Positions 1 through 64,000 of a stretch of DNA of 64,000 nt are shown one piece after another. Positions within the stretch are counted from its first letter, which is position 1, and each line of letters opens with the position of its first letter. The DNA is taken from NCBI RefSeq assembly GCF_000242915.1, contig NZ_AFRZ01000001.1, positions 2,108,001 to 2,172,000 on the forward strand, read 5' to 3'. Position numbers and translations under genes: made by a program. The notes beneath the pieces were generated by a model, which saw nothing but the letters and a program-made list of their open reading frames with translations, did not search any database and had not been told where the DNA came from. The stretch comes from Sulfurimonas gotlandica GD1. Its GTDB lineage: Bacteria > Campylobacterota > Campylobacteria > Campylobacterales > Sulfurimonadaceae.

Positions 1-519
1 ACTAGTAATTTGCGTAGAATAAAGTTCAAGTTGAAATTCCATATGAGGATAGATATGCTTTAAAAATTCTACTCTCTCCTTGACTAACTCATCAACAAAA
101 AAAATCTCTTTTATCTCGTTGAGTGATTGTTTTTTTATCATGTAGTCTAACTCATTATATCTCTCTTGGAGCATATTACAAGCTATTTCTATCCGTGAGA
201 GCCTTTTTAAATCTTTTTCACTTTGCATATTTTTTTTAATCATATTAGCGTTAGTGATAATAGTACTAATAGGAAGGTTTAACTCATGAAGAGTCTCTTT
301 AGATAGATTTTGAAGATTTGTTACATGCTCTTGTAGAGGATCAACTGCAAGTTTAGAAATCATAACGCCGCCAAGAATGCTAAAACAAATCATCACAATA
401 GCAAGAAGAAAAATATTTTCAACTTCTACAACGGCTAAAAAGTAATGAAGAGTGCCCAAAAATGCACTTACCGTTAAAAAGTAGTAGATAAAGATGCTGA
501 TACGAAGATTACGGAACAA
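1..519 (-). CDS. Sensor histidine kinase, N-terminal part (cut by window edge)
   Basis: The reading frame is open from a TTG at 519 to the left edge (173 codons visible). It shows two hydrophobic segments with almost no periplasmic loop, then a HisKA-type H-box containing HELNLPIS, so it is an inner-membrane kinase that probably senses within the membrane or cytoplasm. The ATPase domain lies outside the window. The TTG start overlaps the last codons of the upstream response regulator by 11 bases, which implies translational coupling and a cognate pair. No other plausible start exists near the regulator stop. Ligand unknown. Confidence 0.85.
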   Translation of the reverse strand, partial: MFRNLRISIFIYYFLTVSAFLGTLHYFLAVVEVENIFLLAIVMICFSILGGVMISKLAVDPLQEHVTNLQNLSKETLHELNLPISTIITNANMIKKNMQSEKDLKRLSRIEIACNMLQERYNELDYMIKKQSLNEIKEIFFVDELVKERVEFLKHIYPHMEFQLELYSTQITS

Positions 520-1162
520 GCTTATACCCAATCCCGCGAATGTTCTCAATAGTCATCTGTGGAAGTAACTGCTTAATGCGGTTTATATAAACTCGTATAG
601 CTCCATCACTTCCAGTTTGTGAAACACTCCATAGCTCATCACTAATTAGCTCTTTTGGTACAGTGTTATTTACATGTTTCATAAGAAGCAGAAGAAGAGC
701 ATACTCTTTTTTTGAAAGATCAAGTTCTATCTCATCATAAGAGATTCGTTTGTGAACTTCATCGTGACAAAGTAGCTCAATGCACTCTACACTACTTGAT
801 TTACATCTTCTAAGAAGTGCACGAAGTCTAAGAAGTAGTTCATCGCTGTCAAAAGGTTTAGTAATATAGTCATCTGCTCCACTCATAAAACCACGAGTGA
901 GCATCTCTTTGTCTTTGTGTGAAGTTAAGAAGATTGTTGGTGTTGAGTCATTTGCATCACGGAGCTCTTTTAAAACTGTTACACCGTCGATAAGAGGAAC
1001 ATTTATATCTAATATATATATGTGAAAATTCTGATTATAGGTAGCGTCTATGGCACTTTGGCCATTTGGGACATGAGTGACTTCAAAGTCATTCTCCTCT
1101 AGTAAATCAACAAGAGTCTCCCCAAAGAGGAGATCATCTTCTAAGAGTAAAATTTTAGTCAA
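509..1162 (-). CDS. OmpR/PhoB-family response regulator
   Basis: 217 residues. An N-terminal receiver domain carries the acidic pair ED/D at 8-10, phospho-acceptor Asp52 (ILDINVP) and the conserved Lys of ITKPF. A C-terminal winged-helix DNA-binding domain ends in the typical GIGYKL motif. I choose the TTG at 1162, which gives [10 protein letters not shown], the normal receiver start; the longer frame only runs back through the end of pyrC. That TTG overlaps the pyrC stop, and the next gene (kinase) overlaps this one, so pyrC, regulator and kinase look like one transcript. Target genes are not evident. Confidence 0.9.
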
Positions 1163-2162
1163 CGCTCGCAATTGCCCAGTTGATTGCTTGACCTGCATAC
1201 ATAGGTACAACATTGCCATATTTTTCAGGGATTACGAAAGTTCTCTTCTCTAGAATGATTTCTTTAAACTCTGGGCAGATTCCGTAGATGTTCTGTGCAT
1301 TATCACTTACAAACGCTTGAAGGTTGTCAAGTTTGTTATACTGCTCAAAAATCTCACAAAGAAGTTGAAGAGCAATAGGTGCTGTAAATACACCCGCCGC
1401 ACAACCGCAACTCTCTTTTTTATCTTGAGGATGAGGTGCTGAATCAGAACCAAACATAACTTTAGGATGTGCTTCTAGTGCAACACTTAGCAGTGCATCT
1501 AAATCCTCAGGTCTTTTTGCGATAGGTTTACAAAAATTGTGAGGCATCATCATTCCTCCAACAACATCATCAAGAGTTAAAAGAAGGTGGTGAACCGTAA
1601 TAGTTGCATATAGGTTGTCAAACCTGTCTAACATAGCTACCGCTTCTTTTGTTGTGATATGCTCCATAATGATTTTTAGGTCTGGGAAGTTTGATGCTAG
1701 CATCTCATAGATGCTCATAAACTCAGCTTCTCTATCCATAACAAAGCCGTCAGTCTCACCATGAACACAAAGTGGAATGTTTAATGTACTCATAGCTTCG
1801 AGAGTAGGGCGCATCTCTTCAATATCAAAAGATGAAACACCGCCTTCAGAGTTTGTAGTGATTCCTGCAGGGTAAAGTTTTATAGCTGTGATTTCTTCTG
1901 AAACACTCTTTAAAAATGCTTTGTCATAGTTCTTGTAAAAAAGTGTCATATATGGTTCAAAATAGTCGTTAGGAACGGCTGCCATTATACGCTTTTTGTA
2001 GGCTTTGATATCTTCTAAAGTTGATACCGGTGGAACAAGATTTGGCATTACGATAGCACCACTGAAGCTATAAGCAGTAAGTGGAGCAACGTTTTCAAGC
2101 ATCACACCGTCACGAAGGTGAAGGTGCATGTCAAGAGGCATTAGAAGAGTGTGAGTTTTCAT
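1155..2162 (-). CDS. pyrC: Dihydroorotase (type II, PyrC)
   Basis: Catalyses reversible cyclisation of carbamoyl-aspartate to dihydroorotate in pyrimidine synthesis. 335 residues, close to the length of the E. coli enzyme. Zinc ligands are visible: HLH at 13-15, the lysine expected to be carboxylated at 95 (IKLYPAG), His134 (VHGE), His168 (MEHIT) and catalytic Asp240 (FGSDSAPH). The ATG at 2162 follows an AAGGA ribosome site; the longer open frame upstream has no family similarity. It is the first gene of a unit with a two-component system, which has no obvious metabolic link. Confidence 0.95.
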
Positions 2163-2321
2163 TTTTTTCCTTGATTTATAGGCATTTTTTATAAGTGCGA
2201 TTATATCTAAAGATGATTTAAAGCATGATAAATATAAGCTGATTAAGTTAAGAGTTAGTCTTGCTTTAGTAGAATTAAGCAAAACTAGTGCTGAAAACAG
2301 ACTTAGATTTAGAGGTAATTA

Positions 2322-3716
2322 ATGACAAACTATAAACCTAAGTTGGTTGTAGCTGTACTATTTTTTATTGTTGGATGGCAGGCAAGTCTCTTTTATGTCA
2401 ATACATCTAAGCCTGAAACAACTACTCTTCTTGAAAAAATCAAAGCAAAAAAACGACTTGATGTTGTTATCTTAAATGCACCTACTGTCTACTATGTCGG
2501 CTCTTATAAAGAGCATGGTTTTGAGTATGAACTTATATCTAGTTATGCAAAAGAGATAGGTGTTGATTTAAACTTGACTGTTGTTTATACTGCTAGTGAA
2601 GCACTTCAAAAAACAAGAGATGGGATTGGTGATATTACTGTAGCATCTCTTAGTGATACATCCAGCAGAATAAAAGAGTTTAAGTTCGGTCCTCAGTATT
2701 ACACAATTGAAGAGCAGTTGATATGCAATAGTGGAATGCACAAAACAGGAACAATACCTAAAAGTATTGAGGACTTAGCTGGACTAAATATAGTTGTTGG
2801 GAAAGATACTAGTTATGAAGCTACTATGAGAAAGCTGGCTCAGGAAGTAGGTGGTATTGATTTTAGCATAAGCGATGAATACTCTACTGAGCAGCTGCTA
2901 GAACTAACACATAATCAAAAAATAGACTGTACTGTGGCTGACTCAAACATCTTTTTGATAAATCAACGTTATTATCCTGATCTCGTTAGGACTCTAGCCC
3001 TTAGTGAGAAAAAAAAACTAGCTTGGATGTTGAGAGAGGGTGACAACTCTGTAAAAGATAGTTTATATAAATGGTTAAACATTTATGAGCATTCAGGAAA
3101 AATGGCTGAGCTGAGAGATTTTTACTACTCATTTTTAGGTATTTTCGATTATTATGATACAACTGTCTTTTATAAACGACTAAAGACGCGCTTGCCAAAG
3201 TATGAGAAATACTTTAAAGAAGCAGAAGAAAAATATAACATCCCTTGGATTCTTTTAGCTGCACAATCATATCAAGAGTCACATTGGAATCCAAACGCAA
3301 AGAGTCATACCGGTGTTCGTGGAATGATGATGCTAACCCAGTCTACGGCAAAGCAGATGGATGTTAAAAATAGGTTAAATGCAAAAGAGAGTATAGATGC
3401 TGGAGCAAGATATCTCTCGATGATGGAGCAAAGATTTCCAAAAGAGATAAAAGGAAAGAGTCGCTGGGCATTCACTTTAGCTGCATATAATGTTGGAATG
3501 GGACATGTTCATGATGCTCAAACATTGGCAAGAAAACTAAATAAAAATCCATACTCATGGAATGATATAAAAAAAGTCTTACCGCTTCTTTCACAAAAAA
3601 AATACTATAAGCATTTAAAATACGGATATGCCAGAGGTGATGAACCTGTTAGATATGTAAACTCGATACAGCATTATCTAGATATTATTCATAAAGATCA
3701 GCTAGAGAAAAACTGA
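2322..3716 (+). CDS. mltF: Membrane-bound lytic murein transglycosylase F-like (MltF)
   Basis: 464 residues. A hydrophobic N-terminal anchor (about 8-27) is followed by a solute-binding family 3 domain (about 45-270) and an SLT lysozyme-like domain (about 290-460). The catalytic Glu is at 319 in QESHWNP, followed by GMMML and the AAYNVGMGH motif. MltF cleaves peptidoglycan glycan strands with formation of 1,6-anhydromuramic acid, and the binding domain is regulatory. There is no lipobox, so anchoring is by the helix. The gene stands alone on the plus strand between two minus-strand genes. A weak CTCT/AGAG hairpin with T5 overlaps its stop. Confidence 0.88.
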   Translation: MTNYKPKLVVAVLFFIVGWQASLFYVNTSKPETTTLLEKIKAKKRLDVVILNAPTVYYVGSYKEHGFEYELISSYAKEIGVDLNLTVVYTASEALQKTRDGIGDITVASLSDTSSRIKEFKFGPQYYTIEEQLICNSGMHKTGTIPKSIEDLAGLNIVVGKDTSYEATMRKLAQEVGGIDFSISDEYSTEQLLELTHNQKIDCTVADSNIFLINQRYYPDLVRTLALSEKKKLAWMLREGDNSVKDSLYKWLNIYEHSGKMAELRDFYYSFLGIFDYYDTTVFYKRLKTRLPKYEKYFKEAEEKYNIPWILLAAQSYQESHWNPNAKSHTGVRGMMMLTQSTAKQMDVKNRLNAKESIDAGARYLSMMEQRFPKEIKGKSRWAFTLAAYNVGMGHVHDAQTLARKLNKNPYSWNDIKKVLPLLSQKKYYKHLKYGYARGDEPVRYVNSIQHYLDIIHKDQLEKN

Positions 3717-3720
3717 CTCT

Positions 3721-5079
3721 TTATAGAGAATTTTTAGCTTCTAATATTAAGTCGTTAATAGCTTTTTCATAAAACTCTGCTGTCTCTTTAGATGTTGATT
3801 CAAAGCGAGTTACAAGAACAGGGGTTGTGTTGCTTGCTCTTACTAGCCCCCAGCCATTTTCAAAGTTGATACGAACACCGTCTACATCGATAATATCTCT
3901 GATAGTAGGAAATGATGCAGGTGGGTTTTGAAGTAGAATTTTTACTGCATCTATGATTTTAAACTTCTCATCTTCCGTTGTTTTTACTTTTATCTCTTCG
4001 GTAGAGAAAACTTGTGGAAGTTTTGCAAGTTCTGCATCCAGGTCTATACCGTCATAAATCAGTTCTAGCATTCTAAGAGTCGCATAGATAGCATCGTCAT
4101 AACCAAAGTAACGGTTTTTGAAAAATACATGTCCGCTAACTTCACAAGCCAGGTCTGCATTTGTCTCTTTCATCTTTACTTTTAAGTTTGAGTGACCAGT
4201 TTTGTACATAATGGCAGTAGCACCACGACGCTCTAGCTCATCATACATAACTTGTGAACATTTTACTTCTCCAACAACAGTCGGTTTATCCATTTTCATA
4301 GAGTAAAGAAGAGCCATCATATCGCCTTTGATGTTGTTCTTGTGAGTAAGAACTGCTATGCGGTCAGCATCTCCATCGTATGCAAAAGCTATGTCACCAT
4401 CAGATGAGAGAAGTTTTTTTACATCTTCCAAGTTGTGCTCTTCAGATGGGTCTGGGTGATGATTAGGAAAAGTTCCATCAGGGTCGACATAGAGACCTTT
4501 TGTATTAAGCTGAAGTTGTGCGAAGATATCTTCAGTTACAACACCTGCTACACCGTTTCCACAATCATAAACGATTTTTGTCGGCATTGCTTTTAAGTGC
4601 TGAAACTCACTTACTATAAAGTCAATATATCTTGTTACTGCATCTATCTCTGTAACATCACGTTCAACTTTATTTGGAAATCCCATGGCTTCACACTCAC
4701 GACCAAGTGCATAGATATCTTCACTGAAAAATGGAGCCTTGTCTACAGTTATCTTAAATCCGTTGTACTCACTAGGGTTGTGTGAACCAGTAATCATTAC
4801 AGAGGCAGATGGAGTGATACCATCCCAATCTTGATAATTTGTAAAGTAATTTACAGGAGTAGGAACCATCCCCATACCTAAAACTTTCTTACCACCAGCA
4901 TTTAGTCCATGAACAAGGTACTCAAAAAGAATAGGGGAGTGGCTTCTTGCATCATAGCCAACAGCCACATATTCACCATCAATCTTAGATGCTAGTGCAT
5001 AACCAATACGAACAACGCTTTGCTCGTTTAACTCTTTTTCGTAGATGCCACGGATGTCGTACTCTCTGTAGATGCTCAT
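3721..5079 (-). CDS. Phosphomannomutase/phosphoglucomutase
   Basis: Interconverts hexose 1- and 6-phosphates for surface polysaccharide or LPS precursors. 452 residues, the family norm. The phosphoserine loop is at 97-102 (TGSHNP, Ser99), the metal site DGDADR at 235-240, and the sugar-binding motif GEVKCS is present with CEVSGHVFF further on. The usual TASHNP is TGSHNP here, a common variant. The family resembles AlgC/ManB; the substrate preference cannot be read from sequence. It is transcribed divergently from the next gene across an AT-rich gap holding a perfect inverted repeat. Confidence 0.92.
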   Translation of the reverse strand: MSIYREYDIRGIYEKELNEQSVVRIGYALASKIDGEYVAVGYDARSHSPILFEYLVHGLNAGGKKVLGMGMVPTPVNYFTNYQDWDGITPSASVMITGSHNPSEYNGFKITVDKAPFFSEDIYALGRECEAMGFPNKVERDVTEIDAVTRYIDFIVSEFQHLKAMPTKIVYDCGNGVAGVVTEDIFAQLQLNTKGLYVDPDGTFPNHHPDPSEEHNLEDVKKLLSSDGDIAFAYDGDADRIAVLTHKNNIKGDMMALLYSMKMDKPTVVGEVKCSQVMYDELERRGATAIMYKTGHSNLKVKMKETNADLACEVSGHVFFKNRYFGYDDAIYATLRMLELIYDGIDLDAELAKLPQVFSTEEIKVKTTEDEKFKIIDAVKILLQNPPASFPTIRDIIDVDGVRINFENGWGLVRASNTTPVLVTRFESTSKETAEFYEKAINDLILEAKNSL

Positions 5080-5126
5080 TTATTGTTGCCTTGTTAATAT
5101 AATTACATAATTTTACAATAAATGAC

Positions 5127-5152
5127 TTACATTAAAGTTAGTTTTAATGTAA
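5127..5152. promoter_or_regulatory. 10-bp perfect inverted repeat in a divergent intergenic gap
   Basis: TTACATTAAA (5127-5136) and its exact complement TTTAATGTAA (5143-5152) are separated by six bases. It lies between the mutase gene (minus) and the TPR gene (plus). No T-run follows on the plus strand, so an operator for one or both genes is more likely than a terminator. Confidence 0.4.
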
Positions 5153-5225
5153 AAAATACAACTCTTTATCTTGATTGAAGTCTTATTTGTTACAATCAAG
5201 TCAAATATTTTATCAAAGGCTACAT

Positions 5226-6062
5226 GTGCATTATCTTTTCAAGTTCTTTATCTTTTTAGTTTTTTCTTTCACGCTAAGTGCGGAGAATATAGAAGTTTCT
5301 ACTAAGGATAAAATACTTGAGAGACCTTTGATTGAAAGATATATTTTAGATGAGCTTAAAGATTTACGCATAGAAAACATGAAGTTGAAAACTGAGGTTG
5401 AAAGAAGACTTTCAAAAGCAGAAATAGAGCAGACAGATAGAGCAGCAAGATACATGACTGACACAATAGGTAATGTTTTTTACCTTATTGCGGCTGCTAC
5501 ATCAATACTGATTTTTGCAGGTTGGAACTCTCTTAGAGATTTAAAAAGTAAAACAGAAAATATAGTTGAGTCGAGAATAGATACGATTACGCAAAAATAT
5601 AATACTCAGTTACAAACCCTTCAAGATAAATTAACATCACAGTCAAAAAAAATATTGGATAACCAAAATAACATATATAACACGCAGTATCTTCACTCGT
5701 TGTGGATGAGGTCAAATTTGGAGACTAACCCTCAATCTAAGGTAGATATTTATGATGAGATTTTAAAAGTAAGTGCTAATGACGCTGAAGTATATGCTTA
5801 CAAAGCAGATGCCGTACTTGATATGGATGAATATGAATGGGCATTAAATTTAAGCAACAAGGCTATAGATATTGACCCTGAATATGGATATGCTTATTGG
5901 CAACGTGCATGCGCCAATGCAGTTTTATGTAACAAAAGTGATGCTATTGAAGATCTACGTATTGCCATAGAAAAATCTCCACATTTAATAGATGAAATAG
6001 AAAATGAAATATTGTTTGAAAATATAAAAGATAGCGAAGCGTTTCATAAAATATTAGTATAA
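5226..6062 (+). CDS. Membrane-anchored TPR protein
   Basis: 278 residues. It has an N-terminal signal-like hydrophobic stretch (about 4-19, ending LSAEN), then a charged coiled coil, a transmembrane helix (FYLIAAATSILIFAG), a second coiled coil and C-terminal tetratricopeptide repeats (for example NDAEVYAYKADAVLDMDEY and PEYGYAYWQRACANA). I chose GTG 5226 because AAAGG lies seven bases upstream and the signal sequence then starts properly; an in-frame TTG at 5175 only adds 17 unlikely residues. Function unknown; TPRs suggest a protein-binding scaffold. It precedes pepN by 24 bases and may be co-transcribed. Confidence 0.7.
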   Translation: MHYLFKFFIFLVFSFTLSAENIEVSTKDKILERPLIERYILDELKDLRIENMKLKTEVERRLSKAEIEQTDRAARYMTDTIGNVFYLIAAATSILIFAGWNSLRDLKSKTENIVESRIDTITQKYNTQLQTLQDKLTSQSKKILDNQNNIYNTQYLHSLWMRSNLETNPQSKVDIYDEILKVSANDAEVYAYKADAVLDMDEYEWALNLSNKAIDIDPEYGYAYWQRACANAVLCNKSDAIEDLRIAIEKSPHLIDEIENEILFENIKDSEAFHKILV

Positions 6063-6086
6063 TTATAAAAAATAAAAGAGATTATT

Positions 6087-8657
6087 ATGAGCCAAATGAA
6101 AACAATATATTTAAAAGATTATAAAAAACCTGAGTTTAAGATAAATAGTTGTGAACTGCATTTTGACCTTTTTGAAGAGTTTACAACTGTTATAAATATT
6201 ATGAGTATAAATAAACTTGAAAAAAGTGAAAACGATATACGCCTAGATGCTATGGATTTGGAGCTAATAGAGATTTACTTAAATGACTTGAAACTAAATG
6301 ATACTCGTTATATCATAGGTGAAGATAGCCTGACAATACTGAATGTTCCAGAATCTTTCTCTTTAAAAATCAAGAATAAAATATATCCTCAAAACAACAC
6401 TGAACTAGAAGGACTCTATAAATCTGGTTCAATCTTTTGTACTCAAAACGAACCAGAAGGTTTTAGAAGAATTACTCCATACTTAGACAGACCAGATGTT
6501 ATGAGTGTATTTACTACTACTGTAATAGCTCAAAAAGACAAATATCCGATTTTACTTAGTAATGGAAATAAGCAAAACTGCCATGACTTTATGAATGGTA
6601 GGCATGGAACGACTTGGCACGATCCGCATCCAAAACCATCTTATCTTTTTGCACTTGTTGCAGGAGACTTAGGATGCGTAAATGATGAGTACACTACTGC
6701 ATCTGGAGAACATGTTGAGCTAAATATTTACTGCGATAAGGGCAATGAATCTCAGTGCTCTCACGCTATGAAATCACTTAAAGAGTCAATGGCTTGGGAT
6801 GAAGAAAAATATGGTCGTGAGTATGACTTGGAGATATATAACATAGTCGCAGTTGATAGTTTCAACATGGGGGCGATGGAGAACAAAGGTCTTAATATCT
6901 TTAACTCTCACTATGTATTGGCAGATGAAGATAGAGCAACAGATGCTAACTTTATGGGTATCCAGAGTGTTATAGCTCATGAATACTTTCATAACTGGAC
7001 AGGTAACCGCATCACATGTCGTGATTGGTTTCAACTGACACTAAAAGAGGGACTTACAGTATTTCGTGACCAATCTTTCTCAGCTGATTTGAATTCTCGT
7101 GAGGTTCAACGCATCGAAGATGTTAAGGGTTTAAGGGATAGACAGTTTGTTGAAGATGCATCTCCAACAGCTCATCCAATTCAGCCAAACTCATACATGT
7201 CTATAAACAACTTCTACACATCCACAGTATATGAAAAAGGCGCAGAGATCATTAGAATGATTCACACTCTTTTAGGTGAAGAAAACTATAGAAAAGCAAC
7301 TGACTTATACTTTGATACTTTTGATGGTCAAGCAGTAAGAACAGATGACTTTTTATGGGCTATGAGTAAGGCAAGTAGGATTGATTTAACTGAATTTGAG
7401 ACTTGGTACCATCAATCTGGAACACCGACGCTAAAAGTTGAAGAGTCTTTTCACAATGGAATTTATAAACTTACTCTGACTCAGAGAGTTCCAAATGCAG
7501 TAGATGGTTCTGTGCAAAAACCATATTATTTTCCACTTAAAATCGGATTGATTGGCCTTACGGGAAAAGAGATACTTGAAAGAGTATTAATAGTTTCAAA
7601 AGAGAAAGAAGAGTTTGTATTTGAAGGCTTAAATTCTAAACCATATCTCTCTATAAACCGTGACTTTTCTGCTCCTGTTAAAATACAACAGAGCACTAAA
7701 GAGTACGCATTTTTAATGAAGCATGACAAGAACAGTTTTGTAAGATATGAGTCGGCACAGTCATTTGCAACTGAGACTTTAGAAGAGATGATGGAGAGTG
7801 GAAATATTGATGAAGAGTTCCTAGAAGCGTACGGATATATCTTAAATCTTGATATTGAGCTGTCATACAAAGCACTTCTTTTAGAACTGCCATCAGTATC
7901 GACTCTGATGCAAAGACAGGACGTAGTTGATTTTGTGCCTATATACTTGGCTAAAGATAGACTGGAACGTGAATTGGCAGCCTTATATAAAGATAAGCTA
8001 CAAGAGCTTTATAAACAAAACCATAAACCTAAAAACAAAAAACTAGATGCTATCAGTATGGGTCAACGTGCTATCAAAAACAGAGTTCTTAGAATCTTGT
8101 CTGCATTGGAAAATAGAGAAGTGATTGATATGGCAAGAGAGCAGTACAAAGAGTCTCTTACTATGACAGACAGAGTGGTTGCTTTAGATATACTAGAAAA
8201 TATAACAAGTGAAGAGGGTGAAGTAGCTCTTAATGACTTTTATAACAGATACAAAGATGACACTCTTGTTATGAACAAGTATTTTGCAATACTAGCAGCA
8301 TCTCACAGAAATGGAACTCTTGAACGTGTTATAGTACTTGAAAATGATGAAGTCTATGATGAAAAAGTTCCAAATCTTGTTCGCTCACTTATAGGTGTCT
8401 TTGCAAGAAACTACAAACATTTTCACGCTATAGATGGACGTGGTTACTCATTTGTTGCCCATAAGATCATCGAGATAGACAAGATAAACCCACAGATGGC
8501 ATCTGGACTTGCATCTGCCTTTAAAATATATGAAAGACTAAATAACGAAAATAAAGAGTTGATGAAAAAAGAGTTAGATCGTGTTTTAGCTGTACCGAGC
8601 CTTTCAAAAAATGTATATGAGATAATTTCTAAGATCTTAAAAATAGACGAAAAGTAA
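6087..8657 (+). CDS. pepN: Aminopeptidase N (M1 family metalloprotease)
   Basis: 856 residues, typical for bacterial PepN. The exopeptidase motif GAMEN is at 262-266, the zinc site HEYFH at 298-302 with the third ligand Glu321 (LKEGLT). It removes N-terminal residues from peptides in the cytoplasm; no signal peptide is seen. The C-terminal half is helical, as in the family. A good hairpin terminator follows at 8698. Confidence 0.95.
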   Translation: MSQMKTIYLKDYKKPEFKINSCELHFDLFEEFTTVINIMSINKLEKSENDIRLDAMDLELIEIYLNDLKLNDTRYIIGEDSLTILNVPESFSLKIKNKIYPQNNTELEGLYKSGSIFCTQNEPEGFRRITPYLDRPDVMSVFTTTVIAQKDKYPILLSNGNKQNCHDFMNGRHGTTWHDPHPKPSYLFALVAGDLGCVNDEYTTASGEHVELNIYCDKGNESQCSHAMKSLKESMAWDEEKYGREYDLEIYNIVAVDSFNMGAMENKGLNIFNSHYVLADEDRATDANFMGIQSVIAHEYFHNWTGNRITCRDWFQLTLKEGLTVFRDQSFSADLNSREVQRIEDVKGLRDRQFVEDASPTAHPIQPNSYMSINNFYTSTVYEKGAEIIRMIHTLLGEENYRKATDLYFDTFDGQAVRTDDFLWAMSKASRIDLTEFETWYHQSGTPTLKVEESFHNGIYKLTLTQRVPNAVDGSVQKPYYFPLKIGLIGLTGKEILERVLIVSKEKEEFVFEGLNSKPYLSINRDFSAPVKIQQSTKEYAFLMKHDKNSFVRYESAQSFATETLEEMMESGNIDEEFLEAYGYILNLDIELSYKALLLELPSVSTLMQRQDVVDFVPIYLAKDRLERELAALYKDKLQELYKQNHKPKNKKLDAISMGQRAIKNRVLRILSALENREVIDMAREQYKESLTMTDRVVALDILENITSEEGEVALNDFYNRYKDDTLVMNKYFAILAASHRNGTLERVIVLENDEVYDEKVPNLVRSLIGVFARNYKHFHAIDGRGYSFVAHKIIEIDKINPQMASGLASAFKIYERLNNENKELMKKELDRVLAVPSLSKNVYEIISKILKIDEK

Positions 8658-8697
8658 GCCTTAAAGTTTTTAAAACACGTGTTAAAATGTGTAGTTT

Positions 8698-8725
8698 TTA
8701 CACAAGATGTGTAAATTGTTTTTTT
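8698..8725 (+). terminator. Rho-independent terminator after pepN
   Basis: TTACACA (8698-8704), loop AGA, TGTGTAA (8708-8714), then ATTG and a T-rich run to 8725. It lies 40 bases past the pepN stop. A separate palindrome AACACGTGTT at 8674-8683 sits just before it. Confidence 0.7.
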
Positions 8726-8877
8726 ATATTCTAAGCAAGAACTTAAAAATTTACTCCAAATATGATTTTTAAGAACCTAAAAAGTGCCTAAAATATGGGG
8801 TTCTAGCCTTCCATAATTTGAATATATAATAATTATTTATATTGTAATAATTCTATGTGATATAAATGTGACAAACT

Positions 8878-8886
8878 TGTGATAAT
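8878..8886 (+). promoter_or_regulatory. Candidate extended -10 promoter of sqr
   Basis: TGTGATAAT (TG-N-GATAAT) lies 34 bases before the sqr start. An AGAGGAAG ribosome site follows. Epsilonproteobacterial sigma-70 promoters usually lack a conserved -35, and none is obvious here. Confidence 0.4.
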
Positions 8887-8920
8887 CTTACTGTAACTTT
8901 TAAAAAAAGAGGAAGAATAT

Positions 8921-10390
8921 ATGGCAAGATTAGTCGTTTTAGGTGGTGGTGTTTCTGGACATACAGCCGCAACTTTCGCAGCAAAATGGTTGGGTTCGTC
9001 TCACGAAGTTGTTGTAGTTACTCCAAACGCAAAGTGGAACTGGATTCCATCAAATATTTGGGTTGGTGTTGGTCAAATGACAAAAGAAGAAGTTACTTTT
9101 GATTTAGCCCCTGTATATGCACAGGCAGGCATTATATATCATCAAGCAAAAGCACTTGGTATTCATCCCGAAGGGAATGAAGCAAGTGATAAGCCTTACG
9201 TTGTTGTTGAATCAACTAAGGCTGGTGAAGAAGGACAAGTTGAAAATATTGAGTATGATTACTTAATCAATGCAACAGGTCCTAAACTTAACTTCGCTGC
9301 AACTCCAGGTCTAGGAGATGCAAATGGTCTTGGCGAGCATACTGTTTCAGTTTGTACAGCTGACCATGCTGTTCATGCAGCAGAAGAGTTACAAAAATGT
9401 GTTGAGAAGATGAAAGCTGGGGAGCGTCAGAAATTCTTAATCGGTACTGGACACGGTATGTGTACTTGTCAAGGTGCTGCATTTGAGTATATTTTCAATA
9501 TTGAACATGAGTTAAATAAAGCTGGTGTTCGTGACATGGCTGACATCAAGTGGATCTCTAATGAGTCTTTCTTAGGTGACTTCGGTGTTGGTGGACTTCA
9601 TATGAAAGCTATGGGTTTTGCAGTAAGTTCAAGAATTTTTGCAGAGTCTTTATTCGTTGAGCGTAATGTTGAATGGATTATCGGTGCGCATGTAAATAAA
9701 GTTGAATCAGGAAATGTTCATTATGAACTACTTGATGGTTCAATGGGTGAAGAAAGCTTTGATTTCTCAATGTTAATTCCTCCATTTGCTGGTGTTGGCT
9801 TAAAAGCTATTAATAAAGCAGGTGAAGATATCACTGCTGATATTTTTGCTCCAAATGGTTTCATGAAAGTTGATGCTAACTATGCAGCTGGTGCTTATGA
9901 GAACTGGAAAGCTAGTGACTGGCCAGAGACTTATCAAAATCCAACTTATAGCAATATGTTTGCTTGTGGTATTGCATTTGCTCCTCCACATCCAATCTCA
10001 AAACCAATGAGTTCTCCAAACGGAACTCCTATTGTTCCAACTCCACCTCGTACAGGTATGCCTTCAGGTATTATGGGTAAAGCTGTTGCTCATAGTGTTT
10101 GCGACCTTATAACTAAAGGTGCTGATGCTCCATTACAAAAAGCTTCTATGGCTGAAATGGGTGCCGCTTGTGTTGCATCTGCTGGTAAAGGACTTTTCGA
10201 TGGTACAGCCGCAGCGATGACTATTTATCCTGTTGTTCCAAACTTTGAGAAGTACCCAGGAACTGGTCGTGATACAGATTATACTTTTGGTGAAATCGGT
10301 CTTGCAGGACACTGGATTAAGCATATTCTACATCACTTGTTTATTTGGAAAGCTAAGTTAAAGCCAGGCTGGACACTTATTCCAGAATAG
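8921..10390 (+). CDS. sqr: Sulfide:quinone oxidoreductase-like flavoprotein
   Basis: 489 residues. The N-terminal FAD dinucleotide fold is GGGVSG (8-13), with a second ATG site at INATG (116-120). Cysteines in positions expected for the redox disulfide of this family are Cys181/Cys183 (GMCTCQG) and Cys349 (FACGIAFAPP). The C-terminus has amphipathic segments that could bind membrane. SQR oxidises sulfide and passes electrons to quinone at the inner membrane, producing polysulfide. Codon use and GC are slightly higher than neighbours, as for a well-expressed gene. Epsilonproteobacteria carry several SQR types; the subtype cannot be fixed by eye, and a related flavocytochrome-c-like oxidoreductase is possible. 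Confidence 0.82.
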   Translation: MARLVVLGGGVSGHTAATFAAKWLGSSHEVVVVTPNAKWNWIPSNIWVGVGQMTKEEVTFDLAPVYAQAGIIYHQAKALGIHPEGNEASDKPYVVVESTKAGEEGQVENIEYDYLINATGPKLNFAATPGLGDANGLGEHTVSVCTADHAVHAAEELQKCVEKMKAGERQKFLIGTGHGMCTCQGAAFEYIFNIEHELNKAGVRDMADIKWISNESFLGDFGVGGLHMKAMGFAVSSRIFAESLFVERNVEWIIGAHVNKVESGNVHYELLDGSMGEESFDFSMLIPPFAGVGLKAINKAGEDITADIFAPNGFMKVDANYAAGAYENWKASDWPETYQNPTYSNMFACGIAFAPPHPISKPMSSPNGTPIVPTPPRTGMPSGIMGKAVAHSVCDLITKGADAPLQKASMAEMGAACVASAGKGLFDGTAAAMTIYPVVPNFEKYPGTGRDTDYTFGEIGLAGHWIKHILHHLFIWKAKLKPGWTLIPE

Positions 10391-10419
10391 AAATAAAAAA
10401 TATAATAAAAGGAAATTCA

Positions 10420-10584
10420 ATGTCAAAATATGGCGAAAAAAATATTAAAGCGTATAGTAATAACTTTACAACAATGACACCTGGTCCAGTTGCAAAATGG
10501 ATGAGAACTTGTGTTATATTCCAAATTTTTAGATTTATTGCAATAAATCTAAAAATGCTAGTAGTGGTTAAAAAAAGTCACTAA
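10420..10584 (+). CDS. Small ORF (54 residues) downstream of sqr
   Basis: ATG 10420 is preceded by AAAAGGAA with good spacing and follows the sqr stop by 29 bases. The product begins MSKYGEKNIKAYSNN, has a PGPVAKW turn, and then a moderately hydrophobic segment (about 30-49) with one Cys at 31 and a basic end (VKKSH). It is not a family I recognise. Its ribosome site, position and composition suggest a real small protein co-transcribed with sqr, perhaps a membrane-associated accessory. Co-function is inference from position only. Confidence 0.55.
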   Translation: MSKYGEKNIKAYSNNFTTMTPGPVAKWMRTCVIFQIFRFIAINLKMLVVVKKSH

Positions 10585-10592
10585 TTCTTCAT

Positions 10593-10625
10593 CCCTCCAT
10601 CTTGGAGGGTAAGACAATCACCCTC
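10593..10625 (+). promoter_or_regulatory. Two mutually exclusive hairpins after the sqr unit
   Basis: CCCTCCA (10593-10599) pairs with TGGAGGG (10603-10609). The same GAGGGT (10605-10610) can instead pair with ACCCTC (10620-10625). No T-run follows either, so this is not a classic terminator. It could be an mRNA-stability element or an attenuator-like switch ahead of the next gene. Confidence 0.4.
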
Positions 10626-10676
10626 AACCAAAGAGGAAAAATCATATTTTTTAGTAAATTATATTAAGGCAGTTTA

Positions 10677-11513
10677 ATGGTAAGAGATATTATTACTTAT
10701 CCAACTCCACCAAGTGTAGAGTATGGAACAGATGTAAGAGTATTTAATGAAGAGATAATATCAATAATCCAAGATTTAAAAGATACGATCGAAGCAAACT
10801 CTCTTGAAGCATTAGCAGCATTCCAAATAGGTGCGATGTACAATATAATAGTTATTAAAAAAGGAGATATGTCCTTTGTGGCTGGTGATGACGGTTTTTT
10901 AGAATTGATAAATCCAAGAATTATAAGTTGCAGCGAGAAGATTTCTACAGTTGAAAAAACAGCATACTTTCCAGGGTTAAGTGCAAATGTAGAGAGACAC
11001 AATAACGTCTCTATCATATATGAAGACAAGAATTTTAAACAGCATAATCTAAAGGCAACTGGTGGTGAAGCTATCCTGCTTCAAAGAAAGATAGATTATA
11101 CATTTGGCTCATCGTTTATAAATAAGTTATCAAAAGATGAGAAAAAATTATTTGAGAAAAAGCTTGAGTTTGGAAGCGATATAGCAATCTCAGAGAGTTG
11201 TCCAACTACTTTTAAAAGAGATTATATATTAAAAGCCATAAATACTATGATGATTGCGATGGCTCTTTTAATAGTTGCATCTCTGTTTGTATCTGTAGAA
11301 TCAACACAGGAGTCTATGTGGTCTTATCAGCTATATGCTTCTTATGGTGTTTTAGGACTCTCCCTTATCTACTTTTTTTATGCACAGTATGAAGGAAAAC
11401 AGTTTACATCTTGTACAAGTTGTCAGATTGGAAATATTATAGGAACAACTGTCATAACGCTGATAAAGTTAACGCTTATAATGCTAATATCTTTTTTTAT
11501 AGTAAACCCATAA
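10677..11513 (+). CDS. Degenerate peptide deformylase domain fused to a membrane domain
   Basis: 278 residues. Residues 1-160 align along their whole length with peptide deformylase (ITYPTPP start, LINPRII core, GSSFINKLS end), but all metal ligands are lost: the EGCLS motif is FPGLS (98-102, no Cys) and the HEXXH-type motif is LQRKIDY (135-141, no His). The GxGxAAxQ loop is reduced to ALAAFQ (45-50). Three transmembrane helices follow (about 187-206, 219-237, 254-275), with CTSC at 246-249 in the loop. It cannot deformylate by the known mechanism; a peptide-binding or sensing role is possible. AAGG lies upstream of the ATG. Confidence 0.7.
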   Translation: MVRDIITYPTPPSVEYGTDVRVFNEEIISIIQDLKDTIEANSLEALAAFQIGAMYNIIVIKKGDMSFVAGDDGFLELINPRIISCSEKISTVEKTAYFPGLSANVERHNNVSIIYEDKNFKQHNLKATGGEAILLQRKIDYTFGSSFINKLSKDEKKLFEKKLEFGSDIAISESCPTTFKRDYILKAINTMMIAMALLIVASLFVSVESTQESMWSYQLYASYGVLGLSLIYFFYAQYEGKQFTSCTSCQIGNIIGTTVITLIKLTLIMLISFFIVNP

Positions 11514-11533
11514 AAGTTTAAATAGGTAAATAT

Positions 11534-13819
11534 ATGAAATCACAAGTACCAAATTTAATTGATACACAAGAGATATTTATAGCTAATAAAAATGATATTT
11601 TATCTCAGTGGTTGTCATATGGCCCACCACAGAAAATTTTGCAACTGCATGATATAGACAGAGATTACTTTTTACAAGAGTATGCCAGTGGTGTTTTTGA
11701 CTATTTTATGGGAGTTATATCTGGAGATGTTAAAATAGGAAACTGTCCTATTATGCAAGATTTACTCTCATATTTAAAAAATAGAGAGATTAGCGCAGAC
11801 GAGCTTTTTGAGATCTGTAGTCACTTTCGTCGTTCAATGATTGATTTTTCATATGACAAAGATCTCGATTCAAAGGAGATGGCGAATGAAATCTCTTATA
11901 TCTTTGATAAAAACTTTAGAGGTATTTTAAAGTACTACACAGACACTATCTTTCAAAAACTAATTGACGCAAGGCTCGAAGCAGATAAAGCTTCACAAGC
12001 TAAAGAGTATTTTTTATCTAATATGTCACATGAGATTAGAACTCCTCTGAATGCTATTTTAGGTTTTGTAAACCTTCTGATAGATGAAGATGTGTCTAAA
12101 AAACATAGAACATATTTAGACATTATTTTAAATAGTGGAGAGAATCTTCTCAGTATTATAAATGATATTCTGGACTTTTCAAAACTTCGCAGTGGTGAGT
12201 TTACTATTGAGCCAAAAATATTTTCTCTTCATGATGAAATAAGCCATACAATGGAGCTTTTTGTTGCAAGTGCAAACGTTAAAGATATAACTATCACATC
12301 TTTTATTGATCCGCACATTCCAAAAGAGTTATATGCAGATGCTCTTAGAATTAAGCAGATACTTTCCAACTTTTTAAGTAACGCAATTAAGTTTACTCCA
12401 AATGGAGGTCACATAAGTGTAGAAGCTGCCTGTCATCATGGAATACTTAAACTAAGTGTAACTGACAGTGGTATAGGAATCGCCGAAGAAGATATAGAAA
12501 ATATATTTACAGCTTTCGCTCAGGCGCAACATAGTCAACAGAAAAACTGTGATGGCACAGGTTTAGGACTTTCAATTTGTCATCAACTTGCACGTCATAT
12601 GAATGGAAGTGTTCATGCCAAGTCGATAGTTGGTAACGGAAGTGAGTTCTGGGTAGAGATGCCAGTAGATGCACACAGCGAACTATGCCCTATTTATGAA
12701 GATGTTACGGCATTTAAAACTCTTAAAATTGCAATCATTTCAAAAGAGTCAAAGAATAGATATAAAGAGGAATCTTTTTTAAGATATGCAGATGTATTTG
12801 GAATGAATACAGAGATAATAGATAGTATAGACAAAGAGTTTGACATTGCTCTATTTGTTGAAGAAGATGTTGACAGAGAGTTTATAAGCAAAGCAATAAA
12901 CTCGGACAAAAAATTTATAGCTATGGTTAGTAAGCCAAATGATGAATATGATAAATATGACAATATCACATCTATCTCATTTCCTTTATACTGTTCAAAA
13001 ATCAGAGATACTTTTAATGAACTGCTAAATCCTGATTCATACTCTCCTCATCAACACGAAGTAAGTACGAAGTTTATAGGGCATATTCTTGTAGCTGAGG
13101 ATAATGAAGCAAATCAAGAGCTTATTAAAATCTTACTTCAAAAGTATGGTCTTACATATGATCTTGCTGAGAATGGTTATGAAGCAGTAGAATTATATAA
13201 GCTAAATAACTACGACATGATACTCATGGATGAGCAGATGCCGGTTATGGACGGAAATGAGGCAGTTAATAAGATTGCAGAGTATGAGATAAAAAGAGGA
13301 CTTAGACACACCCCAGTCTCAGCTCTTACTGCAAATGTAATAAAAGGTGCAAAAGAGAGAGGACTATTAAGTGGCTTTGACTCATTTTTAGGTAAGCCAA
13401 TAATTTTAAAAGAGCTAGAGAGAGTTTTCGCACTTTATTTAAAAATAAACTCTGCACAAGAAGCGGTAAAAGAAAAAGTCAAAAATTTTCAAAGTAGTAT
13501 TTCAGGGCTAGATGCTCAAAAGTTAAAAGATGAATTGATGTTGAATGAAGATGAGTTACTAATGCTTCTTAATCTATTTATTAAAAAGATGAAAAAGCAG
13601 ATACCTGAGCTTAAAACTGCCATAGAAGCAAAAGACTATAAAAAGATTGCACTTAATGCGCATAGCATCAAAGGATCTAGTGGAAACTTTAGGATAGAGT
13701 TCTTGCAAAACAGTGCCAGTGAAATGGAGAATATGGCGAAGTCTAAAAATAGTGAATATAATTATATGAAAGTTTTTGAAAAAATTAGAGAGAGAGTTCA
13801 AGAAATAAATATTTCTTAA
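11534..13819 (+). CDS. Cytoplasmic hybrid histidine kinase (HisKA-HATPase-REC-HPt)
   Basis: 761 residues without transmembrane helices. A helical N-terminal sensory region (1-140) leads into the H-box SHEIRTPL (His166), an ATPase domain with N-, G1- and G2-boxes (LSNAIKF, DSGIGIA, GTGLGLSI), a poorly conserved receiver-like stretch, a full receiver (VAEDNEANQ; acceptor Asp in ILMDEQMPVMDG) and a C-terminal HPt domain (AHSIKGSSGNF). It should run a multistep phosphorelay. It starts 21 bases after the deformylase-like gene and converges on a response regulator at 13837, which may be its output. Confidence 0.92.
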   Translation: MKSQVPNLIDTQEIFIANKNDILSQWLSYGPPQKILQLHDIDRDYFLQEYASGVFDYFMGVISGDVKIGNCPIMQDLLSYLKNREISADELFEICSHFRRSMIDFSYDKDLDSKEMANEISYIFDKNFRGILKYYTDTIFQKLIDARLEADKASQAKEYFLSNMSHEIRTPLNAILGFVNLLIDEDVSKKHRTYLDIILNSGENLLSIINDILDFSKLRSGEFTIEPKIFSLHDEISHTMELFVASANVKDITITSFIDPHIPKELYADALRIKQILSNFLSNAIKFTPNGGHISVEAACHHGILKLSVTDSGIGIAEEDIENIFTAFAQAQHSQQKNCDGTGLGLSICHQLARHMNGSVHAKSIVGNGSEFWVEMPVDAHSELCPIYEDVTAFKTLKIAIISKESKNRYKEESFLRYADVFGMNTEIIDSIDKEFDIALFVEEDVDREFISKAINSDKKFIAMVSKPNDEYDKYDNITSISFPLYCSKIRDTFNELLNPDSYSPHQHEVSTKFIGHILVAEDNEANQELIKILLQKYGLTYDLAENGYEAVELYKLNNYDMILMDEQMPVMDGNEAVNKIAEYEIKRGLRHTPVSALTANVIKGAKERGLLSGFDSFLGKPIILKELERVFALYLKINSAQEAVKEKVKNFQSSISGLDAQKLKDELMLNEDELLMLLNLFIKKMKKQIPELKTAIEAKDYKKIALNAHSIKGSSGNFRIEFLQNSASEMENMAKSKNSEYNYMKVFEKIRERVQEINIS

Positions 13820-13836
13820 AACCCTTTTTTAGAAGT

Positions 13837-14586
13837 TTATTCTTCTATGTAGTAACCTATACCCGAAGCATTTTTGATGATATCAGTCTCAAGTTTGTTT
13901 CTTAGTCTCCAAACAAGAGTTCTTACGCTGTTTTCTGTTGCACCGCTTTCATCCCAAACATAGTTCATTGCTTGCTCGAAACTAACAACTAGTCCTAGTT
14001 GTGCTACAAGTAGACGCAAAAATGCATTCTCTTTTTTAGTAAGTTTGATTTTTTTACCATTATAAAATGTTTCACATACACTAATGTCAAGGTGATATTT
14101 ATCGCCAAAAGGAACAATAGGTTTATCAGAAGCTCTTTTTGAGTAAAGAAGTTTCTCTAAATTTAATTTATCAACTTTAAGTGAGTCTATATTATCTTTT
14201 CTTTCGTTCTCAACTTCATACTTGAAAATAGCCATCTGAATGGTTGCATGAAGAGAGTTTGGGTCAAATGGCTTTACAATGTAGCCGTATGGTTCAGTCA
14301 GTTTTGCTTGTGCAATTATGTCATCATCACTGTAAGAAGTAAGGAATATAAATGGGATATTATATTTTTGGCGTACTACTTTTGCCAGTTCTATTCCATC
14401 GTTACTCTCATCTAGAGAGATGTCTATAATTACAAGATCAGGTTTGTATGCCTGAATCTTATTTTTTGCCTGAGTAGCATTATCACACACTGCAATCACG
14501 TTGTAACCATGTTTTTGAAGTGATAAGTTGAGATTTAGTGCTGTGATTTCATCATCTTCTACAACTATAATACTATTTTTAACCAT
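13837..14586 (-). CDS. Response regulator, receiver plus winged-helix domain
   Basis: 249 residues from ATG 14586, which has AAAGGG six bases upstream; an upstream TTG in frame overlaps that ribosome site and is rejected. The receiver has VVEDDE, acceptor Asp in VIIDISLDES and Lys in IVKPFD. A linker with a charged helix leads to an OmpR-like DNA-binding domain ending RNKLETDIIKNASGIGYYI. It converges with the hybrid kinase gene; partnership is inference. Confidence 0.88.
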   Translation of the reverse strand: MVKNSIIVVEDDEITALNLNLSLQKHGYNVIAVCDNATQAKNKIQAYKPDLVIIDISLDESNDGIELAKVVRQKYNIPFIFLTSYSDDDIIAQAKLTEPYGYIVKPFDPNSLHATIQMAIFKYEVENERKDNIDSLKVDKLNLEKLLYSKRASDKPIVPFGDKYHLDISVCETFYNGKKIKLTKKENAFLRLLVAQLGLVVSFEQAMNYVWDESGATENSVRTLVWRLRNKLETDIIKNASGIGYYIEE

Positions 14587-14719
14587 TTTTAACCCTTTGT
14601 GTATCAAAAAATAATGATTATTTTGTGATAAATTATCGCTTATTATAATATAACTTTTTGTTATTTACAATAGCAAATAGAAAATATTACAGTATTGTTA
14701 CAAAATCACTCAATTTTTT

Positions 14720-15670
14720 TTAATTTTTTAATGCTGAAGAAGATGGATATAACACTTTTCCACAGGGTACAACTAATGAGGAGGTCTTGAGATGTACATC
14801 TTGATCATCAAAAAATATATGAGCTTTAAAAGCTTTTAGTATTTTACTCTTCTCTATTCCGCCTAGAAAAAAAGCTTCATCAACATATACTCCCCAGTGT
14901 CTTAAAGTCTTGATTACTCTTATATCTGAAGGAGCATTCCTTGCAGTTACTAAAGCTATCCTAACCGGTGAAAGCTCCATCTTCATGGGAAGTCTCTCTT
15001 GTAAGCGTGCAAGTTTTTTTAAAAAAGATGCAAAGGGTCCTTCATTCATAGGAATGTCTTGAGAGTTGTGCTCGTTTTCATGAAAAGCTTCTATTCCATC
15101 TGTCTTATAAACAAGCTCACTGCTCTCATCAAAAAGTACTGCATCACCATCAAAAGCAATTCTTACTTGGCCATCTGGTATATCACATTTATACTCAGGA
15201 GGTGTAGATAAAACAGCAGAAGCACATACCTTTTTATCTATGACTTTTTGTGCATCTGCTTCATTTGTAGTTAAAAAAAGGTCAACATCAAAAGCTTCTA
15301 AGTAGTCTGCACTTGATTCACCGGCAGTAAAAGCAGAACGTGTTATATGTAGATTTTGTTTTTTTATATTATTCAAAACCATTACTCCTGTGTCTGGAGA
15401 GTTTCTTGACATTATCACAACTTCAACAAGTGGAGAGTCACCTTTTTTTTGATACTTATTCAAATCAAGAAGCGATTTTATAAGAGGAAAACCTATTCCT
15501 TCTTCAAGCGGCAAGTGCTCATTATTAAGCATATACTCTCTGTATCTTTGAATAGCATTTTCTGGATTGTTTTTAAACTCTTTTTCAAAAAGTTTATCTT
15601 CTTTGGATAGGTCAAAAAGCGCAGTAGCAGAGATTCCAATAACGAGAGTGTTTTCTAAGTTAAATGCCAA
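14720..15670 (-). CDS. 5'-nucleotidase (cytosolic NT5C1-like family)
   Basis: 316 residues. The pattern LVIGISATALFDLSKEDKLF near the start, PLVEVVIMSRNSPDTG, AFDGDAVLFDESSE, ALVTARNAPSDIRVI and HIFFDDQDVH matches the 5-nucleotidase family related to eukaryotic cytosolic 5'-nucleotidase 1. These enzymes remove phosphate from nucleoside 5'-monophosphates such as AMP. Start is TTG 15670 with AAGGA upstream. Single gene, no obvious partner. Confidence 0.85.
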   Translation of the reverse strand: MAFNLENTLVIGISATALFDLSKEDKLFEKEFKNNPENAIQRYREYMLNNEHLPLEEGIGFPLIKSLLDLNKYQKKGDSPLVEVVIMSRNSPDTGVMVLNNIKKQNLHITRSAFTAGESSADYLEAFDVDLFLTTNEADAQKVIDKKVCASAVLSTPPEYKCDIPDGQVRIAFDGDAVLFDESSELVYKTDGIEAFHENEHNSQDIPMNEGPFASFLKKLARLQERLPMKMELSPVRIALVTARNAPSDIRVIKTLRHWGVYVDEAFFLGGIEKSKILKAFKAHIFFDDQDVHLKTSSLVVPCGKVLYPSSSALKN

Positions 15671-15768
15671 AAAATATCCTTGTGACTTCTAGTTTTATTA
15701 GATTGATTATACTAAAAAAAATCTAATTTTTATGATATGATTATTAAATATTATAAGTAGGTATTTAA

Positions 15769-17220
15769 ATGTTAGATAAACTAATCCGAAAAATAACAAT
15801 AATCTTCATCGTTACTTTTATGTTTGGTTCTACTGTTTTTTATTTTGTTTTAGATGTTTATCATGAGAAAGAAGCTTATAAACTGATTAGGCAAAATGTA
15901 CTTCTCTCAGAGTCTATGCAGAAGTATGTTTCAGAGTTTCAAAAGCCTGCCGTTTATGAACTTATAAACGATTATAACCTTTCAAAAGAGTACTTTAATC
16001 CTGCTCTATTGTCATCTACTTTTATCATTGGACATGTAGATAAAATATTTCAAGAAAATATAGCAAATCAAGAACATATAATCAATAAAATTGAATTTAA
16101 GTTTGCAAGTGACAATCCTACAAATCCTCTGAATAAAGCGACTGCTTATGAGTCAAAAATATTAAAACTTTTTAACGAAACAGATATAAAATCTTATTCT
16201 GAGAGAATCAAACTTAACGGCGAAGATTATCTCTTTTTTGCACTTCCAACGAGAAAAAACACTAAGGCTTGTCTAAGATGCCACGGCGATTATAAAGATG
16301 CACCAAAAGATATGCTGGAGATGTATGGGACTGAGAATGGATTTAATGAAAAAGAAGGACATATACGTTCTATAAATGCTATCTATTCTGCTGTTGATTC
16401 AGATGATAATATGATGATTTTTTTCTCGCTTGTAGAAGCATTGATGCTCTTTGTCTTTTTAAGTATATATTTTACTGTTAGATATTTTGTCATACAGCTT
16501 AATAAAAAAGATCAGTTCATAGCAAAACAGTCTCGTTTTGCAGCTATGGGTGAGATGATAAGCATGATAGCCCATCAGTGGAGACAACCACTCACCGGAA
16601 TGAGTATGACTACGAATAACCTGCTATTAGATATTGAGTTAGAAGATATTGATGAAGATAGGTTTACCAAAAATCTAAATCTTATTAATAAGCAGATAGG
16701 TTACCTCTCACACACAATAGATGATTTTAAAAACTTTTTCAAGCCTGATTGTAAATCAGAAATAGTAGATGCAAATGCTGTTATAGATGAGTCTTGTCAT
16801 GTGATCAGTTCTACACTTAAAAACCATGGTATTGAGTTAGAGCGAGACTATGAAGATAATGTAAAGACTATGACAAAGAAAAATGATCTAATGCAGATAA
16901 TTTTAAACCTTGTTAAAAATGCGATGGATGCATATGTTGAGAACAAGATTCAAGAACGGGTTATAAAGCTCTCAACCAAAAAGATAAACGGCAGCATTCA
17001 AATAGTTGTGCAAGATAATGCAGGCGGGATTCCTAAAGATATTATAGAAAAGATATTTGATCCATACTTTAGTACAAAAGATAAGAAAAACGGTACAGGT
17101 CTTGGGCTTTATATGTCCAAGATGATTGTTGAAGACCATCTTCAAGGAATTCTTAGTGTTGAAACTAAAGATGATTCAACAAGTTTTACTATTAAAATAC
17201 CTGTAAAAGAGGGGATGTAA
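15769..17220 (+). CDS. Membrane sensor kinase with a periplasmic CxxCH (DUF3365-type) domain
   Basis: 483 residues. Transmembrane helices at about 9-28 and 217-240 enclose a periplasmic domain containing ACLRCHGDY (Cys168, Cys171, His172), the c-type haem motif found in DUF3365/Tll0287-like sensors. The cytoplasmic part has an H-box IAHQWRQPL (His269), N-box LVKNAMDA and G-boxes DNAGGIP and GTGLGLY. It probably senses redox state or a gas through haem. The next gene begins at the base after the stop, so the two proteins are made together and are probably kinase and output. Confidence 0.9.
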   Translation: MLDKLIRKITIIFIVTFMFGSTVFYFVLDVYHEKEAYKLIRQNVLLSESMQKYVSEFQKPAVYELINDYNLSKEYFNPALLSSTFIIGHVDKIFQENIANQEHIINKIEFKFASDNPTNPLNKATAYESKILKLFNETDIKSYSERIKLNGEDYLFFALPTRKNTKACLRCHGDYKDAPKDMLEMYGTENGFNEKEGHIRSINAIYSAVDSDDNMMIFFSLVEALMLFVFLSIYFTVRYFVIQLNKKDQFIAKQSRFAAMGEMISMIAHQWRQPLTGMSMTTNNLLLDIELEDIDEDRFTKNLNLINKQIGYLSHTIDDFKNFFKPDCKSEIVDANAVIDESCHVISSTLKNHGIELERDYEDNVKTMTKKNDLMQIILNLVKNAMDAYVENKIQERVIKLSTKKINGSIQIVVQDNAGGIPKDIIEKIFDPYFSTKDKKNGTGLGLYMSKMIVEDHLQGILSVETKDDSTSFTIKIPVKEGM

Positions 17221-18480
17221 GTGGAAATCAATATTGTCAAGTTGAAAACATATGCCTCGACATGTTCCGTATTATATGTAGAAGATGATGAAGTTATCCG
17301 TACTCAGACAGCCAGTTTTTTAGGTCGTTTTTTTCCAGATGTAGTTTTGGCGGAAGATGGGGCTATAGGCCTAGCAAAGTATGAAAAACGTGAGTTTGAT
17401 GTTGTTATCACTGATATAAATATGCCAAATATGAATGGTATAGAGATGATCGAAGCTATAAAAGAGATATATTATGATCAGATTATTCTGGTTACTTCTG
17501 CTCATAATGACAGTGAGTATCTAATGAAACTGATAAACCTTGATGTTAATAGATTTGTATTGAAACCATTTAATAATAAGCAGTTTTTATATGTACTTTA
17601 CAAAATAGCAGAAGAACTTACATTTGAGAATGAGAGAGAACAGCTCCAAGATGAGATTATCTCGCTTTCTAAAAACGCTCAAATAATTGTTGATGAGATT
17701 AACATTGGAATCGTTATCATCAAAGATAATGAAGTTACTATGGCAAATAGAGCTTTTTTAGAGATAGGAGGATTTGATTCATATGATACACTCAAACTTG
17801 AGATGCCAGAGATAGGCGTACTTTTTGAAGAAGCATCTCACTGTGTAAATGCTGCTTCAAACAAAGATCTTATAAAACAGCTAGAGCAGTTAGATGATGA
17901 TGAGAAAAAAGTAAGAATCATAAAAGATGCAAAAACTTACGAGTATCAGGTCACTTCAACAAAACTAGAAGATGAAAATAGTCATATACTTACTTTTACT
18001 GATATAACAGCTATTCATAATGCACTTTATAAAGATGAACATACAAAGTTACCAATCAGAAAATTTGTTTTAGAAAAAATAGAGCTTTTAAAACATGGTG
18101 TCAGTGAATTGGGTGTAATTATAGTTAGTGCAAAGAACTTTGAAAATATTGCGAAATGGTACGGTAAAGTAGAAGCTACAGCCGTAGAGGTAGAGTTCTC
18201 TACTATTGTAAAAGAGATTAAAGATGAGCAGTTGCCAAATGCTTTTATTGGCTATTTTGGAGTGAATCAAATAGTAATAATCTCTGATAAGTATGATATG
18301 AGTGAAGTATATAAAAAACTTAAAGACATACAGTTATCTACGGAAGAGCTATTTACTAAGCATGATAGAACAGATCTGAAGTTTCACTTATCAACACAGG
18401 CTAAACTGCTAAAACTCGATACCAGTAAAAAGTTAAATGATTTAGAAGTAGACTTAATCAACGCATTTGATTTAATGTGA
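17221..18480 (+). CDS. Response regulator: REC, PAS-like, degenerate GGDEF
   Basis: 419 residues, GTG start immediately after the kinase stop with GAGGGG upstream. The receiver carries VEDDE (20-24) and acceptor Asp65 (ITDINMP). A PAS-like stretch follows (about 155-265, INIGIVIIKDNEVTMANRAF). The last 140 residues begin DEHTKLPIRKF, like the DxxTxLPNR start of GGDEF domains, but the GGDEF position reads GVNQI (GYFGVNQIVII). The domain should therefore not make c-di-GMP; it may bind nucleotide or another cyclase. It is the likely output of the haem-motif kinase. Confidence 0.8.
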   Translation: MEINIVKLKTYASTCSVLYVEDDEVIRTQTASFLGRFFPDVVLAEDGAIGLAKYEKREFDVVITDINMPNMNGIEMIEAIKEIYYDQIILVTSAHNDSEYLMKLINLDVNRFVLKPFNNKQFLYVLYKIAEELTFENEREQLQDEIISLSKNAQIIVDEINIGIVIIKDNEVTMANRAFLEIGGFDSYDTLKLEMPEIGVLFEEASHCVNAASNKDLIKQLEQLDDDEKKVRIIKDAKTYEYQVTSTKLEDENSHILTFTDITAIHNALYKDEHTKLPIRKFVLEKIELLKHGVSELGVIIVSAKNFENIAKWYGKVEATAVEVEFSTIVKEIKDEQLPNAFIGYFGVNQIVIISDKYDMSEVYKKLKDIQLSTEELFTKHDRTDLKFHLSTQAKLLKLDTSKKLNDLEVDLINAFDLM

Positions 18481-18483
18481 TAG

Positions 18484-18489
18484 TATAAT
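18484..18489 (+). promoter_or_regulatory. TATAAT six bases before an ATG (leaderless promoter candidate)
   Basis: A perfect TATAAT is followed by six bases and the ATG at 18496. With the usual spacing, transcription would start at or next to the ATG. No ribosome site is present. Confidence 0.5.
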
Positions 18490-18495
18490 TATATT

Positions 18496-18741
18496 ATGTC
18501 TTACTTTGTTTATATACTTGAATGTGACGATAACACTTTATATACGGGAATAGCCACTGATGTGCAAAGACGGCTTGATGAGCATAATAACTCAGACAAG
18601 GGTGCAAAGTACACAAAAATACGCCGTCCCGTAAAGCTTGTTTACAGTGAAGCACAAGATGATAGAAGTAGTGCATCAAAACGGGAACATGCCATCAAAA
18701 AACTAAAACGAAAAGAGAAATTGGAATTGATAAATGCTTAA
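18496..18741 (+). CDS. GIY-YIG superfamily protein (YhbQ/UPF0213-like)
   Basis: 81 residues, a complete minimal GIY-YIG domain: YFVYILECDDNTLYTGI at the start, then RRLDEHN and KLVYSE, with a basic C-terminus rich in Lys. Standalone members of this size have nuclease-like folds with unclear cellular roles, possibly in DNA repair. It overlaps the next gene by eight bases. The start has no Shine-Dalgarno but a TATAAT six bases upstream. Confidence 0.85.
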   Translation: MSYFVYILECDDNTLYTGIATDVQRRLDEHNNSDKGAKYTKIRRPVKLVYSEAQDDRSSASKREHAIKKLKRKEKLELINA

Positions 18742-19189
18742 TGTATATGTAGACGGAGATGCTTTTCCAAACCTTCTAAAGCCGATTTTATTTCGCTCAA
18801 TTGAGAGGCTTGGAATTGATACTTTTGTTGTTTCAAACAAAAAAATAGATATTGGAAAATCTAAAAATATAACGTATATGATTGTAGATGCTGGAGCTGA
18901 TGAAGCTGACCATAAAATTGTAGAGATGGTTCAAGAAGGTGATTTAGTTATTACTGCTGATATTCCACTAGCTGACAGAGTTATAAGTAAAAATGCTCAT
19001 GCAATAGATCATCGTGGCGAACTTTATAGTGTTGACAACATCAAACAATATCTTGCTATGAGAGACTTGATGGAGAAGATTCGTGATAGTGGAGAGTTGA
19101 CTAGAGGACCAAAAGCATTTTCTTCTAAAGATGCTCATGAATTTGCAAACCAGTTAAACAGTTTTTTGGCAAAGTGGTGTAAAAATTAG
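18734..19189 (+). CDS. YaiI/YqxD family (DUF188, NYN/PIN-like) protein
   Basis: 151 residues. Conserved features are the start VYVDGDAFPN, VDAGADEADHKIV, GDLVITADIPLADRVI, HRGELY and TRGPKAFS. The family has a PIN-like fold with conserved acidic residues and is predicted to be a nuclease; no function is established here. It is translationally coupled to the GIY-YIG gene and ends by overlapping the convergent WD40-type gene by four bases. Confidence 0.88.
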   Translation: MLNVYVDGDAFPNLLKPILFRSIERLGIDTFVVSNKKIDIGKSKNITYMIVDAGADEADHKIVEMVQEGDLVITADIPLADRVISKNAHAIDHRGELYSVDNIKQYLAMRDLMEKIRDSGELTRGPKAFSSKDAHEFANQLNSFLAKWCKN

Positions 19190-20133
19190 TCTAATTTCCA
19201 GTAGAAAATATCTCTTCTGCCCTCAGAGCTAAAAAGCTCTTTTTCATTTATAAATCTTATTTGATTTACAGGCTTGTCATGACCTACAAGGCGATCACCT
19301 TGAATCTTTGTAGTTGGGTTAAACAGTTGTAGGTAGTGTTCTTCCCCGCTTGAGTATACACCTGTTTCCGCACTTGGACTCAGACCAACACAGTAGACTA
19401 AAAAGTTACTTTTAATGTGGTAATCTTTTTGTCCATTTTGATATACAGCTATTCGTCTATCTTGTCCGGCGGTTAGAACCACACCGTTACTATAGGCAAC
19501 ATGAAAGATATTATCAACATTTTGTGAATCGTAGGTACGTTTTATCTTAGAACTTTTGGCATCTAAAAGCTTAATTGCGCCACTTTCGTCTGCAATTACT
19601 ATCTCAGTTTTGTCACTACTCAGCATTATATCACCGAGTGTACTGTGTGAGGCTTGAGTCTTGTAAATGTTGTATTGTTCACGTCTGTCATGAAGGATTA
19701 CTTCTGAGCCTAGTGTTCCAAAAATAATCTGCCCGTCACTTAAAAAACGAGCTTCTTTGATAGTTAGTTTTTTTTCTTCATTTATTATGTTCTTAAGTTC
19801 ATAGTTCTCATATACCCATACGTTTCTATAAGCATCTTTTCCGACGCTGACTATGAGAACTTTGCCATTTAGATAATCAACACTCATAATATTTGCAGAT
19901 ATGAGTTTGTTCATGGCAGTAGTAACAGGAGGAAGGATAATCTGATTGATAATTTTTTTACTATTAAGGTCAAATACATCTATAGTTCCCATATCATTAG
20001 CAGCATATAGAAGGTTGGCATCTACGACAAAGTCACTTACAAAACCAACTGAACGAAGTTTGAAGGTCGGAAGGATATCTTTTGCCACAACTACGGATAG
20101 CAGTAGTAAAAAGGTGAATATTAGTTTAAACAT
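19186..20133 (-). CDS. Periplasmic WD40/beta-propeller protein
   Basis: 315 residues from ATG 20133: a clean signal peptide (FKLIFTFLLLLSVVVAKD) and repeated blades of about 40 residues, the last reading VGHDKPVNQIRFINEKELFSSEGRRDIFYWKLD-like WD40 (split across 285-315). It resembles the NapL-type periplasmic propellers of epsilonproteobacterial nap clusters in size and build, but no nap gene is nearby, so that name is not given. The start has no ribosome site but a TATAAT six bases upstream. Role unknown, possibly a periplasmic scaffold. Confidence 0.75.
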   Translation of the reverse strand: MFKLIFTFLLLLSVVVAKDILPTFKLRSVGFVSDFVVDANLLYAANDMGTIDVFDLNSKKIINQIILPPVTTAMNKLISANIMSVDYLNGKVLIVSVGKDAYRNVWVYENYELKNIINEEKKLTIKEARFLSDGQIIFGTLGSEVILHDRREQYNIYKTQASHSTLGDIMLSSDKTEIVIADESGAIKLLDAKSSKIKRTYDSQNVDNIFHVAYSNGVVLTAGQDRRIAVYQNGQKDYHIKSNFLVYCVGLSPSAETGVYSSGEEHYLQLFNPTTKIQGDRLVGHDKPVNQIRFINEKELFSSEGRRDIFYWKLD

Positions 20134-20139
20134 GAGGGC

Positions 20140-20145
20140 ATTATA
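20140..20145 (-). promoter_or_regulatory. TATAAT six bases before an ATG (leaderless promoter candidate)
   Basis: Read on the minus strand, TATAAT is followed by GCCCTC and the ATG at 20133. The spacing is identical to that at 18496, 32084 and 50715. Confidence 0.5.
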
Positions 20146-20237
20146 CAAGATTTTTTATAAAATGAGTGATTGCTATTTCCATGCTATCCTTATGTTATAG
20201 AATGTATTAAGAATTATCTAAATTAAAAGGACAGAAA

Positions 20238-20549
20238 ATGAGTTTAAAGATATTTAGTTACGGGACACTGCAAAAAAGCAAATTTACAAGGGGAAAAGAA
20301 GTAAAGCCAGGGACACTTACCGGAGCATATGAAATAATGAGTGGAAACTTTCCATTACTCCAAGAGATGTACAAGGGAACAAATGTTATCAGCGGACTTC
20401 TTTTTGAAGTAACACAAGATGAGATTAACGAGATAGATGATTATGAAAATATGCCTCATTTTTTTAAAAGACAAGAAAAAGAGATAGTTTTGGAAGATGG
20501 TACTAAAGCTACAGCCTGGGTATATCTTTTAAATGAGCAAATAGGTTAA
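20238..20549 (+). CDS. Gamma-glutamylcyclotransferase-like protein (AIG2/GGCT fold)
   Basis: 103 residues. The substrate loop YGTLQ is at 8-12 (family pattern YGSL), followed by the FPLL strand, GLLFEVT and IDDYENMPHFFKR, which carries the acidic residue at the expected catalytic position. Such proteins release 5-oxoproline from gamma-glutamyl compounds. A ribosome site AAAAGGAC precedes the ATG. It seems to be a single-gene unit, ending 55 bases before the next gene. Confidence 0.82.
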   Translation: MSLKIFSYGTLQKSKFTRGKEVKPGTLTGAYEIMSGNFPLLQEMYKGTNVISGLLFEVTQDEINEIDDYENMPHFFKRQEKEIVLEDGTKATAWVYLLNEQIG

Positions 20550-20566
20550 TTTGAATTTTTGTGTAG

Positions 20567-20572
20567 TATAAT
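20567..20572 (+). promoter_or_regulatory. -10 element upstream of the 114-residue gene
   Basis: TATAAT lies 32 bases before the ATG at 20605, with AAAAGGGAA as ribosome site between them. Confidence 0.4.
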
Positions 20573-20604
20573 TTCTTAGGTCTTACACAGAAAAAGGGAA
20601 TCAG

Positions 20605-20949
20605 ATGGAACTGATGATAGAAAATGTTCTAAACATAGGAGAAGATGAGTTCTACAGGGCTTCTCGTTATAAACTTCCTCTGTCTGCAATATTAATAAAT
20701 TCTGATGATAATAAAGCTTTTGATATTTTAGAAAATAATACAAGACAAATAGATATAGTTCAACAACTTAGCTCTGATTTGTTGATAGTATTTTTAGCTC
20801 ATACTGACCATTCAAACTCACTAATATTTTTAGACAAAATAAAAAATAAATTTGATTTCACATATACAAGCAGTGAGTTTATAGGCTCTCAACTGGAATT
20901 TGTAAGAAAACTTTTTTTAGATAATAGAGACAAAGGAAGCAGTTATTAA
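20605..20949 (+). CDS. Short, degenerate GGDEF-like protein
   Basis: 114 residues. The opening EDEFYRASRYKLPLSAILIN matches the first helix and strand of GGDEF domains (ExxRAxRYxxPLS), and QLSSDLLIVFLAHTDHSNSLIFLDKI matches the strand that would carry the active site, with SSDLL where GGDEF should be. About 50 residues of the normal domain core are absent. It should have no cyclase activity. It could be a dimerising or inhibitory partner of a diguanylate cyclase, or a remnant. The strong ribosome site argues that it is expressed. Confidence 0.55.
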   Translation: MELMIENVLNIGEDEFYRASRYKLPLSAILINSDDNKAFDILENNTRQIDIVQQLSSDLLIVFLAHTDHSNSLIFLDKIKNKFDFTYTSSEFIGSQLEFVRKLFLDNRDKGSSY

Positions 20950-21281
20950 ATAGAGTCCAGATGATCTTTTAATATTTTGTACTCTTCTTTGTTTATTGCT
21001 CCATTGTTCAGCTTGTTTAGCAACTCTTCATTTTTTGTTTTTTTACCCATGATTTTTATGCTTGAAGAGTTCAGGTGTTTTTGTATTAATTCATCTTTTA
21101 TTTTGGCATCTTTTCTCTCCTTAATCGAATGCTCTTGTTCATATTTTTTGGCATTTCTTTTTGATATGATTAAAGAGATTATGGACATCGTTGCAAAAAT
21201 AATAAAAAATAAAATCGCTTCATTGTAAACGCCGTCCATAGCATTTGCATCCATCCCTTGAACATTTGTTGGTGTTTTCAT
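20946..21281 (-). CDS. Membrane protein with SHOCT-like C-terminus (paralogue 1)
   Basis: 111 residues: a short N-terminus containing MDANAMDGVYNEAI, one transmembrane helix (ILFFIIFATMSIISLII), a charged linker, and a C-terminal motif ELLNKLNNGAINKEEYKIL typical of SHOCT oligomerisation motifs. It has a close paralogue at 35911-36219. The ATG has AGGAAAG upstream; a second ATG (codon 10) aligns with the paralogue's start and is an alternative. It converges on the previous gene with a four-base overlap. Function unknown. Confidence 0.7.
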   Translation of the reverse strand: MKTPTNVQGMDANAMDGVYNEAILFFIIFATMSIISLIISKRNAKKYEQEHSIKERKDAKIKDELIQKHLNSSSIKIMGKKTKNEELLNKLNNGAINKEEYKILKDHLDSI

Positions 21282-21420
21282 AACAGCTTTCCTTATTTGT
21301 ACCGATATTATAACACTTAAGCTTACTTAAAAGATATATAAAATATTAGTAGTATAACTATTTAAATAAAATTATATATAGTTATATAATATATTGTAAT
21401 TGTTATCTTCATAATAAAAA

Positions 21421-21436
21421 ATTGTTATTCAACAAT
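21421..21436. promoter_or_regulatory. Inverted repeat upstream of the che operon
   Basis: ATTGTT-ATTC-AACAAT, a perfect six-base inverted repeat about 42 bases before the operon's TATAAT. It is a possible operator; the surrounding 225-bp gap (21282-21506) is otherwise AT-rich without a gene. Confidence 0.3.
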
Positions 21437-21477
21437 ATTATTGACAGATAATATGTAGACATTTAAATGAAAATAGG

Positions 21478-21483
21478 TATAAT
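21478..21483 (+). promoter_or_regulatory. Candidate promoter of the accessory che operon
   Basis: TATAAT at 21478 precedes AAGGAG and the TTG start of cheY by 23 bases. A TTGACA at 21441 is too far away to be its -35. Confidence 0.45.
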
Positions 21484-21506
21484 AAAGCCATATAAGGAGT
21501 TTTGTT

Positions 21507-21893
21507 TTGGCTAAGAAAATTATATTAGTAGATGATTCTCGGACTATTTTAGTGACAGCTGAAATGGCTTTAGATGAGTTGGTAGCAGATGGATCTATTA
21601 CCCTTGTTACATATTTAAGTCCTGTAGAATTGCGAGATGCATTAGTAGAGGGTAGAGAAGATTTTGATTTGCTTATTAGTGATGTGAATATGCCACAACT
21701 TGATGGTTTGGAACTTGTTACCGAAATAAAACAACTAGAAGCCTTCAAAACAAAACCTATACTTATCCTTACTACTGAGAGCTCTGCTCAGATGAAGGCA
21801 AGAGGAAAAGAGATAGGAGTTACTGGCTGGATGGTTAAACCATTTAGTGATGAGAAGCTGGTAAAATCAATCAAGATGGTTCTAGGAATTTAA
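21507..21893 (+). CDS. cheY: CheY-like single-domain response regulator
   Basis: 128 residues, a lone receiver domain: VDDSRT near the start, acceptor Asp in ISDVNMP, Thr/Ser switch in LTTESS and Lys in MVKPFSD. The TTG start is fixed by AAGGAG seven bases upstream. As first gene of a che operon it is expected to take phosphate from CheA. Whether it binds the flagellar switch or another target cannot be told; the main flagellar CheY of these bacteria is normally encoded elsewhere. Confidence 0.88.
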   Translation: MAKKIILVDDSRTILVTAEMALDELVADGSITLVTYLSPVELRDALVEGREDFDLLISDVNMPQLDGLELVTEIKQLEAFKTKPILILTTESSAQMKARGKEIGVTGWMVKPFSDEKLVKSIKMVLGI

Positions 21894-21895
21894 CA

Positions 21896-22414
21896 GTGAT
21901 AAAAGATACACCAAAGAAAAAGCACACGATGGCAAATAAATATTTGACCTTCTTTGTTGAAGATGAATTATATGGGCTTAGCATCTCAAAGATAAAAGAG
22001 ATTATTGCACCAATACACATTACGAATATCCCAAAAACACCGAAATTTATTAAAGGTATTATTAATCTGCGTGGTTCTATTATCCCTGTAATAGATATAA
22101 GGCTGAAATTTGGAATGGATGAAAAAGAATCTGATGTAAACACTGCAATCATCATATATGAAGTCGATGGAATCTCAATAGGTTTTATTGTAGACCAGGT
22201 TGAAGATGTGATACTTCTAGATGATGATCATATCGTAGATACTCCTAACTTCGGTAACAACATAGATACATCATTTATAGAAAAAGTTGCAGAGATAGAT
22301 GAAAATGTCGTTGTTATGCTTTTAGACTTGCAAAAGATATTTGAAGCATCTGAACTGCTAGATATTAAAACAATAAAATTAAATGAAAAACAGACAAAAA
22401 AGGTGAAATCATGA
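21896..22414 (+). CDS. cheW: Chemotaxis adaptor CheW
   Basis: 172 residues, a single CheW domain: [51 protein letters not shown]. It couples receptors to CheA. GTG 21896 has AGGA eight bases upstream; ATG 21929 is the alternative start, closer to the usual family N-terminus. The stop overlaps the receptor start by three bases (ATGA). Confidence 0.92.
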
Positions 22415-24390
22415 AAATGACTATTAAAAAACAGTTGGTTGCAGCACTATTATTGGTAGGTGCAGGGCCATTTTTAATCATGGCACTAACGTCATCTATC
22501 TCTTCAGTTAAAGCACTGACTAAAGAAGCGGAAAATAAACTAGAGATGGCGAGGGATCTAAAAAGTAAGCAACTTGGCACATATTTTAAGATGCTAGAAC
22601 TTGGTCTTGGAAATATGGGTGAAGATAGAAAAATCTATGATCTTTACATCAAACTAAGAAATGTTCATGACAAGTATAAAGTAGCTCCAACCTCTAGTTT
22701 TAACATTACAGAAAAGTCAGAAGTAAAGAGAATTTACTCTGAATTTGATGAATATTTTCAAGGCTTTATACAAAAAAATGAACTTGATGATTTCTACTTA
22801 GTATGCTCAAAACATGGTCACGTTATGTATAGTGCAAATAAGAAATCAGATCTTGGTGAAAATCTTAAAACAGGACAACTCAGATCTACTATGATTGCAA
22901 AAGCATGGGAAAAAACAGTTGCAGATGGTAAAGCTCATTTAGTTGATATGAGTTCTTACTCTCCATCAAACGGTGAAGCAACTATGTTTATGAGTGTGCC
23001 GATGCTTAAACAGGGAAGTACTTTTGGTGTGATTATTGTTCAGATATCACCTAAGATGATTAATAAAATAATGCAAGAGCGCATTGGTATGGGTGGCACT
23101 GGAGAGACTTACTTAGTTGGACAAGACTACCTAATGCGTAGTGATAGTTTCATAAATGCAGATACTCACTCATTAAAAGCTTCATTTGCAAATAAAGATA
23201 AAGGCTCAGTTAAAACTGTAGCATCTAGCGGTGCAATAGCTGGTCAAATGGATACTGAGTTTATAACTGATTATAGAGGAATAAGAGTTCTCTCTTCTTA
23301 TGCACCATTTGTTTATGATAATCTTCATTGGGCAATTATTGCTGAAATAGATGAAGATGAAATATTAGCTACTGTCTATGAGCTAAGAAACAATATTCTT
23401 ATAATGGCTGCAGTGTTTTTAGTATTGATCCTTATTGCTGCATTAACTCTTGGTAGTTATATAAGCAAGCCAATTATTAAAGCAGTTAAGTCAATTATGG
23501 AGTCTAACAATCAGGTTGTTAGTGCATCTACCGAGATTACTGACTCATCTACAGCTCTTGCTCAAGGAGCAAGTGAGCAAGCGAGTGGAGTTGAAGAGGT
23601 TAGTGCAACAATAGAAGAGTCAACTGCTATTAACACGCAAAACAGTGCTAACCTGAATGAAGCAGACATTTTAGCTAAGAAATCAAAAGACTCAGCTCAA
23701 AATGGAAGTCACAAAGGTAAAGAGTTGATTAGTGCAATGATTGCCATCAATAGCTCTAGTGAGCGCATTTCTAAAATTATTAAAACAATTGATGAAATCG
23801 CAGCACAAACAAAACTTCTTGCTCTAAATGCAGCCGTTGAAGCAGCACGTGCAGGTGAACACGGTTTAGGTTTTGCAGTTGTTGCTGATGAGGTTAAGAG
23901 TCTCGCACAGCGTTCTTCAGAAGCGTCAAATGAAATCTCTACAATAATAGAAGAGTCTATATCTCAAACAAAAAATGGTACAGAGATAGCAAAAACAACA
24001 TCTCAAGCTTTTGAAGAGATTTTAGAACGTATCGAGGGAACATCTGCCCTTATTACAGAGATAGCATTATCATCAAAAGAACAGAGTGATGGGATGAATC
24101 AAATTGCAATGGCAATGGGTGAGATAGATAATGTTACTCAACAAAATGCAGCAACGAGTGAAGAGGCAGCAGCATCTGCTGAAGAGTTAAATGCACAAGC
24201 CATTTCCATGAATGAGATGGTAAAAGTTATAGCTAAAATGGTTGGTGAAGTTGTTGCTGAGACAAGAACAACTTCATATAAACCAGTGTATCAGAGCCAA
24301 ACGCCTAGAGAAAATAGAAAAAGAGGCTTTGTATCAAATGAGCCAAAGGACATTTTCCCTCTAGATGAAGAGGACCTCAAGGAATTTTAG
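22411..24390 (+). CDS. Methyl-accepting chemotaxis protein (Cache-type sensor)
   Basis: 659 residues. Transmembrane helices at about 7-30 and 325-350 flank a large periplasmic domain with the Cache-type signature [12 protein letters not shown]. The cytoplasmic part is the signalling hairpin, whose tip reads [37 protein letters not shown] tail of about 40 residues ends in an acidic stretch ([11 protein letters not shown]). The ligand is unknown; Cache domains usually bind small organic molecules. It is the operon's only receptor and is coupled by an ATGA overlap to cheW. Confidence 0.92.
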
Positions 24391-24654
24391 ATGACTATTG
24401 ATGGTGACATACTCGAAATAGAACTTAGCACTGATATAAAAGGTGTTATAGAGCTGAAAAACTTTATAGCACCAAGGCTCGAATATATCGAGGAGATAAA
24501 GGTGATTCAAGATACATCAATTTTTGCATCTTCAGCTTTGTTTGGTCTGCTTCATAGTGTTAAAAAAACAAAACCTAGTATTGTTATAGAAATGATAGAT
24601 AATGATGTGGAGTGTGATCAATACGGATTAATCCATTGGGTGAGACATGACTAA
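24391..24654 (+). CDS. Small STAS-domain protein
   Basis: 87 residues starting at the base after the receptor stop. The stretch VIQDTSIFASSALFGLLHS has the STAS pattern (strand, then a loop with Ser/Thr, then helix), and the rest fits a short anti-sigma-antagonist fold. A Ser sits where such proteins are phosphorylated. It overlaps cheA by eight bases, so it belongs to the pathway. STAS proteins also occur in alternative Che clusters; the partner is not known. Confidence 0.65.
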   Translation: MTIDGDILEIELSTDIKGVIELKNFIAPRLEYIEEIKVIQDTSIFASSALFGLLHSVKKTKPSIVIEMIDNDVECDQYGLIHWVRHD

Positions 24655-26737
24655 AGATAAAATACGCGAAATATTTATTGAAGAAGCTACCGAGATAATC
24701 GAGAAGCTTGATATAGATATCGTAGATTTTGAAGATACACCAGAAGATAAGAACTTAATAAATGAGTTGTTCCGTGGTGTTCACACTCTAAAGGGAAGTG
24801 CTAACTCTTTTGGATTTAACAGACTTGGTCAGTTTGTTCATAGTTTTGAAGATGTCCTTGATCATTATCGTAGTAGTGATGAAATAGTTACACATGAGAA
24901 TATAGATATCTTTTTACAAGCTGTTTGCATTATTAAAGATGTTTTGTCCTTAGAGGTAAATGGTGAGGGTGGACTACCTGAGAACTTCGATGAAACTATA
25001 GATGCTATGAAAGAGATGATATCAAAAAAAGTTACAAAATCATCTCCTTCTAAAGTATCCGCTAAACCATTGGCAGATTTGTCGGTTGAATTTTCAGAAC
25101 TTAATTTATCTAAATCTGTAAATGGCATCAAGTTTAGTGCTGATGAGATTATAAACTACAGTTCTAAGCTTGAAGATGGTGAAGAACTCTACCACATATC
25201 ATTTAGCCTTGATGAAGATATATATTTTCGTGGGTTCGACCATGCGAAACTCTTTAAGCTGCTTAGCGAAGAGGGACATATATTAGAATCATGGTGGGAT
25301 ATGAGTGATATACCAGATCTTACTACTTTCGATCCACAAAAGAGCACTATAGGTAGAGTTGATCTTATCTTAGCCAGCAGAAGTCCATCTTCAGATATTC
25401 ACGAACTTTTTGAGTATATTGAAGAACACGAATTTACTATGGAGTACATCAATAAAATCTTCGATAAAACTTTACAAGAAGAGATGCCATCTGTTGAGGA
25501 TGATATAGAAGAAATAGTTGAAGAGAAAAATGAAGAAAGTGTAGGCAGAAGTATAAACAATAGGGAAGTACGTTCTTTTGTTAAAGTAAACACGAGTAAG
25601 TTAGATGAACTTTTCGCATCTATAGGTGAACTTGTTGTTGCGCAAAACTTTATAGCAGAAAATGAAGATATTAAGCGCATTAAGAGTGAACGTGTTACTC
25701 AGACAATGAGTCTGCTCTCAAAAATCACAAAGTTGATTCAGAGTAAGGTAATGTCTCTTAGAATGGTTGCTATTGGTGATACTTTTGACAAGATGAAACT
25801 CGTTGCAAGAGATGCGTCCAGAAAGATAAATAAAGAGATATCTCTTGAACTTCACGGTGTTGAAACTGAGATAGATAAGATAATGATTGATGAATTGTCA
25901 AATCCTCTTATCCATCTAATACGTAATGCTATAGATCATGGACTTGAAAGTAACCCTGAAGATAGAGCAAAACTTGGTAAACCGGCTGTTGGAAGAATAT
26001 CTCTTAGAGCCTTTCACAAAGGCGGAAGTATAGCTATAGAAGTCTCTGATGATGGTAGAGGTATAAATAGAGATAAAATTTTTGCTAAAGCACTTGAAAA
26101 AGGTTTAGTAAAAAAAGATGACGAACTTAGTGATTCTCAAATATATGCCCTAATAATGGAACCAGGATTCTCTACTTTAGAGACTGTAACAGATCTATCA
26201 GGACGAGGAGTTGGATTAGATGTAGTAGTAGCATCTATAAATAAATTACACGGAAAAGTAGAGATTAAATCTCAGCTAGGTAAGGGAACAACTTTTACTA
26301 TTATTCTTCCTTTAACGCTGGCTATTATAGACGGGATGTTAGTTAGTAGTGCAGGTAATACATTTATTATTCCTACGCTCTCAGTTATTGAATCATTTTT
26401 CCCAAGTAAAAATATGGTTCATACCATTAAACATAAGGGAGAATTTGTTGATCTAAGAGGGGAGATGCTTCCAGTAGTGAGGTTAAATCAGACATTAGAG
26501 TTGGATGATAAAGCACCGAATATATGGGAATCTACACTGATATGTGTAGATAGTGCTCATGGCAAGTATACTATTTTAATAGATGACCTCATAGGTAGAC
26601 AGCAGGTCGTTATTAAATCTTTAGGACCTGTTCTCTCAAGACTAAAAGAGTTCTCAGGTAGCGCAATTATGGGTAGTGGAGAGATAGCACTTATTCTAAA
26701 TGTAGAAGAGTTGATAAATTACGGAGAGTATAATTAG
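24647..26737 (+). CDS. cheA: Chemotaxis histidine kinase CheA
   Basis: 696 residues. The HPt domain has the phospho-site His46 in GVHTLKGSANSFGF. Residues about 165-280 form the P2-like domain seen in many non-enteric CheA proteins (ELYHISFSLDEDIYFRG). Then come the dimerisation domain (VNTSKLDELFASIGELVVAQN), the ATPase domain (LIRNAIDHGLE, DDGRGI, GRGVGLDVV) and the CheW-like P5 domain to the end. There is no C-terminal receiver, unlike the CheA of many Campylobacterota main systems. Start and stop overlap both neighbours. Confidence 0.95.
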   Translation: MTKDKIREIFIEEATEIIEKLDIDIVDFEDTPEDKNLINELFRGVHTLKGSANSFGFNRLGQFVHSFEDVLDHYRSSDEIVTHENIDIFLQAVCIIKDVLSLEVNGEGGLPENFDETIDAMKEMISKKVTKSSPSKVSAKPLADLSVEFSELNLSKSVNGIKFSADEIINYSSKLEDGEELYHISFSLDEDIYFRGFDHAKLFKLLSEEGHILESWWDMSDIPDLTTFDPQKSTIGRVDLILASRSPSSDIHELFEYIEEHEFTMEYINKIFDKTLQEEMPSVEDDIEEIVEEKNEESVGRSINNREVRSFVKVNTSKLDELFASIGELVVAQNFIAENEDIKRIKSERVTQTMSLLSKITKLIQSKVMSLRMVAIGDTFDKMKLVARDASRKINKEISLELHGVETEIDKIMIDELSNPLIHLIRNAIDHGLESNPEDRAKLGKPAVGRISLRAFHKGGSIAIEVSDDGRGINRDKIFAKALEKGLVKKDDELSDSQIYALIMEPGFSTLETVTDLSGRGVGLDVVVASINKLHGKVEIKSQLGKGTTFTIILPLTLAIIDGMLVSSAGNTFIIPTLSVIESFFPSKNMVHTIKHKGEFVDLRGEMLPVVRLNQTLELDDKAPNIWESTLICVDSAHGKYTILIDDLIGRQQVVIKSLGPVLSRLKEFSGSAIMGSGEIALILNVEELINYGEYN

Positions 26738-27567
26738 TGCCTTACGAAAAAGAACTTAGCCATGAGGTATTTGAAAAATTTCAAGAACTGATATATCATG
26801 AAATAGGCATCAATCTTTCAGAACACAAACGTACACTTGTACAAACACGTCTTAGAAAATGGCTTATAAAGTTTGAGCTCAATAGTTATAGTGAGCTATA
26901 TGAGAAGATAGCTGATGACAAGAGCGATCAGATGCTAATAATGCTGGTAAATGCAATCACAACAAATGTTACTTCTTTTTTTCGTGAAGATAGTCAGTGG
27001 ATATATCTTTTACAAAATATAGATACAATGTTTGACAGAGAGAATAAGCGTATTCGCATCTGGTCGGCGGCTTGTTCTAGCGGTGAAGAGCCATACAGTA
27101 TTCTTATGTTTTTAAAAGAGCATTTGAATGATTTTCATAAGTGGGATATTAAGATCTTGGCAACAGATATTTCTGAGAATATGCTGCAACATGCACAAAA
27201 TGGAATCTATGAAGAGAAAAATATGCAAAGTATTCCTAAACATATGAAATACAAGTATTTTATTCCGGCAATAGGCAAAAATGGCGGTAAGGCATTTGCT
27301 ATAAAAGATGAGTTGAAAAAGTACATTATTTTTCGCTCTTTTAACCTTGTAACAGGTGATTACACGATATTTAAAAATAAGTTTGATGTGATTTTTTGCA
27401 GAAACGTTATGATCTATTTTGACCGTAAAACTCAAGACCAGTTATTATTTGAGTTCACAAACTTGCTTAGGAAAGGCTCTAGAGTCTTTGTTGGACACTC
27501 AGAGTCTATTCAAAATAAAAAACTAAACTATAAATTGGTCTCGCCATCAATTTATCAACTAAAATAA
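26737..27567 (+). CDS. cheR: Chemotaxis methyltransferase CheR
   Basis: 276 residues, standard two-domain CheR: an N-terminal helical domain with TTNVTSFFRE, and a SAM-binding domain with IWSAACSSGEEPYS, ATDISENML and FDVIFCRNVMIYF. It methylates receptor glutamates for adaptation. The GTG start shares its first base with the cheA TAG stop. There is no C-terminal receptor-tethering TPR. Confidence 0.94.
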   Translation: MPYEKELSHEVFEKFQELIYHEIGINLSEHKRTLVQTRLRKWLIKFELNSYSELYEKIADDKSDQMLIMLVNAITTNVTSFFREDSQWIYLLQNIDTMFDRENKRIRIWSAACSSGEEPYSILMFLKEHLNDFHKWDIKILATDISENMLQHAQNGIYEEKNMQSIPKHMKYKYFIPAIGKNGGKAFAIKDELKKYIIFRSFNLVTGDYTIFKNKFDVIFCRNVMIYFDRKTQDQLLFEFTNLLRKGSRVFVGHSESIQNKKLNYKLVSPSIYQLK

Positions 27568-27578
27568 AGGGGACAGAT

Positions 27579-28469
27579 ATGGATATTTCAACAATTACAG
27601 ACGACAAGTTACTTCAAGAGATTGGACGCAGGTTTCATGAGAAAAAATCTTCTATAGATGAGATGGAAGAGATGACAAAAAAGCTTCTTGTTTTAAATGA
27701 AAAAAACAAAAAATCTCAAGAGATAAAAAGTAAGTTCTTATCACTGGTGAAAAATGAGTTTAATAATCCTATGTCTTCTCTTTTAAACCTGGTAAATATG
27801 ATGGTGAAAAAATCACAAGATCCGAAATTGGCAGAGTTGTCTTCTTTAATGAAGATGGAACTGTTAAAACTAGATTTTAGTCTAAAAAATATCTTTTGTG
27901 CATCTGAGATAGAAGCCGGTGAGATAGCAAACGACTACTCTATGGTGAAAATAAAAGATATTTATGATGAGGTGACAAACTATTTTAGTTTTCTTATAGA
28001 GGAGAAATCTTTAGAGATAAACTACAGTTCAGATGGTTCTGATGAGATCATAAGTGACTCTCAAAAAGTAAATATCATCCTTTTAAATTTAGTGTCAAAT
28101 GCCTGTGAGTACTCTTACTCAAACTCTAAAATAGATGTATCATTTTCCAGTGATGATGATAACTATATCATAAGAGTTGAAGATATGGGTGAGGGAATCT
28201 TAGAAGGCAAAGAGCAAGATATCTACAGTAGTTTTTATCACTATGAATCAGGTAATACTCGCAGAACAGCAGGATTGGGTCTAGGGCTTAGTGTTGCTAG
28301 CGGACTCGTAGAGTCACTTGATGGAAGCATAGAAAATTTCAGACAAGAGAACAAGACAGTATTTACTGTGAAGATATCAAAAGTTGATGAGAAAGATGTA
28401 AGTCTCTCAAGAGGAATCGGTTCTAATGAGTTTATATTTGATGACTCAGAGGAAATGGTAGAGTTTTAA
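27579..28469 (+). CDS. Histidine-kinase-like protein lacking the phospho-accepting His
   Basis: 296 residues, soluble. A coiled coil (about 25-55) leads to a region that aligns with the H-box, FLSLVKNEFNNPMSSLL, in which the His-Glu pair is Asn59-Glu60. The ATPase half is intact: N-box LVSNACEYS, G1 VEDMGEGI, F-box-like SSFYHYES and G2 AGLGLGLSVA. It may bind ATP and phosphorylate another protein, or act as an allosteric partner of CheA, but cannot autophosphorylate at the canonical site. Placed between cheR and cheD in the operon, with AAAGGGG upstream. Confidence 0.8.
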   Translation: MDISTITDDKLLQEIGRRFHEKKSSIDEMEEMTKKLLVLNEKNKKSQEIKSKFLSLVKNEFNNPMSSLLNLVNMMVKKSQDPKLAELSSLMKMELLKLDFSLKNIFCASEIEAGEIANDYSMVKIKDIYDEVTNYFSFLIEEKSLEINYSSDGSDEIISDSQKVNIILLNLVSNACEYSYSNSKIDVSFSSDDDNYIIRVEDMGEGILEGKEQDIYSSFYHYESGNTRRTAGLGLGLSVASGLVESLDGSIENFRQENKTVFTVKISKVDEKDVSLSRGIGSNEFIFDDSEEMVEF

Positions 28470-28472
28470 ACA

Positions 28473-28937
28473 ATGTATATACGAAAATTTATTCACGTTG
28501 GTGAGATTAATATTGGTGCCAGACCTACAGAAATAAGCACAATATTAGGCTCATGTATTGCTGTATGTTTGTATGATAGTGTTCATTGCATAGGTGGTAT
28601 GAACCATTACCTTGTCCCACTTTGGAATGAACACGGTCTTCAAACTCCAAAATATGGAAATATTTCAATACCTAGGCTTATAGAGAGTATGTTAAATATT
28701 GGCTGTGAGATAGAAAATATGCAGGCAAAGATATTCGGCGGTGCTCATGTACTTGATATAACTGGTGAAGATATGATGGTTGGGCGTAAAAATATACTGA
28801 TTGCTAAAGAGATTTTAAAAGAATATGGCATACCAATAACTGCCAGCGATGTTGGCGGGGATAAAGGTAGAAGAATTATGATGCGCAGTGATACTGGGAA
28901 AGTTCTTTTAAAGTACATCCAAAAAAGTGAGGTGTAG
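28473..28937 (+). CDS. cheD: Chemoreceptor glutamine deamidase CheD
   Basis: 154 residues. The catalytic Cys28 (LGSCIAVCLYD) and His45 (GGMNHYLVP) are present, followed by KIFGGAHVL and DVGGDKGRR. CheD deamidates receptor glutamines and in some species works with CheC. No cheC or cheZ lies in this operon. Three bases separate it from the kinase-like gene. Confidence 0.95.
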   Translation: MYIRKFIHVGEINIGARPTEISTILGSCIAVCLYDSVHCIGGMNHYLVPLWNEHGLQTPKYGNISIPRLIESMLNIGCEIENMQAKIFGGAHVLDITGEDMMVGRKNILIAKEILKEYGIPITASDVGGDKGRRIMMRSDTGKVLLKYIQKSEV

Positions 28938-28940
28938 ATC

Positions 28941-29978
28941 GTGAGATTTAAAGTTTTAGTTGTTGATGATAGTGCCACAGCAAGAGAAATTATTACTAGT
29001 ATACTGAGCAGTGATCCAGATATAAAAGAGATAGTTACAGCTAACGATGCTTATGAAGCTCGAGATATAATTGTTGATTTTAAACCTGATGTTATATGTC
29101 TGGATATAGAGATGCCAAAAATGGACGGTATAACTTTTTTAAGAAAAATTATGAAGTACATGCCTACCCCGGTTGTAATGGTTTCAAAAATGACAAAAGC
29201 GGGAGCTAGTAAAACACTGGAATCTTTAGAGGCTGGAGCTGTTGATGTTGTCGAGAAGCCAACTATGAAAATGTTAAACGATTCAGACAAACACGCTCTG
29301 GAATTAATAGAAAAAGTTAAAAGTGCAGCCGGTGCAAATATCTTAAATAAAGCAAATCCCGCTTCTATTGTACATCTTACTTTTACTAAGCCATCTTCTC
29401 AAACAAGACAAAAAGTGATAGCCATTGGAGTATCTACAGGTGGTGTAGAAGCTTTGAAAAACTTTCTGCCGCAGTTTCCAAAAAGTTCACCAGGGATGCT
29501 TATAGTCCAGCACATGCCTGAGAACTTTACTAAACAGCTTGCAGATAGGTTAAATACATTTTGCGATATAGAAGTCAGAGAAGCTAAAAATGGAGACATT
29601 TTAACCGATGGAATCGCCTTGATAGCCCCAGGAGATCTGCATATGGTGCTGAGATATTCAAATAAACAGTATCACGTTGAACTTGGGACTGGTGAAAAAG
29701 TTTCAGGTCACCGTCCTTCTGTCGATGTACTATTTAACTCTGTAGCTAAAACAGCATCTAATGATGCAGTGGGTATCATTCTGACCGGAATGGGATCAGA
29801 TGGAGCAAAAGGTCTGTTAAATATGCGCAAAAGTGGTGCTATGACTTTTGGTCAGGATAGTGTAAGTTCTGTTGTTTATGGAATGCCTAAAGTTGCTAAT
29901 GATCTTGGTGCGGTTGTTAAACAAAATTCTCTTAAAGCGCTTCCAAGAGATATCTTAAAATATTTAGAAAAGGTTTAA
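28941..29978 (+). CDS. cheB: Chemotaxis protein-glutamate methylesterase CheB
   Basis: 345 residues. An N-terminal receiver (VVDDSAT; acceptor Asp55 in CLDIEMPKMDG) is joined by a linker to the methylesterase domain with catalytic Ser in IGVSTGGVEAL, His in VQHMPENFT and Asp in TGMGSDGAKG. It removes receptor methyl groups when phosphorylated by CheA. GTG start three bases after cheD. With CheR and CheD it gives this pathway a full adaptation set. Confidence 0.95.
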   Translation: MRFKVLVVDDSATAREIITSILSSDPDIKEIVTANDAYEARDIIVDFKPDVICLDIEMPKMDGITFLRKIMKYMPTPVVMVSKMTKAGASKTLESLEAGAVDVVEKPTMKMLNDSDKHALELIEKVKSAAGANILNKANPASIVHLTFTKPSSQTRQKVIAIGVSTGGVEALKNFLPQFPKSSPGMLIVQHMPENFTKQLADRLNTFCDIEVREAKNGDILTDGIALIAPGDLHMVLRYSNKQYHVELGTGEKVSGHRPSVDVLFNSVAKTASNDAVGIILTGMGSDGAKGLLNMRKSGAMTFGQDSVSSVVYGMPKVANDLGAVVKQNSLKALPRDILKYLEKV

Positions 29979-29982
29979 ATTT

Positions 29983-32034
29983 ATGAAAAATATATTGATT
30001 GTAGATGATAGTAAATTTATCCGAACAGTTGTTAAAGAAGAAATCTCAAAAATAGTACAAGCCAATATGTTTATGGCTCAATCTTATGAGCAAGCGAAGC
30101 GTTTTATGGAAGAAAATGTCTTTGATATAGCAGTCTTAGATGTGCACCTTCCAGATGCAGACAATGGTGAAGTTATTGATCTTGCACTTAAATATGATAT
30201 TCCAATAATTGTTTTAAGCAGCGGAATAAATGAGACTATTAAAAACATAGTTTTAGAAAAAAATATCGTAGAGTATGTTTCTAAAAGTGATCCTCAAAGT
30301 ATAAGTTATATAGCTACATCTGTAAATAGAATACTTAAAAATTGTGATGAAACTGTTCTTATTGTTGATGATTCAGAAAGTACAAGAGAGTTACTAAAGA
30401 CTTATTTACAAAAACTTCAAATTAATGTTTTAGAAGCTCATGATGCTGAAGAAGCAGTAGAAATATTAAAAGCAAATCACATATCTTTGGTCTTGATAGA
30501 TTATAAACTCCCTACTATGAATGGTATGGATTTGACAATGCTATTGCGTCAAACTTATTCTAAAGATAGACTTGCAATAATCGCTATAAGTGCGCATAAC
30601 AGCAAAGCAATAGCTACAAATTTTTTACGTCAAGGTGCGAATGATTTTCTTGCTAAACCGTTTACATATGAAGAGTTTAGTACAAGGGTAAATGTAAACA
30701 TAGAACTCATAGACTTGTTTACAGAAAATAAAAACAAATCAAAAGAGGTAGAGGCTGCCTATAAGCTTTTCAACAATGGTAATATTATCGTTTTTAAATG
30801 GAAAAATACGACTGACTGGCCTGTTGAATATGTTTCTGAGAGTTTGGAAAATATCTTAGGATATAAACCAGAAGCATTTCTAAACTCCCATATCAAGTAT
30901 AGTAAAATTATTCATGAAGATGATTTAGAGAGAGTTTTTATTGAAGTTCAAGAGAACTCGCAAAAGAGAGTTGCTTCATTTCAGCATGAAGACTACAGAA
31001 TAAAACGTCATGATGGAAGTTATGCCTGGATACATGACACAACACAGATAGTTTATGACAGTAATAAAGACATAAGTCACTATATCGGATACATTGTTGA
31101 CATAACAGAACAAAGAGAAAAAGAAGAAGAACTTCACGATTATATTGAGCGCTTTAACTTGGCAATTGAGAGTAGTCGTGATGGACTCTGGGACTGGAGC
31201 ATCAAAAAAAATACAATGTTCTGTTCAACTGCACTTTTAACAATGCTTGGATATGAGAATGATGATGTTGAGTGTAGTTTTGAGTTCTTAAAAAGACTTG
31301 TTCATCCGGATGATGTAGGAGATGCTGAGAAAAAACTTCATGAGCATCTAAATGCCAACACGGAGTATTATGAAACTGAGTATAGAGTAATGACTAAGTC
31401 TGGTGAATATAAGTGGATTTTAAATCGTGCAAAAGTTCTTTTTGATAAAGAGTGGGCTCCAGATAGAGTTATCGGTTTTTACACTGATATAGACAGTAGA
31501 AAAGAGCTTGAACTTAGGTTAGAGCATCTAAGTATGACTGATAAATTAACTGGCCTGCTAAATCGTAATGGGTTAATTGAAAATTTTGAAATCTTCCAAA
31601 AAAGTGCTCAAAGATTTGACCGTAAAATGGGTTTGATGTTTATAGACCTTGATGGCTTTAAAAAAGTTAATGATACTCTTGGACATGCCGCAGGTGATGA
31701 AGTCCTTATTATCATAAGTGATAGACTTCAAAGTATGAGCAGAAGTAATGAGATTGCTGTTCGTATTGGTGGAGATGAGTTTGTAATTTTCATCCCTGAG
31801 TACGAAGATATTGATGAACTATCATCACTCTCTCAACGTATTTTAGATAGCTTTAGCATACCACTTAGCATAAAAGATGGTGAAGTCTCTATCGGCATGA
31901 GTATCGGTATAGCAACCGCAGATAATAGAGAAACTTTAGATGAGATCTTGTCTAGAGCTGATGAGGCGATGTATAAGGTTAAAAAAAGCGGTAAAGATGG
32001 CTACGCCTTTGCTGATATTTCTACTAAAGAGTAA
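29983..32034 (+). CDS. Diguanylate cyclase with REC-REC-PAS-PAS-GGDEF architecture
   Basis: 683 residues, four bases after cheB. Receiver 1 (VDDSKFI, acceptor Asp in VLDVHLPDAD) and receiver 2 (VDDSEST, acceptor Asp in LIDYKLPTMNG; KPF present) are followed by two PAS domains with PAC tails (WPVEYVSESLENILGY and SSRDGLWDWSIKKN) and a GGDEF domain with intact active site (VRIGGDEF). The inhibitory RxxD site five residues before it is RSNE, so feedback inhibition may be weak. As last gene of the che operon it is the most likely output, converting the receptor signal into c-di-GMP. Confidence 0.9.
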   Translation: MKNILIVDDSKFIRTVVKEEISKIVQANMFMAQSYEQAKRFMEENVFDIAVLDVHLPDADNGEVIDLALKYDIPIIVLSSGINETIKNIVLEKNIVEYVSKSDPQSISYIATSVNRILKNCDETVLIVDDSESTRELLKTYLQKLQINVLEAHDAEEAVEILKANHISLVLIDYKLPTMNGMDLTMLLRQTYSKDRLAIIAISAHNSKAIATNFLRQGANDFLAKPFTYEEFSTRVNVNIELIDLFTENKNKSKEVEAAYKLFNNGNIIVFKWKNTTDWPVEYVSESLENILGYKPEAFLNSHIKYSKIIHEDDLERVFIEVQENSQKRVASFQHEDYRIKRHDGSYAWIHDTTQIVYDSNKDISHYIGYIVDITEQREKEEELHDYIERFNLAIESSRDGLWDWSIKKNTMFCSTALLTMLGYENDDVECSFEFLKRLVHPDDVGDAEKKLHEHLNANTEYYETEYRVMTKSGEYKWILNRAKVLFDKEWAPDRVIGFYTDIDSRKELELRLEHLSMTDKLTGLLNRNGLIENFEIFQKSAQRFDRKMGLMFIDLDGFKKVNDTLGHAAGDEVLIIISDRLQSMSRSNEIAVRIGGDEFVIFIPEYEDIDELSSLSQRILDSFSIPLSIKDGEVSIGMSIGIATADNRETLDEILSRADEAMYKVKKSGKDGYAFADISTKE

Positions 32035-32071
32035 AATTATTATATAAATATTTCACCCAAGTTCAAAATGC

Positions 32072-32077
32072 TATAAT
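32072..32077 (+). promoter_or_regulatory. Extended -10 six bases before an ATG (leaderless candidate)
   Basis: TGCTATAAT (TG at 32069) is followed by six bases and the ATG at 32084. A GAGG sits only two bases from the ATG, too close to act as a ribosome site. Confidence 0.5.
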
Positions 32078-32083
32078 GAGGAC

Positions 32084-32713
32084 ATGAGTAAAACAACACT
32101 AATGGCCATTTTAGTAATTATGTTTGTTGCAGTGATAGTTGTTATAAAAGAGAGTAGAGAAGACTTGTCAAAAAATATTTTAGATAAAGATGCTGTAATA
32201 CTGGCATTTGGAGATAGTTTAACACACGGTTTTGGTGCATCTATTAAGGATAGTTATCCTGCACAGCTAGAGAAAAAAACTGGACTAAAAGTCATTAATG
32301 CTGGGATAAACGGTGAGACTACTTCTGAGGGATTGCTTCGCCTTCCTAAGTTCTTAGAACAAAAACCAGACTTAGTTATTCTTTGTCATGGTGGTAATGA
32401 CATCCTTCAAAAGCTATCACAAGAAAATCTAAAAAGTAATCTGCAAAAGATGGTAAGACTTATAAAGCAAAGTGGAGCGGAAGTTATTTTGGTCGCTGTA
32501 CCTGATTTTCATATGTTTGGTTTTGGTACACTTTCACTATATGCTGAAGTTGCTGATGAAGTAGGAATATTACTAGAAGATGATGTACTGACTCATATAG
32601 AGCTAAATAGAGCTCTAAAGAGTGACTATGTACACCCAAATGAAAAAGGGTACGAGATGATGGCGAATGCCTTTGTGAAAATTCTTAAAGATTATAAATT
32701 TATTGCACCTTAA
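32084..32713 (+). CDS. SGNH/GDSL esterase (TesA-like arylesterase)
   Basis: 209 residues. An N-terminal membrane anchor (about 5-22) is followed by the GDSL block AFGDSLTHGFG (catalytic Ser), INGETTSEGL, the HGGND block and the terminal DYVHPNEKGY with catalytic Asp and His. These are periplasmic lysophospholipase/thioesterase-type enzymes. The gene ends 14 bases inside the convergent FecR-domain gene. Its likely promoter would give a leaderless mRNA. Confidence 0.88.
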   Translation: MSKTTLMAILVIMFVAVIVVIKESREDLSKNILDKDAVILAFGDSLTHGFGASIKDSYPAQLEKKTGLKVINAGINGETTSEGLLRLPKFLEQKPDLVILCHGGNDILQKLSQENLKSNLQKMVRLIKQSGAEVILVAVPDFHMFGFGTLSLYAEVADEVGILLEDDVLTHIELNRALKSDYVHPNEKGYEMMANAFVKILKDYKFIAP

Positions 32714-33119
32714 CTGCAAATTTAGTTCCCCTAATAGCAACAGTTCCATCTGGAGTTTTTAAAATAAAATCTTCCGGTGAGAGTTCACCAATTTTTCCAG
32801 ACTCAAAAGCGATAGAACCTTTTTCCAAAAATAGTTCAAACTCATACTCTTTTTCTGTTGGTTTAAAAAGAAACTTCTCTAGTTTAATCAGGCTGTTTGA
32901 ACCTAAAACCAAGCTTGAACCATCTTTAAATATAATAGTTACAGAACTCTTCTCTTTAGTTATTAGAATCATTCCGCTATCTAGAGTGCTTCCACTCTTA
33001 ATGTTAGAAGTATTGTCTCCACTCTTTACTGTTACATCACCTTTTACACTCTTAGCAAATGCTATCTCAACAGCATTGAGACTTGTAAGTAGTAATAGTA
33101 TTGAAAGTATATATTTCAT
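32700..33119 (-). CDS. Secreted FecR-domain protein
   Basis: 139 residues with a signal peptide (about 1-16). The rest is a FecR domain: KGDVTVKSGDNTSNIKSG, SVTIIFKDGSSLVLG, FLEKGSIAFESG and TPDGTVAIRGTKFAV. Unlike FecR itself it has no cytoplasmic helix-turn-helix or membrane helix, so it is a periplasmic FecR fold. It is the third gene of an OmpA/CHASE2/FecR unit and has a paralogue at 41902. FecR-domain proteins often sit beside CHASE2 signalling proteins; the ligand is unknown. GGAG precedes the ATG. Confidence 0.85.
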   Translation of the reverse strand: MKYILSILLLLTSLNAVEIAFAKSVKGDVTVKSGDNTSNIKSGSTLDSGMILITKEKSSVTIIFKDGSSLVLGSNSLIKLEKFLFKPTEKEYEFELFLEKGSIAFESGKIGELSPEDFILKTPDGTVAIRGTKFAVKVQ

Positions 33120-33143
33120 GTTAACTCCATTTAAAAATTTAAT

Positions 33144-35081
33144 TTAACTATTGTCTGAATATGTTTCAGCAATATCTCTAAATCGTCCCTGTATTTCAAG
33201 AAACGCATCTACAAGAACAGGATCAAAATGTTTTCCTCTTCCATCTATAATAATCTCAATAGTTTTTGTATAAGCAAAAGGCTCTTTATATACACGTCTG
33301 CTGACTAGAGCATCATATACATCTGCTATAGCCATTAAACGGGCTTCTATTGGGATATTACTTCCTTTAAGACCCTCTGGATAACCACTGCCATCCCATT
33401 TTTCATGATGATACTGTGCAATATTCTTAGCCATAACAAAAAAGTCATTTTCTTTGTAGCTTAGTATAGCATTGTTTATGATCTGCCCACCAAGTCTTGA
33501 GTGTGTTTTCATAACTTCATATTCTGATGAAGTCAATTTACCTTTCTTTTTCAGTATAGAATCTGCAATTCCAACCTTGCCTAAATCATGCAAAGGAGCT
33601 GTTCTATACATCATCTCAATGGAATTTGGTGAGAGTAATTTAGTGTATATACCTTTTGAATATAGATGCTCAGCTAAAAGTTTTATATATTTTTTAGTTC
33701 TAATGATATGTGCTCCAGTTTCAATATCATGAACTTCAGCCACATGAACCATACTATCTAGTAGAGCTACATGAGAGCGATTTAACTCTTCACTGAATAT
33801 GCGTCGCTCATAAGTGTCAATAATTATATATAAAACACTGATTACAAAAAAGTGAATAAGAAAAGGTGCCAGTAGATAACCAATAGATATATAAACACCA
33901 TGATTAAAATTTACCATTGTTACGACTACTGAAGAAACTAATGTAATTACAAACAGAAATAAAATCAGGTTATTATGCTTTGTAACAAGTAGATAAAATA
34001 GTAAAATATTTATCAAAAGAGAGATAAAGGAGTTGATCTGCTGAAAGTATATAGGTTGTACTAAAAGCTCATCATGTAAAATGTTATCAATAGCTGTAAC
34101 ATGTACCTTGACACCAACTGTTTTATCTCCGCCGGTTACTACAACTTGGTCATGAAGTGCAGCTGCTGAAGAACCGATAAGAATAATTTTTCCGGTTAAC
34201 ATATCTTTTGGTAAATTGTCATTCAATACAGCAAGAGCAGATATTTTTTTATACCAAATACTATCATAAAAATTTAGCAGTACATTTGTATGTTTATCTG
34301 TTTTAATCTTATGACTTAATAGTTCAAAGTTATTATCATCAACTCTTTTAAAATCAGCATCTATATTTAGTAGTGTTGCTAGAGACAGAGCAGGGATTAT
34401 AGTCTCATTATAGTTTCTAAGAAGCGGCATTCTGCGCAGTATTCCATCAGAGTCAATAGTAGTATTTATAAACCCGTAGTACTCAGAAGTAGTTTTTAGT
34501 TTTGACGTATTACATAAAAGATGTTGAGAGTTCTCTAGCTCCAATTGATTTACATCGGCATCTAGAGAGTGTATGTTTTCGCACTTATTGTTTGATATGT
34601 TATTTTTACTTAGATAAACACTCATTACGCTTTTACTCTTTTTCAAAATATCTGAGAGTATGATGTCGTTATCTTGAAGTTTTGTTGGTATTTCACTAAG
34701 TGATGTGTCTATATTAAAGAAGCTCTTATAAAAAGTTGATATCTCTATTGGTGATGTTCTGTCTTTTTCCGGAAAGATAATATCAATAGCTATTGTACTG
34801 GGATTCATATTATTTATTTTATCTATGAGTTTGGCTACAACGATTCTAGGCCATGGCCATTGACCCAGTGTATTTAAGCTTTTTTCATCTATATCAACAA
34901 CTACTACATTAGACTCTCTATCTTTATAGTCATGCTTCTTTAGCAAGTTTGTAGTTATATCATAAACTATGTAGTCAAAACTTTTCGTTATATCACTCTT
35001 ATAAGCGGCATAGTGATTGACAATTATAAATATACCTAAGAGAAGGTATAAAAAAACGATTCTTTTTTTTAATGTACGAAT
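33144..35081 (-). CDS. CHASE2 sensor with HD-GYP output; non-canonical start
   Basis: The CHASE2 domain (VVVVDIDEKSLNTLGQWPWPR) is followed by about three transmembrane helices and an HD-GYP domain (HDLGKVGIAD, HHEKWDGSGYP, ADVYDAL), expected to degrade c-di-GMP in response to a periplasmic signal. The first ATG/GTG/TTG in frame is TTG 34946 (600 residues). However, the frame stays open upstream and encodes the N-terminal anchor helix CHASE2 proteins need (VFLYLLLGIFIIVNHYAAY). The only stop upstream is at 35094-35096. I therefore place the start at ATT 35081, nine bases after AGGAG (645 residues). It overlaps the OmpA-like gene by 13 bases. Confidence 0.75.
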   Translation of the reverse strand: MRTLKKRIVFLYLLLGIFIIVNHYAAYKSDITKSFDYIVYDITTNLLKKHDYKDRESNVVVVDIDEKSLNTLGQWPWPRIVVAKLIDKINNMNPSTIAIDIIFPEKDRTSPIEISTFYKSFFNIDTSLSEIPTKLQDNDIILSDILKKSKSVMSVYLSKNNISNNKCENIHSLDADVNQLELENSQHLLCNTSKLKTTSEYYGFINTTIDSDGILRRMPLLRNYNETIIPALSLATLLNIDADFKRVDDNNFELLSHKIKTDKHTNVLLNFYDSIWYKKISALAVLNDNLPKDMLTGKIILIGSSAAALHDQVVVTGGDKTVGVKVHVTAIDNILHDELLVQPIYFQQINSFISLLINILLFYLLVTKHNNLILFLFVITLVSSVVVTMVNFNHGVYISIGYLLAPFLIHFFVISVLYIIIDTYERRIFSEELNRSHVALLDSMVHVAEVHDIETGAHIIRTKKYIKLLAEHLYSKGIYTKLLSPNSIEMMYRTAPLHDLGKVGIADSILKKKGKLTSSEYEVMKTHSRLGGQIINNAILSYKENDFFVMAKNIAQYHHEKWDGSGYPEGLKGSNIPIEARLMAIADVYDALVSRRVYKEPFAYTKTIEIIIDGRGKHFDPVLVDAFLEIQGRFRDIAETYSDNS

Positions 35082-35827
35082 ATTTCTACTCTCCTATTTA
35101 GTTGCTCAACAGTTTCATCTTCTGTTTTAATAGCTAAATTGGATTCAGAATAAGAGTCTACGTCTATTTTTGAGTAAGATATATCAGAGTTTTTTATCAT
35201 TTCATAAACTGCTTTTGCTCTTTTTAGACCTAGTATTTTGTTTTTTTCTGAAGGACCGGCTGTGTCAGTATGTCCTATGATCTGCATATATGGCTTATCT
35301 CTTTGTGAAACTTCATCTATCATAGTTTGTAGAGAGATTTTTGATTCATCTGTGAGTTTAATCCCATTGAAGTAGAGTGTGTATGATAGTTGTTTCTCTG
35401 GTATTTCAGATATTACATCTGAAAAAAGTGCGTTTAAATCATCTTTACTCATATCTTTTGGCTCTGTTGGTGTATCATCCTTTGAAGTTATAGATACAAA
35501 CTGATTTGGTTTGTCAACAACTACATTACCAGCCCCAGTCGCAACTACAATAGATGAGTTTTCTTTTTGGCCTTTAAGTAATACAATAAAGCTTTTTATT
35601 TTACAGCCATCAGCTCCGACCTTGACCCCTTTTGGTGTGTTTTGACACTTGTCAATATTAGAGAGAACGCCATCACCATCAATATCAGGTATGATGACTA
35701 TCGGCGGTGCTTCTTCTACGGCTATCGGCTGTATGAGATAAAATTCGTCTTGTACCTTTATCTGTGTTTCTGAGGCGTTGAGTGTGAGGAGCAGAATTGT
35801 TGAGAATGTAAGTATTATATATTTCAT
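35069..35827 (-). CDS. OmpA-family protein with thrombospondin type 3 calcium repeat
   Basis: 252 residues from ATG 35827 (GGA six bases upstream; an earlier in-frame GTG is rejected). It has a signal peptide, a calcium-binding type 3 repeat (DIDGDGVLSNIDKCQNTPKGV), a middle region, and a C-terminal OmpA peptidoglycan-binding domain (LYFNGIKLTDES, IIGHTDTAGPSEKN, LGLKRAKAVYEMI, NRRVEIFVH). It should anchor to the cell wall from the periplasm or outer membrane. It heads the unit with the CHASE2-HD-GYP and FecR genes, so it may present the signal those proteins read; that is inference. Confidence 0.87.
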   Translation of the reverse strand: MKYIILTFSTILLLTLNASETQIKVQDEFYLIQPIAVEEAPPIVIIPDIDGDGVLSNIDKCQNTPKGVKVGADGCKIKSFIVLLKGQKENSSIVVATGAGNVVVDKPNQFVSITSKDDTPTEPKDMSKDDLNALFSDVISEIPEKQLSYTLYFNGIKLTDESKISLQTMIDEVSQRDKPYMQIIGHTDTAGPSEKNKILGLKRAKAVYEMIKNSDISYSKIDVDSYSESNLAIKTEDETVEQLNRRVEIFVH

Positions 35828-35910
35828 AATTAATCCAAATAGAAAATTCACATATTATATATTAACATAATATGCAAAATTAATATCTGAATTGTAAAGT
35901 ATTTTAAGCT

Positions 35911-36219
35911 TTAGCTAGCTTTTAGAGTTTGCTCTAGTATCTTGTACTCTTCTGTGTTTATAGCGCCTCTGTCAAGCTTACGAGTAAGCTCTTGAAGTGT
36001 TGCATCTTTTCCTAGTATCTTTATAGTTGAGACGTTTAAAAAAGTACTTACAAGTTTTTCTTTTTTTGCTGCGGCTTTTCTTATTTCTAAAGGGTTTTCA
36101 TGTTCAAATTTATTTGCACTTTTTCTAGTTATAAAGAAAGCTACAATAAACATAGTTCCAAAAAGGGCAAAAAATAAAATAGCTTGATTATATACAGCGT
36201 CCATAGCATTTGCGTCCAT
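35911..36219 (-). CDS. Membrane protein with SHOCT-like C-terminus (paralogue 2)
   Basis: 102 residues: MDANAMDAVYNQAILFFALFGTM start, one transmembrane helix, charged linker with STIKILGKDATLQEL, and C-terminal RKLDRGAINTEEYKIL. Clearly homologous along its length to the protein at 20946-21281. AAGGAAA precedes the ATG. No partner gene is shared between the two loci: one lies beside a GGDEF-like remnant and the che operon, the other beside the cet and CHASE2 genes. Function unknown. Confidence 0.7.
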   Translation of the reverse strand: MDANAMDAVYNQAILFFALFGTMFIVAFFITRKSANKFEHENPLEIRKAAAKKEKLVSTFLNVSTIKILGKDATLQELTRKLDRGAINTEEYKILEQTLKAS

Positions 36220-36360
36220 AGTGTTTCCTTGATTTTGAATATAGTCGAATTTTGCCTAAATTCATTTAAATCAATAAAGTGATAAAAAGTTGATATTAAA
36301 ATTTAAAGTTTATAAAAGAAATGTGAGAATTTAAATTGATGTTAAAATGTCGTTATGTTT

Positions 36361-36369
36361 TGCTATAAT
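36361..36369 (+). promoter_or_regulatory. Extended -10 promoter of cetBA
   Basis: TGCTATAAT lies 31 bases before the cetB ATG, with AAAGAG as ribosome site. The upstream 36220-36360 region is AT-rich with no other clear signal. Confidence 0.5.
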
Positions 36370-36400
36370 CACATCATAAATAACAAAATAAAGAGATACT

Positions 36401-36784
36401 ATGCAAGAACTTGTATTAAAGAGTGATGATTTTCTGGTTTCGCAAACGGATGACAAGGGTATTATATTGTTTGCAAATGATGACTTTTGTAAGATAGCAG
36501 GATATACGATTGATGAGTTAGTTGGAAAGCCTCATAATATTGTAAGACACAGAGATATGCCAAAAGCTGCTTTTAAAGATCTGTGGGACACTGTAAAGAG
36601 TGGAAAAGTATGGGACGGTTATGTTAAAAATAAGACTAAAGACGGTGGTTATTACTGGGTTTATGCAACTGTTTATCCTATGAAAGACACCATTACTAAC
36701 CAAACTCGCTATATGTCATGCAGAAGAAAACCTTCAAAACAAGAAATTGAAGCGGCTGAAACGCTATACAAAACATTAAGATAG
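36401..36784 (+). CDS. cetB: PAS-domain energy-taxis sensor, CetB-like
   Basis: 127 residues, a single Aer-type PAS domain: FLVSQTDDKGIILFANDDFCKIAGYTIDEL, the PHNIVRHRDMP motif, GKVWDGYVKNKTKDGGYYWV and YMSCRRKPS. The Aer PAS binds FAD and reports redox state; here PAS and receptor are separate proteins, as in the CetB/CetA pair of Campylobacter jejuni. The receptor half starts eight bases downstream. FAD binding is inferred from family membership. Confidence 0.85.
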   Translation: MQELVLKSDDFLVSQTDDKGIILFANDDFCKIAGYTIDELVGKPHNIVRHRDMPKAAFKDLWDTVKSGKVWDGYVKNKTKDGGYYWVYATVYPMKDTITNQTRYMSCRRKPSKQEIEAAETLYKTLR

Positions 36785-36792
36785 GGAAATAG

Positions 36793-37911
36793 ATGAATAA
36801 TTTACAAAAAACAATAGTAGTTTCAACAGCCTTCGTAATTTTAATAGCTTCTTTGTTCTTAACTAGCTCAAGTGTCATCCAATCAGTTTTAGCAGTAGTT
36901 GTATTCGCAATTGTAGTAGGAGTAAACTCTATCAATAGTTCAGGAAATACCGGTGATTTAAACAAAAAAAGATTAGATCTTATTGAGATGATGGAGTTTA
37001 AAAGAAATAAAGTTGATATTGATCTTAACACAACAAATGAAGCAGAAATAAATTTTAATAAAATAGTGACTAGTTATCAAGAAGCAACATTGGACGATAC
37101 CCGTGTTGCAGGCGAGATGGTACTTTTAGCAGATAAAGTCTCAAAAGGTCACTTTTCATGTAGAGTTAACGCAGACTCTAAAACACCATATGTTCACGTT
37201 CTTAGAAACAGTATGAACAATATGTTGACATCTTCTGAAAAAACTCTAGACAATGCTATAAGAACTTTACAGAGTTATGCTGATGGAAACTTCACTTCAA
37301 GAAGTGAAGTTAAAGTTGAAGCAAAAATGGCTGATTTATTAAAAAATATTAATCATTTAGGTCAATCTTTGCAAAATATGGAGCAGGAAAACAAAGATAC
37401 ACAAAGCCATATTTTAGAATCATCAAGTAAACTAAATAAGACAATCAGCGAAATAACTGATACTACTATTATAGAGCTAAAAGATATGATTCATACTACT
37501 GTTAAACGTATACATAGTGTATCTGAAAAAGAAAATGAGATGGTTCATAACCTCCAAAATTTGGTTGCTAATGCAAATGAAACCAAAGAAATTTTATCTA
37601 CTATTGGTGATATTGCTGAACAGACTAACTTATTAGCACTAAATGCTGCAATAGAAGCGGCTCGTGCGGGTGAACATGGTCGTGGTTTTGCCGTAGTTGC
37701 TGATGAAGTAAGAAAACTTGCAGAGCGTACTCAAAAATCTTTAGCCGAGACATCAGCAACTACGAACGTACTTATTCAGTCTATTTCAGATAGTTCAGAT
37801 GCACTTAATATAAATGCGAATGAAGTAAACAATATCTCAGATGAAGTAAGTCTTATCAGTGATAAGATGGATGATATCATAAGTATTTTACAAAAGCTTA
37901 CTCACAAGTAA
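36793..37911 (+). CDS. cetA: Energy-taxis receptor, CetA-like
   Basis: 372 residues. Two closely spaced hydrophobic segments at the N-terminus (about 6-45) have no periplasmic domain, followed by a HAMP-like region and the receptor signalling hairpin with [46 protein letters not shown]. It lacks a ligand domain, as expected for a receptor that takes its signal from CetB. Shorter than many receptors. The 3' end overlaps the convergent ankyrin gene by 14 bases. Confidence 0.87.
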
Positions 37912-38956
37912 GAATCTTTACAACCTCTTCAAAATGACCCTCTTTTGCATAGTCTAATGCAGTTTTACCTTGAGGGTCTTTTATATTTACATCCGCACCA
38001 TTTTCAATCAACAGTTGTACCAGTTCTTTAGAATTATGTTTAGAAGCTAATATGAGTGCAGTAGAACCTACCTTACTTTGAAAATTGATATTTGCACCAT
38101 AATCTAGAAGCATTCTAACAAGCTTATAGTCCCCACAACAGCTACTTGGAAGAAGTAGGGTGTAACGATTTTCAAATATTTCATTTGGATCCATTCCATT
38201 TTCTAAAAAGTGCTTAACAGTCTGGTATTGCTCAGTTGTTGTTTTCCTGCAAGAGGTGGACTTTTTGTTGGCGAGTTTCATACCTATAGTAGCTAGTAGA
38301 TGATTTTTGTCTTGTTCATCAAGTTCTTTTAGCGTAGATGCTATCCTTTGTTTATCTACAAATATAAAGTAATCTCCAAGAGCTAATAGATGAATGCTAA
38401 TAGGCAGAAATATGATGATATACCAAAAAGATTTAATAGGATCAGCTATGATAAATATACAGACTAATGTTGTAATAAATAGTATGCCTAAACTTATGGG
38501 GATGTATTTAAAAGCAGACTCAACAGCAAATGGGATTTTTGGTAGATAGTTTCTTGATGATTCTTCATTTGAACGTCTATAGACTGTATACTCTGCATTT
38601 ATAGAGAGTGCAGATGCTACTACCTCACCGATAATAAGTAGAATTACTACAGAGAGTTTAGTTAAATCCAAAGTCAGTGTGATGTTTGAGAGTTCATAAA
38701 TAACGTAGACTATAGCAACAAATCCCATCATAAATGGAATAAATGCCTGCAGATAAGAGTTTTTAGAATTACGCACTTCTATGGCAAGTCGGATTGCAAA
38801 GTAAGTGTTTAAAAGAAGTAAAGCAAGCAGGGTATTTTCATAATTAAGAAGATAAGCATCAAAACTGATACTAAAGAAAATAGTAGTAGCTATAAATAGA
38901 CTACAGATTACTAGCAGACTTCTCTCTTTATAAAATCCGTTTACAAGTTTTTTCAA
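37898..38956 (-). CDS. Polytopic membrane protein with C-terminal ankyrin repeats
   Basis: About 352 residues. The first 225 contain roughly six hydrophobic segments, for example [17 protein letters not shown] and [13 protein letters not shown]; the last 90 form ankyrin repeats ([59 protein letters not shown]). TTG 38956 is seven bases after AGGA; TTG 38962 is two codons longer but too close to it. An ankyrin domain on the cytoplasmic side suggests protein binding. Not a family I can name. Confidence 0.72.
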
Positions 38957-39013
38957 GCTCAATTCCTTTTGAATTTATTATATCTAATCTTATAAGATAA
39001 TGACTAATTGGTG

Positions 39014-39019
39014 TATAAT
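39014..39019 (+). promoter_or_regulatory. -10 element upstream of the fused membrane protein gene
   Basis: TATAAT 28 bases before ATG 39048, followed by AAGGGG as ribosome site. Confidence 0.45.
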
Positions 39020-39047
39020 ATTCCATAATAATCAATAAGGGGTGGAT

Positions 39048-41267
39048 ATGTTTAATTTTATTCGAAAGCTTTTTAAGGCACTTAACTCTTCAGGTAAGTC
39101 ATGGCAATTATCAGGAGCTATTGTTCTTGCAATGTTTGCAGGTTTTTTACCTACAAGTTCACTCATATTATTAGATATACTTTTTTTAGCACTTATATTT
39201 AATGTAAACTTTGGACTCTTTCTTCTCTTTACTGTTATATTTAGCGGAGTTGGTTATCTTTTTGACCCACTCTTTGAGTCTATAGGTTACTCAGTTTTAA
39301 CTAATGATAGTCTAAATGGATTTTTCACAACTCTATATAATTCTGCACTCTTTAGATGGAGTTCGTTTAACTACACTCTTGTAACAGGTTCACTTATAGT
39401 ATCTTCTGTTCTTGCAGTTCCGATGCTGCTTGTTTTAAATAGAGTTATTACTCTTTATAGAGATCAGATAGGAGCTAAGTTAAACGAGTGGAAAGTTACT
39501 CGTTGGATGAAACTTTTTAATGAAGAAGCAAAAACAAACTCACTGTTTCGTTGGTGGGGAGTAGGTGTATTTGGTGGTTTGGCTGCAGCAATCATCGTAA
39601 TCTTTGTTTTTATGTTTGACCCACTGGCTCGTGTTGCTATAGAAAAATCACTTGCATACTCTCTGCAAACTCATGTAGATGTAAAAGATTTCAGTTCTAG
39701 TTTTTCAGACTTGCGTATGAAAATATCCGGAATCCAGATAGCAGACAAAGACAAACTAACTCATAACCTTGTTCAAGTAGCAGATGTTGAGTTTGACCTT
39801 GGTTTTTCTGCTCTTATCGAGAAAAAAGCGATGATAGAAAAGCTAAATGTAAATGCTTTGGCATTTAACGAAAAAAGAGCAACTGAGGCAAAGGCTTATG
39901 ATGACTCTTATGTCCCACAAACTCAAGCTTCTAAAACAGCAGATGCAGGTGAAAAATCAGCATCTAGTGAGAGTAGTCCCTTCGCTCTACCAAACGTAGA
40001 TGATATCTTGGCAAAAGAGGAACTAAAGTCAGTAAAAGAAGCTCAGAAACTAAAAGTAGATATAGAAAAGACTAAAGAGAAGTGGATGAAAATATCTTCT
40101 GAACTAAAGAGTAAAAATGAAGTAGATGAGATAAAAACAGATGCAGAAAAACTTCAAAAAAGCCTCCAAGGCGGAGATATAACAAAGCTGGCATCTGCTA
40201 AAGATGATATAGATAAATTAAAGTCTAAAATCAACTCTCTAAAAGGTAAGTATGCATCATTACAAAAAGATTTCAATGCAGATCAAGAACGTCTTAAAAA
40301 GCAGATATATGCTCTAAAAAACCTTCCTCAACAAGATATAGACCGTCTTAAAAAGAAGTACTCTCTAAGTGCTGGAGGTGGGGCTAACCTCATTGGAACA
40401 CTAATGAGTAATGAGATAGGTGAGTATATGAAAATGGGGCTAAAATACTATGAGATGCTAGCTCCATACATTAGTAACGATGCTAAAAAAGAAGAAGTTC
40501 AAGATGTACCTCCTCCTCGCGGTCAGGGAAGATGGATAAAGTATGCGAACCTCTCAAAGATTCCAGACCTAGTGGTTAAAAACTCAAACATCAACATAAA
40601 ACTAAAAGGCGATGTTTTAGATGTGAACATAAAAGATTTATCTAGCAACCAAAAACTCTACGGTAAACCTATGAAACTTCATGCAGATGCTAAAGGGACA
40701 CAGTACAAGCAGATAGTAGCAGATGTAGTTGATGACAGACGTAGTGACAAAGCAAACACAAGCTTTGATATAACGGCTACAGGCTTCAAAACAGCAGCTC
40801 TGGATATGCAGGCACTAAGTATGAATGACATAGTTACAAACGCTACTCTAAAAGGTGCAGTCGAAGATGCAAATGTAAAAGCAATAAGTAAAGTAAATGT
40901 AACGAAGGTGAAGCTGCAGATGCCATCACAAAAACTGGTAAATGAACTTCTATCTGGCATCTCGAAGTTTAATGTAGACATATCTGTTGAGGGAAAACTT
41001 GAACAACCTGTGATTACAGTACAAAGTGATTTGGACAAACAGCTCTCTAGTGGTATGAGTGCAATGGTATCAAAAGCGACTAAAGGTTTTGAGAAAGATC
41101 TCAAAGCCGGTATTTTAGCAAAAGCAGGAGGTTCCAGTGAGGGTCTCTCGTCAAATCTGGGGGACACAAGTTCACTGCTTAACTCAAAACAAGATGCATT
41201 AGGTGGAATCAATACAAGTTTTTCTCCATCATCCGGCGGTACTGACTTTATGAAGAAGTTGTTTTAA
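39048..41267 (+). CDS. Fused membrane/AsmA-like protein (TIGR03546 + TIGR03545 type)
   Basis: 739 residues from ATG 39048, five bases after AAGGGG; GTG 39042 overlaps that site. Residues 1-145 have several membrane helices (SWQLSGAIVLAMFAGFLPTSS, LLDILFLALIFNVNFGLF) like TIGR03546. After a linker, another helix (about 175-195) and an AsmA-like region follow (LQTHVDVKDFSSSFSDLRMK, GIQIADKDK), then a long Lys-rich coiled coil (about 325-430) and beta-rich AsmA-type repeats to the end, like TIGR03545. In other Gram-negatives these two are separate neighbouring genes. Envelope role likely; function not established. Confidence 0.65.
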   Translation: MFNFIRKLFKALNSSGKSWQLSGAIVLAMFAGFLPTSSLILLDILFLALIFNVNFGLFLLFTVIFSGVGYLFDPLFESIGYSVLTNDSLNGFFTTLYNSALFRWSSFNYTLVTGSLIVSSVLAVPMLLVLNRVITLYRDQIGAKLNEWKVTRWMKLFNEEAKTNSLFRWWGVGVFGGLAAAIIVIFVFMFDPLARVAIEKSLAYSLQTHVDVKDFSSSFSDLRMKISGIQIADKDKLTHNLVQVADVEFDLGFSALIEKKAMIEKLNVNALAFNEKRATEAKAYDDSYVPQTQASKTADAGEKSASSESSPFALPNVDDILAKEELKSVKEAQKLKVDIEKTKEKWMKISSELKSKNEVDEIKTDAEKLQKSLQGGDITKLASAKDDIDKLKSKINSLKGKYASLQKDFNADQERLKKQIYALKNLPQQDIDRLKKKYSLSAGGGANLIGTLMSNEIGEYMKMGLKYYEMLAPYISNDAKKEEVQDVPPPRGQGRWIKYANLSKIPDLVVKNSNINIKLKGDVLDVNIKDLSSNQKLYGKPMKLHADAKGTQYKQIVADVVDDRRSDKANTSFDITATGFKTAALDMQALSMNDIVTNATLKGAVEDANVKAISKVNVTKVKLQMPSQKLVNELLSGISKFNVDISVEGKLEQPVITVQSDLDKQLSSGMSAMVSKATKGFEKDLKAGILAKAGGSSEGLSSNLGDTSSLLNSKQDALGGINTSFSPSSGGTDFMKKLF

Positions 41268-41272
41268 AACAA

Positions 41273-41291
41273 GGTAGAGTTTTTCTCTACC
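41273..41291. terminator. Hairpin between convergent genes
   Basis: GGTAGAG (41273-41279), loop T5, CTCTACC (41285-41291). On the minus strand it is followed by TTGTTTT, so it mainly fits termination of the OmpA/FecR unit; it may also slow plus-strand transcripts. Confidence 0.6.
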
Positions 41292-41299
41292 ATTGGAAG

Positions 41300-41887
41300 T
41301 TATTTTAGTGTAATTTCCACTCTTCTATTTCTTTTTTTAGCAACACCATCATCTGTTTCAATTATTGGATTTGCTTCGCCATAGTAGTCTAATGAAATGA
41401 TTTTACTGTTCACACCATTATCTGTTAAAACCTTTATAACATTTTTCGCACGCTTCATAGAAAGCACTTTGTTATAAGCTGCTTTTCCTGCTCTGTCGGT
41501 ATAACCGATAACATCAATCTGTAAGATGTTATTTGCTTCTATATCTTTAATTATTTTTTCTATTGTAGCTATTGATTCACTTGTCATATCAGAAGAATCA
41601 AATTTAAAATATAGACGGTAGTTCTTAGCTTCTTTTGGCATTTCATCAAGCAGAGTTTTATACTCATTTTGGACAGATTCTTTAGATAAAATTTCTTTTT
41701 TATCAAGATTACTGATTTCTACTTTTTGCCACGCTTTATCTAAGATAACTTCTTTACCATTATCGGTCACTATCAGTTTACCAACACTGCCATCAGCTTG
41801 AGGTAGCAAAATGATATCTACTTTGCTACTGCATCCACTGAAAAACACTAAAGTGATAAAGAGGGTAGTTATAAAAAACTGTTTCAT
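41300..41887 (-). CDS. OmpA-family lipoprotein
   Basis: 195 residues from ATG 41887 with GAGGGG six bases upstream; the longer frame has no ribosome site. The signal peptide ends in a lipobox (VFFSGC), giving a lipidated Cys. The C-terminal OmpA domain is intact (YRLYFKFDSSDMTSES, VIGYTDRAGKAAYNKVLSMKRAKNV, GEANPIIETD, NRRVEITLK) and should bind peptidoglycan. It follows the FecR-domain gene at 41902 with a two-gene arrangement echoing the 32.7-35.8 kb locus but without a CHASE2 gene. Confidence 0.88.
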   Translation of the reverse strand: MKQFFITTLFITLVFFSGCSSKVDIILLPQADGSVGKLIVTDNGKEVILDKAWQKVEISNLDKKEILSKESVQNEYKTLLDEMPKEAKNYRLYFKFDSSDMTSESIATIEKIIKDIEANNILQIDVIGYTDRAGKAAYNKVLSMKRAKNVIKVLTDNGVNSKIISLDYYGEANPIIETDDGVAKKRNRRVEITLK

Positions 41888-41901
41888 ATGTATGCCCCTC
41901 A

Positions 41902-42327
41902 TTAATCAACCTTAACAATAAAATGCGTTCCACGTATTCCCATGGTTGCTGTTTTTACTTTGACTTTAAATGCTTTAGGATTAATCTTAGATATAAGTCC
42001 CGTTACACATGCAATACTGCCTCTTGATAAATTACTAACAAAAGCTTCTTGATTTTCATCTGGGTTAAAGAGGTACTGCTCAAGTAACAATTTACTGTTT
42101 GGTCCAACAGATATGCGTGTGTTGTCTTTAAAAATAAGGCTTACAGAACTTTTTGATTCTGTGATAATGGTATCTTTTTCAAAGAGTTTAGTCCCAACTT
42201 TTACAGAAAGCTCTTTACCTTCTCTTTCTATGCTGACACTTCCTTTAACTTTTTTTACTAAAGCAGCTTCATCTGCTAAAGTAAGAGAGAAAACACCTAA
42301 TAAAATTATAAAGTATAAAATCTTCAT
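41902..42327 (-). CDS. Secreted FecR-domain protein (second copy)
   Basis: 141 residues, signal peptide at 1-18, then a FecR domain: VKGSVSIEREGKELSVKVG, SVSLIFKDNTRISVG, NLSRGSIACVTG, KVKTATMGIRGTHFIVKV. Closely similar in order and motifs to the protein at 32700-33119. One Cys lies in the CVTG strand. It is 14 bases upstream of the OmpA lipoprotein start and surely co-transcribed. Possible role: periplasmic partner in envelope sensing. Confidence 0.85.
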   Translation of the reverse strand: MKILYFIILLGVFSLTLADEAALVKKVKGSVSIEREGKELSVKVGTKLFEKDTIITESKSSVSLIFKDNTRISVGPNSKLLLEQYLFNPDENQEAFVSNLSRGSIACVTGLISKINPKAFKVKVKTATMGIRGTHFIVKVD

Positions 42328-42570
42328 GACTTACCCCCACTTTTTTGATGTTTTATTATTAAAGAAAAATATGATTAAGTATAGCATTATAGAATTAAAA
42401 GCTGTCAGAAATTGTCACAGATTGTTTAGAACAAAAATAGTATAAATAGAACAAGGTGCTGAACCTGGTGAAGCTTTTTGTTCGGCTTGTGGGTAGTAGG
42501 CTAGAGCAGAACTCTTAATTTATACATCTTATTGTATTTATTAAGAGTAACTCTCTATAAATGGAACTAT

Positions 42571-42939
42571 CTATATTTTGTTACAAGTAGTAAGACCAAT
42601 CGTATAGTAATCTTTTCCATTGTCTACACCAGAGGGTAATTCTTTCATAATAGAGTAAAAAGGAGATGATGTATTTGCATTGTCAACTGTTACTTCATTT
42701 CTACCATCAACGGTAACCCAACATGAATTTTGATTTTTAATAACTTTGATATTAAACTTTTCATTTTTTACAGTTTTACAACTGTACTGAATCTCAGTCT
42801 TCTGGTACCCTGGCGTTGCCGCCTTTGAAGCAGTAACCGGTTTAGAAGCTGTAGCAGCATTACAGCTAGTTGTTGTTATCGCAGCAAGTGCAATGCTAAT
42901 AGCACCACGTTTTAGCATGTTGTGATGATTTTTACTCAT
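42571..42939 (-). CDS. Secreted protein of unknown function
   Basis: 122 residues. Signal peptide at about 1-30 (basic start, then GAISIALAAITTTSCNAATA), followed by a low-complexity Ala/Ser/Thr/Lys linker and a small domain with three Cys (YSCKTVKNEK, QNSCWVTVDGR, LTTCNKI) likely to be oxidised in the periplasm. AGAGG precedes the ATG. A seven-base inverted repeat lies 32 bases upstream. I do not recognise the family. Confidence 0.65.
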   Translation of the reverse strand: MSKNHHNMLKRGAISIALAAITTTSCNAATASKPVTASKAATPGYQKTEIQYSCKTVKNEKFNIKVIKNQNSCWVTVDGRNEVTVDNANTSSPFYSIMKELPSGVDNGKDYYTIGLTTCNKI

Positions 42940-42970
42940 ATTATACCTCTTTAATTAGAATGGGTTAATA

Positions 42971-42992
42971 ACAAAATTAGTCATGATTTTGT
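42971..42992. promoter_or_regulatory. Inverted repeat upstream of the secreted protein gene
   Basis: ACAAAAT (42971-42977) and ATTTTGT (42986-42992), eight bases apart, 32 bases before the minus-strand ATG at 42939. Possible operator. Confidence 0.3.
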
Positions 42993-43324
42993 CACTATTA
43001 AAAGATGTTACATTTTGATTTATTAAGTAAAAATAAAAGTTTTATATTAGTTTTTATTATTAAGTATGTCTTCTTTTAATTTTAATAAGCTTAAATTATA
43101 TATAATGAAATCTTATATCATTAATATGTGATGACTATATAATAAGTATGTGATGAAATAATTTGCAAGGCAATAAATAAGGGGATGCTACAACAAAAAA
43201 TCTAAACTTTGTTTATGAAGTTTTCAGAGTTATAATTTTTATATTTTTACTATTATATAAAATATTTTTTTTTGTAAAATAAAAAAAAAGTTCAAATTGT
43301 AACATGTTAGCATATACTAAAATA

Positions 43325-43338
43325 TTGACTCATATCAA
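43325..43338. promoter_or_regulatory. FNR/CRP-like site
   Basis: TTGAC-TCAT-ATCAA matches the FNR consensus TTGAT-N4-ATCAA at nine of ten positions. It lies about 117 bases before the pentapeptide gene. Family regulator not identified. Confidence 0.3.
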
Positions 43339-43422
43339 TTTATTTCTTTCATTATAACCTTCCTGTCTGACAAACACTTAACAAAAAAAGTGATGTTAGT
43401 AGTACGATTGCAGTAAAAAAGT

Positions 43423-43428
43423 TATAAT
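43423..43428 (+). promoter_or_regulatory. -10 element of the pentapeptide-repeat gene
   Basis: TATAAT 26 bases before ATG 43455, with AAAAGGAC as ribosome site. Confidence 0.45.
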
Positions 43429-43454
43429 CTCATCATAAGTATAAAAGGACAAAA

Positions 43455-44057
43455 ATGGCGGTAGTAAGGATTGTTGATGGTTTAGATTGTTTTGCAGAGG
43501 ATTTTAAAGGTATCTCTCTTCATGGCTCAAAGATTGAAAAGGCAGAGTTTGAATCATGCACGTTTGTCTCTTGCGACTTTAGTGAAACTTTCTTTTCCTC
43601 GTGTAGATTTATCGAGTGCCGCTTTGAAAACTGTAATCTAAGTCTCATGAAACTAACAGATACTAAAATGAGCGATGTTACTTTTGTATCTTGTAAGATG
43701 ATCGGGGTTGACTGGACGATGTGTAACTGGAAAAGTTTGCTTAGTGCCGAGCCTTTGCGATTTATAGAGTCCATTTTAAATGATAGTAACTTTTGTGGTT
43801 TGGAAATAGAGGGTCTGGTCATGAAAGAGTGCCGCGCGAAAGAAGTCGATTTTCGACAATCTTCACTAAAAAAAGCTGATTTTACGGGTAGTGATTTTAA
43901 GGGAGCACTGTTTGAAAACACTCACTTGGAGTATGCTAACTTTACAGATGCACAAAATACCTACATAGACATACGCAAAAACCATCTAAAAAAAGCAATC
44001 TTCAGCCGATACGAGGCACTGTTTCTACTTGAAATAATGGAAATTACATTAGTGTAG
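43455..44057 (+). CDS. Pentapeptide-repeat protein (Qnr/McbG-like build)
   Basis: 200 residues composed of A(D/N)LXX-type repeats: FKGISLHGSKIEKAEFESCTF, SCDFSETFFSSCRFIECRFENC, KKADFTGSDFKGALFENTHLEYANF. A break near residues 95-112 (LLSAEPLRFIESI) resembles the loop separating the two helix halves in Qnr and related proteins. The right-handed helix mimics DNA in shape and charge; chromosomal relatives can bind gyrase. Whether this one does cannot be told. The 3' end overlaps a convergent gene by 14 bases. Confidence 0.83.
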   Translation: MAVVRIVDGLDCFAEDFKGISLHGSKIEKAEFESCTFVSCDFSETFFSSCRFIECRFENCNLSLMKLTDTKMSDVTFVSCKMIGVDWTMCNWKSLLSAEPLRFIESILNDSNFCGLEIEGLVMKECRAKEVDFRQSSLKKADFTGSDFKGALFENTHLEYANFTDAQNTYIDIRKNHLKKAIFSRYEALFLLEIMEITLV

Positions 44058-44403
44058 ATACAAAAAAAGTGTATTCTTTTTGTTCATGATTCTCACCAAA
44101 TCCTATAACAGGCATAAGCGGATGCTTATCTGAGATCTTAACCACTACTTCGTACATCATAGCTTTCATATCTAAAGCGTTTACAGACTCTAAGAGCTCT
44201 TTTGTAGTTGCATCTCCATCTATGAAGCCTAAGAGTAACTTTTTAGTGTCATGGTCTATCTCTATGGACGTGATGATTTTTTGACCTGCATTTTGATAAT
44301 TTTTATTTTCATCTTCTTTTAAAAGCATAGCTAAAATGATATAGTCATTAGAGTTTTGTATATTTTCCCGTATATCATCTATCATGTCTATGATGTATTT
44401 CAT
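44044..44403 (-). CDS. Hypothetical cytoplasmic protein
   Basis: 119 residues without signal or membrane segment; acidic, with mixed alpha/beta pattern (GQKIITSIEIDHDTKKLLLGFIDGDATTKEL, MMYEVVVKIS). AAAAGG lies upstream of the ATG, after a TATAAT on the minus strand. I do not recognise it. Confidence 0.6.
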   Translation of the reverse strand: MKYIIDMIDDIRENIQNSNDYIILAMLLKEDENKNYQNAGQKIITSIEIDHDTKKLLLGFIDGDATTKELLESVNALDMKAMMYEVVVKISDKHPLMPVIGFGENHEQKEYTFFVSTLM

Positions 44404-44469
44404 TTTTCACCTTTTAAATAGTAATCATTATTATATCTTAGTTAAAAAAGTAAAATATTTTAAATTGAG

Positions 44470-44475
44470 TATAAT
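44470..44475 (+). promoter_or_regulatory. -10 element of the CHASE-GGDEF gene
   Basis: TATAAT 42 bases before ATG 44518; the leader carries AAAGG. The promoter is intact although the gene is frameshifted. Confidence 0.4.
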
Positions 44476-44517
44476 ACTTATATAAATATCTAACAAAATT
44501 AAAATCAAAGGTTTTTT

Positions 44518-46785
44518 ATGTCTCTTGGATTTAATAAGTTTTATAAATTTTGGCCATATATTACAATTCTTATTGGATTTTCAATCAGTATCTTCGTGGG
44601 GTTGTTTGTCCATCACTACTATGAGGAAAAAGAAAACTTACGTTTAGAATTGGCAAGTAATGAAATAGTTCTCCTAGTAAAAGACCGTATGACCGCGTAT
44701 GAACAAGTTCTAAGAAGTGGCGTTGGTTTTTTTAATGCCTCCGAGGTTGTCTCCCGTAATGAATGGGCAATCTTTGTCAAAGAGCATAAACTCAATCAAA
44801 ATTTCAAAGAATTCAGGGATTTGGTTATTCTGAAGTAGTTCTGCCACAAAATAAACAGATACATGAAGAGCATATAAGAAAAGAAGGCTTCGCTGATTTC
44901 AAAATTCATCCGGATGGGAAAAGAAAAATATATACTTCCATAATATATTTAGAACCGTTTAATGAGCGCAATATAAGAGCTTTTGGTTATGACATGTACT
45001 CTGAGGAAGTACGCGCAAGATGCTATGGCAAAAGCAATGCAAAGCGGTGAAGCAGCACTCTCTGGAAAAATCACACTTGTTCAAGAATATGACAAAGATA
45101 TTCAGGCTGGGTTTTTGATGTATTTGCCGGTGTATAAGAAAGGTTCTAACCTAGATAATTCGCGAGATAGAGCATTATCAATTCAGGGCTTTGTATATGC
45201 AGCATTTCGTGCAAATGACCTTATGGATGGTATTTTGGGAACAATGTTTCCTGAAATAAATTTTGAAATTTACGATGGTGATTTTGTAAGCAAAGAAAAC
45301 ATCCTCTATGATTCCAGTATTAAACATCAGAATATAAATATATATAAAAAAACAAATATTACGATGAATGAGCACACTTGGACACTTGTATTTAAGACAA
45401 ATAGCGTATTAGGAAGTGAAAATATTTATATTATTTTTCTTATTCCAAGCCTTGTTCTGATTCTGACTTTATTGTTATATTTATTGCTAAATTCATTGAT
45501 TGAAACAAAAGAAAATGCGCTGAAAATCGCGAGTAAAGCTACTAAAAAATTACATACTTCAGAAGAGAGACTTAGATTTGCGCTAGAAGGTGCCGGAGAT
45601 GGATTATGGGACTGGAACCTAAAGACAAATGAAATCTTTTTTTCAAAACGATGGAAAGAGATGTTAGGGTTTAAAGAAGATGAGCTAGACTCGAATTTGG
45701 ATGAGTGGAATAAAATAGTACATCCGGAAGATCTTGAACAGGTAAATGCAGATATAGCAGCACATATTGAAGGTAAAAGTGATGTTTATAAAAATGAGCA
45801 TAGAGTCAAGTGCAAAGATAATTCTTATAAATGGATACTCGACAGAGGTCTTATAGTAAGTCGCGATATTGATGGCAGTCCAATACGAATGGTTGGCTCA
45901 CATAGTGATATTTCTGAGCGTAAGCAGTCTCAATTGAAAATAGAAGAATACATGCGAATTATTGACAAAAATGTAATATCTTCAACAACTGATTTGCATG
46001 GAAAGATAACTAAAGCTTCAACAGCATTTTGTGATATTTCAGGATATAGAAAGAATGAGCTTCTTGGTAAAAATCATAATATTGTAAGACATAAAGAAAT
46101 TCCACAAACTCTTTATAAAGAACTTTGGGAAACTATAAAAGCTGGTAATGTATGGCAAGGTGAAATAAAAAATAGGCATAAAAATGGTTCGTCTTACTGG
46201 GTAGATGTTAGTATATCACCAGTCAAGAATGAAAAAGATGAAATCATTAGTTATACGGCTATTCGCCATGATATCACAGATAAAAAGCGCATTGAGGAAC
46301 TTTCTATCACTGACAGACTGACTCAGCTTTATAATCGTCTAAAGTTAGACGAAATATTTGCAATGAAACTAGCTACAGCAGGAAGGTACAATACAAATTT
46401 TTCTGTAATTATTATTGATATTGATTACTTTAAGCTTGTAAACGATACGTGGGGACACCAAGCAGGTGATGATGTCTTAAGGGAGTTTGCAGAAATTATA
46501 AAAAACAATGCCAGAGAAACGGATATTGTTGGCAGATGGGGAGGTGAAGAATTTTTAATACTCTCCTCAGACACAGACCTTGATGGTGCTATTAAATTAT
46601 CTGAAAAATTGAGAGAGATGGTGTCTTTGTTTAATTTTTCATTTGCAGGATACAAAACCGCAAGTTTCGGAGTGAGTTCATACCATCCTGGAGATGATGA
46701 AAAAACTATGGTTAAAAGAGCTGACGAAGCTTTGTACCGTGCGAAAGAGAATGGTAGAAATAGAGTAGAAGCAGAAAATTACTAA
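44518..46785 (+). pseudogene. CHASE-PAS-PAS-GGDEF gene with two compensating frameshifts
   Basis: The frame from ATG 44518 gives a membrane helix and the start of a CHASE domain, then stops at 44838. Shifting frame by one missing base near 44808 restores family sequence (IQGFGYSEVVLPQ ... IIYLEPFNERN, AFGYDMYSEEVR), and one extra base near 45013-45018 returns to the original frame (DAMAKAMQSGEAALSGKITLVQE). PAS (EGAGDGLWDWNLKTN), PAS (HNIVRHKEIP) and GGDEF (RETD-IVGRWGGEEF, intact active and inhibitory sites) follow. The ancestral protein was a membrane diguanylate cyclase of about 750 residues. Either inactivated or affected by two sequencing errors. Confidence 0.8.
44983..46785 (+). CDS. 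3' open part of the CHASE-PAS-PAS-GGDEF gene
   Basis: The 600-codon open stretch of the interrupted gene. Its first residues (before about codon 13) are read out of the family's frame, so the nominal TTG start is not natural. It still encodes the end of the CHASE domain, the second membrane helix (IYIIFLIPSLVLILTLLLYLLL), both PAS domains and an intact GGDEF domain. If an internal start such as ATG 45022 were used, a membrane-bound cyclase without a full sensor could be made. Listed separately because it may appear as a gene of its own. Confidence 0.6.
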   Translation: MVMTCTLRKYAQDAMAKAMQSGEAALSGKITLVQEYDKDIQAGFLMYLPVYKKGSNLDNSRDRALSIQGFVYAAFRANDLMDGILGTMFPEINFEIYDGDFVSKENILYDSSIKHQNINIYKKTNITMNEHTWTLVFKTNSVLGSENIYIIFLIPSLVLILTLLLYLLLNSLIETKENALKIASKATKKLHTSEERLRFALEGAGDGLWDWNLKTNEIFFSKRWKEMLGFKEDELDSNLDEWNKIVHPEDLEQVNADIAAHIEGKSDVYKNEHRVKCKDNSYKWILDRGLIVSRDIDGSPIRMVGSHSDISERKQSQLKIEEYMRIIDKNVISSTTDLHGKITKASTAFCDISGYRKNELLGKNHNIVRHKEIPQTLYKELWETIKAGNVWQGEIKNRHKNGSSYWVDVSISPVKNEKDEIISYTAIRHDITDKKRIEELSITDRLTQLYNRLKLDEIFAMKLATAGRYNTNFSVIIIDIDYFKLVNDTWGHQAGDDVLREFAEIIKNNARETDIVGRWGGEEFLILSSDTDLDGAIKLSEKLREMVSLFNFSFAGYKTASFGVSSYHPGDDEKTMVKRADEALYRAKENGRNRVEAENY

Positions 46786-46802
46786 GTAAATTTTTGATTA
46801 TT

Positions 46803-47588
46803 TTATATCTTCTTATGCCATTTATAGAGAGTTAATGAAGTTATGATTAATAAAGTCATCATAATTGATATTGCATAGTATGTGCCTGATGGGGCCTGTG
46901 TAAATGGAAGACTGCTTGTGTTCATCCCGAAAAATCCAACAACAAGATTTAATGGCAGAAAAATGGCTGATATGATGGTTAAAATATAAAGCATACGATT
47001 CATTTTTTCGTTTGATTTAGCGTTATAAAAACTATATAGGTAGTCAAGTTTAGAGAGTTGTAATGTAGCAGAACGCATTGTTCGTTCTAAATGTTCATGT
47101 ATATCAACATAATGATTAATTGGAAATTCAGGTATATCTTTATTATGCTCCATAAAATCATCTATTACTCCTGCGGTTCTTAATAGTATACGCTCAATAC
47201 GTAATATATCTAATTTAAGAGAAAGCCACTTGTTCATAAAGTCTTCTTTTATATTATTTTTATACAGCAACTCTTCCATATCAGCTATATTATCTTGATA
47301 CTGAACAAATGATTTTAAAACTCTATCGGTAAGCTTATCTATAATCTTATATGGACCTTCAAATTTACCGATTAGCTCTTCGAATATTTTTGTATCTTTG
47401 TTGTATATATAACTATTTTGTTTTGTTAAAACAAAGCCTATTGACTTGGCATCAAGTACTTCTAAAATTACAGGTAAACGGACAATAAGCATATCGTAGT
47501 CTTCATTCTCATCAAATACTGAAGGATGTAATTCGTTTCGTAAATCCTCTAAATGCAAATTATCAATTAATTGTTCAATGTTTTCCAT
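46803..47588 (-). CDS. CorA-like divalent cation transporter
   Basis: 261 residues from ATG 47588 (GGA seven bases upstream); ATG 47600 is the alternative and overlaps the MscS stop. A cytoplasmic alpha/beta funnel domain is followed by two C-terminal helices with the family's GMN motif (GFFGMNTSSLPF). CorA forms a pentamer moving Mg2+, Co2+ or Ni2+. Shorter than E. coli CorA (316 residues) at the N-terminus, closer to the ZntB/short-CorA group. Co-transcribed behind an MscS gene: an osmotic or ion-balance unit. Confidence 0.87.
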   Translation of the reverse strand: MENIEQLIDNLHLEDLRNELHPSVFDENEDYDMLIVRLPVILEVLDAKSIGFVLTKQNSYIYNKDTKIFEELIGKFEGPYKIIDKLTDRVLKSFVQYQDNIADMEELLYKNNIKEDFMNKWLSLKLDILRIERILLRTAGVIDDFMEHNKDIPEFPINHYVDIHEHLERTMRSATLQLSKLDYLYSFYNAKSNEKMNRMLYILTIISAIFLPLNLVVGFFGMNTSSLPFTQAPSGTYYAISIMMTLLIITSLTLYKWHKKI

Positions 47589-47589
47589 G

Positions 47590-49425
47590 CTATTTTCCAT
47601 TTTCTATAGACTCAGATATGCTCTGTTTAATATATAAATCAAGTTGAGGGAAAGGAATTTTAATATTATTTGCCCTTAAGGCATTGTATATCAAAATTAA
47701 AAAATCAGACTTCATGGATACATTCTTTAATTGGCTATTCCACTCAATCCATACCAATAACTCAAAATCAACACTACTACTATTCATCATAGTCATTCTT
47801 ATACGAGGCATTCTATCATCATCATTGTGAATAAAATATAAACTACTTTTATTTAAAGCATCAAATATCGCTTTTTCAACATCTTCTACTTCTGTGTCGT
47901 ATGCTACTGAAAAAGGGATATGCAGTCGTTTTATTTTATCTTCCATAGTCCAGTTGACTACATTATTTTGAACAAAAGAAGAGTTTGGAACAATAACATC
48001 AATGTTGTCAAATGTTCTAATTGTTGTAGAGCGAATACGCATATCTGTTACAACACCATGTAGTGAGTCATTGATTTCTATAGCATCCCCAATTCTAATA
48101 GTTCGCTCAAACATTAAAATAATGCCTGCGATTAAGTTTGATACGACTGTTTGTAAACCAAAACCTATACCAATAGATAGTGCTCCAGCGATGAGTGATA
48201 TAGAGCTCATATCTATCCCAAGGCTGCTAATGGCTATCATAAAAAATATTATTACTATAAGATAGTAACCTATGTTTGTAGCTAGCCTAACAGACATCAT
48301 GCTAAGGTCACTCCATTTTCTTGAGAGACGAGCTATCCAACGCTTATAAAGCATTCCAATTGTAAATCCAAGAATAATTAAAGCAATAGCTTTAAACAAA
48401 CTAAACAGACTTATCGGACGTTCATTAAATATAAATAATGGCGACATTAAATATTCATAAAATGACATAAATACTTTTTTACTCTCTTCTTGGGTAGCTC
48501 CAAAAAATTGTCTAGTGGATCCTAGCTTAATTTTAGACATATCTTTAACTATGTTGATTTGTTCTAAATATATTTCTTTGTCATTAGAATCAATTAAAGA
48601 TACTGTTTCTTCAATCTCATTAAGATTCTTATAAAAATCTGTAGTCCTTTTATTTTGTAAACTACAAAGTGACTGTTGTATTTGCAGTTCTGCTTTTTTA
48701 AGGATGTTTTTTTGATAATTACTATTTGCTAGTTCCACTTTTTTATCAATTTTTTCAAGCCCAATATTTTCTTCAATAATTGCTTTTTCTTGTTGCAGTT
48801 GCTTTAAAATTTTTTCTTTATGCGTTGCTGCAATATTTTCATTAATAGCAATAATATTTTCATTAAAAGTTTTTATTGAATCACATTTCAAAGAAGGAAG
48901 AGCACGGACTAAGATATGAATCAACTCATTTTTATGTGTTTTTCTTAAAAGGGTTTTAGTGTCAATATTTTTTTGTTGCAACTTATAATAAGCAAACTGT
49001 AATTGATATGACAAAAGTTTTGGTTTTTCATCTACAGTAATACGCTCAATAAGCTGTCTTAAAACAAGTAGTTTATACTGCATATCACTAATACGTTTAA
49101 TATTTTGTTCTTCTTTGTATTGCAATAAGCCAGCAGCTGCTATTGCACTATAATATTCCTGCATAGTAATGTTTTGTTTTTCTAGTTCTTTGATATTATA
49201 TCTATCGATTTGAACTTTTTGTAATGCAGTATCTCGTAATCTAGCTAGATGTGCTATTTCGTCTTTAATAATATTCTCATCACGAATTTTTTGAATGGCA
49301 TCTATGTTAATTTGCTTCTCAATATCTATGTAATAGCTTTCTTTATCCGCATTTTCATATAGTTTAACATCTATTTCTGCTGAAAAAACAGCAATCGCTA
49401 ATACGAGTAAAAAAAATATTTTCAT
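47590..49425 (-). CDS. MscS-family mechanosensitive channel with long periplasmic region
   Basis: 611 residues. Signal peptide (IFFLLVLAIAVFSAE), about 310 residues of periplasmic coiled coil, then three or more helices and the MscS pore (LIAGALSIGIGFGLQTVVSNLIAGIILMFE) and beta domain (IRIGDAIEI, TTIRTFDNIDVIVPNSSFVQN). It resembles the MscK/YbdG-type extended channels, which release solutes during hypo-osmotic shock. AAGGGA precedes the ATG. It overlaps or abuts the CorA-like gene downstream. Confidence 0.9.
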   Translation of the reverse strand: MKIFFLLVLAIAVFSAEIDVKLYENADKESYYIDIEKQINIDAIQKIRDENIIKDEIAHLARLRDTALQKVQIDRYNIKELEKQNITMQEYYSAIAAAGLLQYKEEQNIKRISDMQYKLLVLRQLIERITVDEKPKLLSYQLQFAYYKLQQKNIDTKTLLRKTHKNELIHILVRALPSLKCDSIKTFNENIIAINENIAATHKEKILKQLQQEKAIIEENIGLEKIDKKVELANSNYQKNILKKAELQIQQSLCSLQNKRTTDFYKNLNEIEETVSLIDSNDKEIYLEQINIVKDMSKIKLGSTRQFFGATQEESKKVFMSFYEYLMSPLFIFNERPISLFSLFKAIALIILGFTIGMLYKRWIARLSRKWSDLSMMSVRLATNIGYYLIVIIFFMIAISSLGIDMSSISLIAGALSIGIGFGLQTVVSNLIAGIILMFERTIRIGDAIEINDSLHGVVTDMRIRSTTIRTFDNIDVIVPNSSFVQNNVVNWTMEDKIKRLHIPFSVAYDTEVEDVEKAIFDALNKSSLYFIHNDDDRMPRIRMTMMNSSSVDFELLVWIEWNSQLKNVSMKSDFLILIYNALRANNIKIPFPQLDLYIKQSISESIENGK

Positions 49426-49451
49426 ATTTAATCCCTTAGTTTACATAATTT

Positions 49452-50642
49452 TTATAATACAATTGTTCGATTTCTGCCATCATTTTTAGCTTTATATAGA
49501 GCTTTATCTAAACGTTTTAAAAAAGTTGAACTTCGTTCTTTTTCTTTTAATTCTGAGACACCAATACTTATAGTTAAGTTTCCTACTTTGTTAAAGTCAT
49601 ATGAAAATATTGTTTTTCTAATCTTCTCAGCCATTAGATTAGCTTCAAGAACATTTGTTTCTGGCAAAAGAAGTATAAATTCTTCTCCTCCCCAGCGTGC
49701 AAAATAATCTGTATCTCTAGTGTGTAACTGTATAATATTGGACATTTTTTTTAATACTTCATCACCTGTATCATGTCCGTATGTGTCATTCACATTTTTA
49801 AAATGGTCAATATCAAAAAAAAGTGCACTTAGTTTTCTTTTATATCTATGTACTCTTATAGTCTCTATTTTTAATATTTCGTCAAATTTTCTACGATTAT
49901 ATATGCCAGTTAAATTATCAAAGTAAGCCAATTTTGATAGTTTTTCATGATTACTTTTCTCCTTGCTTATGTCAGTTACAATAGTTAAAAAGTAAAATTT
50001 ATCCTCTTTTTCAAGAATTTTTGTTTTTATCTTAACCCAAATTTCTTTATTTTTCTTGGTTAGTATTTTTGTTTCAACAGTAGTTCTTTTGATTTTTTTT
50101 GATTCTAACTTTTTATAAAAATCTAAAATATATAATTTTTCATTTTTAGCAAAAATATCAACAATATTTTTCCCCATCAGCTCTTTATTATTAAATCCAC
50201 ATAGCTTTTCAAAAGCTGGATTTGTATATTCAATTAGTTCTTTATTATGTACAACAATCCCCTCAGGAAGATTTTCACTTAATGTTTCAAATAGAATCTG
50301 TTTTTCAGATAATTTAGTCGCTAAAGCTATGCGTTTTGATATATTAAAAAAACTTAATAAATTATATTTTTTGGACTTTATTTCTATTTGTGATTTGATT
50401 ATTTGATAAGTAATAGCCTTTTCATTTGTGGAAATCGTGTATTCTTTATTTACTGAATTGACGGCAGAAACAACTTTATCTATTATGATTTGGTCTGTTA
50501 ATGTAATGTCATTAGTCAAAAATGCATCTTTATGTAATGAATAAAATTTTTTATTTCCCCATATAAATGTGTCAGAATTATCAGTGAAAATGATTGGATA
50601 AACTAATTTATTTAGTTGTATAAATATTGAATTATCAAGCAA
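49452..50642 (-). CDS. PAS-GGDEF diguanylate cyclase
   Basis: 396 residues, soluble. A divergent PAS-like N-terminus (1-110) is followed by a PAS domain (LSENLPEGIVVHNKELIEYTNPAFEKLCGF) and a GGDEF domain (YFDNLTGIYNRRKF; RDTD inhibitory site; ARWGGEEF active site; ISIGVSEL). It should make c-di-GMP with feedback inhibition. TTG start with AGAGGTGG four bases upstream. It sits 26 bases upstream of the MscS gene on the same strand. Confidence 0.9.
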   Translation of the reverse strand: MLDNSIFIQLNKLVYPIIFTDNSDTFIWGNKKFYSLHKDAFLTNDITLTDQIIIDKVVSAVNSVNKEYTISTNEKAITYQIIKSQIEIKSKKYNLLSFFNISKRIALATKLSEKQILFETLSENLPEGIVVHNKELIEYTNPAFEKLCGFNNKELMGKNIVDIFAKNEKLYILDFYKKLESKKIKRTTVETKILTKKNKEIWVKIKTKILEKEDKFYFLTIVTDISKEKSNHEKLSKLAYFDNLTGIYNRRKFDEILKIETIRVHRYKRKLSALFFDIDHFKNVNDTYGHDTGDEVLKKMSNIIQLHTRDTDYFARWGGEEFILLLPETNVLEANLMAEKIRKTIFSYDFNKVGNLTISIGVSELKEKERSSTFLKRLDKALYKAKNDGRNRTIVL

Positions 50643-50702
50643 AAAACCACCTCTATATTATATCTGTTGTGTATATTATATCTATATTAAGAGTAAAAGA
50701 AT

Positions 50703-50708
50703 TATAAT
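50703..50708 (+). promoter_or_regulatory. TATAAT six bases before an ATG (leaderless promoter candidate)
   Basis: TATAAT, then AGCATT, then ATG 50715. Same geometry as at 18496, 20133 and 32084. No ribosome site. Confidence 0.45.
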
Positions 50709-50714
50709 AGCATT

Positions 50715-50996
50715 ATGATAGACAAAAGAATTTATGCGTTTTTATTTATAGCATTGTTAAGCTTTGTTTCTTTAAGTATGTTCCCATCTGCGAGTTTTAT
50801 TGAAGTTGCATCAGAAAAAACCATAGAGTGTGTAGAACAAATAAATAATATTGAAAGTGAAATTAAAGAAGTTTCTTATTTATCATTTGATTTAAGTATT
50901 GATATATGTGAAGTCCAATCATATATTACATACAAAGATAAAATTTATACCATACAAATTAGCAACAATCTCCTCAAACCACCTATATTCTCATAA
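50715..50996 (+). CDS. Small secreted or membrane-anchored hypothetical protein
   Basis: 93 residues: a signal-type N-terminus (DKRIYAFLFIALLSFVSLSMFPSASF), then a short region with two Cys (KTIECVEQ, IDICEVQ) about 30 residues apart and a beta-like end. No family recognised. Support for being real is the signal peptide, the two Cys expected to pair in the periplasm, and the promoter spaced for a leaderless mRNA. Confidence 0.5.
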   Translation: MIDKRIYAFLFIALLSFVSLSMFPSASFIEVASEKTIECVEQINNIESEIKEVSYLSFDLSIDICEVQSYITYKDKIYTIQISNNLLKPPIFS

Positions 50997-51072
50997 TTTC
51001 TGTATTTAATAAATACCAATTACAACTATAAACAATTAATAAATAAAAATATGTAATTTAAAGGAAAAAGAA

Positions 51073-51573
51073 ATGAAATTTATATCAATAGTAATGGGTT
51101 CTAAAAGTGATTATGAGGTAATGAAGTCGTGTTCTGAGACATTAGAGGCTTTTGGTGTTAGTTATGAGATGATTGTATCTTCTGCTCACCGTTCACCTGA
51201 GAGAACAGCTAGTTACATTCAAGAAGCTGAGAAAAAAGGTGCTCAATGTTTTATTGCTGCTGCTGGTATGGCTGCACACTTAGCCGGTGTACTTTCTTCT
51301 AAAACAGTTAAGCCTATCATCGGTGTTCCAATGTCAGCTTCTGCACTGGGTGGTATTGATGCACTTCTTTCAACTGTCCAGATGCCAGCAGGAATGCCAG
51401 TTGCCACTGTTGCAATCGGGAAAGCAGGAGCTATTAACTCGGCTTATTTAGCTATGCAGATATTAGCATTAAACAATGAAGAATTAGCTACTAAACTAAA
51501 AGAAGACAGAGTTTCTAAAGCTAAGAAAGTGGAAACTGACTCTTTAGAAATAGAGACGATAATAAGTGCATAA
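51073..51573 (+). CDS. purE: N5-carboxyaminoimidazole ribonucleotide mutase
   Basis: 166 residues, class I PurE. Converts N5-CAIR to CAIR in purine synthesis. Signature MGSKSDYEVMKSC at the start, SAHRSPERT, FIAAAGMAAHLAGVLSS and GVPMSASALGGIDALLSTVQMP are all present. AAAGGAAAAAG precedes the ATG. Two genes follow with tiny gaps (an unknown protein and nhaA); purK is not adjacent. Confidence 0.96.
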   Translation: MKFISIVMGSKSDYEVMKSCSETLEAFGVSYEMIVSSAHRSPERTASYIQEAEKKGAQCFIAAAGMAAHLAGVLSSKTVKPIIGVPMSASALGGIDALLSTVQMPAGMPVATVAIGKAGAINSAYLAMQILALNNEELATKLKEDRVSKAKKVETDSLEIETIISA

Positions 51574-51578
51574 ATATT

Positions 51579-52220
51579 ATGCCTATAAATAAACTCATAC
51601 ATGATAATTGTAAAAATAGAGTTAAAGCTGTTTTATTAGTAGATATAAAAACAGAGGCTCTACTTGTATTTGCAAGAACAGCACTGGAGCGATACTTTAC
51701 ACAAATCGATGAAGTTAATTACAAAGCTACAGTCGGAACAGATAGTGATACAGTTTACGTTTACGATACTCTAAGAAAGTTGCTAGTCAACCTTCAAGAG
51801 TCTGTTGTAAATGTAGACTATTTTATGAAGTTGGTTCAGGAGAGTAAAAAGGCACCACAACTTAGAGAATTAGCTAAATATGAAGATCCCTTGATTAGTT
51901 ATTATGATGTGATGGCTGAAACAGTGGCAAAGTTTTATGAAAATAAACCTGCATACTTACCAGAATTTTTAGTTATTTGTGTGTTGAGCCATTGGATACT
52001 TGAAGAAGAAAAATCAACTAATCTATATCCATATTTAAAAGATATAGATTTCTTAGAGCTGATTAGCAAGTTTGAAGACAATAGAAAAGATTTTGAAAAG
52101 AATGAAGAGTGTACAATTAATGAAATATATGACATATCTTCTATCATAATTGAGAAATTAAAAAACTATAAATATAAAGTAAATAAAACTAGAGTATCTA
52201 AAACAAGGAAGAAAAAATAA
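51579..52220 (+). CDS. Hypothetical soluble protein between purE and nhaA
   Basis: 213 residues, mostly helical, no signal or membrane segment. A very basic C-terminus (YKVNKTRVSKTRKKK) could contact nucleic acid or membrane phosphates. It starts five bases after purE and ends one base before nhaA, so all three are one transcript. No known family is recognised. Confidence 0.65.
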   Translation: MPINKLIHDNCKNRVKAVLLVDIKTEALLVFARTALERYFTQIDEVNYKATVGTDSDTVYVYDTLRKLLVNLQESVVNVDYFMKLVQESKKAPQLRELAKYEDPLISYYDVMAETVAKFYENKPAYLPEFLVICVLSHWILEEEKSTNLYPYLKDIDFLELISKFEDNRKDFEKNEECTINEIYDISSIIIEKLKNYKYKVNKTRVSKTRKKK

Positions 52221-52221
52221 T

Positions 52222-53517
52222 ATGACACAGCATCTACACACAATAGAAAGATTTATAAAAGACGAATCGTTTAGTGGTGTCTTACTGTTTGTAGCGACAA
52301 TAGCTGCTGTAATGGTAGCTAACTCTGCACTAAGTGAGAGCTATTTTGAACTATGGAATATGGCTTTAGGTGTGACATTGGGAGGTCATACTATTTCTAT
52401 GAATCTGATGCACTGGATAAATGACGGTTTAATGGCTCTATTTTTTTTAATGGTCGGTTTAGAGATAAAGAGAGAACTTTTAATAGGTGAGTTGTCATCT
52501 GTAAAAAAAGCAACTTTCCCAATAGTAGCAGCTATAGGTGGGATGGTGATTCCTGCTTTGGTTTATATAGCTTTTAATACAACTGATCCAAAAGGTTTCG
52601 GTATCCCTATGGCTACAGATATTGCTTTTGCTTTGGGGATTTTGATGCTTTTTGGAAAAAAAGTAAATCCAGCCCTGAAACTATTTTTGGTTGCACTTGC
52701 CGTAGTTGATGATTTGGGTGCAGTTATAGTGGTTGCTACTGTTTATACGAGCGAAATCCATGCTGAGTATTTTATTCATGCCGGTTTGGTTTATGCTCTT
52801 ATCTGGATACTAAATCTTAAAAAAGTAACAATGCTTATGCCATATCTTCTTTTAGGTATTGCACTGTGGATTTTTATACACTCAATAGGTGTTCATGCAA
52901 CAATCGCCGGTGTGCTTTTAGCCTTTGCTATACCTATCAGTTCAAAAGTTGACGAGCAAGATTTTATAAAAAATACAAAAGAATCGGTAGATGAGTTTGA
53001 AAAACATATAGATACTATTCCTATTTTAAATCACCATCAGATAGATGCACTTGAAGATATTGCATATAACTATGATAAAGTACAAAATCCACTGGTAAAA
53101 CTAGAGCATCAATTGCACGGGTTTTCTGCATTTTTTATTATGCCATTGTTTGCATTCTCAAACGCAGGAGTTATACTTGACTTCTCAGCGGTGTCACAGA
53201 ACTTCTTTATTGTGGTAGGTGTAGTTCTTGGTCTTGTAGTCGGTAAACCTATAGGTATTGTAGGGTTTACATATTTGGCTCAAAAACTTCGTATTGTAAA
53301 AAAACCTGATGATTTAGGATGGGATGAAGTAATCGCAGTTGGTTTCTTAGGCGGGATAGGGTTTACAATGTCTATCTTCATAACTCAACTTGCATTCTTA
53401 GACCAAAGTGTGATAGATGCAGTTAAACTAGGTATTTTCTTTGCCTCATTTATAGCTGGTGCTATAGGTGTTATACTGATTTTAAAGGCATACTCAAAAA
53501 GAAATAAATTAATTTGA
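52222..53517 (+). CDS. nhaA: Na+/H+ antiporter NhaA
   Basis: 431 residues, about a dozen membrane helices. The transport site is the Asp pair in LAVVDDLGAVIVVA; ATDIAFALGILMLFG and IGFTMSIFITQLAF are also conserved. It exchanges Na+ for H+ to control pH and sodium, as expected for a marine bacterium. It is longer than the E. coli protein because of a hydrophilic loop of about 60 residues (SKVDEQDFIKNTKES to LVKLEHQLHG). Confidence 0.95.
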   Translation: MTQHLHTIERFIKDESFSGVLLFVATIAAVMVANSALSESYFELWNMALGVTLGGHTISMNLMHWINDGLMALFFLMVGLEIKRELLIGELSSVKKATFPIVAAIGGMVIPALVYIAFNTTDPKGFGIPMATDIAFALGILMLFGKKVNPALKLFLVALAVVDDLGAVIVVATVYTSEIHAEYFIHAGLVYALIWILNLKKVTMLMPYLLLGIALWIFIHSIGVHATIAGVLLAFAIPISSKVDEQDFIKNTKESVDEFEKHIDTIPILNHHQIDALEDIAYNYDKVQNPLVKLEHQLHGFSAFFIMPLFAFSNAGVILDFSAVSQNFFIVVGVVLGLVVGKPIGIVGFTYLAQKLRIVKKPDDLGWDEVIAVGFLGGIGFTMSIFITQLAFLDQSVIDAVKLGIFFASFIAGAIGVILILKAYSKRNKLI

Positions 53518-53554
53518 TTGTTTATACTTAACTAAATGTAAGGAGAGTCTAAAT

Positions 53555-53683
53555 ATGGGTTACAAAGTTGTGAAATTATTATTATTAATATTATTAGTTA
53601 GCTTTGTGTTTGCTTTAATCAATAAAGCAAACAACCCTAATGATTATAGACATCCTCGTGATAGAAGTATTAAGTTATATTGA
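53555..53683 (+). CDS. Small single-pass membrane protein (42 residues)
   Basis: ATG 53555 is preceded by AAGGAGAG, one of the strongest ribosome sites in the window. The product has a Lys-flanked helix (LLLLILLVSFVFALI) and a polar tail (NPNDYRHPRDRSIKLY), ending at TGA 53683. It lies 37 bases after nhaA and may be co-transcribed. No known family. Confidence 0.55.
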   Translation: MGYKVVKLLLLILLVSFVFALINKANNPNDYRHPRDRSIKLY

Positions 53684-53769
53684 GAAAAAGTGAAAATTTG
53701 TATTAAAAAAAAGTAATAGAATGATTGAAAGCTCTGAAATATCTTGTTTTATGAAGTTTAATTGTTGTG

Positions 53770-53844
53770 TGGCTCCGGATACTGGATTCGAACCAGTGAC
53801 CAAGTGATTAACAGTCACCTACTCTACCGCTGAGCTAATCCGGA
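53770..53844 (-). tRNA. tRNA-Asn (GTT), copy 2
   Basis: 75 bases including encoded CCA. Acceptor stem TCCGGAT pairs with the 3' end, D-arm AGCTCAGCGGTAGAG, anticodon loop CTGTTAA (anticodon GTT), T-arm GGTTCGAATCC. Identical to the copy at 53871-53945, 26 bases upstream on the same strand. Confidence 0.97.
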
Positions 53845-53870
53845 ATATTTAAAAGTGTTTCAATAAGTAA

Positions 53871-53945
53871 TGGCTCCGGATACTGGATTCGAACCAGTGA
53901 CCAAGTGATTAACAGTCACCTACTCTACCGCTGAGCTAATCCGGA
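53871..53945 (-). tRNA. tRNA-Asn (GTT), copy 1
   Basis: 75 bases with encoded CCA, same cloverleaf and GTT anticodon as its neighbour. The two are a tandem duplication, transcribed in the minus direction. Confidence 0.97.
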
Positions 53946-54001
53946 TTATTTATTGAGCCGAAATTATACTTTAGAGGAGCGCAAAAGTCAAGCTATTTGG
54001 G

Positions 54002-54934
54002 CTACTTTTTGCGTTTTCTTTTAACATTGGTACCTGGTAGCATAAACTCCAGATTTCCAACTGCTTTTTTCACTATTTTTTCTGATTTTATTAGATTTTC
54101 TAGTCTTATCTTACTTTGTTCATCAAAGAGCAGATTGATGTCATCCATAGTCAGTGGTCTTTTGTCTAAAGTATTTATTATATCTTCTTCACTGTACTTA
54201 GAGTTATTTGGTTCTGCATGAACTCTAGATGCTATATGTATAGGCACAGAGCTATCAAACATCAGTGAAGCTTCATGTAGCTCTTTATAGCTAATTCCCA
54301 TCACAGGGTAGGCTGGTGGTCTGTCTATAGTTCCTAGGTCTACTCTAAAAGCATCTATGTCTAGAAGTGCTTCGTTTAGTTTTGCTATCTCTTCTTTTGT
54401 GTCATTAAGTGAGTGTACGAAAAGAATTTCTATGAAAAGCTTACCTTTGTATACTTTACTAAACTCTTGAACTCTTTTTACGACTTCATCTACTTTTATG
54501 TTTGCATGAGGTCTGTCTATCTTTTTAAAGACATCATCACTTATGGCATCTAAAGACAGTTTAACTTGGTCTAGTTTTAGAAGTGTGTTGAAAACTTCAT
54601 CATCTACAAGTGTAGCACTGTTTGTAAGTATGAGAGTTTGAGTGTCGTTTTTTATCTTGTCTATCTCGTCTATAAGAAGGCTTAAATGCGGATAGAGAGT
54701 AGGCTCTCCGTTTGCAGTTATAGTTATGACATCTATTTTGTTACTCAAGTGTTCTTTTAAGTCGTTTATGATTTTCTCTACAGTTACTGTATTTGTCTGA
54801 GCATCTACGGTAGCAGTTGGTGCAAGTTCACAGTATAGGCAGTCGAAGTTACATTGTTTAAGGGCAGGGGAGAGGTCTATCCCCAGAGAAGAACCAAATC
54901 TTCTTGAGTTTATAGGACCGAAAATTGTTTGCAT
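54002..54934 (-). CDS. Radical SAM protein (COG0731-like)
   Basis: 310 residues. The iron-sulfur motif CNFDCLYC (Cys28, Cys32, Cys35) follows the start FGPINSRRFGSSLGIDLSP, which marks a family often annotated as wyosine-synthase-like Fe-S oxidoreductases. VITITANGEPTLYPHL and LSLDAISDDVFKKIDRPH are conserved. It binds a 4Fe-4S cluster and SAM; the substrate is not established in bacteria. A C-terminal helix-turn-helix-like stretch and a Lys/Arg-rich end are present. It starts six bases after hemE. Confidence 0.88.
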   Translation of the reverse strand: MQTIFGPINSRRFGSSLGIDLSPALKQCNFDCLYCELAPTATVDAQTNTVTVEKIINDLKEHLSNKIDVITITANGEPTLYPHLSLLIDEIDKIKNDTQTLILTNSATLVDDEVFNTLLKLDQVKLSLDAISDDVFKKIDRPHANIKVDEVVKRVQEFSKVYKGKLFIEILFVHSLNDTKEEIAKLNEALLDIDAFRVDLGTIDRPPAYPVMGISYKELHEASLMFDSSVPIHIASRVHAEPNNSKYSEEDIINTLDKRPLTMDDINLLFDEQSKIRLENLIKSEKIVKKAVGNLEFMLPGTNVKRKRKK

Positions 54935-54940
54935 ATATTG

Positions 54941-55981
54941 TTACTTTTTACTAACTCTTTGACACTCTTTTACGAAGTGTATAGCATTTTCCACTGGTAC
55001 ATCAGGAAGGATTCCATGACCAAGGTTGAAAATATGACGTTTTGTACCCATAATATCTTGGATAGCTTCAACACATGCAGTTGTTTCCTCTTTAGAGTAA
55101 AGACGACATGGTTCCATGTTTCCTTGAAGAATATACTTATCTCCAAGTTTTTCTTTTGCAAGCGCCATAGGAGTTGACCAGTCTACACCAAATACTTCAA
55201 AGTTTCCATAAACTTTGTCTAAGAATGCTGGAATCCCTTTAGGGAACATAATAATTGGAATATGTGGATACTTGCCTTTTAAGTAGTCAGCAATCTCAAC
55301 CATATATTTCCAAGAAAATTCGTCATATTTTGACGGCTCAATAGCTGCTGCCCATGAGTCAAAGATTTGAACTACATCGATGCCGGCTTGGATTTGTTTT
55401 TCCATATATAGTTTTACAACTTCTGTAACTTTTGCAAGTATCTTGTGCAGAAGTGCAGGGTTTGAGTACATCATTTTTTTACATAGGTTGTAAGTTTTTG
55501 TACCTTCACCTTCAATCATATATGTAGCAAGTGTCCATGGAGCACCGGTAAAACCGATAAGTGCAATCTCACCACCTCTTTTATCTAAATCTTCTTTAAT
55601 AAGTTTGATAGTATCAAAAACATAAGTAAGTTTAGAAGCAGCTTCGTCGCCACCGATAAGTCTGTCTATATCAGCTTCTGTTTTGATAGGATCGTTGAAC
55701 TTTGGTCCAAAACCTTTGATAAATTCTAAGTCCATTCCCATTTCATCCGGTATAACAAGGATGTCACTAAATAAAATAGCAGCATCTACACCTACTATGT
55801 CGATTGGCTGAAGTGTAACTTCACAAGCTTTTTTAGGATCATGACAAAGGTTTAAAAAATTTCCAGCCTCAGCACGAACAGCCATGTATTCAGGTAAGTA
55901 ACGACCCGCTTGTCTCATCATCCAAACTGGAGTGTACGGTGTCTGCTTACCAAAACATGCATCTACAAATATTTTACTCAT
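54941..55981 (-). CDS. hemE: Uroporphyrinogen decarboxylase
   Basis: 346 residues. Decarboxylates uroporphyrinogen III to coproporphyrinogen III in haem synthesis. Signature [11 protein letters not shown] near the N-terminus, [42 protein letters not shown] and [11 protein letters not shown] are all present. GAAGG precedes the ATG. It is followed by the radical SAM gene in the same direction. Confidence 0.97.
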
Positions 55982-56017
55982 CTAATACCTTCTATATGTT
56001 TTTATTTTTAATTATAA

Positions 56018-56533
56018 TTAATGACTTTTTCCGACTTTTCCTAAAAAGAAAAGTCCAACTGCTACAGCAGTTATAGATAGCGCGAAGTATAGCATATCTA
56101 GCGCGCCATTATATTGCGTGTGACCAACTTTTTGAAAAAATCCTACAACAAGTACCATAACGATAACTTTTGAGATCTTGTCTTTAAGTTGATCAAGTGA
56201 ATTAATTGTTAATATTTTATTTTCATTTCCTTCTTCACATTTAGCTACATCTATGTCTGAGATGAAAAGTTCATAAAGACCAAAAGAAAAAAGAAGCATA
56301 ACTACACCAATAAGGTACAAATCAACTGCGCCAATAATCCCCCCGACTACATCTTCATGAAAGTTCGCAGGGTGTGCATGGTTTATGTATGTTGTCAAAA
56401 CAAACTTTGCAGTATCATATATATCAAAAGAAGCAACTATGAAAAGAACTACCGCACCGATAAGACCAAAGACTACTGCAAGGATAATGATAAATCTTGA
56501 GCCCCATAAAGAGCTCTCAAATATTTTTTCCAT
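56018..56533 (-). CDS. YqhA family (UPF0114) membrane protein
   Basis: 171 residues from ATG 56533, with GGAGAAG upstream inside the end of asd; a longer frame adds a spurious Arg-rich start. Four hydrophobic segments (SRFIIILAVVFGLIGAVVLF, VDLYLIGVVMLLFSFGLYELF, VIVMVLVVGFFQKVG, LYFALSITAVAVGLFFLG) match UPF0114. Function unknown. Two bases separate it from the asd stop. Confidence 0.88.
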   Translation of the reverse strand: MEKIFESSLWGSRFIIILAVVFGLIGAVVLFIVASFDIYDTAKFVLTTYINHAHPANFHEDVVGGIIGAVDLYLIGVVMLLFSFGLYELFISDIDVAKCEEGNENKILTINSLDQLKDKISKVIVMVLVVGFFQKVGHTQYNGALDMLYFALSITAVAVGLFFLGKVGKSH

Positions 56534-56535
56534 TC

Positions 56536-57570
56536 TTACTCTTCTCCTTCCATTTCTACCCATTTTTGAGCGATACGCACAGCATTTGTAGCAGCACCAA
56601 CTCTTAGGTTATCTGCAACGATAAACATATGAATCATGTTTTTAGCAAAGTTGTCATTTCTGATACGACCAACAAAAGTTTCATTCATATCTACACAAGT
56701 AGCAGGCATAGGGTAAAGACTCTCAGCTGGGTTATCAAGTATAACTATGTTTGGAGCTTTTGAGAGAATTTCTCTAACTTCATCAGCATCTACATCACAA
56801 GCAAAAGTTAGTGTTAGTGATTCTGCATGGCCACGAAGAGTAGGAACACGAACACAAGTTGCACTAAGAGGAATCTTTTTATGCATAATCTTAGTCGTCT
56901 CATTTACCATTTTCATCTCTTCTTTTGTGTACCCATTTTCCATAAAAACATCAATCTGAGGTATTACATTTAGAGCTATTTGATGAGGGAAAGCTTTGTG
57001 CTTAGAATCACTTAGTTTAAATGCAAAAAAGTCTTGCATCTGAGTAACTAACTCTTCCATAGCAACTTTTCCACCACCAGAAGTTGCTTGATATGTGCTT
57101 GCATCTACTCTTAGAAGGTTATATGCTTCATCAAGTGGTTTTAGTACTTGAACCATTTGAATAGTTGAACAGTTCGGATTAGCGATTATCCCTGTGTCTT
57201 TCCATTTAGCAATATCTTCAGGGTTGACTTCTGGAACTACTAGAGGAACATTTGCATCCATTCTAAAGTGAGAAGTGTTGTCAATAACAACTGCACCTGC
57301 TTTTACAGCGTCCGGAGCAAATTCTGCACTAACACTTCCGCCAGCTGAAAAAAGTGCTATATCTATCTCTTCATCTTTAAAAACATCGTTAGTCAACTCT
57401 TTGATAACAACTTCTCTACCATTAAATAGAACTGTGTTACCCGCACTTCTCTCACTTGCTAGTGGAACGAGTTTGTTAAGTGGAAAATCTATCTCTTGTA
57501 AAATTGTTAAAATCTCTTCTCCAACCGCTCCGTTTGCTCCAACTACTGCTACATTATATTTTCTAGACAT
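56536..57570 (-). CDS. asd: Aspartate-semialdehyde dehydrogenase
   Basis: 344 residues. Reduces aspartyl phosphate to the semialdehyde for lysine, threonine, methionine and diaminopimelate. NADP fold GANGAVG (11-17), SAGGSVS, active-site Cys134 in NPNCSTIQ, and RVPTLRGHAESL. TAGGAG precedes the ATG. Its position after flgR repeats the C. jejuni order. Confidence 0.96.
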   Translation of the reverse strand: MSRKYNVAVVGANGAVGEEILTILQEIDFPLNKLVPLASERSAGNTVLFNGREVVIKELTNDVFKDEEIDIALFSAGGSVSAEFAPDAVKAGAVVIDNTSHFRMDANVPLVVPEVNPEDIAKWKDTGIIANPNCSTIQMVQVLKPLDEAYNLLRVDASTYQATSGGGKVAMEELVTQMQDFFAFKLSDSKHKAFPHQIALNVIPQIDVFMENGYTKEEMKMVNETTKIMHKKIPLSATCVRVPTLRGHAESLTLTFACDVDADEVREILSKAPNIVILDNPAESLYPMPATCVDMNETFVGRIRNDNFAKNMIHMFIVADNLRVGAATNAVRIAQKWVEMEGEE

Positions 57571-57582
57571 ATTTTCTCCTAT

Positions 57583-58731
57583 TTAGTTTATTTTATTTTG
57601 TAAAAAAAGTTCTTCAGCGGTTATCTCTTGGCCTTCACTAAGGATAACTGCTCTCTCAACAACAGAGATAAGCTCTCTGATATTACCTGGCCAGTTGTAT
57701 GCCAAAAGCTGCTCTTGTGCATCTTGGCTAAATGTTTTTAAATCAAAACCGTATTTCTTACAGTTTATCTCTGTCATAGCATCTGCTATTTGTAAAATCT
57801 CATCTTTTCTATCTTTTAAAGGAGGGATTCTAATAGGTATAGTATTTAAACGATAGTACAAATCCTCTCTAAACTCTCCATCTTTTATCTTGTCACCTAA
57901 GTTTGCATTTGTCGCAGATACAATACGAATATCTATCTTAATGCTTTTTGCTGAGCCAAGACGTCTTACTTCTTTTTCTTGAATAGCACGAAGAAGTTTC
58001 GCTTGAACACCATAAGGCATCTCAGCAATTTCATCCAAGAAAAGTGTCCCGCCGTTTGCTAGTTCAAACTGACCGGCTTTAGCTTCCCCAGCATCTGTGA
58101 AGGCACCTTTTTCAAATCCAAATAGTTCACTCTCTATGAGGTTCTCAGGAATCGCCGCCATGTTGATAGCAATGAATGGCTTTTTAGCTCTTGGAGAGTT
58201 ATTGTGAATATAAGAAGCAAAAACTTCTTTACCTACACCACTCTGACCAAGTAAAAGAATACTAGCATCTGTTTTGCACGCTTTGTTTGCTATATTTATA
58301 ACACCTTCAAGAGCTTTAGAAGTTCCTAAAAATCCATTTGTATTTGTGCTTGTTTTCGTCTTTGGAACAGACTTTTGCACTTTTTGTATCTGGTCTTCTC
58401 TTCTAATAGCAGCGACTAAAGTGTCAACATCAAAAGGCTTTAGCAAGAAGTCTTTCACCCCAAGTTGAATAGACTCTATAGCACGAGTAAGAGTAGCATT
58501 ACCTGTCATGATAATAACTTCATACTTACCGTTTAACTCTTTTACAAACTCAATACCGTCCATTTTTGGCATATTGATATCTGTAATAATAAGGTCAAAA
58601 GAAGCATCTAGCTTTTTAAGAGCGTCTACTGCATTTTTGAATGTGATTATTTCAAACTCTTCATAATCGCTCATGGCGATTTCAAGAGATTTTCTCATAT
58701 TGATATCGTCTTCAACTATTGCAATTTTCAC
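57583..58731 (-). CDS. flgR: Flagellar sigma-54 activator FlgR (no DNA-binding domain)
   Basis: 382 residues. Receiver domain with acceptor Asp51 (ITDINMPKMDG) and an AAA+ sigma-54 activation domain with Walker A GQSGVGKE (162-169), Walker B LFLDEI and GAFTDA (209-214; the usual form is GAFTGA). It ends right after the AAA+ domain (NWPGNIRELISVVERAVILSEG), lacking the Fis-type helix-turn-helix, as described for H. pylori FlgR. It would activate sigma-54 flagellar genes from solution after phosphorylation by FlgS. Start is GTG. Gene order flgP-flgQ-flgR-asd matches C. jejuni. Confidence 0.9.
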   Translation of the reverse strand: MKIAIVEDDINMRKSLEIAMSDYEEFEIITFKNAVDALKKLDASFDLIITDINMPKMDGIEFVKELNGKYEVIIMTGNATLTRAIESIQLGVKDFLLKPFDVDTLVAAIRREDQIQKVQKSVPKTKTSTNTNGFLGTSKALEGVINIANKACKTDASILLLGQSGVGKEVFASYIHNNSPRAKKPFIAINMAAIPENLIESELFGFEKGAFTDAGEAKAGQFELANGGTLFLDEIAEMPYGVQAKLLRAIQEKEVRRLGSAKSIKIDIRIVSATNANLGDKIKDGEFREDLYYRLNTIPIRIPPLKDRKDEILQIADAMTEINCKKYGFDLKTFSQDAQEQLLAYNWPGNIRELISVVERAVILSEGQEITAEELFLQNKIN

Positions 58732-58742
58732 TAAATGCGCCC

Positions 58743-59156
58743 TTATTTTAAAGGTGCAATTCTAGCAGAATTATCATTAAAATCGACTTTGAAGCATGTG
58801 GTCTTTAGTGTGAGGATAGTTATGGACCTGTTTTGATAATTTGTAGTGCTTTCATTATGCTCTACATGAAGTCCAAGTTTGTGTATATAGTCTATAAATT
58901 CTTGAGAGTTTTTTGATATTGTTTGTTTTAAATCATTATCACCGTAACTTGTAAGTATGATGGCTTTCTCTGGTTCTCCACTGCATTTTTTCATAGAGTT
59001 GGAGATGTGAAGTGTTTCGTTGTAGAGAGTGGCATCTTTTACCATGTACCGATAAGAGATAAGAAACTCTTTAGCATCCACAGATGCAAAAGAGCTAAGT
59101 ATTATTAGTGAGCAAATTGCGCGTGTGATAGAACTATTTCCATCTCTACTTCGCAT
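58743..59156 (-). CDS. flgQ: FlgQ-like flagellar protein
   Basis: 137 residues, signal-type N-terminus (about 12-28, AICSLIILSSFASVDA). The remainder shows no motif I can name; two Cys (KKCSGEPEK and TTCFKVD) may pair. The identification rests on position between flgP and flgR, as in C. jejuni where FlgP and FlgQ are needed for motility and basal-disk structure. ATG 59156 with GAGGG upstream overlaps the flgP end by 52 bases. Confidence 0.7.
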   Translation of the reverse strand: MRSRDGNSSITRAICSLIILSSFASVDAKEFLISYRYMVKDATLYNETLHISNSMKKCSGEPEKAIILTSYGDNDLKQTISKNSQEFIDYIHKLGLHVEHNESTTNYQNRSITILTLKTTCFKVDFNDNSARIAPLK

Positions 59157-59698
59157 AGACCCTCTTTAAAAGTTGTCTCAACTACGTTTGCATTTCTTAC
59201 CATTGCTTGTACAGAAGTGCGGACAGTTGATCTTTTAACCATCATATTTTTGATTAAGTCTTGACCGTCAATACGAACGCCTTTTACTTTCTCAGCTATA
59301 AGTCTGTAAGCATCTGCCGTTGCAGCTCTTTTAGCAAGTGCATAAGCTTGAGCAGGAGATGAAGTGTCCATAGGTGCTACACCTTGACCAGTAACACTAA
59401 TAAGAACGTCTGAACCTTCGCTTAAAGTTTCTTCAGCTTCTTTGACAGGTTTCTTCGATGTTTTCATATTAGCCATATCTGACTCAATAGAAGCTAATTT
59501 TTCTTCAACTGAAGTTACTTTAGTGTCGATTCCTGATACTTGAGTCTCTACACTAGATACTTTTGTATCGATTCCTGACACCTGTGTCTCAAGAGAATTT
59601 ATTTTATCAAAATTCCCTATTGTTTGAGGTGCTGAAGGTGTCTGAGCTACTAATGAAGAAGCACTTAAAAATGCCGCTAAAAGTAGAGAATATTTCAT
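59105..59698 (-). CDS. flgP: FlgP-like flagellar basal-disk protein
   Basis: 197 residues. Signal peptide (SLLLAAFLSASSLVAQT), then a coiled coil with a 14-residue repeat (SLETQVSGIDTKVS at 35-48, SVETQVSGIDTKVT at 49-62, and a third partial copy), and a C-terminal LPP20-type domain (VTGQGVAPMDTSSPAQAYALAKRAATADAYRLIAEKVKGV split from 103, then KRSTVRTSVQAMV). C. jejuni FlgP is a lipoprotein; here no Cys follows the signal peptide. It builds the outer disk around the flagellar motor that high-torque swimming needs. Confidence 0.82.
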   Translation of the reverse strand: MKYSLLLAAFLSASSLVAQTPSAPQTIGNFDKINSLETQVSGIDTKVSSVETQVSGIDTKVTSVEEKLASIESDMANMKTSKKPVKEAEETLSEGSDVLISVTGQGVAPMDTSSPAQAYALAKRAATADAYRLIAEKVKGVRIDGQDLIKNMMVKRSTVRTSVQAMVRNANVVETTFKEGLCEVEMEIVLSHAQFAH

Positions 59699-59715
59699 GG
59701 TGTATCCCTTTATTT

Positions 59716-59735
59716 AGGCACTGAAAAATGTGCCT
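59716..59735. promoter_or_regulatory. Hairpin in the gyrA-flgP gap
   Basis: AGGCAC (59716-59721) and GTGCCT (59730-59735), eight-base loop, just upstream of the flgP start. No T-run follows on the minus strand, so it is more likely a leader or processing structure than a terminator for gyrA. Confidence 0.35.
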
Positions 59736-59764
59736 TTGATTTAATGTGTATTAAAAAGCAAATA

Positions 59765-62254
59765 CTATTCCACTTCTAGTATTGTAGGTGGAATCAGCTC
59801 ATCATCTTCATCATCATCTATGGGTTGTTTAGGACAGCGAGATACATTTGCAACATCATCACCTTTTACAATATAAACACCAGAAGTATTTCTACTTGAT
59901 TTTGAGATAGTCTGCATATCTACTCTAATCATTTTACCAGCTTTTGTAAGAGCCATCATATCCATAGATTCATCTACCATTAGACAACCAACAACATATT
60001 TACCAGTTTTAGAAGTCATCTTCATTGCGATAACACCAGAACCACCACGATTAGTTAAGCGGTATTCACCTGCATCTGTACGTTTTCCGATACCTTTTTC
60101 TGCAACTATAAGAATTTCTTGCTCATCATTTGCAATGATGTTAGCGTCAATTACTTCATCTTCAGGATGCTTAAATTTGATACCTCTAACACCACGAGTG
60201 CTACGACCTTGCTCACGAGTTTTTTCAATATCAAATTTAATACACTGTGCTAATTTAGTCATAATGAATAAGTATTTAATAGATTGATCAGCAATTTTTG
60301 CAGTAATTAGTGCATCATCCTCATCAAGTACAATCGCTCTTACGCCATTACTTCTAATGTTTGAGAATTCACTTAGATTAGTACGTTTTACAACACCTTT
60401 TTGTGTAAAGAATACTAAACCTTTATCTTCACTAAAGTCAGTAGTTGGAATGATTGAACGTATTCTCTCATCAGCCATAAGGTTTAGAAGGTTAACAACA
60501 GCCTTACCTTTAGCAATTCTGCTTCCTTCAGGAATTTTGTAAACTTTTAACCAGTGCAGTTGACCACGGTCAGTTACAAATAGAAGCGTATCGTGAGTAT
60601 TACATGTAAAGAATCTTTCAATGAAGTCATCTTCGTAAGTAGTAACGGCAGTTTTGCCTTTACCACCACGTTTTTGCTTTTCATATAAAGTTAATGGAAC
60701 TCTTTTTATGTAACCTCTATGTGTAATAGTAACAACCATTGGCTCATTAGGTATTAAATCTTCGATATCGATGTCATCATAGTCATCTTCTATCTCTGTT
60801 CTTCTCTCATTTGAACCATAAGTATCAAGTACTTCATCAAACTCTTCAGCAATGATAGAGTGTAAAACTTCTTCACTTCTTAGGATTGATTCTAAGTACT
60901 CGATAAGTGTCATTAATTCAAGTAATTCGTTCTCAATTTTCTCAATTTCTAAACCTGTTAATCTACCTAGTCTCATCGCAACAATGCTTGCTGCTTGAAT
61001 ATCTGAAAAATCAAATTCACTTACTAAGTTTTCTTTTGCAAGTTCCTCATTCTTTGAAGCTCTAATTACTCTAATTACATCTTCGATAATAGAGATAGCT
61101 TTCTTTAAACCTTCTAAGATATGCGCACGTGCTTTTGCTTTTTCAAGATCAAAAATAGTACGACGAATAATAATTGTTTTACGGTGATTTATGAAGTGCT
61201 TTAATATTGTTATGATTCCAAAAATTCTTGGTTCTTGGTTTAATATAGATAGCATGATAATACCAAATGTAGTTTGCATACTTGTTTGCTTGAAAAGATT
61301 GTTTAGAACGATTTCGCTCATAGCATCTCTTTTTAGCTCTATTACAACTCTCATACCATCACGGTCTGATTCATCACGAACTTCAGAAACACCTTCAATC
61401 ATCTTGTCTTTAACTAGGTTAGCAATATTTTCAATAAGACGAGCTTTGTTTACTTGGTAAGGAAGTTCATCAATAACGATAACTTCTTTTTTAGATTTTT
61501 GTTCAATATGAGTTTTGGCACGAACCTTAATACGACCACGACCAGTCTCATAAGCATCCATAATCCCTTTTTTACCAAAAATGATACCACCAGTTGGGAA
61601 GTCAGGTGCTTTTATGAATTCCATTAGTTCTACTAAAGAGATATCTGGATTTGCTAGAAGTGCTTTTAGTCCAGTTAAAATCTCTCTAGGGTTATGCGGA
61701 GGAATATTTGTAGCCATACCAACCGCAATTCCTGAAGAGCCATTAATAAGAAGGTTTGGAACACGAGTAGGCATTACGTCCGGCTCTTTAGTTGTGCCGT
61801 CGTAGTTGTCAATCATATTTACTGTATTTTTTTCTAAATCTTTTAGCAGTTCACCTGCATACTTAGTCATACGAGCTTCTGTATATCTCATTGCCGCAGC
61901 AGAGTCACCATCAACAGAACCAAAGTTTCCTTGACCGTCAACAAGTTGCATACGCATAGAAAAATCTTGAGCCATACGAACAAGTGCATCATAAACAGCA
62001 GTATCACCGTGTGGGTGATACTGACCAATAACATCACCAACAATACGAGCAGACTTCTTAAACTTTGCTCCATGAGAAAGGTTTAGTTTATCCATTGCGT
62101 ATAATATTCTTCTGTGAACCGGCTTTAGTCCATCACGAACATCTGGTAAGGCACGACCTACGATTACACTCATTGAGTAATCAAGGTAACTGTTTTGAAG
62201 TGTCTCTTCTATATTTATAGTTTGTATTTCGTCGTTGTTTAGCAAATCGCCCAT
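59765..62254 (-). CDS. gyrA: DNA gyrase subunit A
   Basis: 829 residues from ATG 62254; GTG 62263 only adds three. The N-terminal breakage-reunion domain has [19 protein letters not shown], with Thr85 at the quinolone-determining position (as in Campylobacter wild type) and the active Tyr124 in AMRYTEA. The C-terminal pinwheel contains the GyrA box region QKRGGKGKT and ends in an acidic tail. Introduces negative supercoils with GyrB. Precedes flgP by 66 bases. Confidence 0.97.
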
Positions 62255-62392
62255 ATAAAACACCTAGCTTTGTAAAATAAAATTCATTTATAATAGCTGA
62301 TTAACCCTTAATATATTTGGAAAAGTAATTTTTTTTTATAAGAATTTTCATATATGTGAATTTGTGAGACCCTATGAATTAACTGATTAAAA

Positions 62393-62414
62393 ATTAATCA
62401 ACAATTTGATTAAT
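62393..62414. promoter_or_regulatory. 9-bp perfect inverted repeat before the amtB promoter
   Basis: ATTAATCAA (62393-62401) and TTGATTAAT (62406-62414), four bases apart, end 18 bases before the amtB TATAAT. The position over the -35 region fits a repressor or activator site for nitrogen control. Confidence 0.45.
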
Positions 62415-62432
62415 AGCTTATAGTTAAGATGT

Positions 62433-62438
62433 ATAATT
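62433..62438 (+). promoter_or_regulatory. -10 element of amtB
   Basis: TATAAT 27 bases before ATG 62466; AAGGAT serves as ribosome site. No sigma-54 GG/GC pair with the right spacing is seen, so a sigma-70 promoter is likely. Confidence 0.45.
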
Positions 62439-62465
62439 TTTGCATATAAACTATAAGGATAAATA

Positions 62466-63719
62466 ATGAAGAGATTCTATCTTGCTCTATTAGCGTTACC
62501 GACATTGGTATTCGCAGAAGATACATTAAGCAGTGGTGATACTGCCTGGATGTTAGTTGCTACGGCTTTTGTAATGTTAATGACACCTGCAGGACTTGCG
62601 CTGTTTTACGGTGGACTAACACGAAGTAAAAATGTACTTAATACTATAGGTATGAGTTTAGGTGCTTACGCAGTAGGTACTTTAGTATGGGTTATAGTTG
62701 GCTACTCAATCGCGTTTGGTGATGGAGATATTATAGGTACTGGTAAGGTTATGTTATCTGGAATTACATCAAGTTCATTAACTGGTACTATCCCAGAACT
62801 TCTGTTTGTTGCATTTCAAGGAACTTTCGCTGCAATAGCTGTAGCAATTGCTAGTGGTTCTATGATAGAGAGAGTTAAATTTTCTACATTTATGATATTT
62901 GCAGCTTTATGGATTGTTGCTGTTTATGCACCTGTAACACACTGGGCATGGGGAGGTGGTACGACACTTAACTTTGGTGAGATGGACTTTGCCGGTGGTA
63001 CAGTTGTTCACTTAAATGCTGGTGTTGCCGGTTTTGTTGTTGCAATGATTCTTGGACGTAGAAAAGATTACGGTAAAGCTGCAATCAAACCTTTTTCTCC
63101 TGTATTAGTAGTACTTGGTGCTGCTCTTCTATGGTTCGGTTGGTTCGGTTTCAATGCTGGTTCTGAAGTTGCTGCTGATGGTACTGCTGCATCTGCGTTT
63201 CTTGTAACAAATGTTGCTGCATCTCTTGGTGTTATCGGTTGGATAGCTGTTGAGTGGTTAGTATACAAAAAAGCTACTTTAGTTGGTGGTGCTTCTGGTG
63301 CTGTTGCAGGTCTTGTTGCTATTACTCCTGCGTCTGGTTCTGCTGGTGTTGAAGGTGCAATTATTATCGGTCTGATTGGTGGTGCTTTAGGTTTTTATGG
63401 TGTTGCTAAACTTAAAACAATGTTCAAAGTTGATGACTCTTTAGACGCATTTTGGATTCACGGACTTGTTGGTATATGGGGTTCAGTTGCAACTGCTATA
63501 TTTATAGCTGACTATGCTATGCCTGAAAACTACAACATGGGTTCTCAGTTAGTATCTCAGTTTAGTGCAATTGGTCTTACAATTGTATATAGTGCTATTG
63601 TTACTGCGATTGTATTCTTTATTGCTTCTGCGATTACTGGTGGTGGCAGAGTTGATGAAGAGACTGAAAGCCGTGGTCTTGATGAAACAGTACATGGTGA
63701 AAAGGCTATAAACCTATAA
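62466..63719 (+). CDS. amtB: Ammonium transporter
   Basis: 417 residues. A cleavable signal peptide (RFYLALLALPTLVFAED) and eleven helices with family motifs LALFYGGLTRSKNVLN, THWAWGGG, FAGGTVVHLNAGVAG and the conserved FWIHGLVGIWGS with its pore His. It conducts ammonium inward and is blocked by the PII protein, whose gene follows after a terminator-like hairpin. The C-terminal cytoplasmic tail (RVDEETESRGLDETVHG) is the PII contact. Confidence 0.96.
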   Translation: MKRFYLALLALPTLVFAEDTLSSGDTAWMLVATAFVMLMTPAGLALFYGGLTRSKNVLNTIGMSLGAYAVGTLVWVIVGYSIAFGDGDIIGTGKVMLSGITSSSLTGTIPELLFVAFQGTFAAIAVAIASGSMIERVKFSTFMIFAALWIVAVYAPVTHWAWGGGTTLNFGEMDFAGGTVVHLNAGVAGFVVAMILGRRKDYGKAAIKPFSPVLVVLGAALLWFGWFGFNAGSEVAADGTAASAFLVTNVAASLGVIGWIAVEWLVYKKATLVGGASGAVAGLVAITPASGSAGVEGAIIIGLIGGALGFYGVAKLKTMFKVDDSLDAFWIHGLVGIWGSVATAIFIADYAMPENYNMGSQLVSQFSAIGLTIVYSAIVTAIVFFIASAITGGGRVDEETESRGLDETVHGEKAINL

Positions 63720-63730
63720 CACTAAATCTA

Positions 63731-63757
63731 ACTCCCTTTGGGAGTAGAAATTTTTTT
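63731..63757 (+). terminator. Terminator/attenuator between amtB and glnB
   Basis: ACTCCC (63731-63736), loop TTT, GGGAGT (63740-63745), then AGAAA and T7 to 63757. Stem of six pairs, moderate strength: partial readthrough to glnB is likely. Confidence 0.65.
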
Positions 63758-63763
63758 AGGTAG

Positions 63764-64000
<237 letters not shown>

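Follow-up and report, generated by a model that had tools for sequence, protein, structure and literature searches.

Chemosensory systems of class F7 have already been catalogued in Campylobacterota, with receptors of the 36H type; the published gene key for the classes of this phylum lists CheA, CheB, CheD, CheR, CheW, CheY, a receptor, a STAS gene (S) and a histidine kinase (K) (PMC9239204), and a gene order called 'F7_Sulfurospirillum' has been named for the same genera as those considered here (PMC9321776). In species that carry several chemosensory classes, the outputs of the accessory ones are mostly unknown (PMC9239204; PMC9321776). For Sulfurimonas gotlandica GD1, 137 c-di-GMP enzymes are reported, and a surge of this kind goes together with classes F3, F7 and F9 in two species (PMC9239204). 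The preliminary description of the locus analysed here had presented its gene set as undescribed. This claim did not hold, because the Campylobacterota papers list F7 with both the K and the S genes: the first nine genes of the operon correspond to the published Campylobacterota class F7, as judged from the letters of the published figure legend and from the genera shared. What has been published so far is thus the class F7 core; the newer observations are that its kinase-like protein lacks the phospho-acceptor histidine and that several of its products share a C-terminal tail. The available text of these two papers makes no mention of a cyclase, a missing His or shared tails.

In the window (the whole stretch of 64,000 nucleotides that was analysed), ten ORFs follow one another on the forward strand from 21507 to 32034, with overlaps of at most 8 bases and gaps of at most 11, as first described. 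ORFs were called by length and a simple selection rule, and the predicted start codons in the operon include TTG and GTG. The operon opens with cheY (21507..21893), a single receiver with an intact active site, cheW (21896..22414) and a membrane chemoreceptor (22411..24390) with a dCache_1 and an MCPsignal domain. An 87-aa STAS-like protein follows (24391..24654), then cheA (24647..26737; 696 aa), which has an Hpt domain with the motif HTLKG, the H-kinase_dim dimerisation domain, an HATPase and a CheW-like domain and no REC, and cheR (26737..27567; 276 aa), with CheR_N and CheR domains and no TPR. Gene 7 (27579..28469), in which Pfam finds an HATPase alone, precedes cheD (28473..28937), cheB (28941..29978), made of a receiver and a methylesterase, and the tenth gene (29983..32034), with two REC, two PAS and a GGDEF domain. 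Pfam agreed with the earlier domain calls for nine genes and left the STAS call without support: gene 4, even with 20 orthologs added, matches nothing in Pfam or among PDB sequences and is missing from the STAS matches of the whole genome, so that its label is based on its place in the operon and on the STAS gene of the published key, as far as that key is given in PMC9239204. No Pfam match to CheC, CheX or CheZ was found among the ten products, in line with the first description; its view of the system as accessory and fully equipped for adaptation is also supported. An SGNH-esterase-like ORF of 209 aa, named by sequence reading (32084..32713, same strand), starts 49 bases 3' of the tenth gene and is also the next gene in the close relative NORP168, so that the unit may comprise eleven rather than ten genes. 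Promoter and terminator scans gave matches at chance level.

The order cheY-cheW-receptor-STAS-like-cheA-cheR-gene 7-cheD-cheB recurs widely. When 150 genomes of the family were searched with gene 7 as query and the neighbourhoods were read (domain labels from phmmer with window-derived queries), it was recovered at about 45 loci of the family, sometimes with a PAS protein inserted 3' of cheR. A scan of named genomes gave 80 loci, spread over Sulfurimonas, Sulfuricurvum, Sulfurospirillum and relatives; complete Sulfurospirillum genomes have the order as well, and a phylum search found gene 7 orthologs in three further families. The proposal that the ten-gene order is conserved therefore stands for nine genes and falls for the tenth, a full-length ortholog of which is present in only two of 135 genus genomes, the window genome and one other (G430, 88% identity); the ten genes as a whole are therefore rejected as a conserved unit. 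Assignment to F7 agrees with the receptor, which aligns ungapped through its hairpin to E. coli Tar and Tap and is thus of the 36H type. Of the gene content expected for the class, cheD is present and cheC absent, and gene 4 has no Pfam or PDB-sequence support as the STAS gene. Pairwise scores of CheA against E. coli F7 CheA and the F3 and F9-like CheA of the same genome lie close together.

CheA is encoded at three loci of the 2.95 Mb genome: that of the window, an F3-type cheV-cheA-cheW locus and an F9-like locus, which resembles described F9 loci in its double-MCP receptor and its multi-CheW protein (PMC9321776). A weak CheZ-like match lies beside a gene for a U32 peptidase, an arrangement that has been published for F3 (PMC9321776). 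With these three loci and 113 GGDEF matches, the window genome fits the published picture of F3, F7 and F9 combined with a surge of c-di-GMP enzymes.

It is tempting to suggest that the operon builds an array that is complete in itself, made up of a single receptor of its own, which senses through its periplasmic dCache domain, of CheW and CheA, and of CheR, CheB and CheD for adaptation. Phosphorylated CheA would pass its phosphate to CheY and CheB and, in the window lineage, also to the cyclase, at one of its receivers or at both, and c-di-GMP would rise; we infer this last transfer from the adjacency of the genes and the intact receivers. The gene 7 product could strip phosphate from CheY or from the cyclase receivers, replacing the absent CheC, CheX or CheZ, and the shared tails could let the receptor and the gene 7 product, and in relatives also a REC partner, dock at one and the same place. 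As a whole, this explanation, built from sequence comparisons, seems to us to have an even chance of being correct.

The gene 7 product is a pseudokinase. It combines a HisKA-like DHp helical hairpin with an HATPase domain, and its degenerate H-box (27753..27770) reads NEFNNP where the canonical form is HExxTP, Asn59 standing in place of the phospho-acceptor His. Among 97 distinct gene 7 sequences, this position is Asn in 83, Ser in 13, Tyr in one and His in none, and the N- and G-boxes are largely kept; the His has thus been lost class-wide while the nucleotide site was retained. The residue at H+4 is Asn in 90, including the window protein, and Asp in the other seven, and the Pro of the H-box is invariant or nearly so. 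The acid at H+1 is Glu in only 61 of the 97, so that the ExxN motif is not intact throughout the family. A profile of 42 orthologs aligns over the whole HisKA catalytic core, with the His of BarA-type and solved kinases opposite Asn59, and in the model of the protein (pLDDT 81) a long helical hairpin leads into an ATPase domain. A Thr or Asn at H+4 is what we take to be the catalytic residue of HisKA-type phosphatases. Since the operon has no CheC, CheX or CheZ, we favour a role for gene 7 as a response-regulator phosphatase. A scaffold or CheA regulator comparable to DivL or RetS is an almost equal rival, to which we would give slightly less than an even chance and which is compatible with both views of the cyclase. 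In its favour, the gene 7 profile matches DivL and RetS among others, such His-less or regulatory kinases are known and the H+1 acid is not conserved. The retention of Asn or Asp at H+4, of the neighbouring Pro and of the ATP site across the 97 sequences, in an operon with no other known phosphatase, argues rather for dephosphorylation.

The putative phosphatase shares an acidic C-terminal tail with the receptor and the REC proteins at F7 loci. In the window the tail occupies 24349..24387 in the receptor, where it ends DLKEF, and 28449..28466 in the pseudokinase, where it reads EEMVEF. Across the F7 loci, DL[KR]EF or a close variant ends 105 of 113 large MCPs, and E[FLIM] ends 132 of 136 pseudokinases (an earlier count of 33 in 100 came from a rule that excluded Ala at -4). 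The receptor tail is invariant in Pro at -10, Leu at -9, Asp at -5, Glu at -2 and Phe at -1. The recX-type REC proteins close with an acidic stretch ending FF or LF, and their last position is Phe in 96%. By the tail rule, no tail was found in any CheR, CheB, CheD, CheW, STAS-like protein, CheA or c-di-GMP enzyme at F7 loci, and the window cyclase ends DISTKE. The rule was drawn up after the tails had been seen, and these counts are therefore descriptive. Two DNA patterns, on which the genome-wide count is based, match 17 sites, six of which are ends of real ORFs of at least 40 aa: the window receptor and pseudokinase, a 134-aa protein of the F9-like cluster and three others, which include a REC protein and a recX-like one. 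In the two models, the confidence of the tails is very low, as is usual for disordered ends.

The literature comparison for this motif covered papers on the C-terminal pentapeptide. As an NWETF-type pentapeptide the tail fits poorly, since it departs from the pattern xZxxZ (Z = F, W or Y; PMC7390727), DLKEF having Leu at position 2. The CheR loop expected to bind the pentapeptide is long in the window and at one other locus (L219) and short at two others (L163 and L166). When the tail was compared with the CheY-binding peptide of CheZ-like proteins, the CheZ-like protein of the same genome was found to end STDDIEALLEQFGS, which is only loosely similar. A broader proposal is that Campylobacterota F7 systems contain a phosphatase type that has gone unrecognised, a HisKA kinase with a permanent loss of its His, and that this protein, the receptor and the REC outputs are all tethered by a common docking tail, a short linear motif distinct from NWETF. 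We regard this generalisation as rather unlikely at present.

The lineage-specific tenth gene encodes a diguanylate cyclase. Read from the translation, its GGDEF motif (31768..31782) is intact, its inhibitory site (31741..31752) is degenerate and reads RSNE, and both receivers, REC1 (29983..30336) and REC2 (30343..30708), keep the phospho-accepting Asp, the acidic pair and the Lys; the two receivers and the altered site are as originally described. The receiver pair aligns over 246 residues with the solved tandem-receiver structure 3luf. In the MAG Sulfurimonas sp. NORP168, which may be the same genome as G430, the cyclase gene again lies directly 3' of cheB with a 4-base gap. Because it occupies the same slot at 88% identity, the cyclase is a maintained operon member in this lineage, and this co-inheritance supports its earlier inclusion in the operon. 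Its five domains are 85-91% identical, much as most other operon genes are (82-90%, with cheY at 98%).

Elsewhere the slot is most often filled by a histidine kinase and a REC protein whose C-terminal region lacks a domain assignment. In 93 distinct loci, with the window locus left out, the first gene 3' of cheB is a kinase gene in 30 loci; it encodes a REC protein in 19, a REC protein of the recX type in four, another product in 19 and a c-di-GMP enzyme in two, one of which is the NORP168 cyclase; in the recX-type proteins, a receiver (residues 1-122) is matched within a model of 430 aa. The c-di-GMP enzymes near F7 operons vary (REC-GGDEF-EAL, REC-HD-GYP and the window cyclase), and such domains are not enriched among the next five co-directed genes after the operon (21/209, 10.0%) relative to other neighbours (42/500, 8.4%; p=0.47). 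This comparison rules out c-di-GMP enzymes as the usual output of the class. Since the tenth gene is lineage-specific and there is no downstream enrichment, a c-di-GMP output is plausible for the window lineage and is not a property of the system.

The cyclase could also be a bystander, recruited to this position and co-transcribed with the operon but under the control of other kinases or of the PAS domains that it carries, with the F7 array signalling through CheY alone. The 113 GGDEF matches represent about 4% of the genes, assuming roughly 2,900 genes, so that a GGDEF neighbour is not rare. Another kinase could drive the enzyme, because orphan REC-REC-GGDEF proteins have a REC-REC half similar to that of the cyclase, and the rarity of the gene in the genus, the lack of downstream enrichment and the absence of the shared tail point the same way. 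We nevertheless find this explanation somewhat unlikely in view of the 4-base gap, the same slot in NORP168, the two intact receivers and five domains as identical as the core genes.

The CheY protein points away from the flagellar motor. At the FliM-contact positions W58, K91, Y106 and K119 (E. coli numbers), which a published analysis uses to infer FliM binding (PMC9321776), the window protein has Val, Ser, Trp and Ser. The orthologs have Ser at 91 and Trp at 106 in 68 of 68 cases, Val or Ile for W58 and Ser, Ala or Thr for K119, with the catalytic residues kept. A non-motor output is thus likely, since most FliM contacts are missing from CheY and its orthologs. That the array acts on the flagellar motor as F7 of E. 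coli does, c-di-GMP being a side effect, seems improbable. It has a full adaptation set, the published F classes are named after flagellar control and Y106W is an active form of E. coli CheY towards FliM, which leaves some room for motor contact. Against this, W58, K91 and K119 are lost class-wide, the array has a single cognate receptor, and the genome carries a separate F3 locus and the weak CheZ-like match. The preliminary claim of a c-di-GMP output, rather than or besides motor switching, therefore survives in part: a non-motor output is reasonable given CheY and the co-inheritance in NORP168, and the claim fails as a class-wide property.

If the pseudokinase is indeed a phosphatase and the tails form a docking code, this would explain how the signal is ended and how the partners are kept separate from the F3 array that serves motility in the cell. 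As for the cyclase, it would be a lineage-level case of an F7 array linked to c-di-GMP.

Among other described systems, gammaproteobacterial F7 of stages 1-2 (V. cholerae, P. aeruginosa; PMC7184735) likewise has cheY, cheA, cheW, a 36H receptor, cheR, cheD, cheB and an anti-sigma-factor-antagonist gene. However, its receptors are Aer2-like and cytosolic, it has no cyclase and no kinase-like gene is described between cheR and cheD. The Wsp system (ACF) also places a chemosensory array beside a REC-GGDEF protein, but with CheR-TPR, CheA-REC, a 40H receptor and the one-receiver WspR, none of which occurs in the window operon, which in turn has CheD. Cluster 2 of Halomonas titanicae (PMC5907407) is a Che cluster that includes a two-receiver GGDEF protein; it is Wsp-like (CheA-REC, CheR-TPR, 40H receptor), and its cyclase starts with an Hpt domain (Hpt-REC-REC-GGDEF), whereas that of the window has no Hpt and two PAS domains. 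Finally, CheA3 of R. sphaeroides (PMC6829392) offers a likeness for the role proposed here, being a kinase-family phosphatase for the chemotaxis regulator CheY6. It differs from gene 7 in that it has a His domain which can be phosphorylated and does not belong to the His-less HisKA proteins.

Relatives encode recX, a family of REC proteins of about 430 aa (represented by L145:7822-9114, with its relatives in alignment A3), whose genes often lie 3' of a HisKA kinase gene downstream of cheB. REC is the sole Pfam match in these proteins, with none beyond it; a DIHYLDSSL stretch is conserved among them, and they carry the acidic tail shared with the receptor and the pseudokinase.

One relative has a tandem duplication of cheY-cheW-receptor at the operon head (L041:53-5975), and in Sulfuricurvum and some Sulfurimonas the gene of a 455-aa PAS protein (L051:5701-7068 and similar) sits between cheR and the pseudokinase gene. 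Two Sulfurospirillum-like loci contain damaged genes: the pseudokinase of L143 lies in two ORFs separated by three opposite-strand ORFs, and cheA of L142 is broken into two ORFs.

A recX-type REC protein is also encoded in the F9-like chemosensory cluster of S. gotlandica GD1 itself (locus L038, G000:C1:370000-389999), together with a double-MCP receptor, a multi-CheW protein and a 922-aa CheA. A 134-aa protein of this cluster, whose tail is TDEIEFF, contains a CheZ-like DxxxQ stretch (YQDIISQQL).
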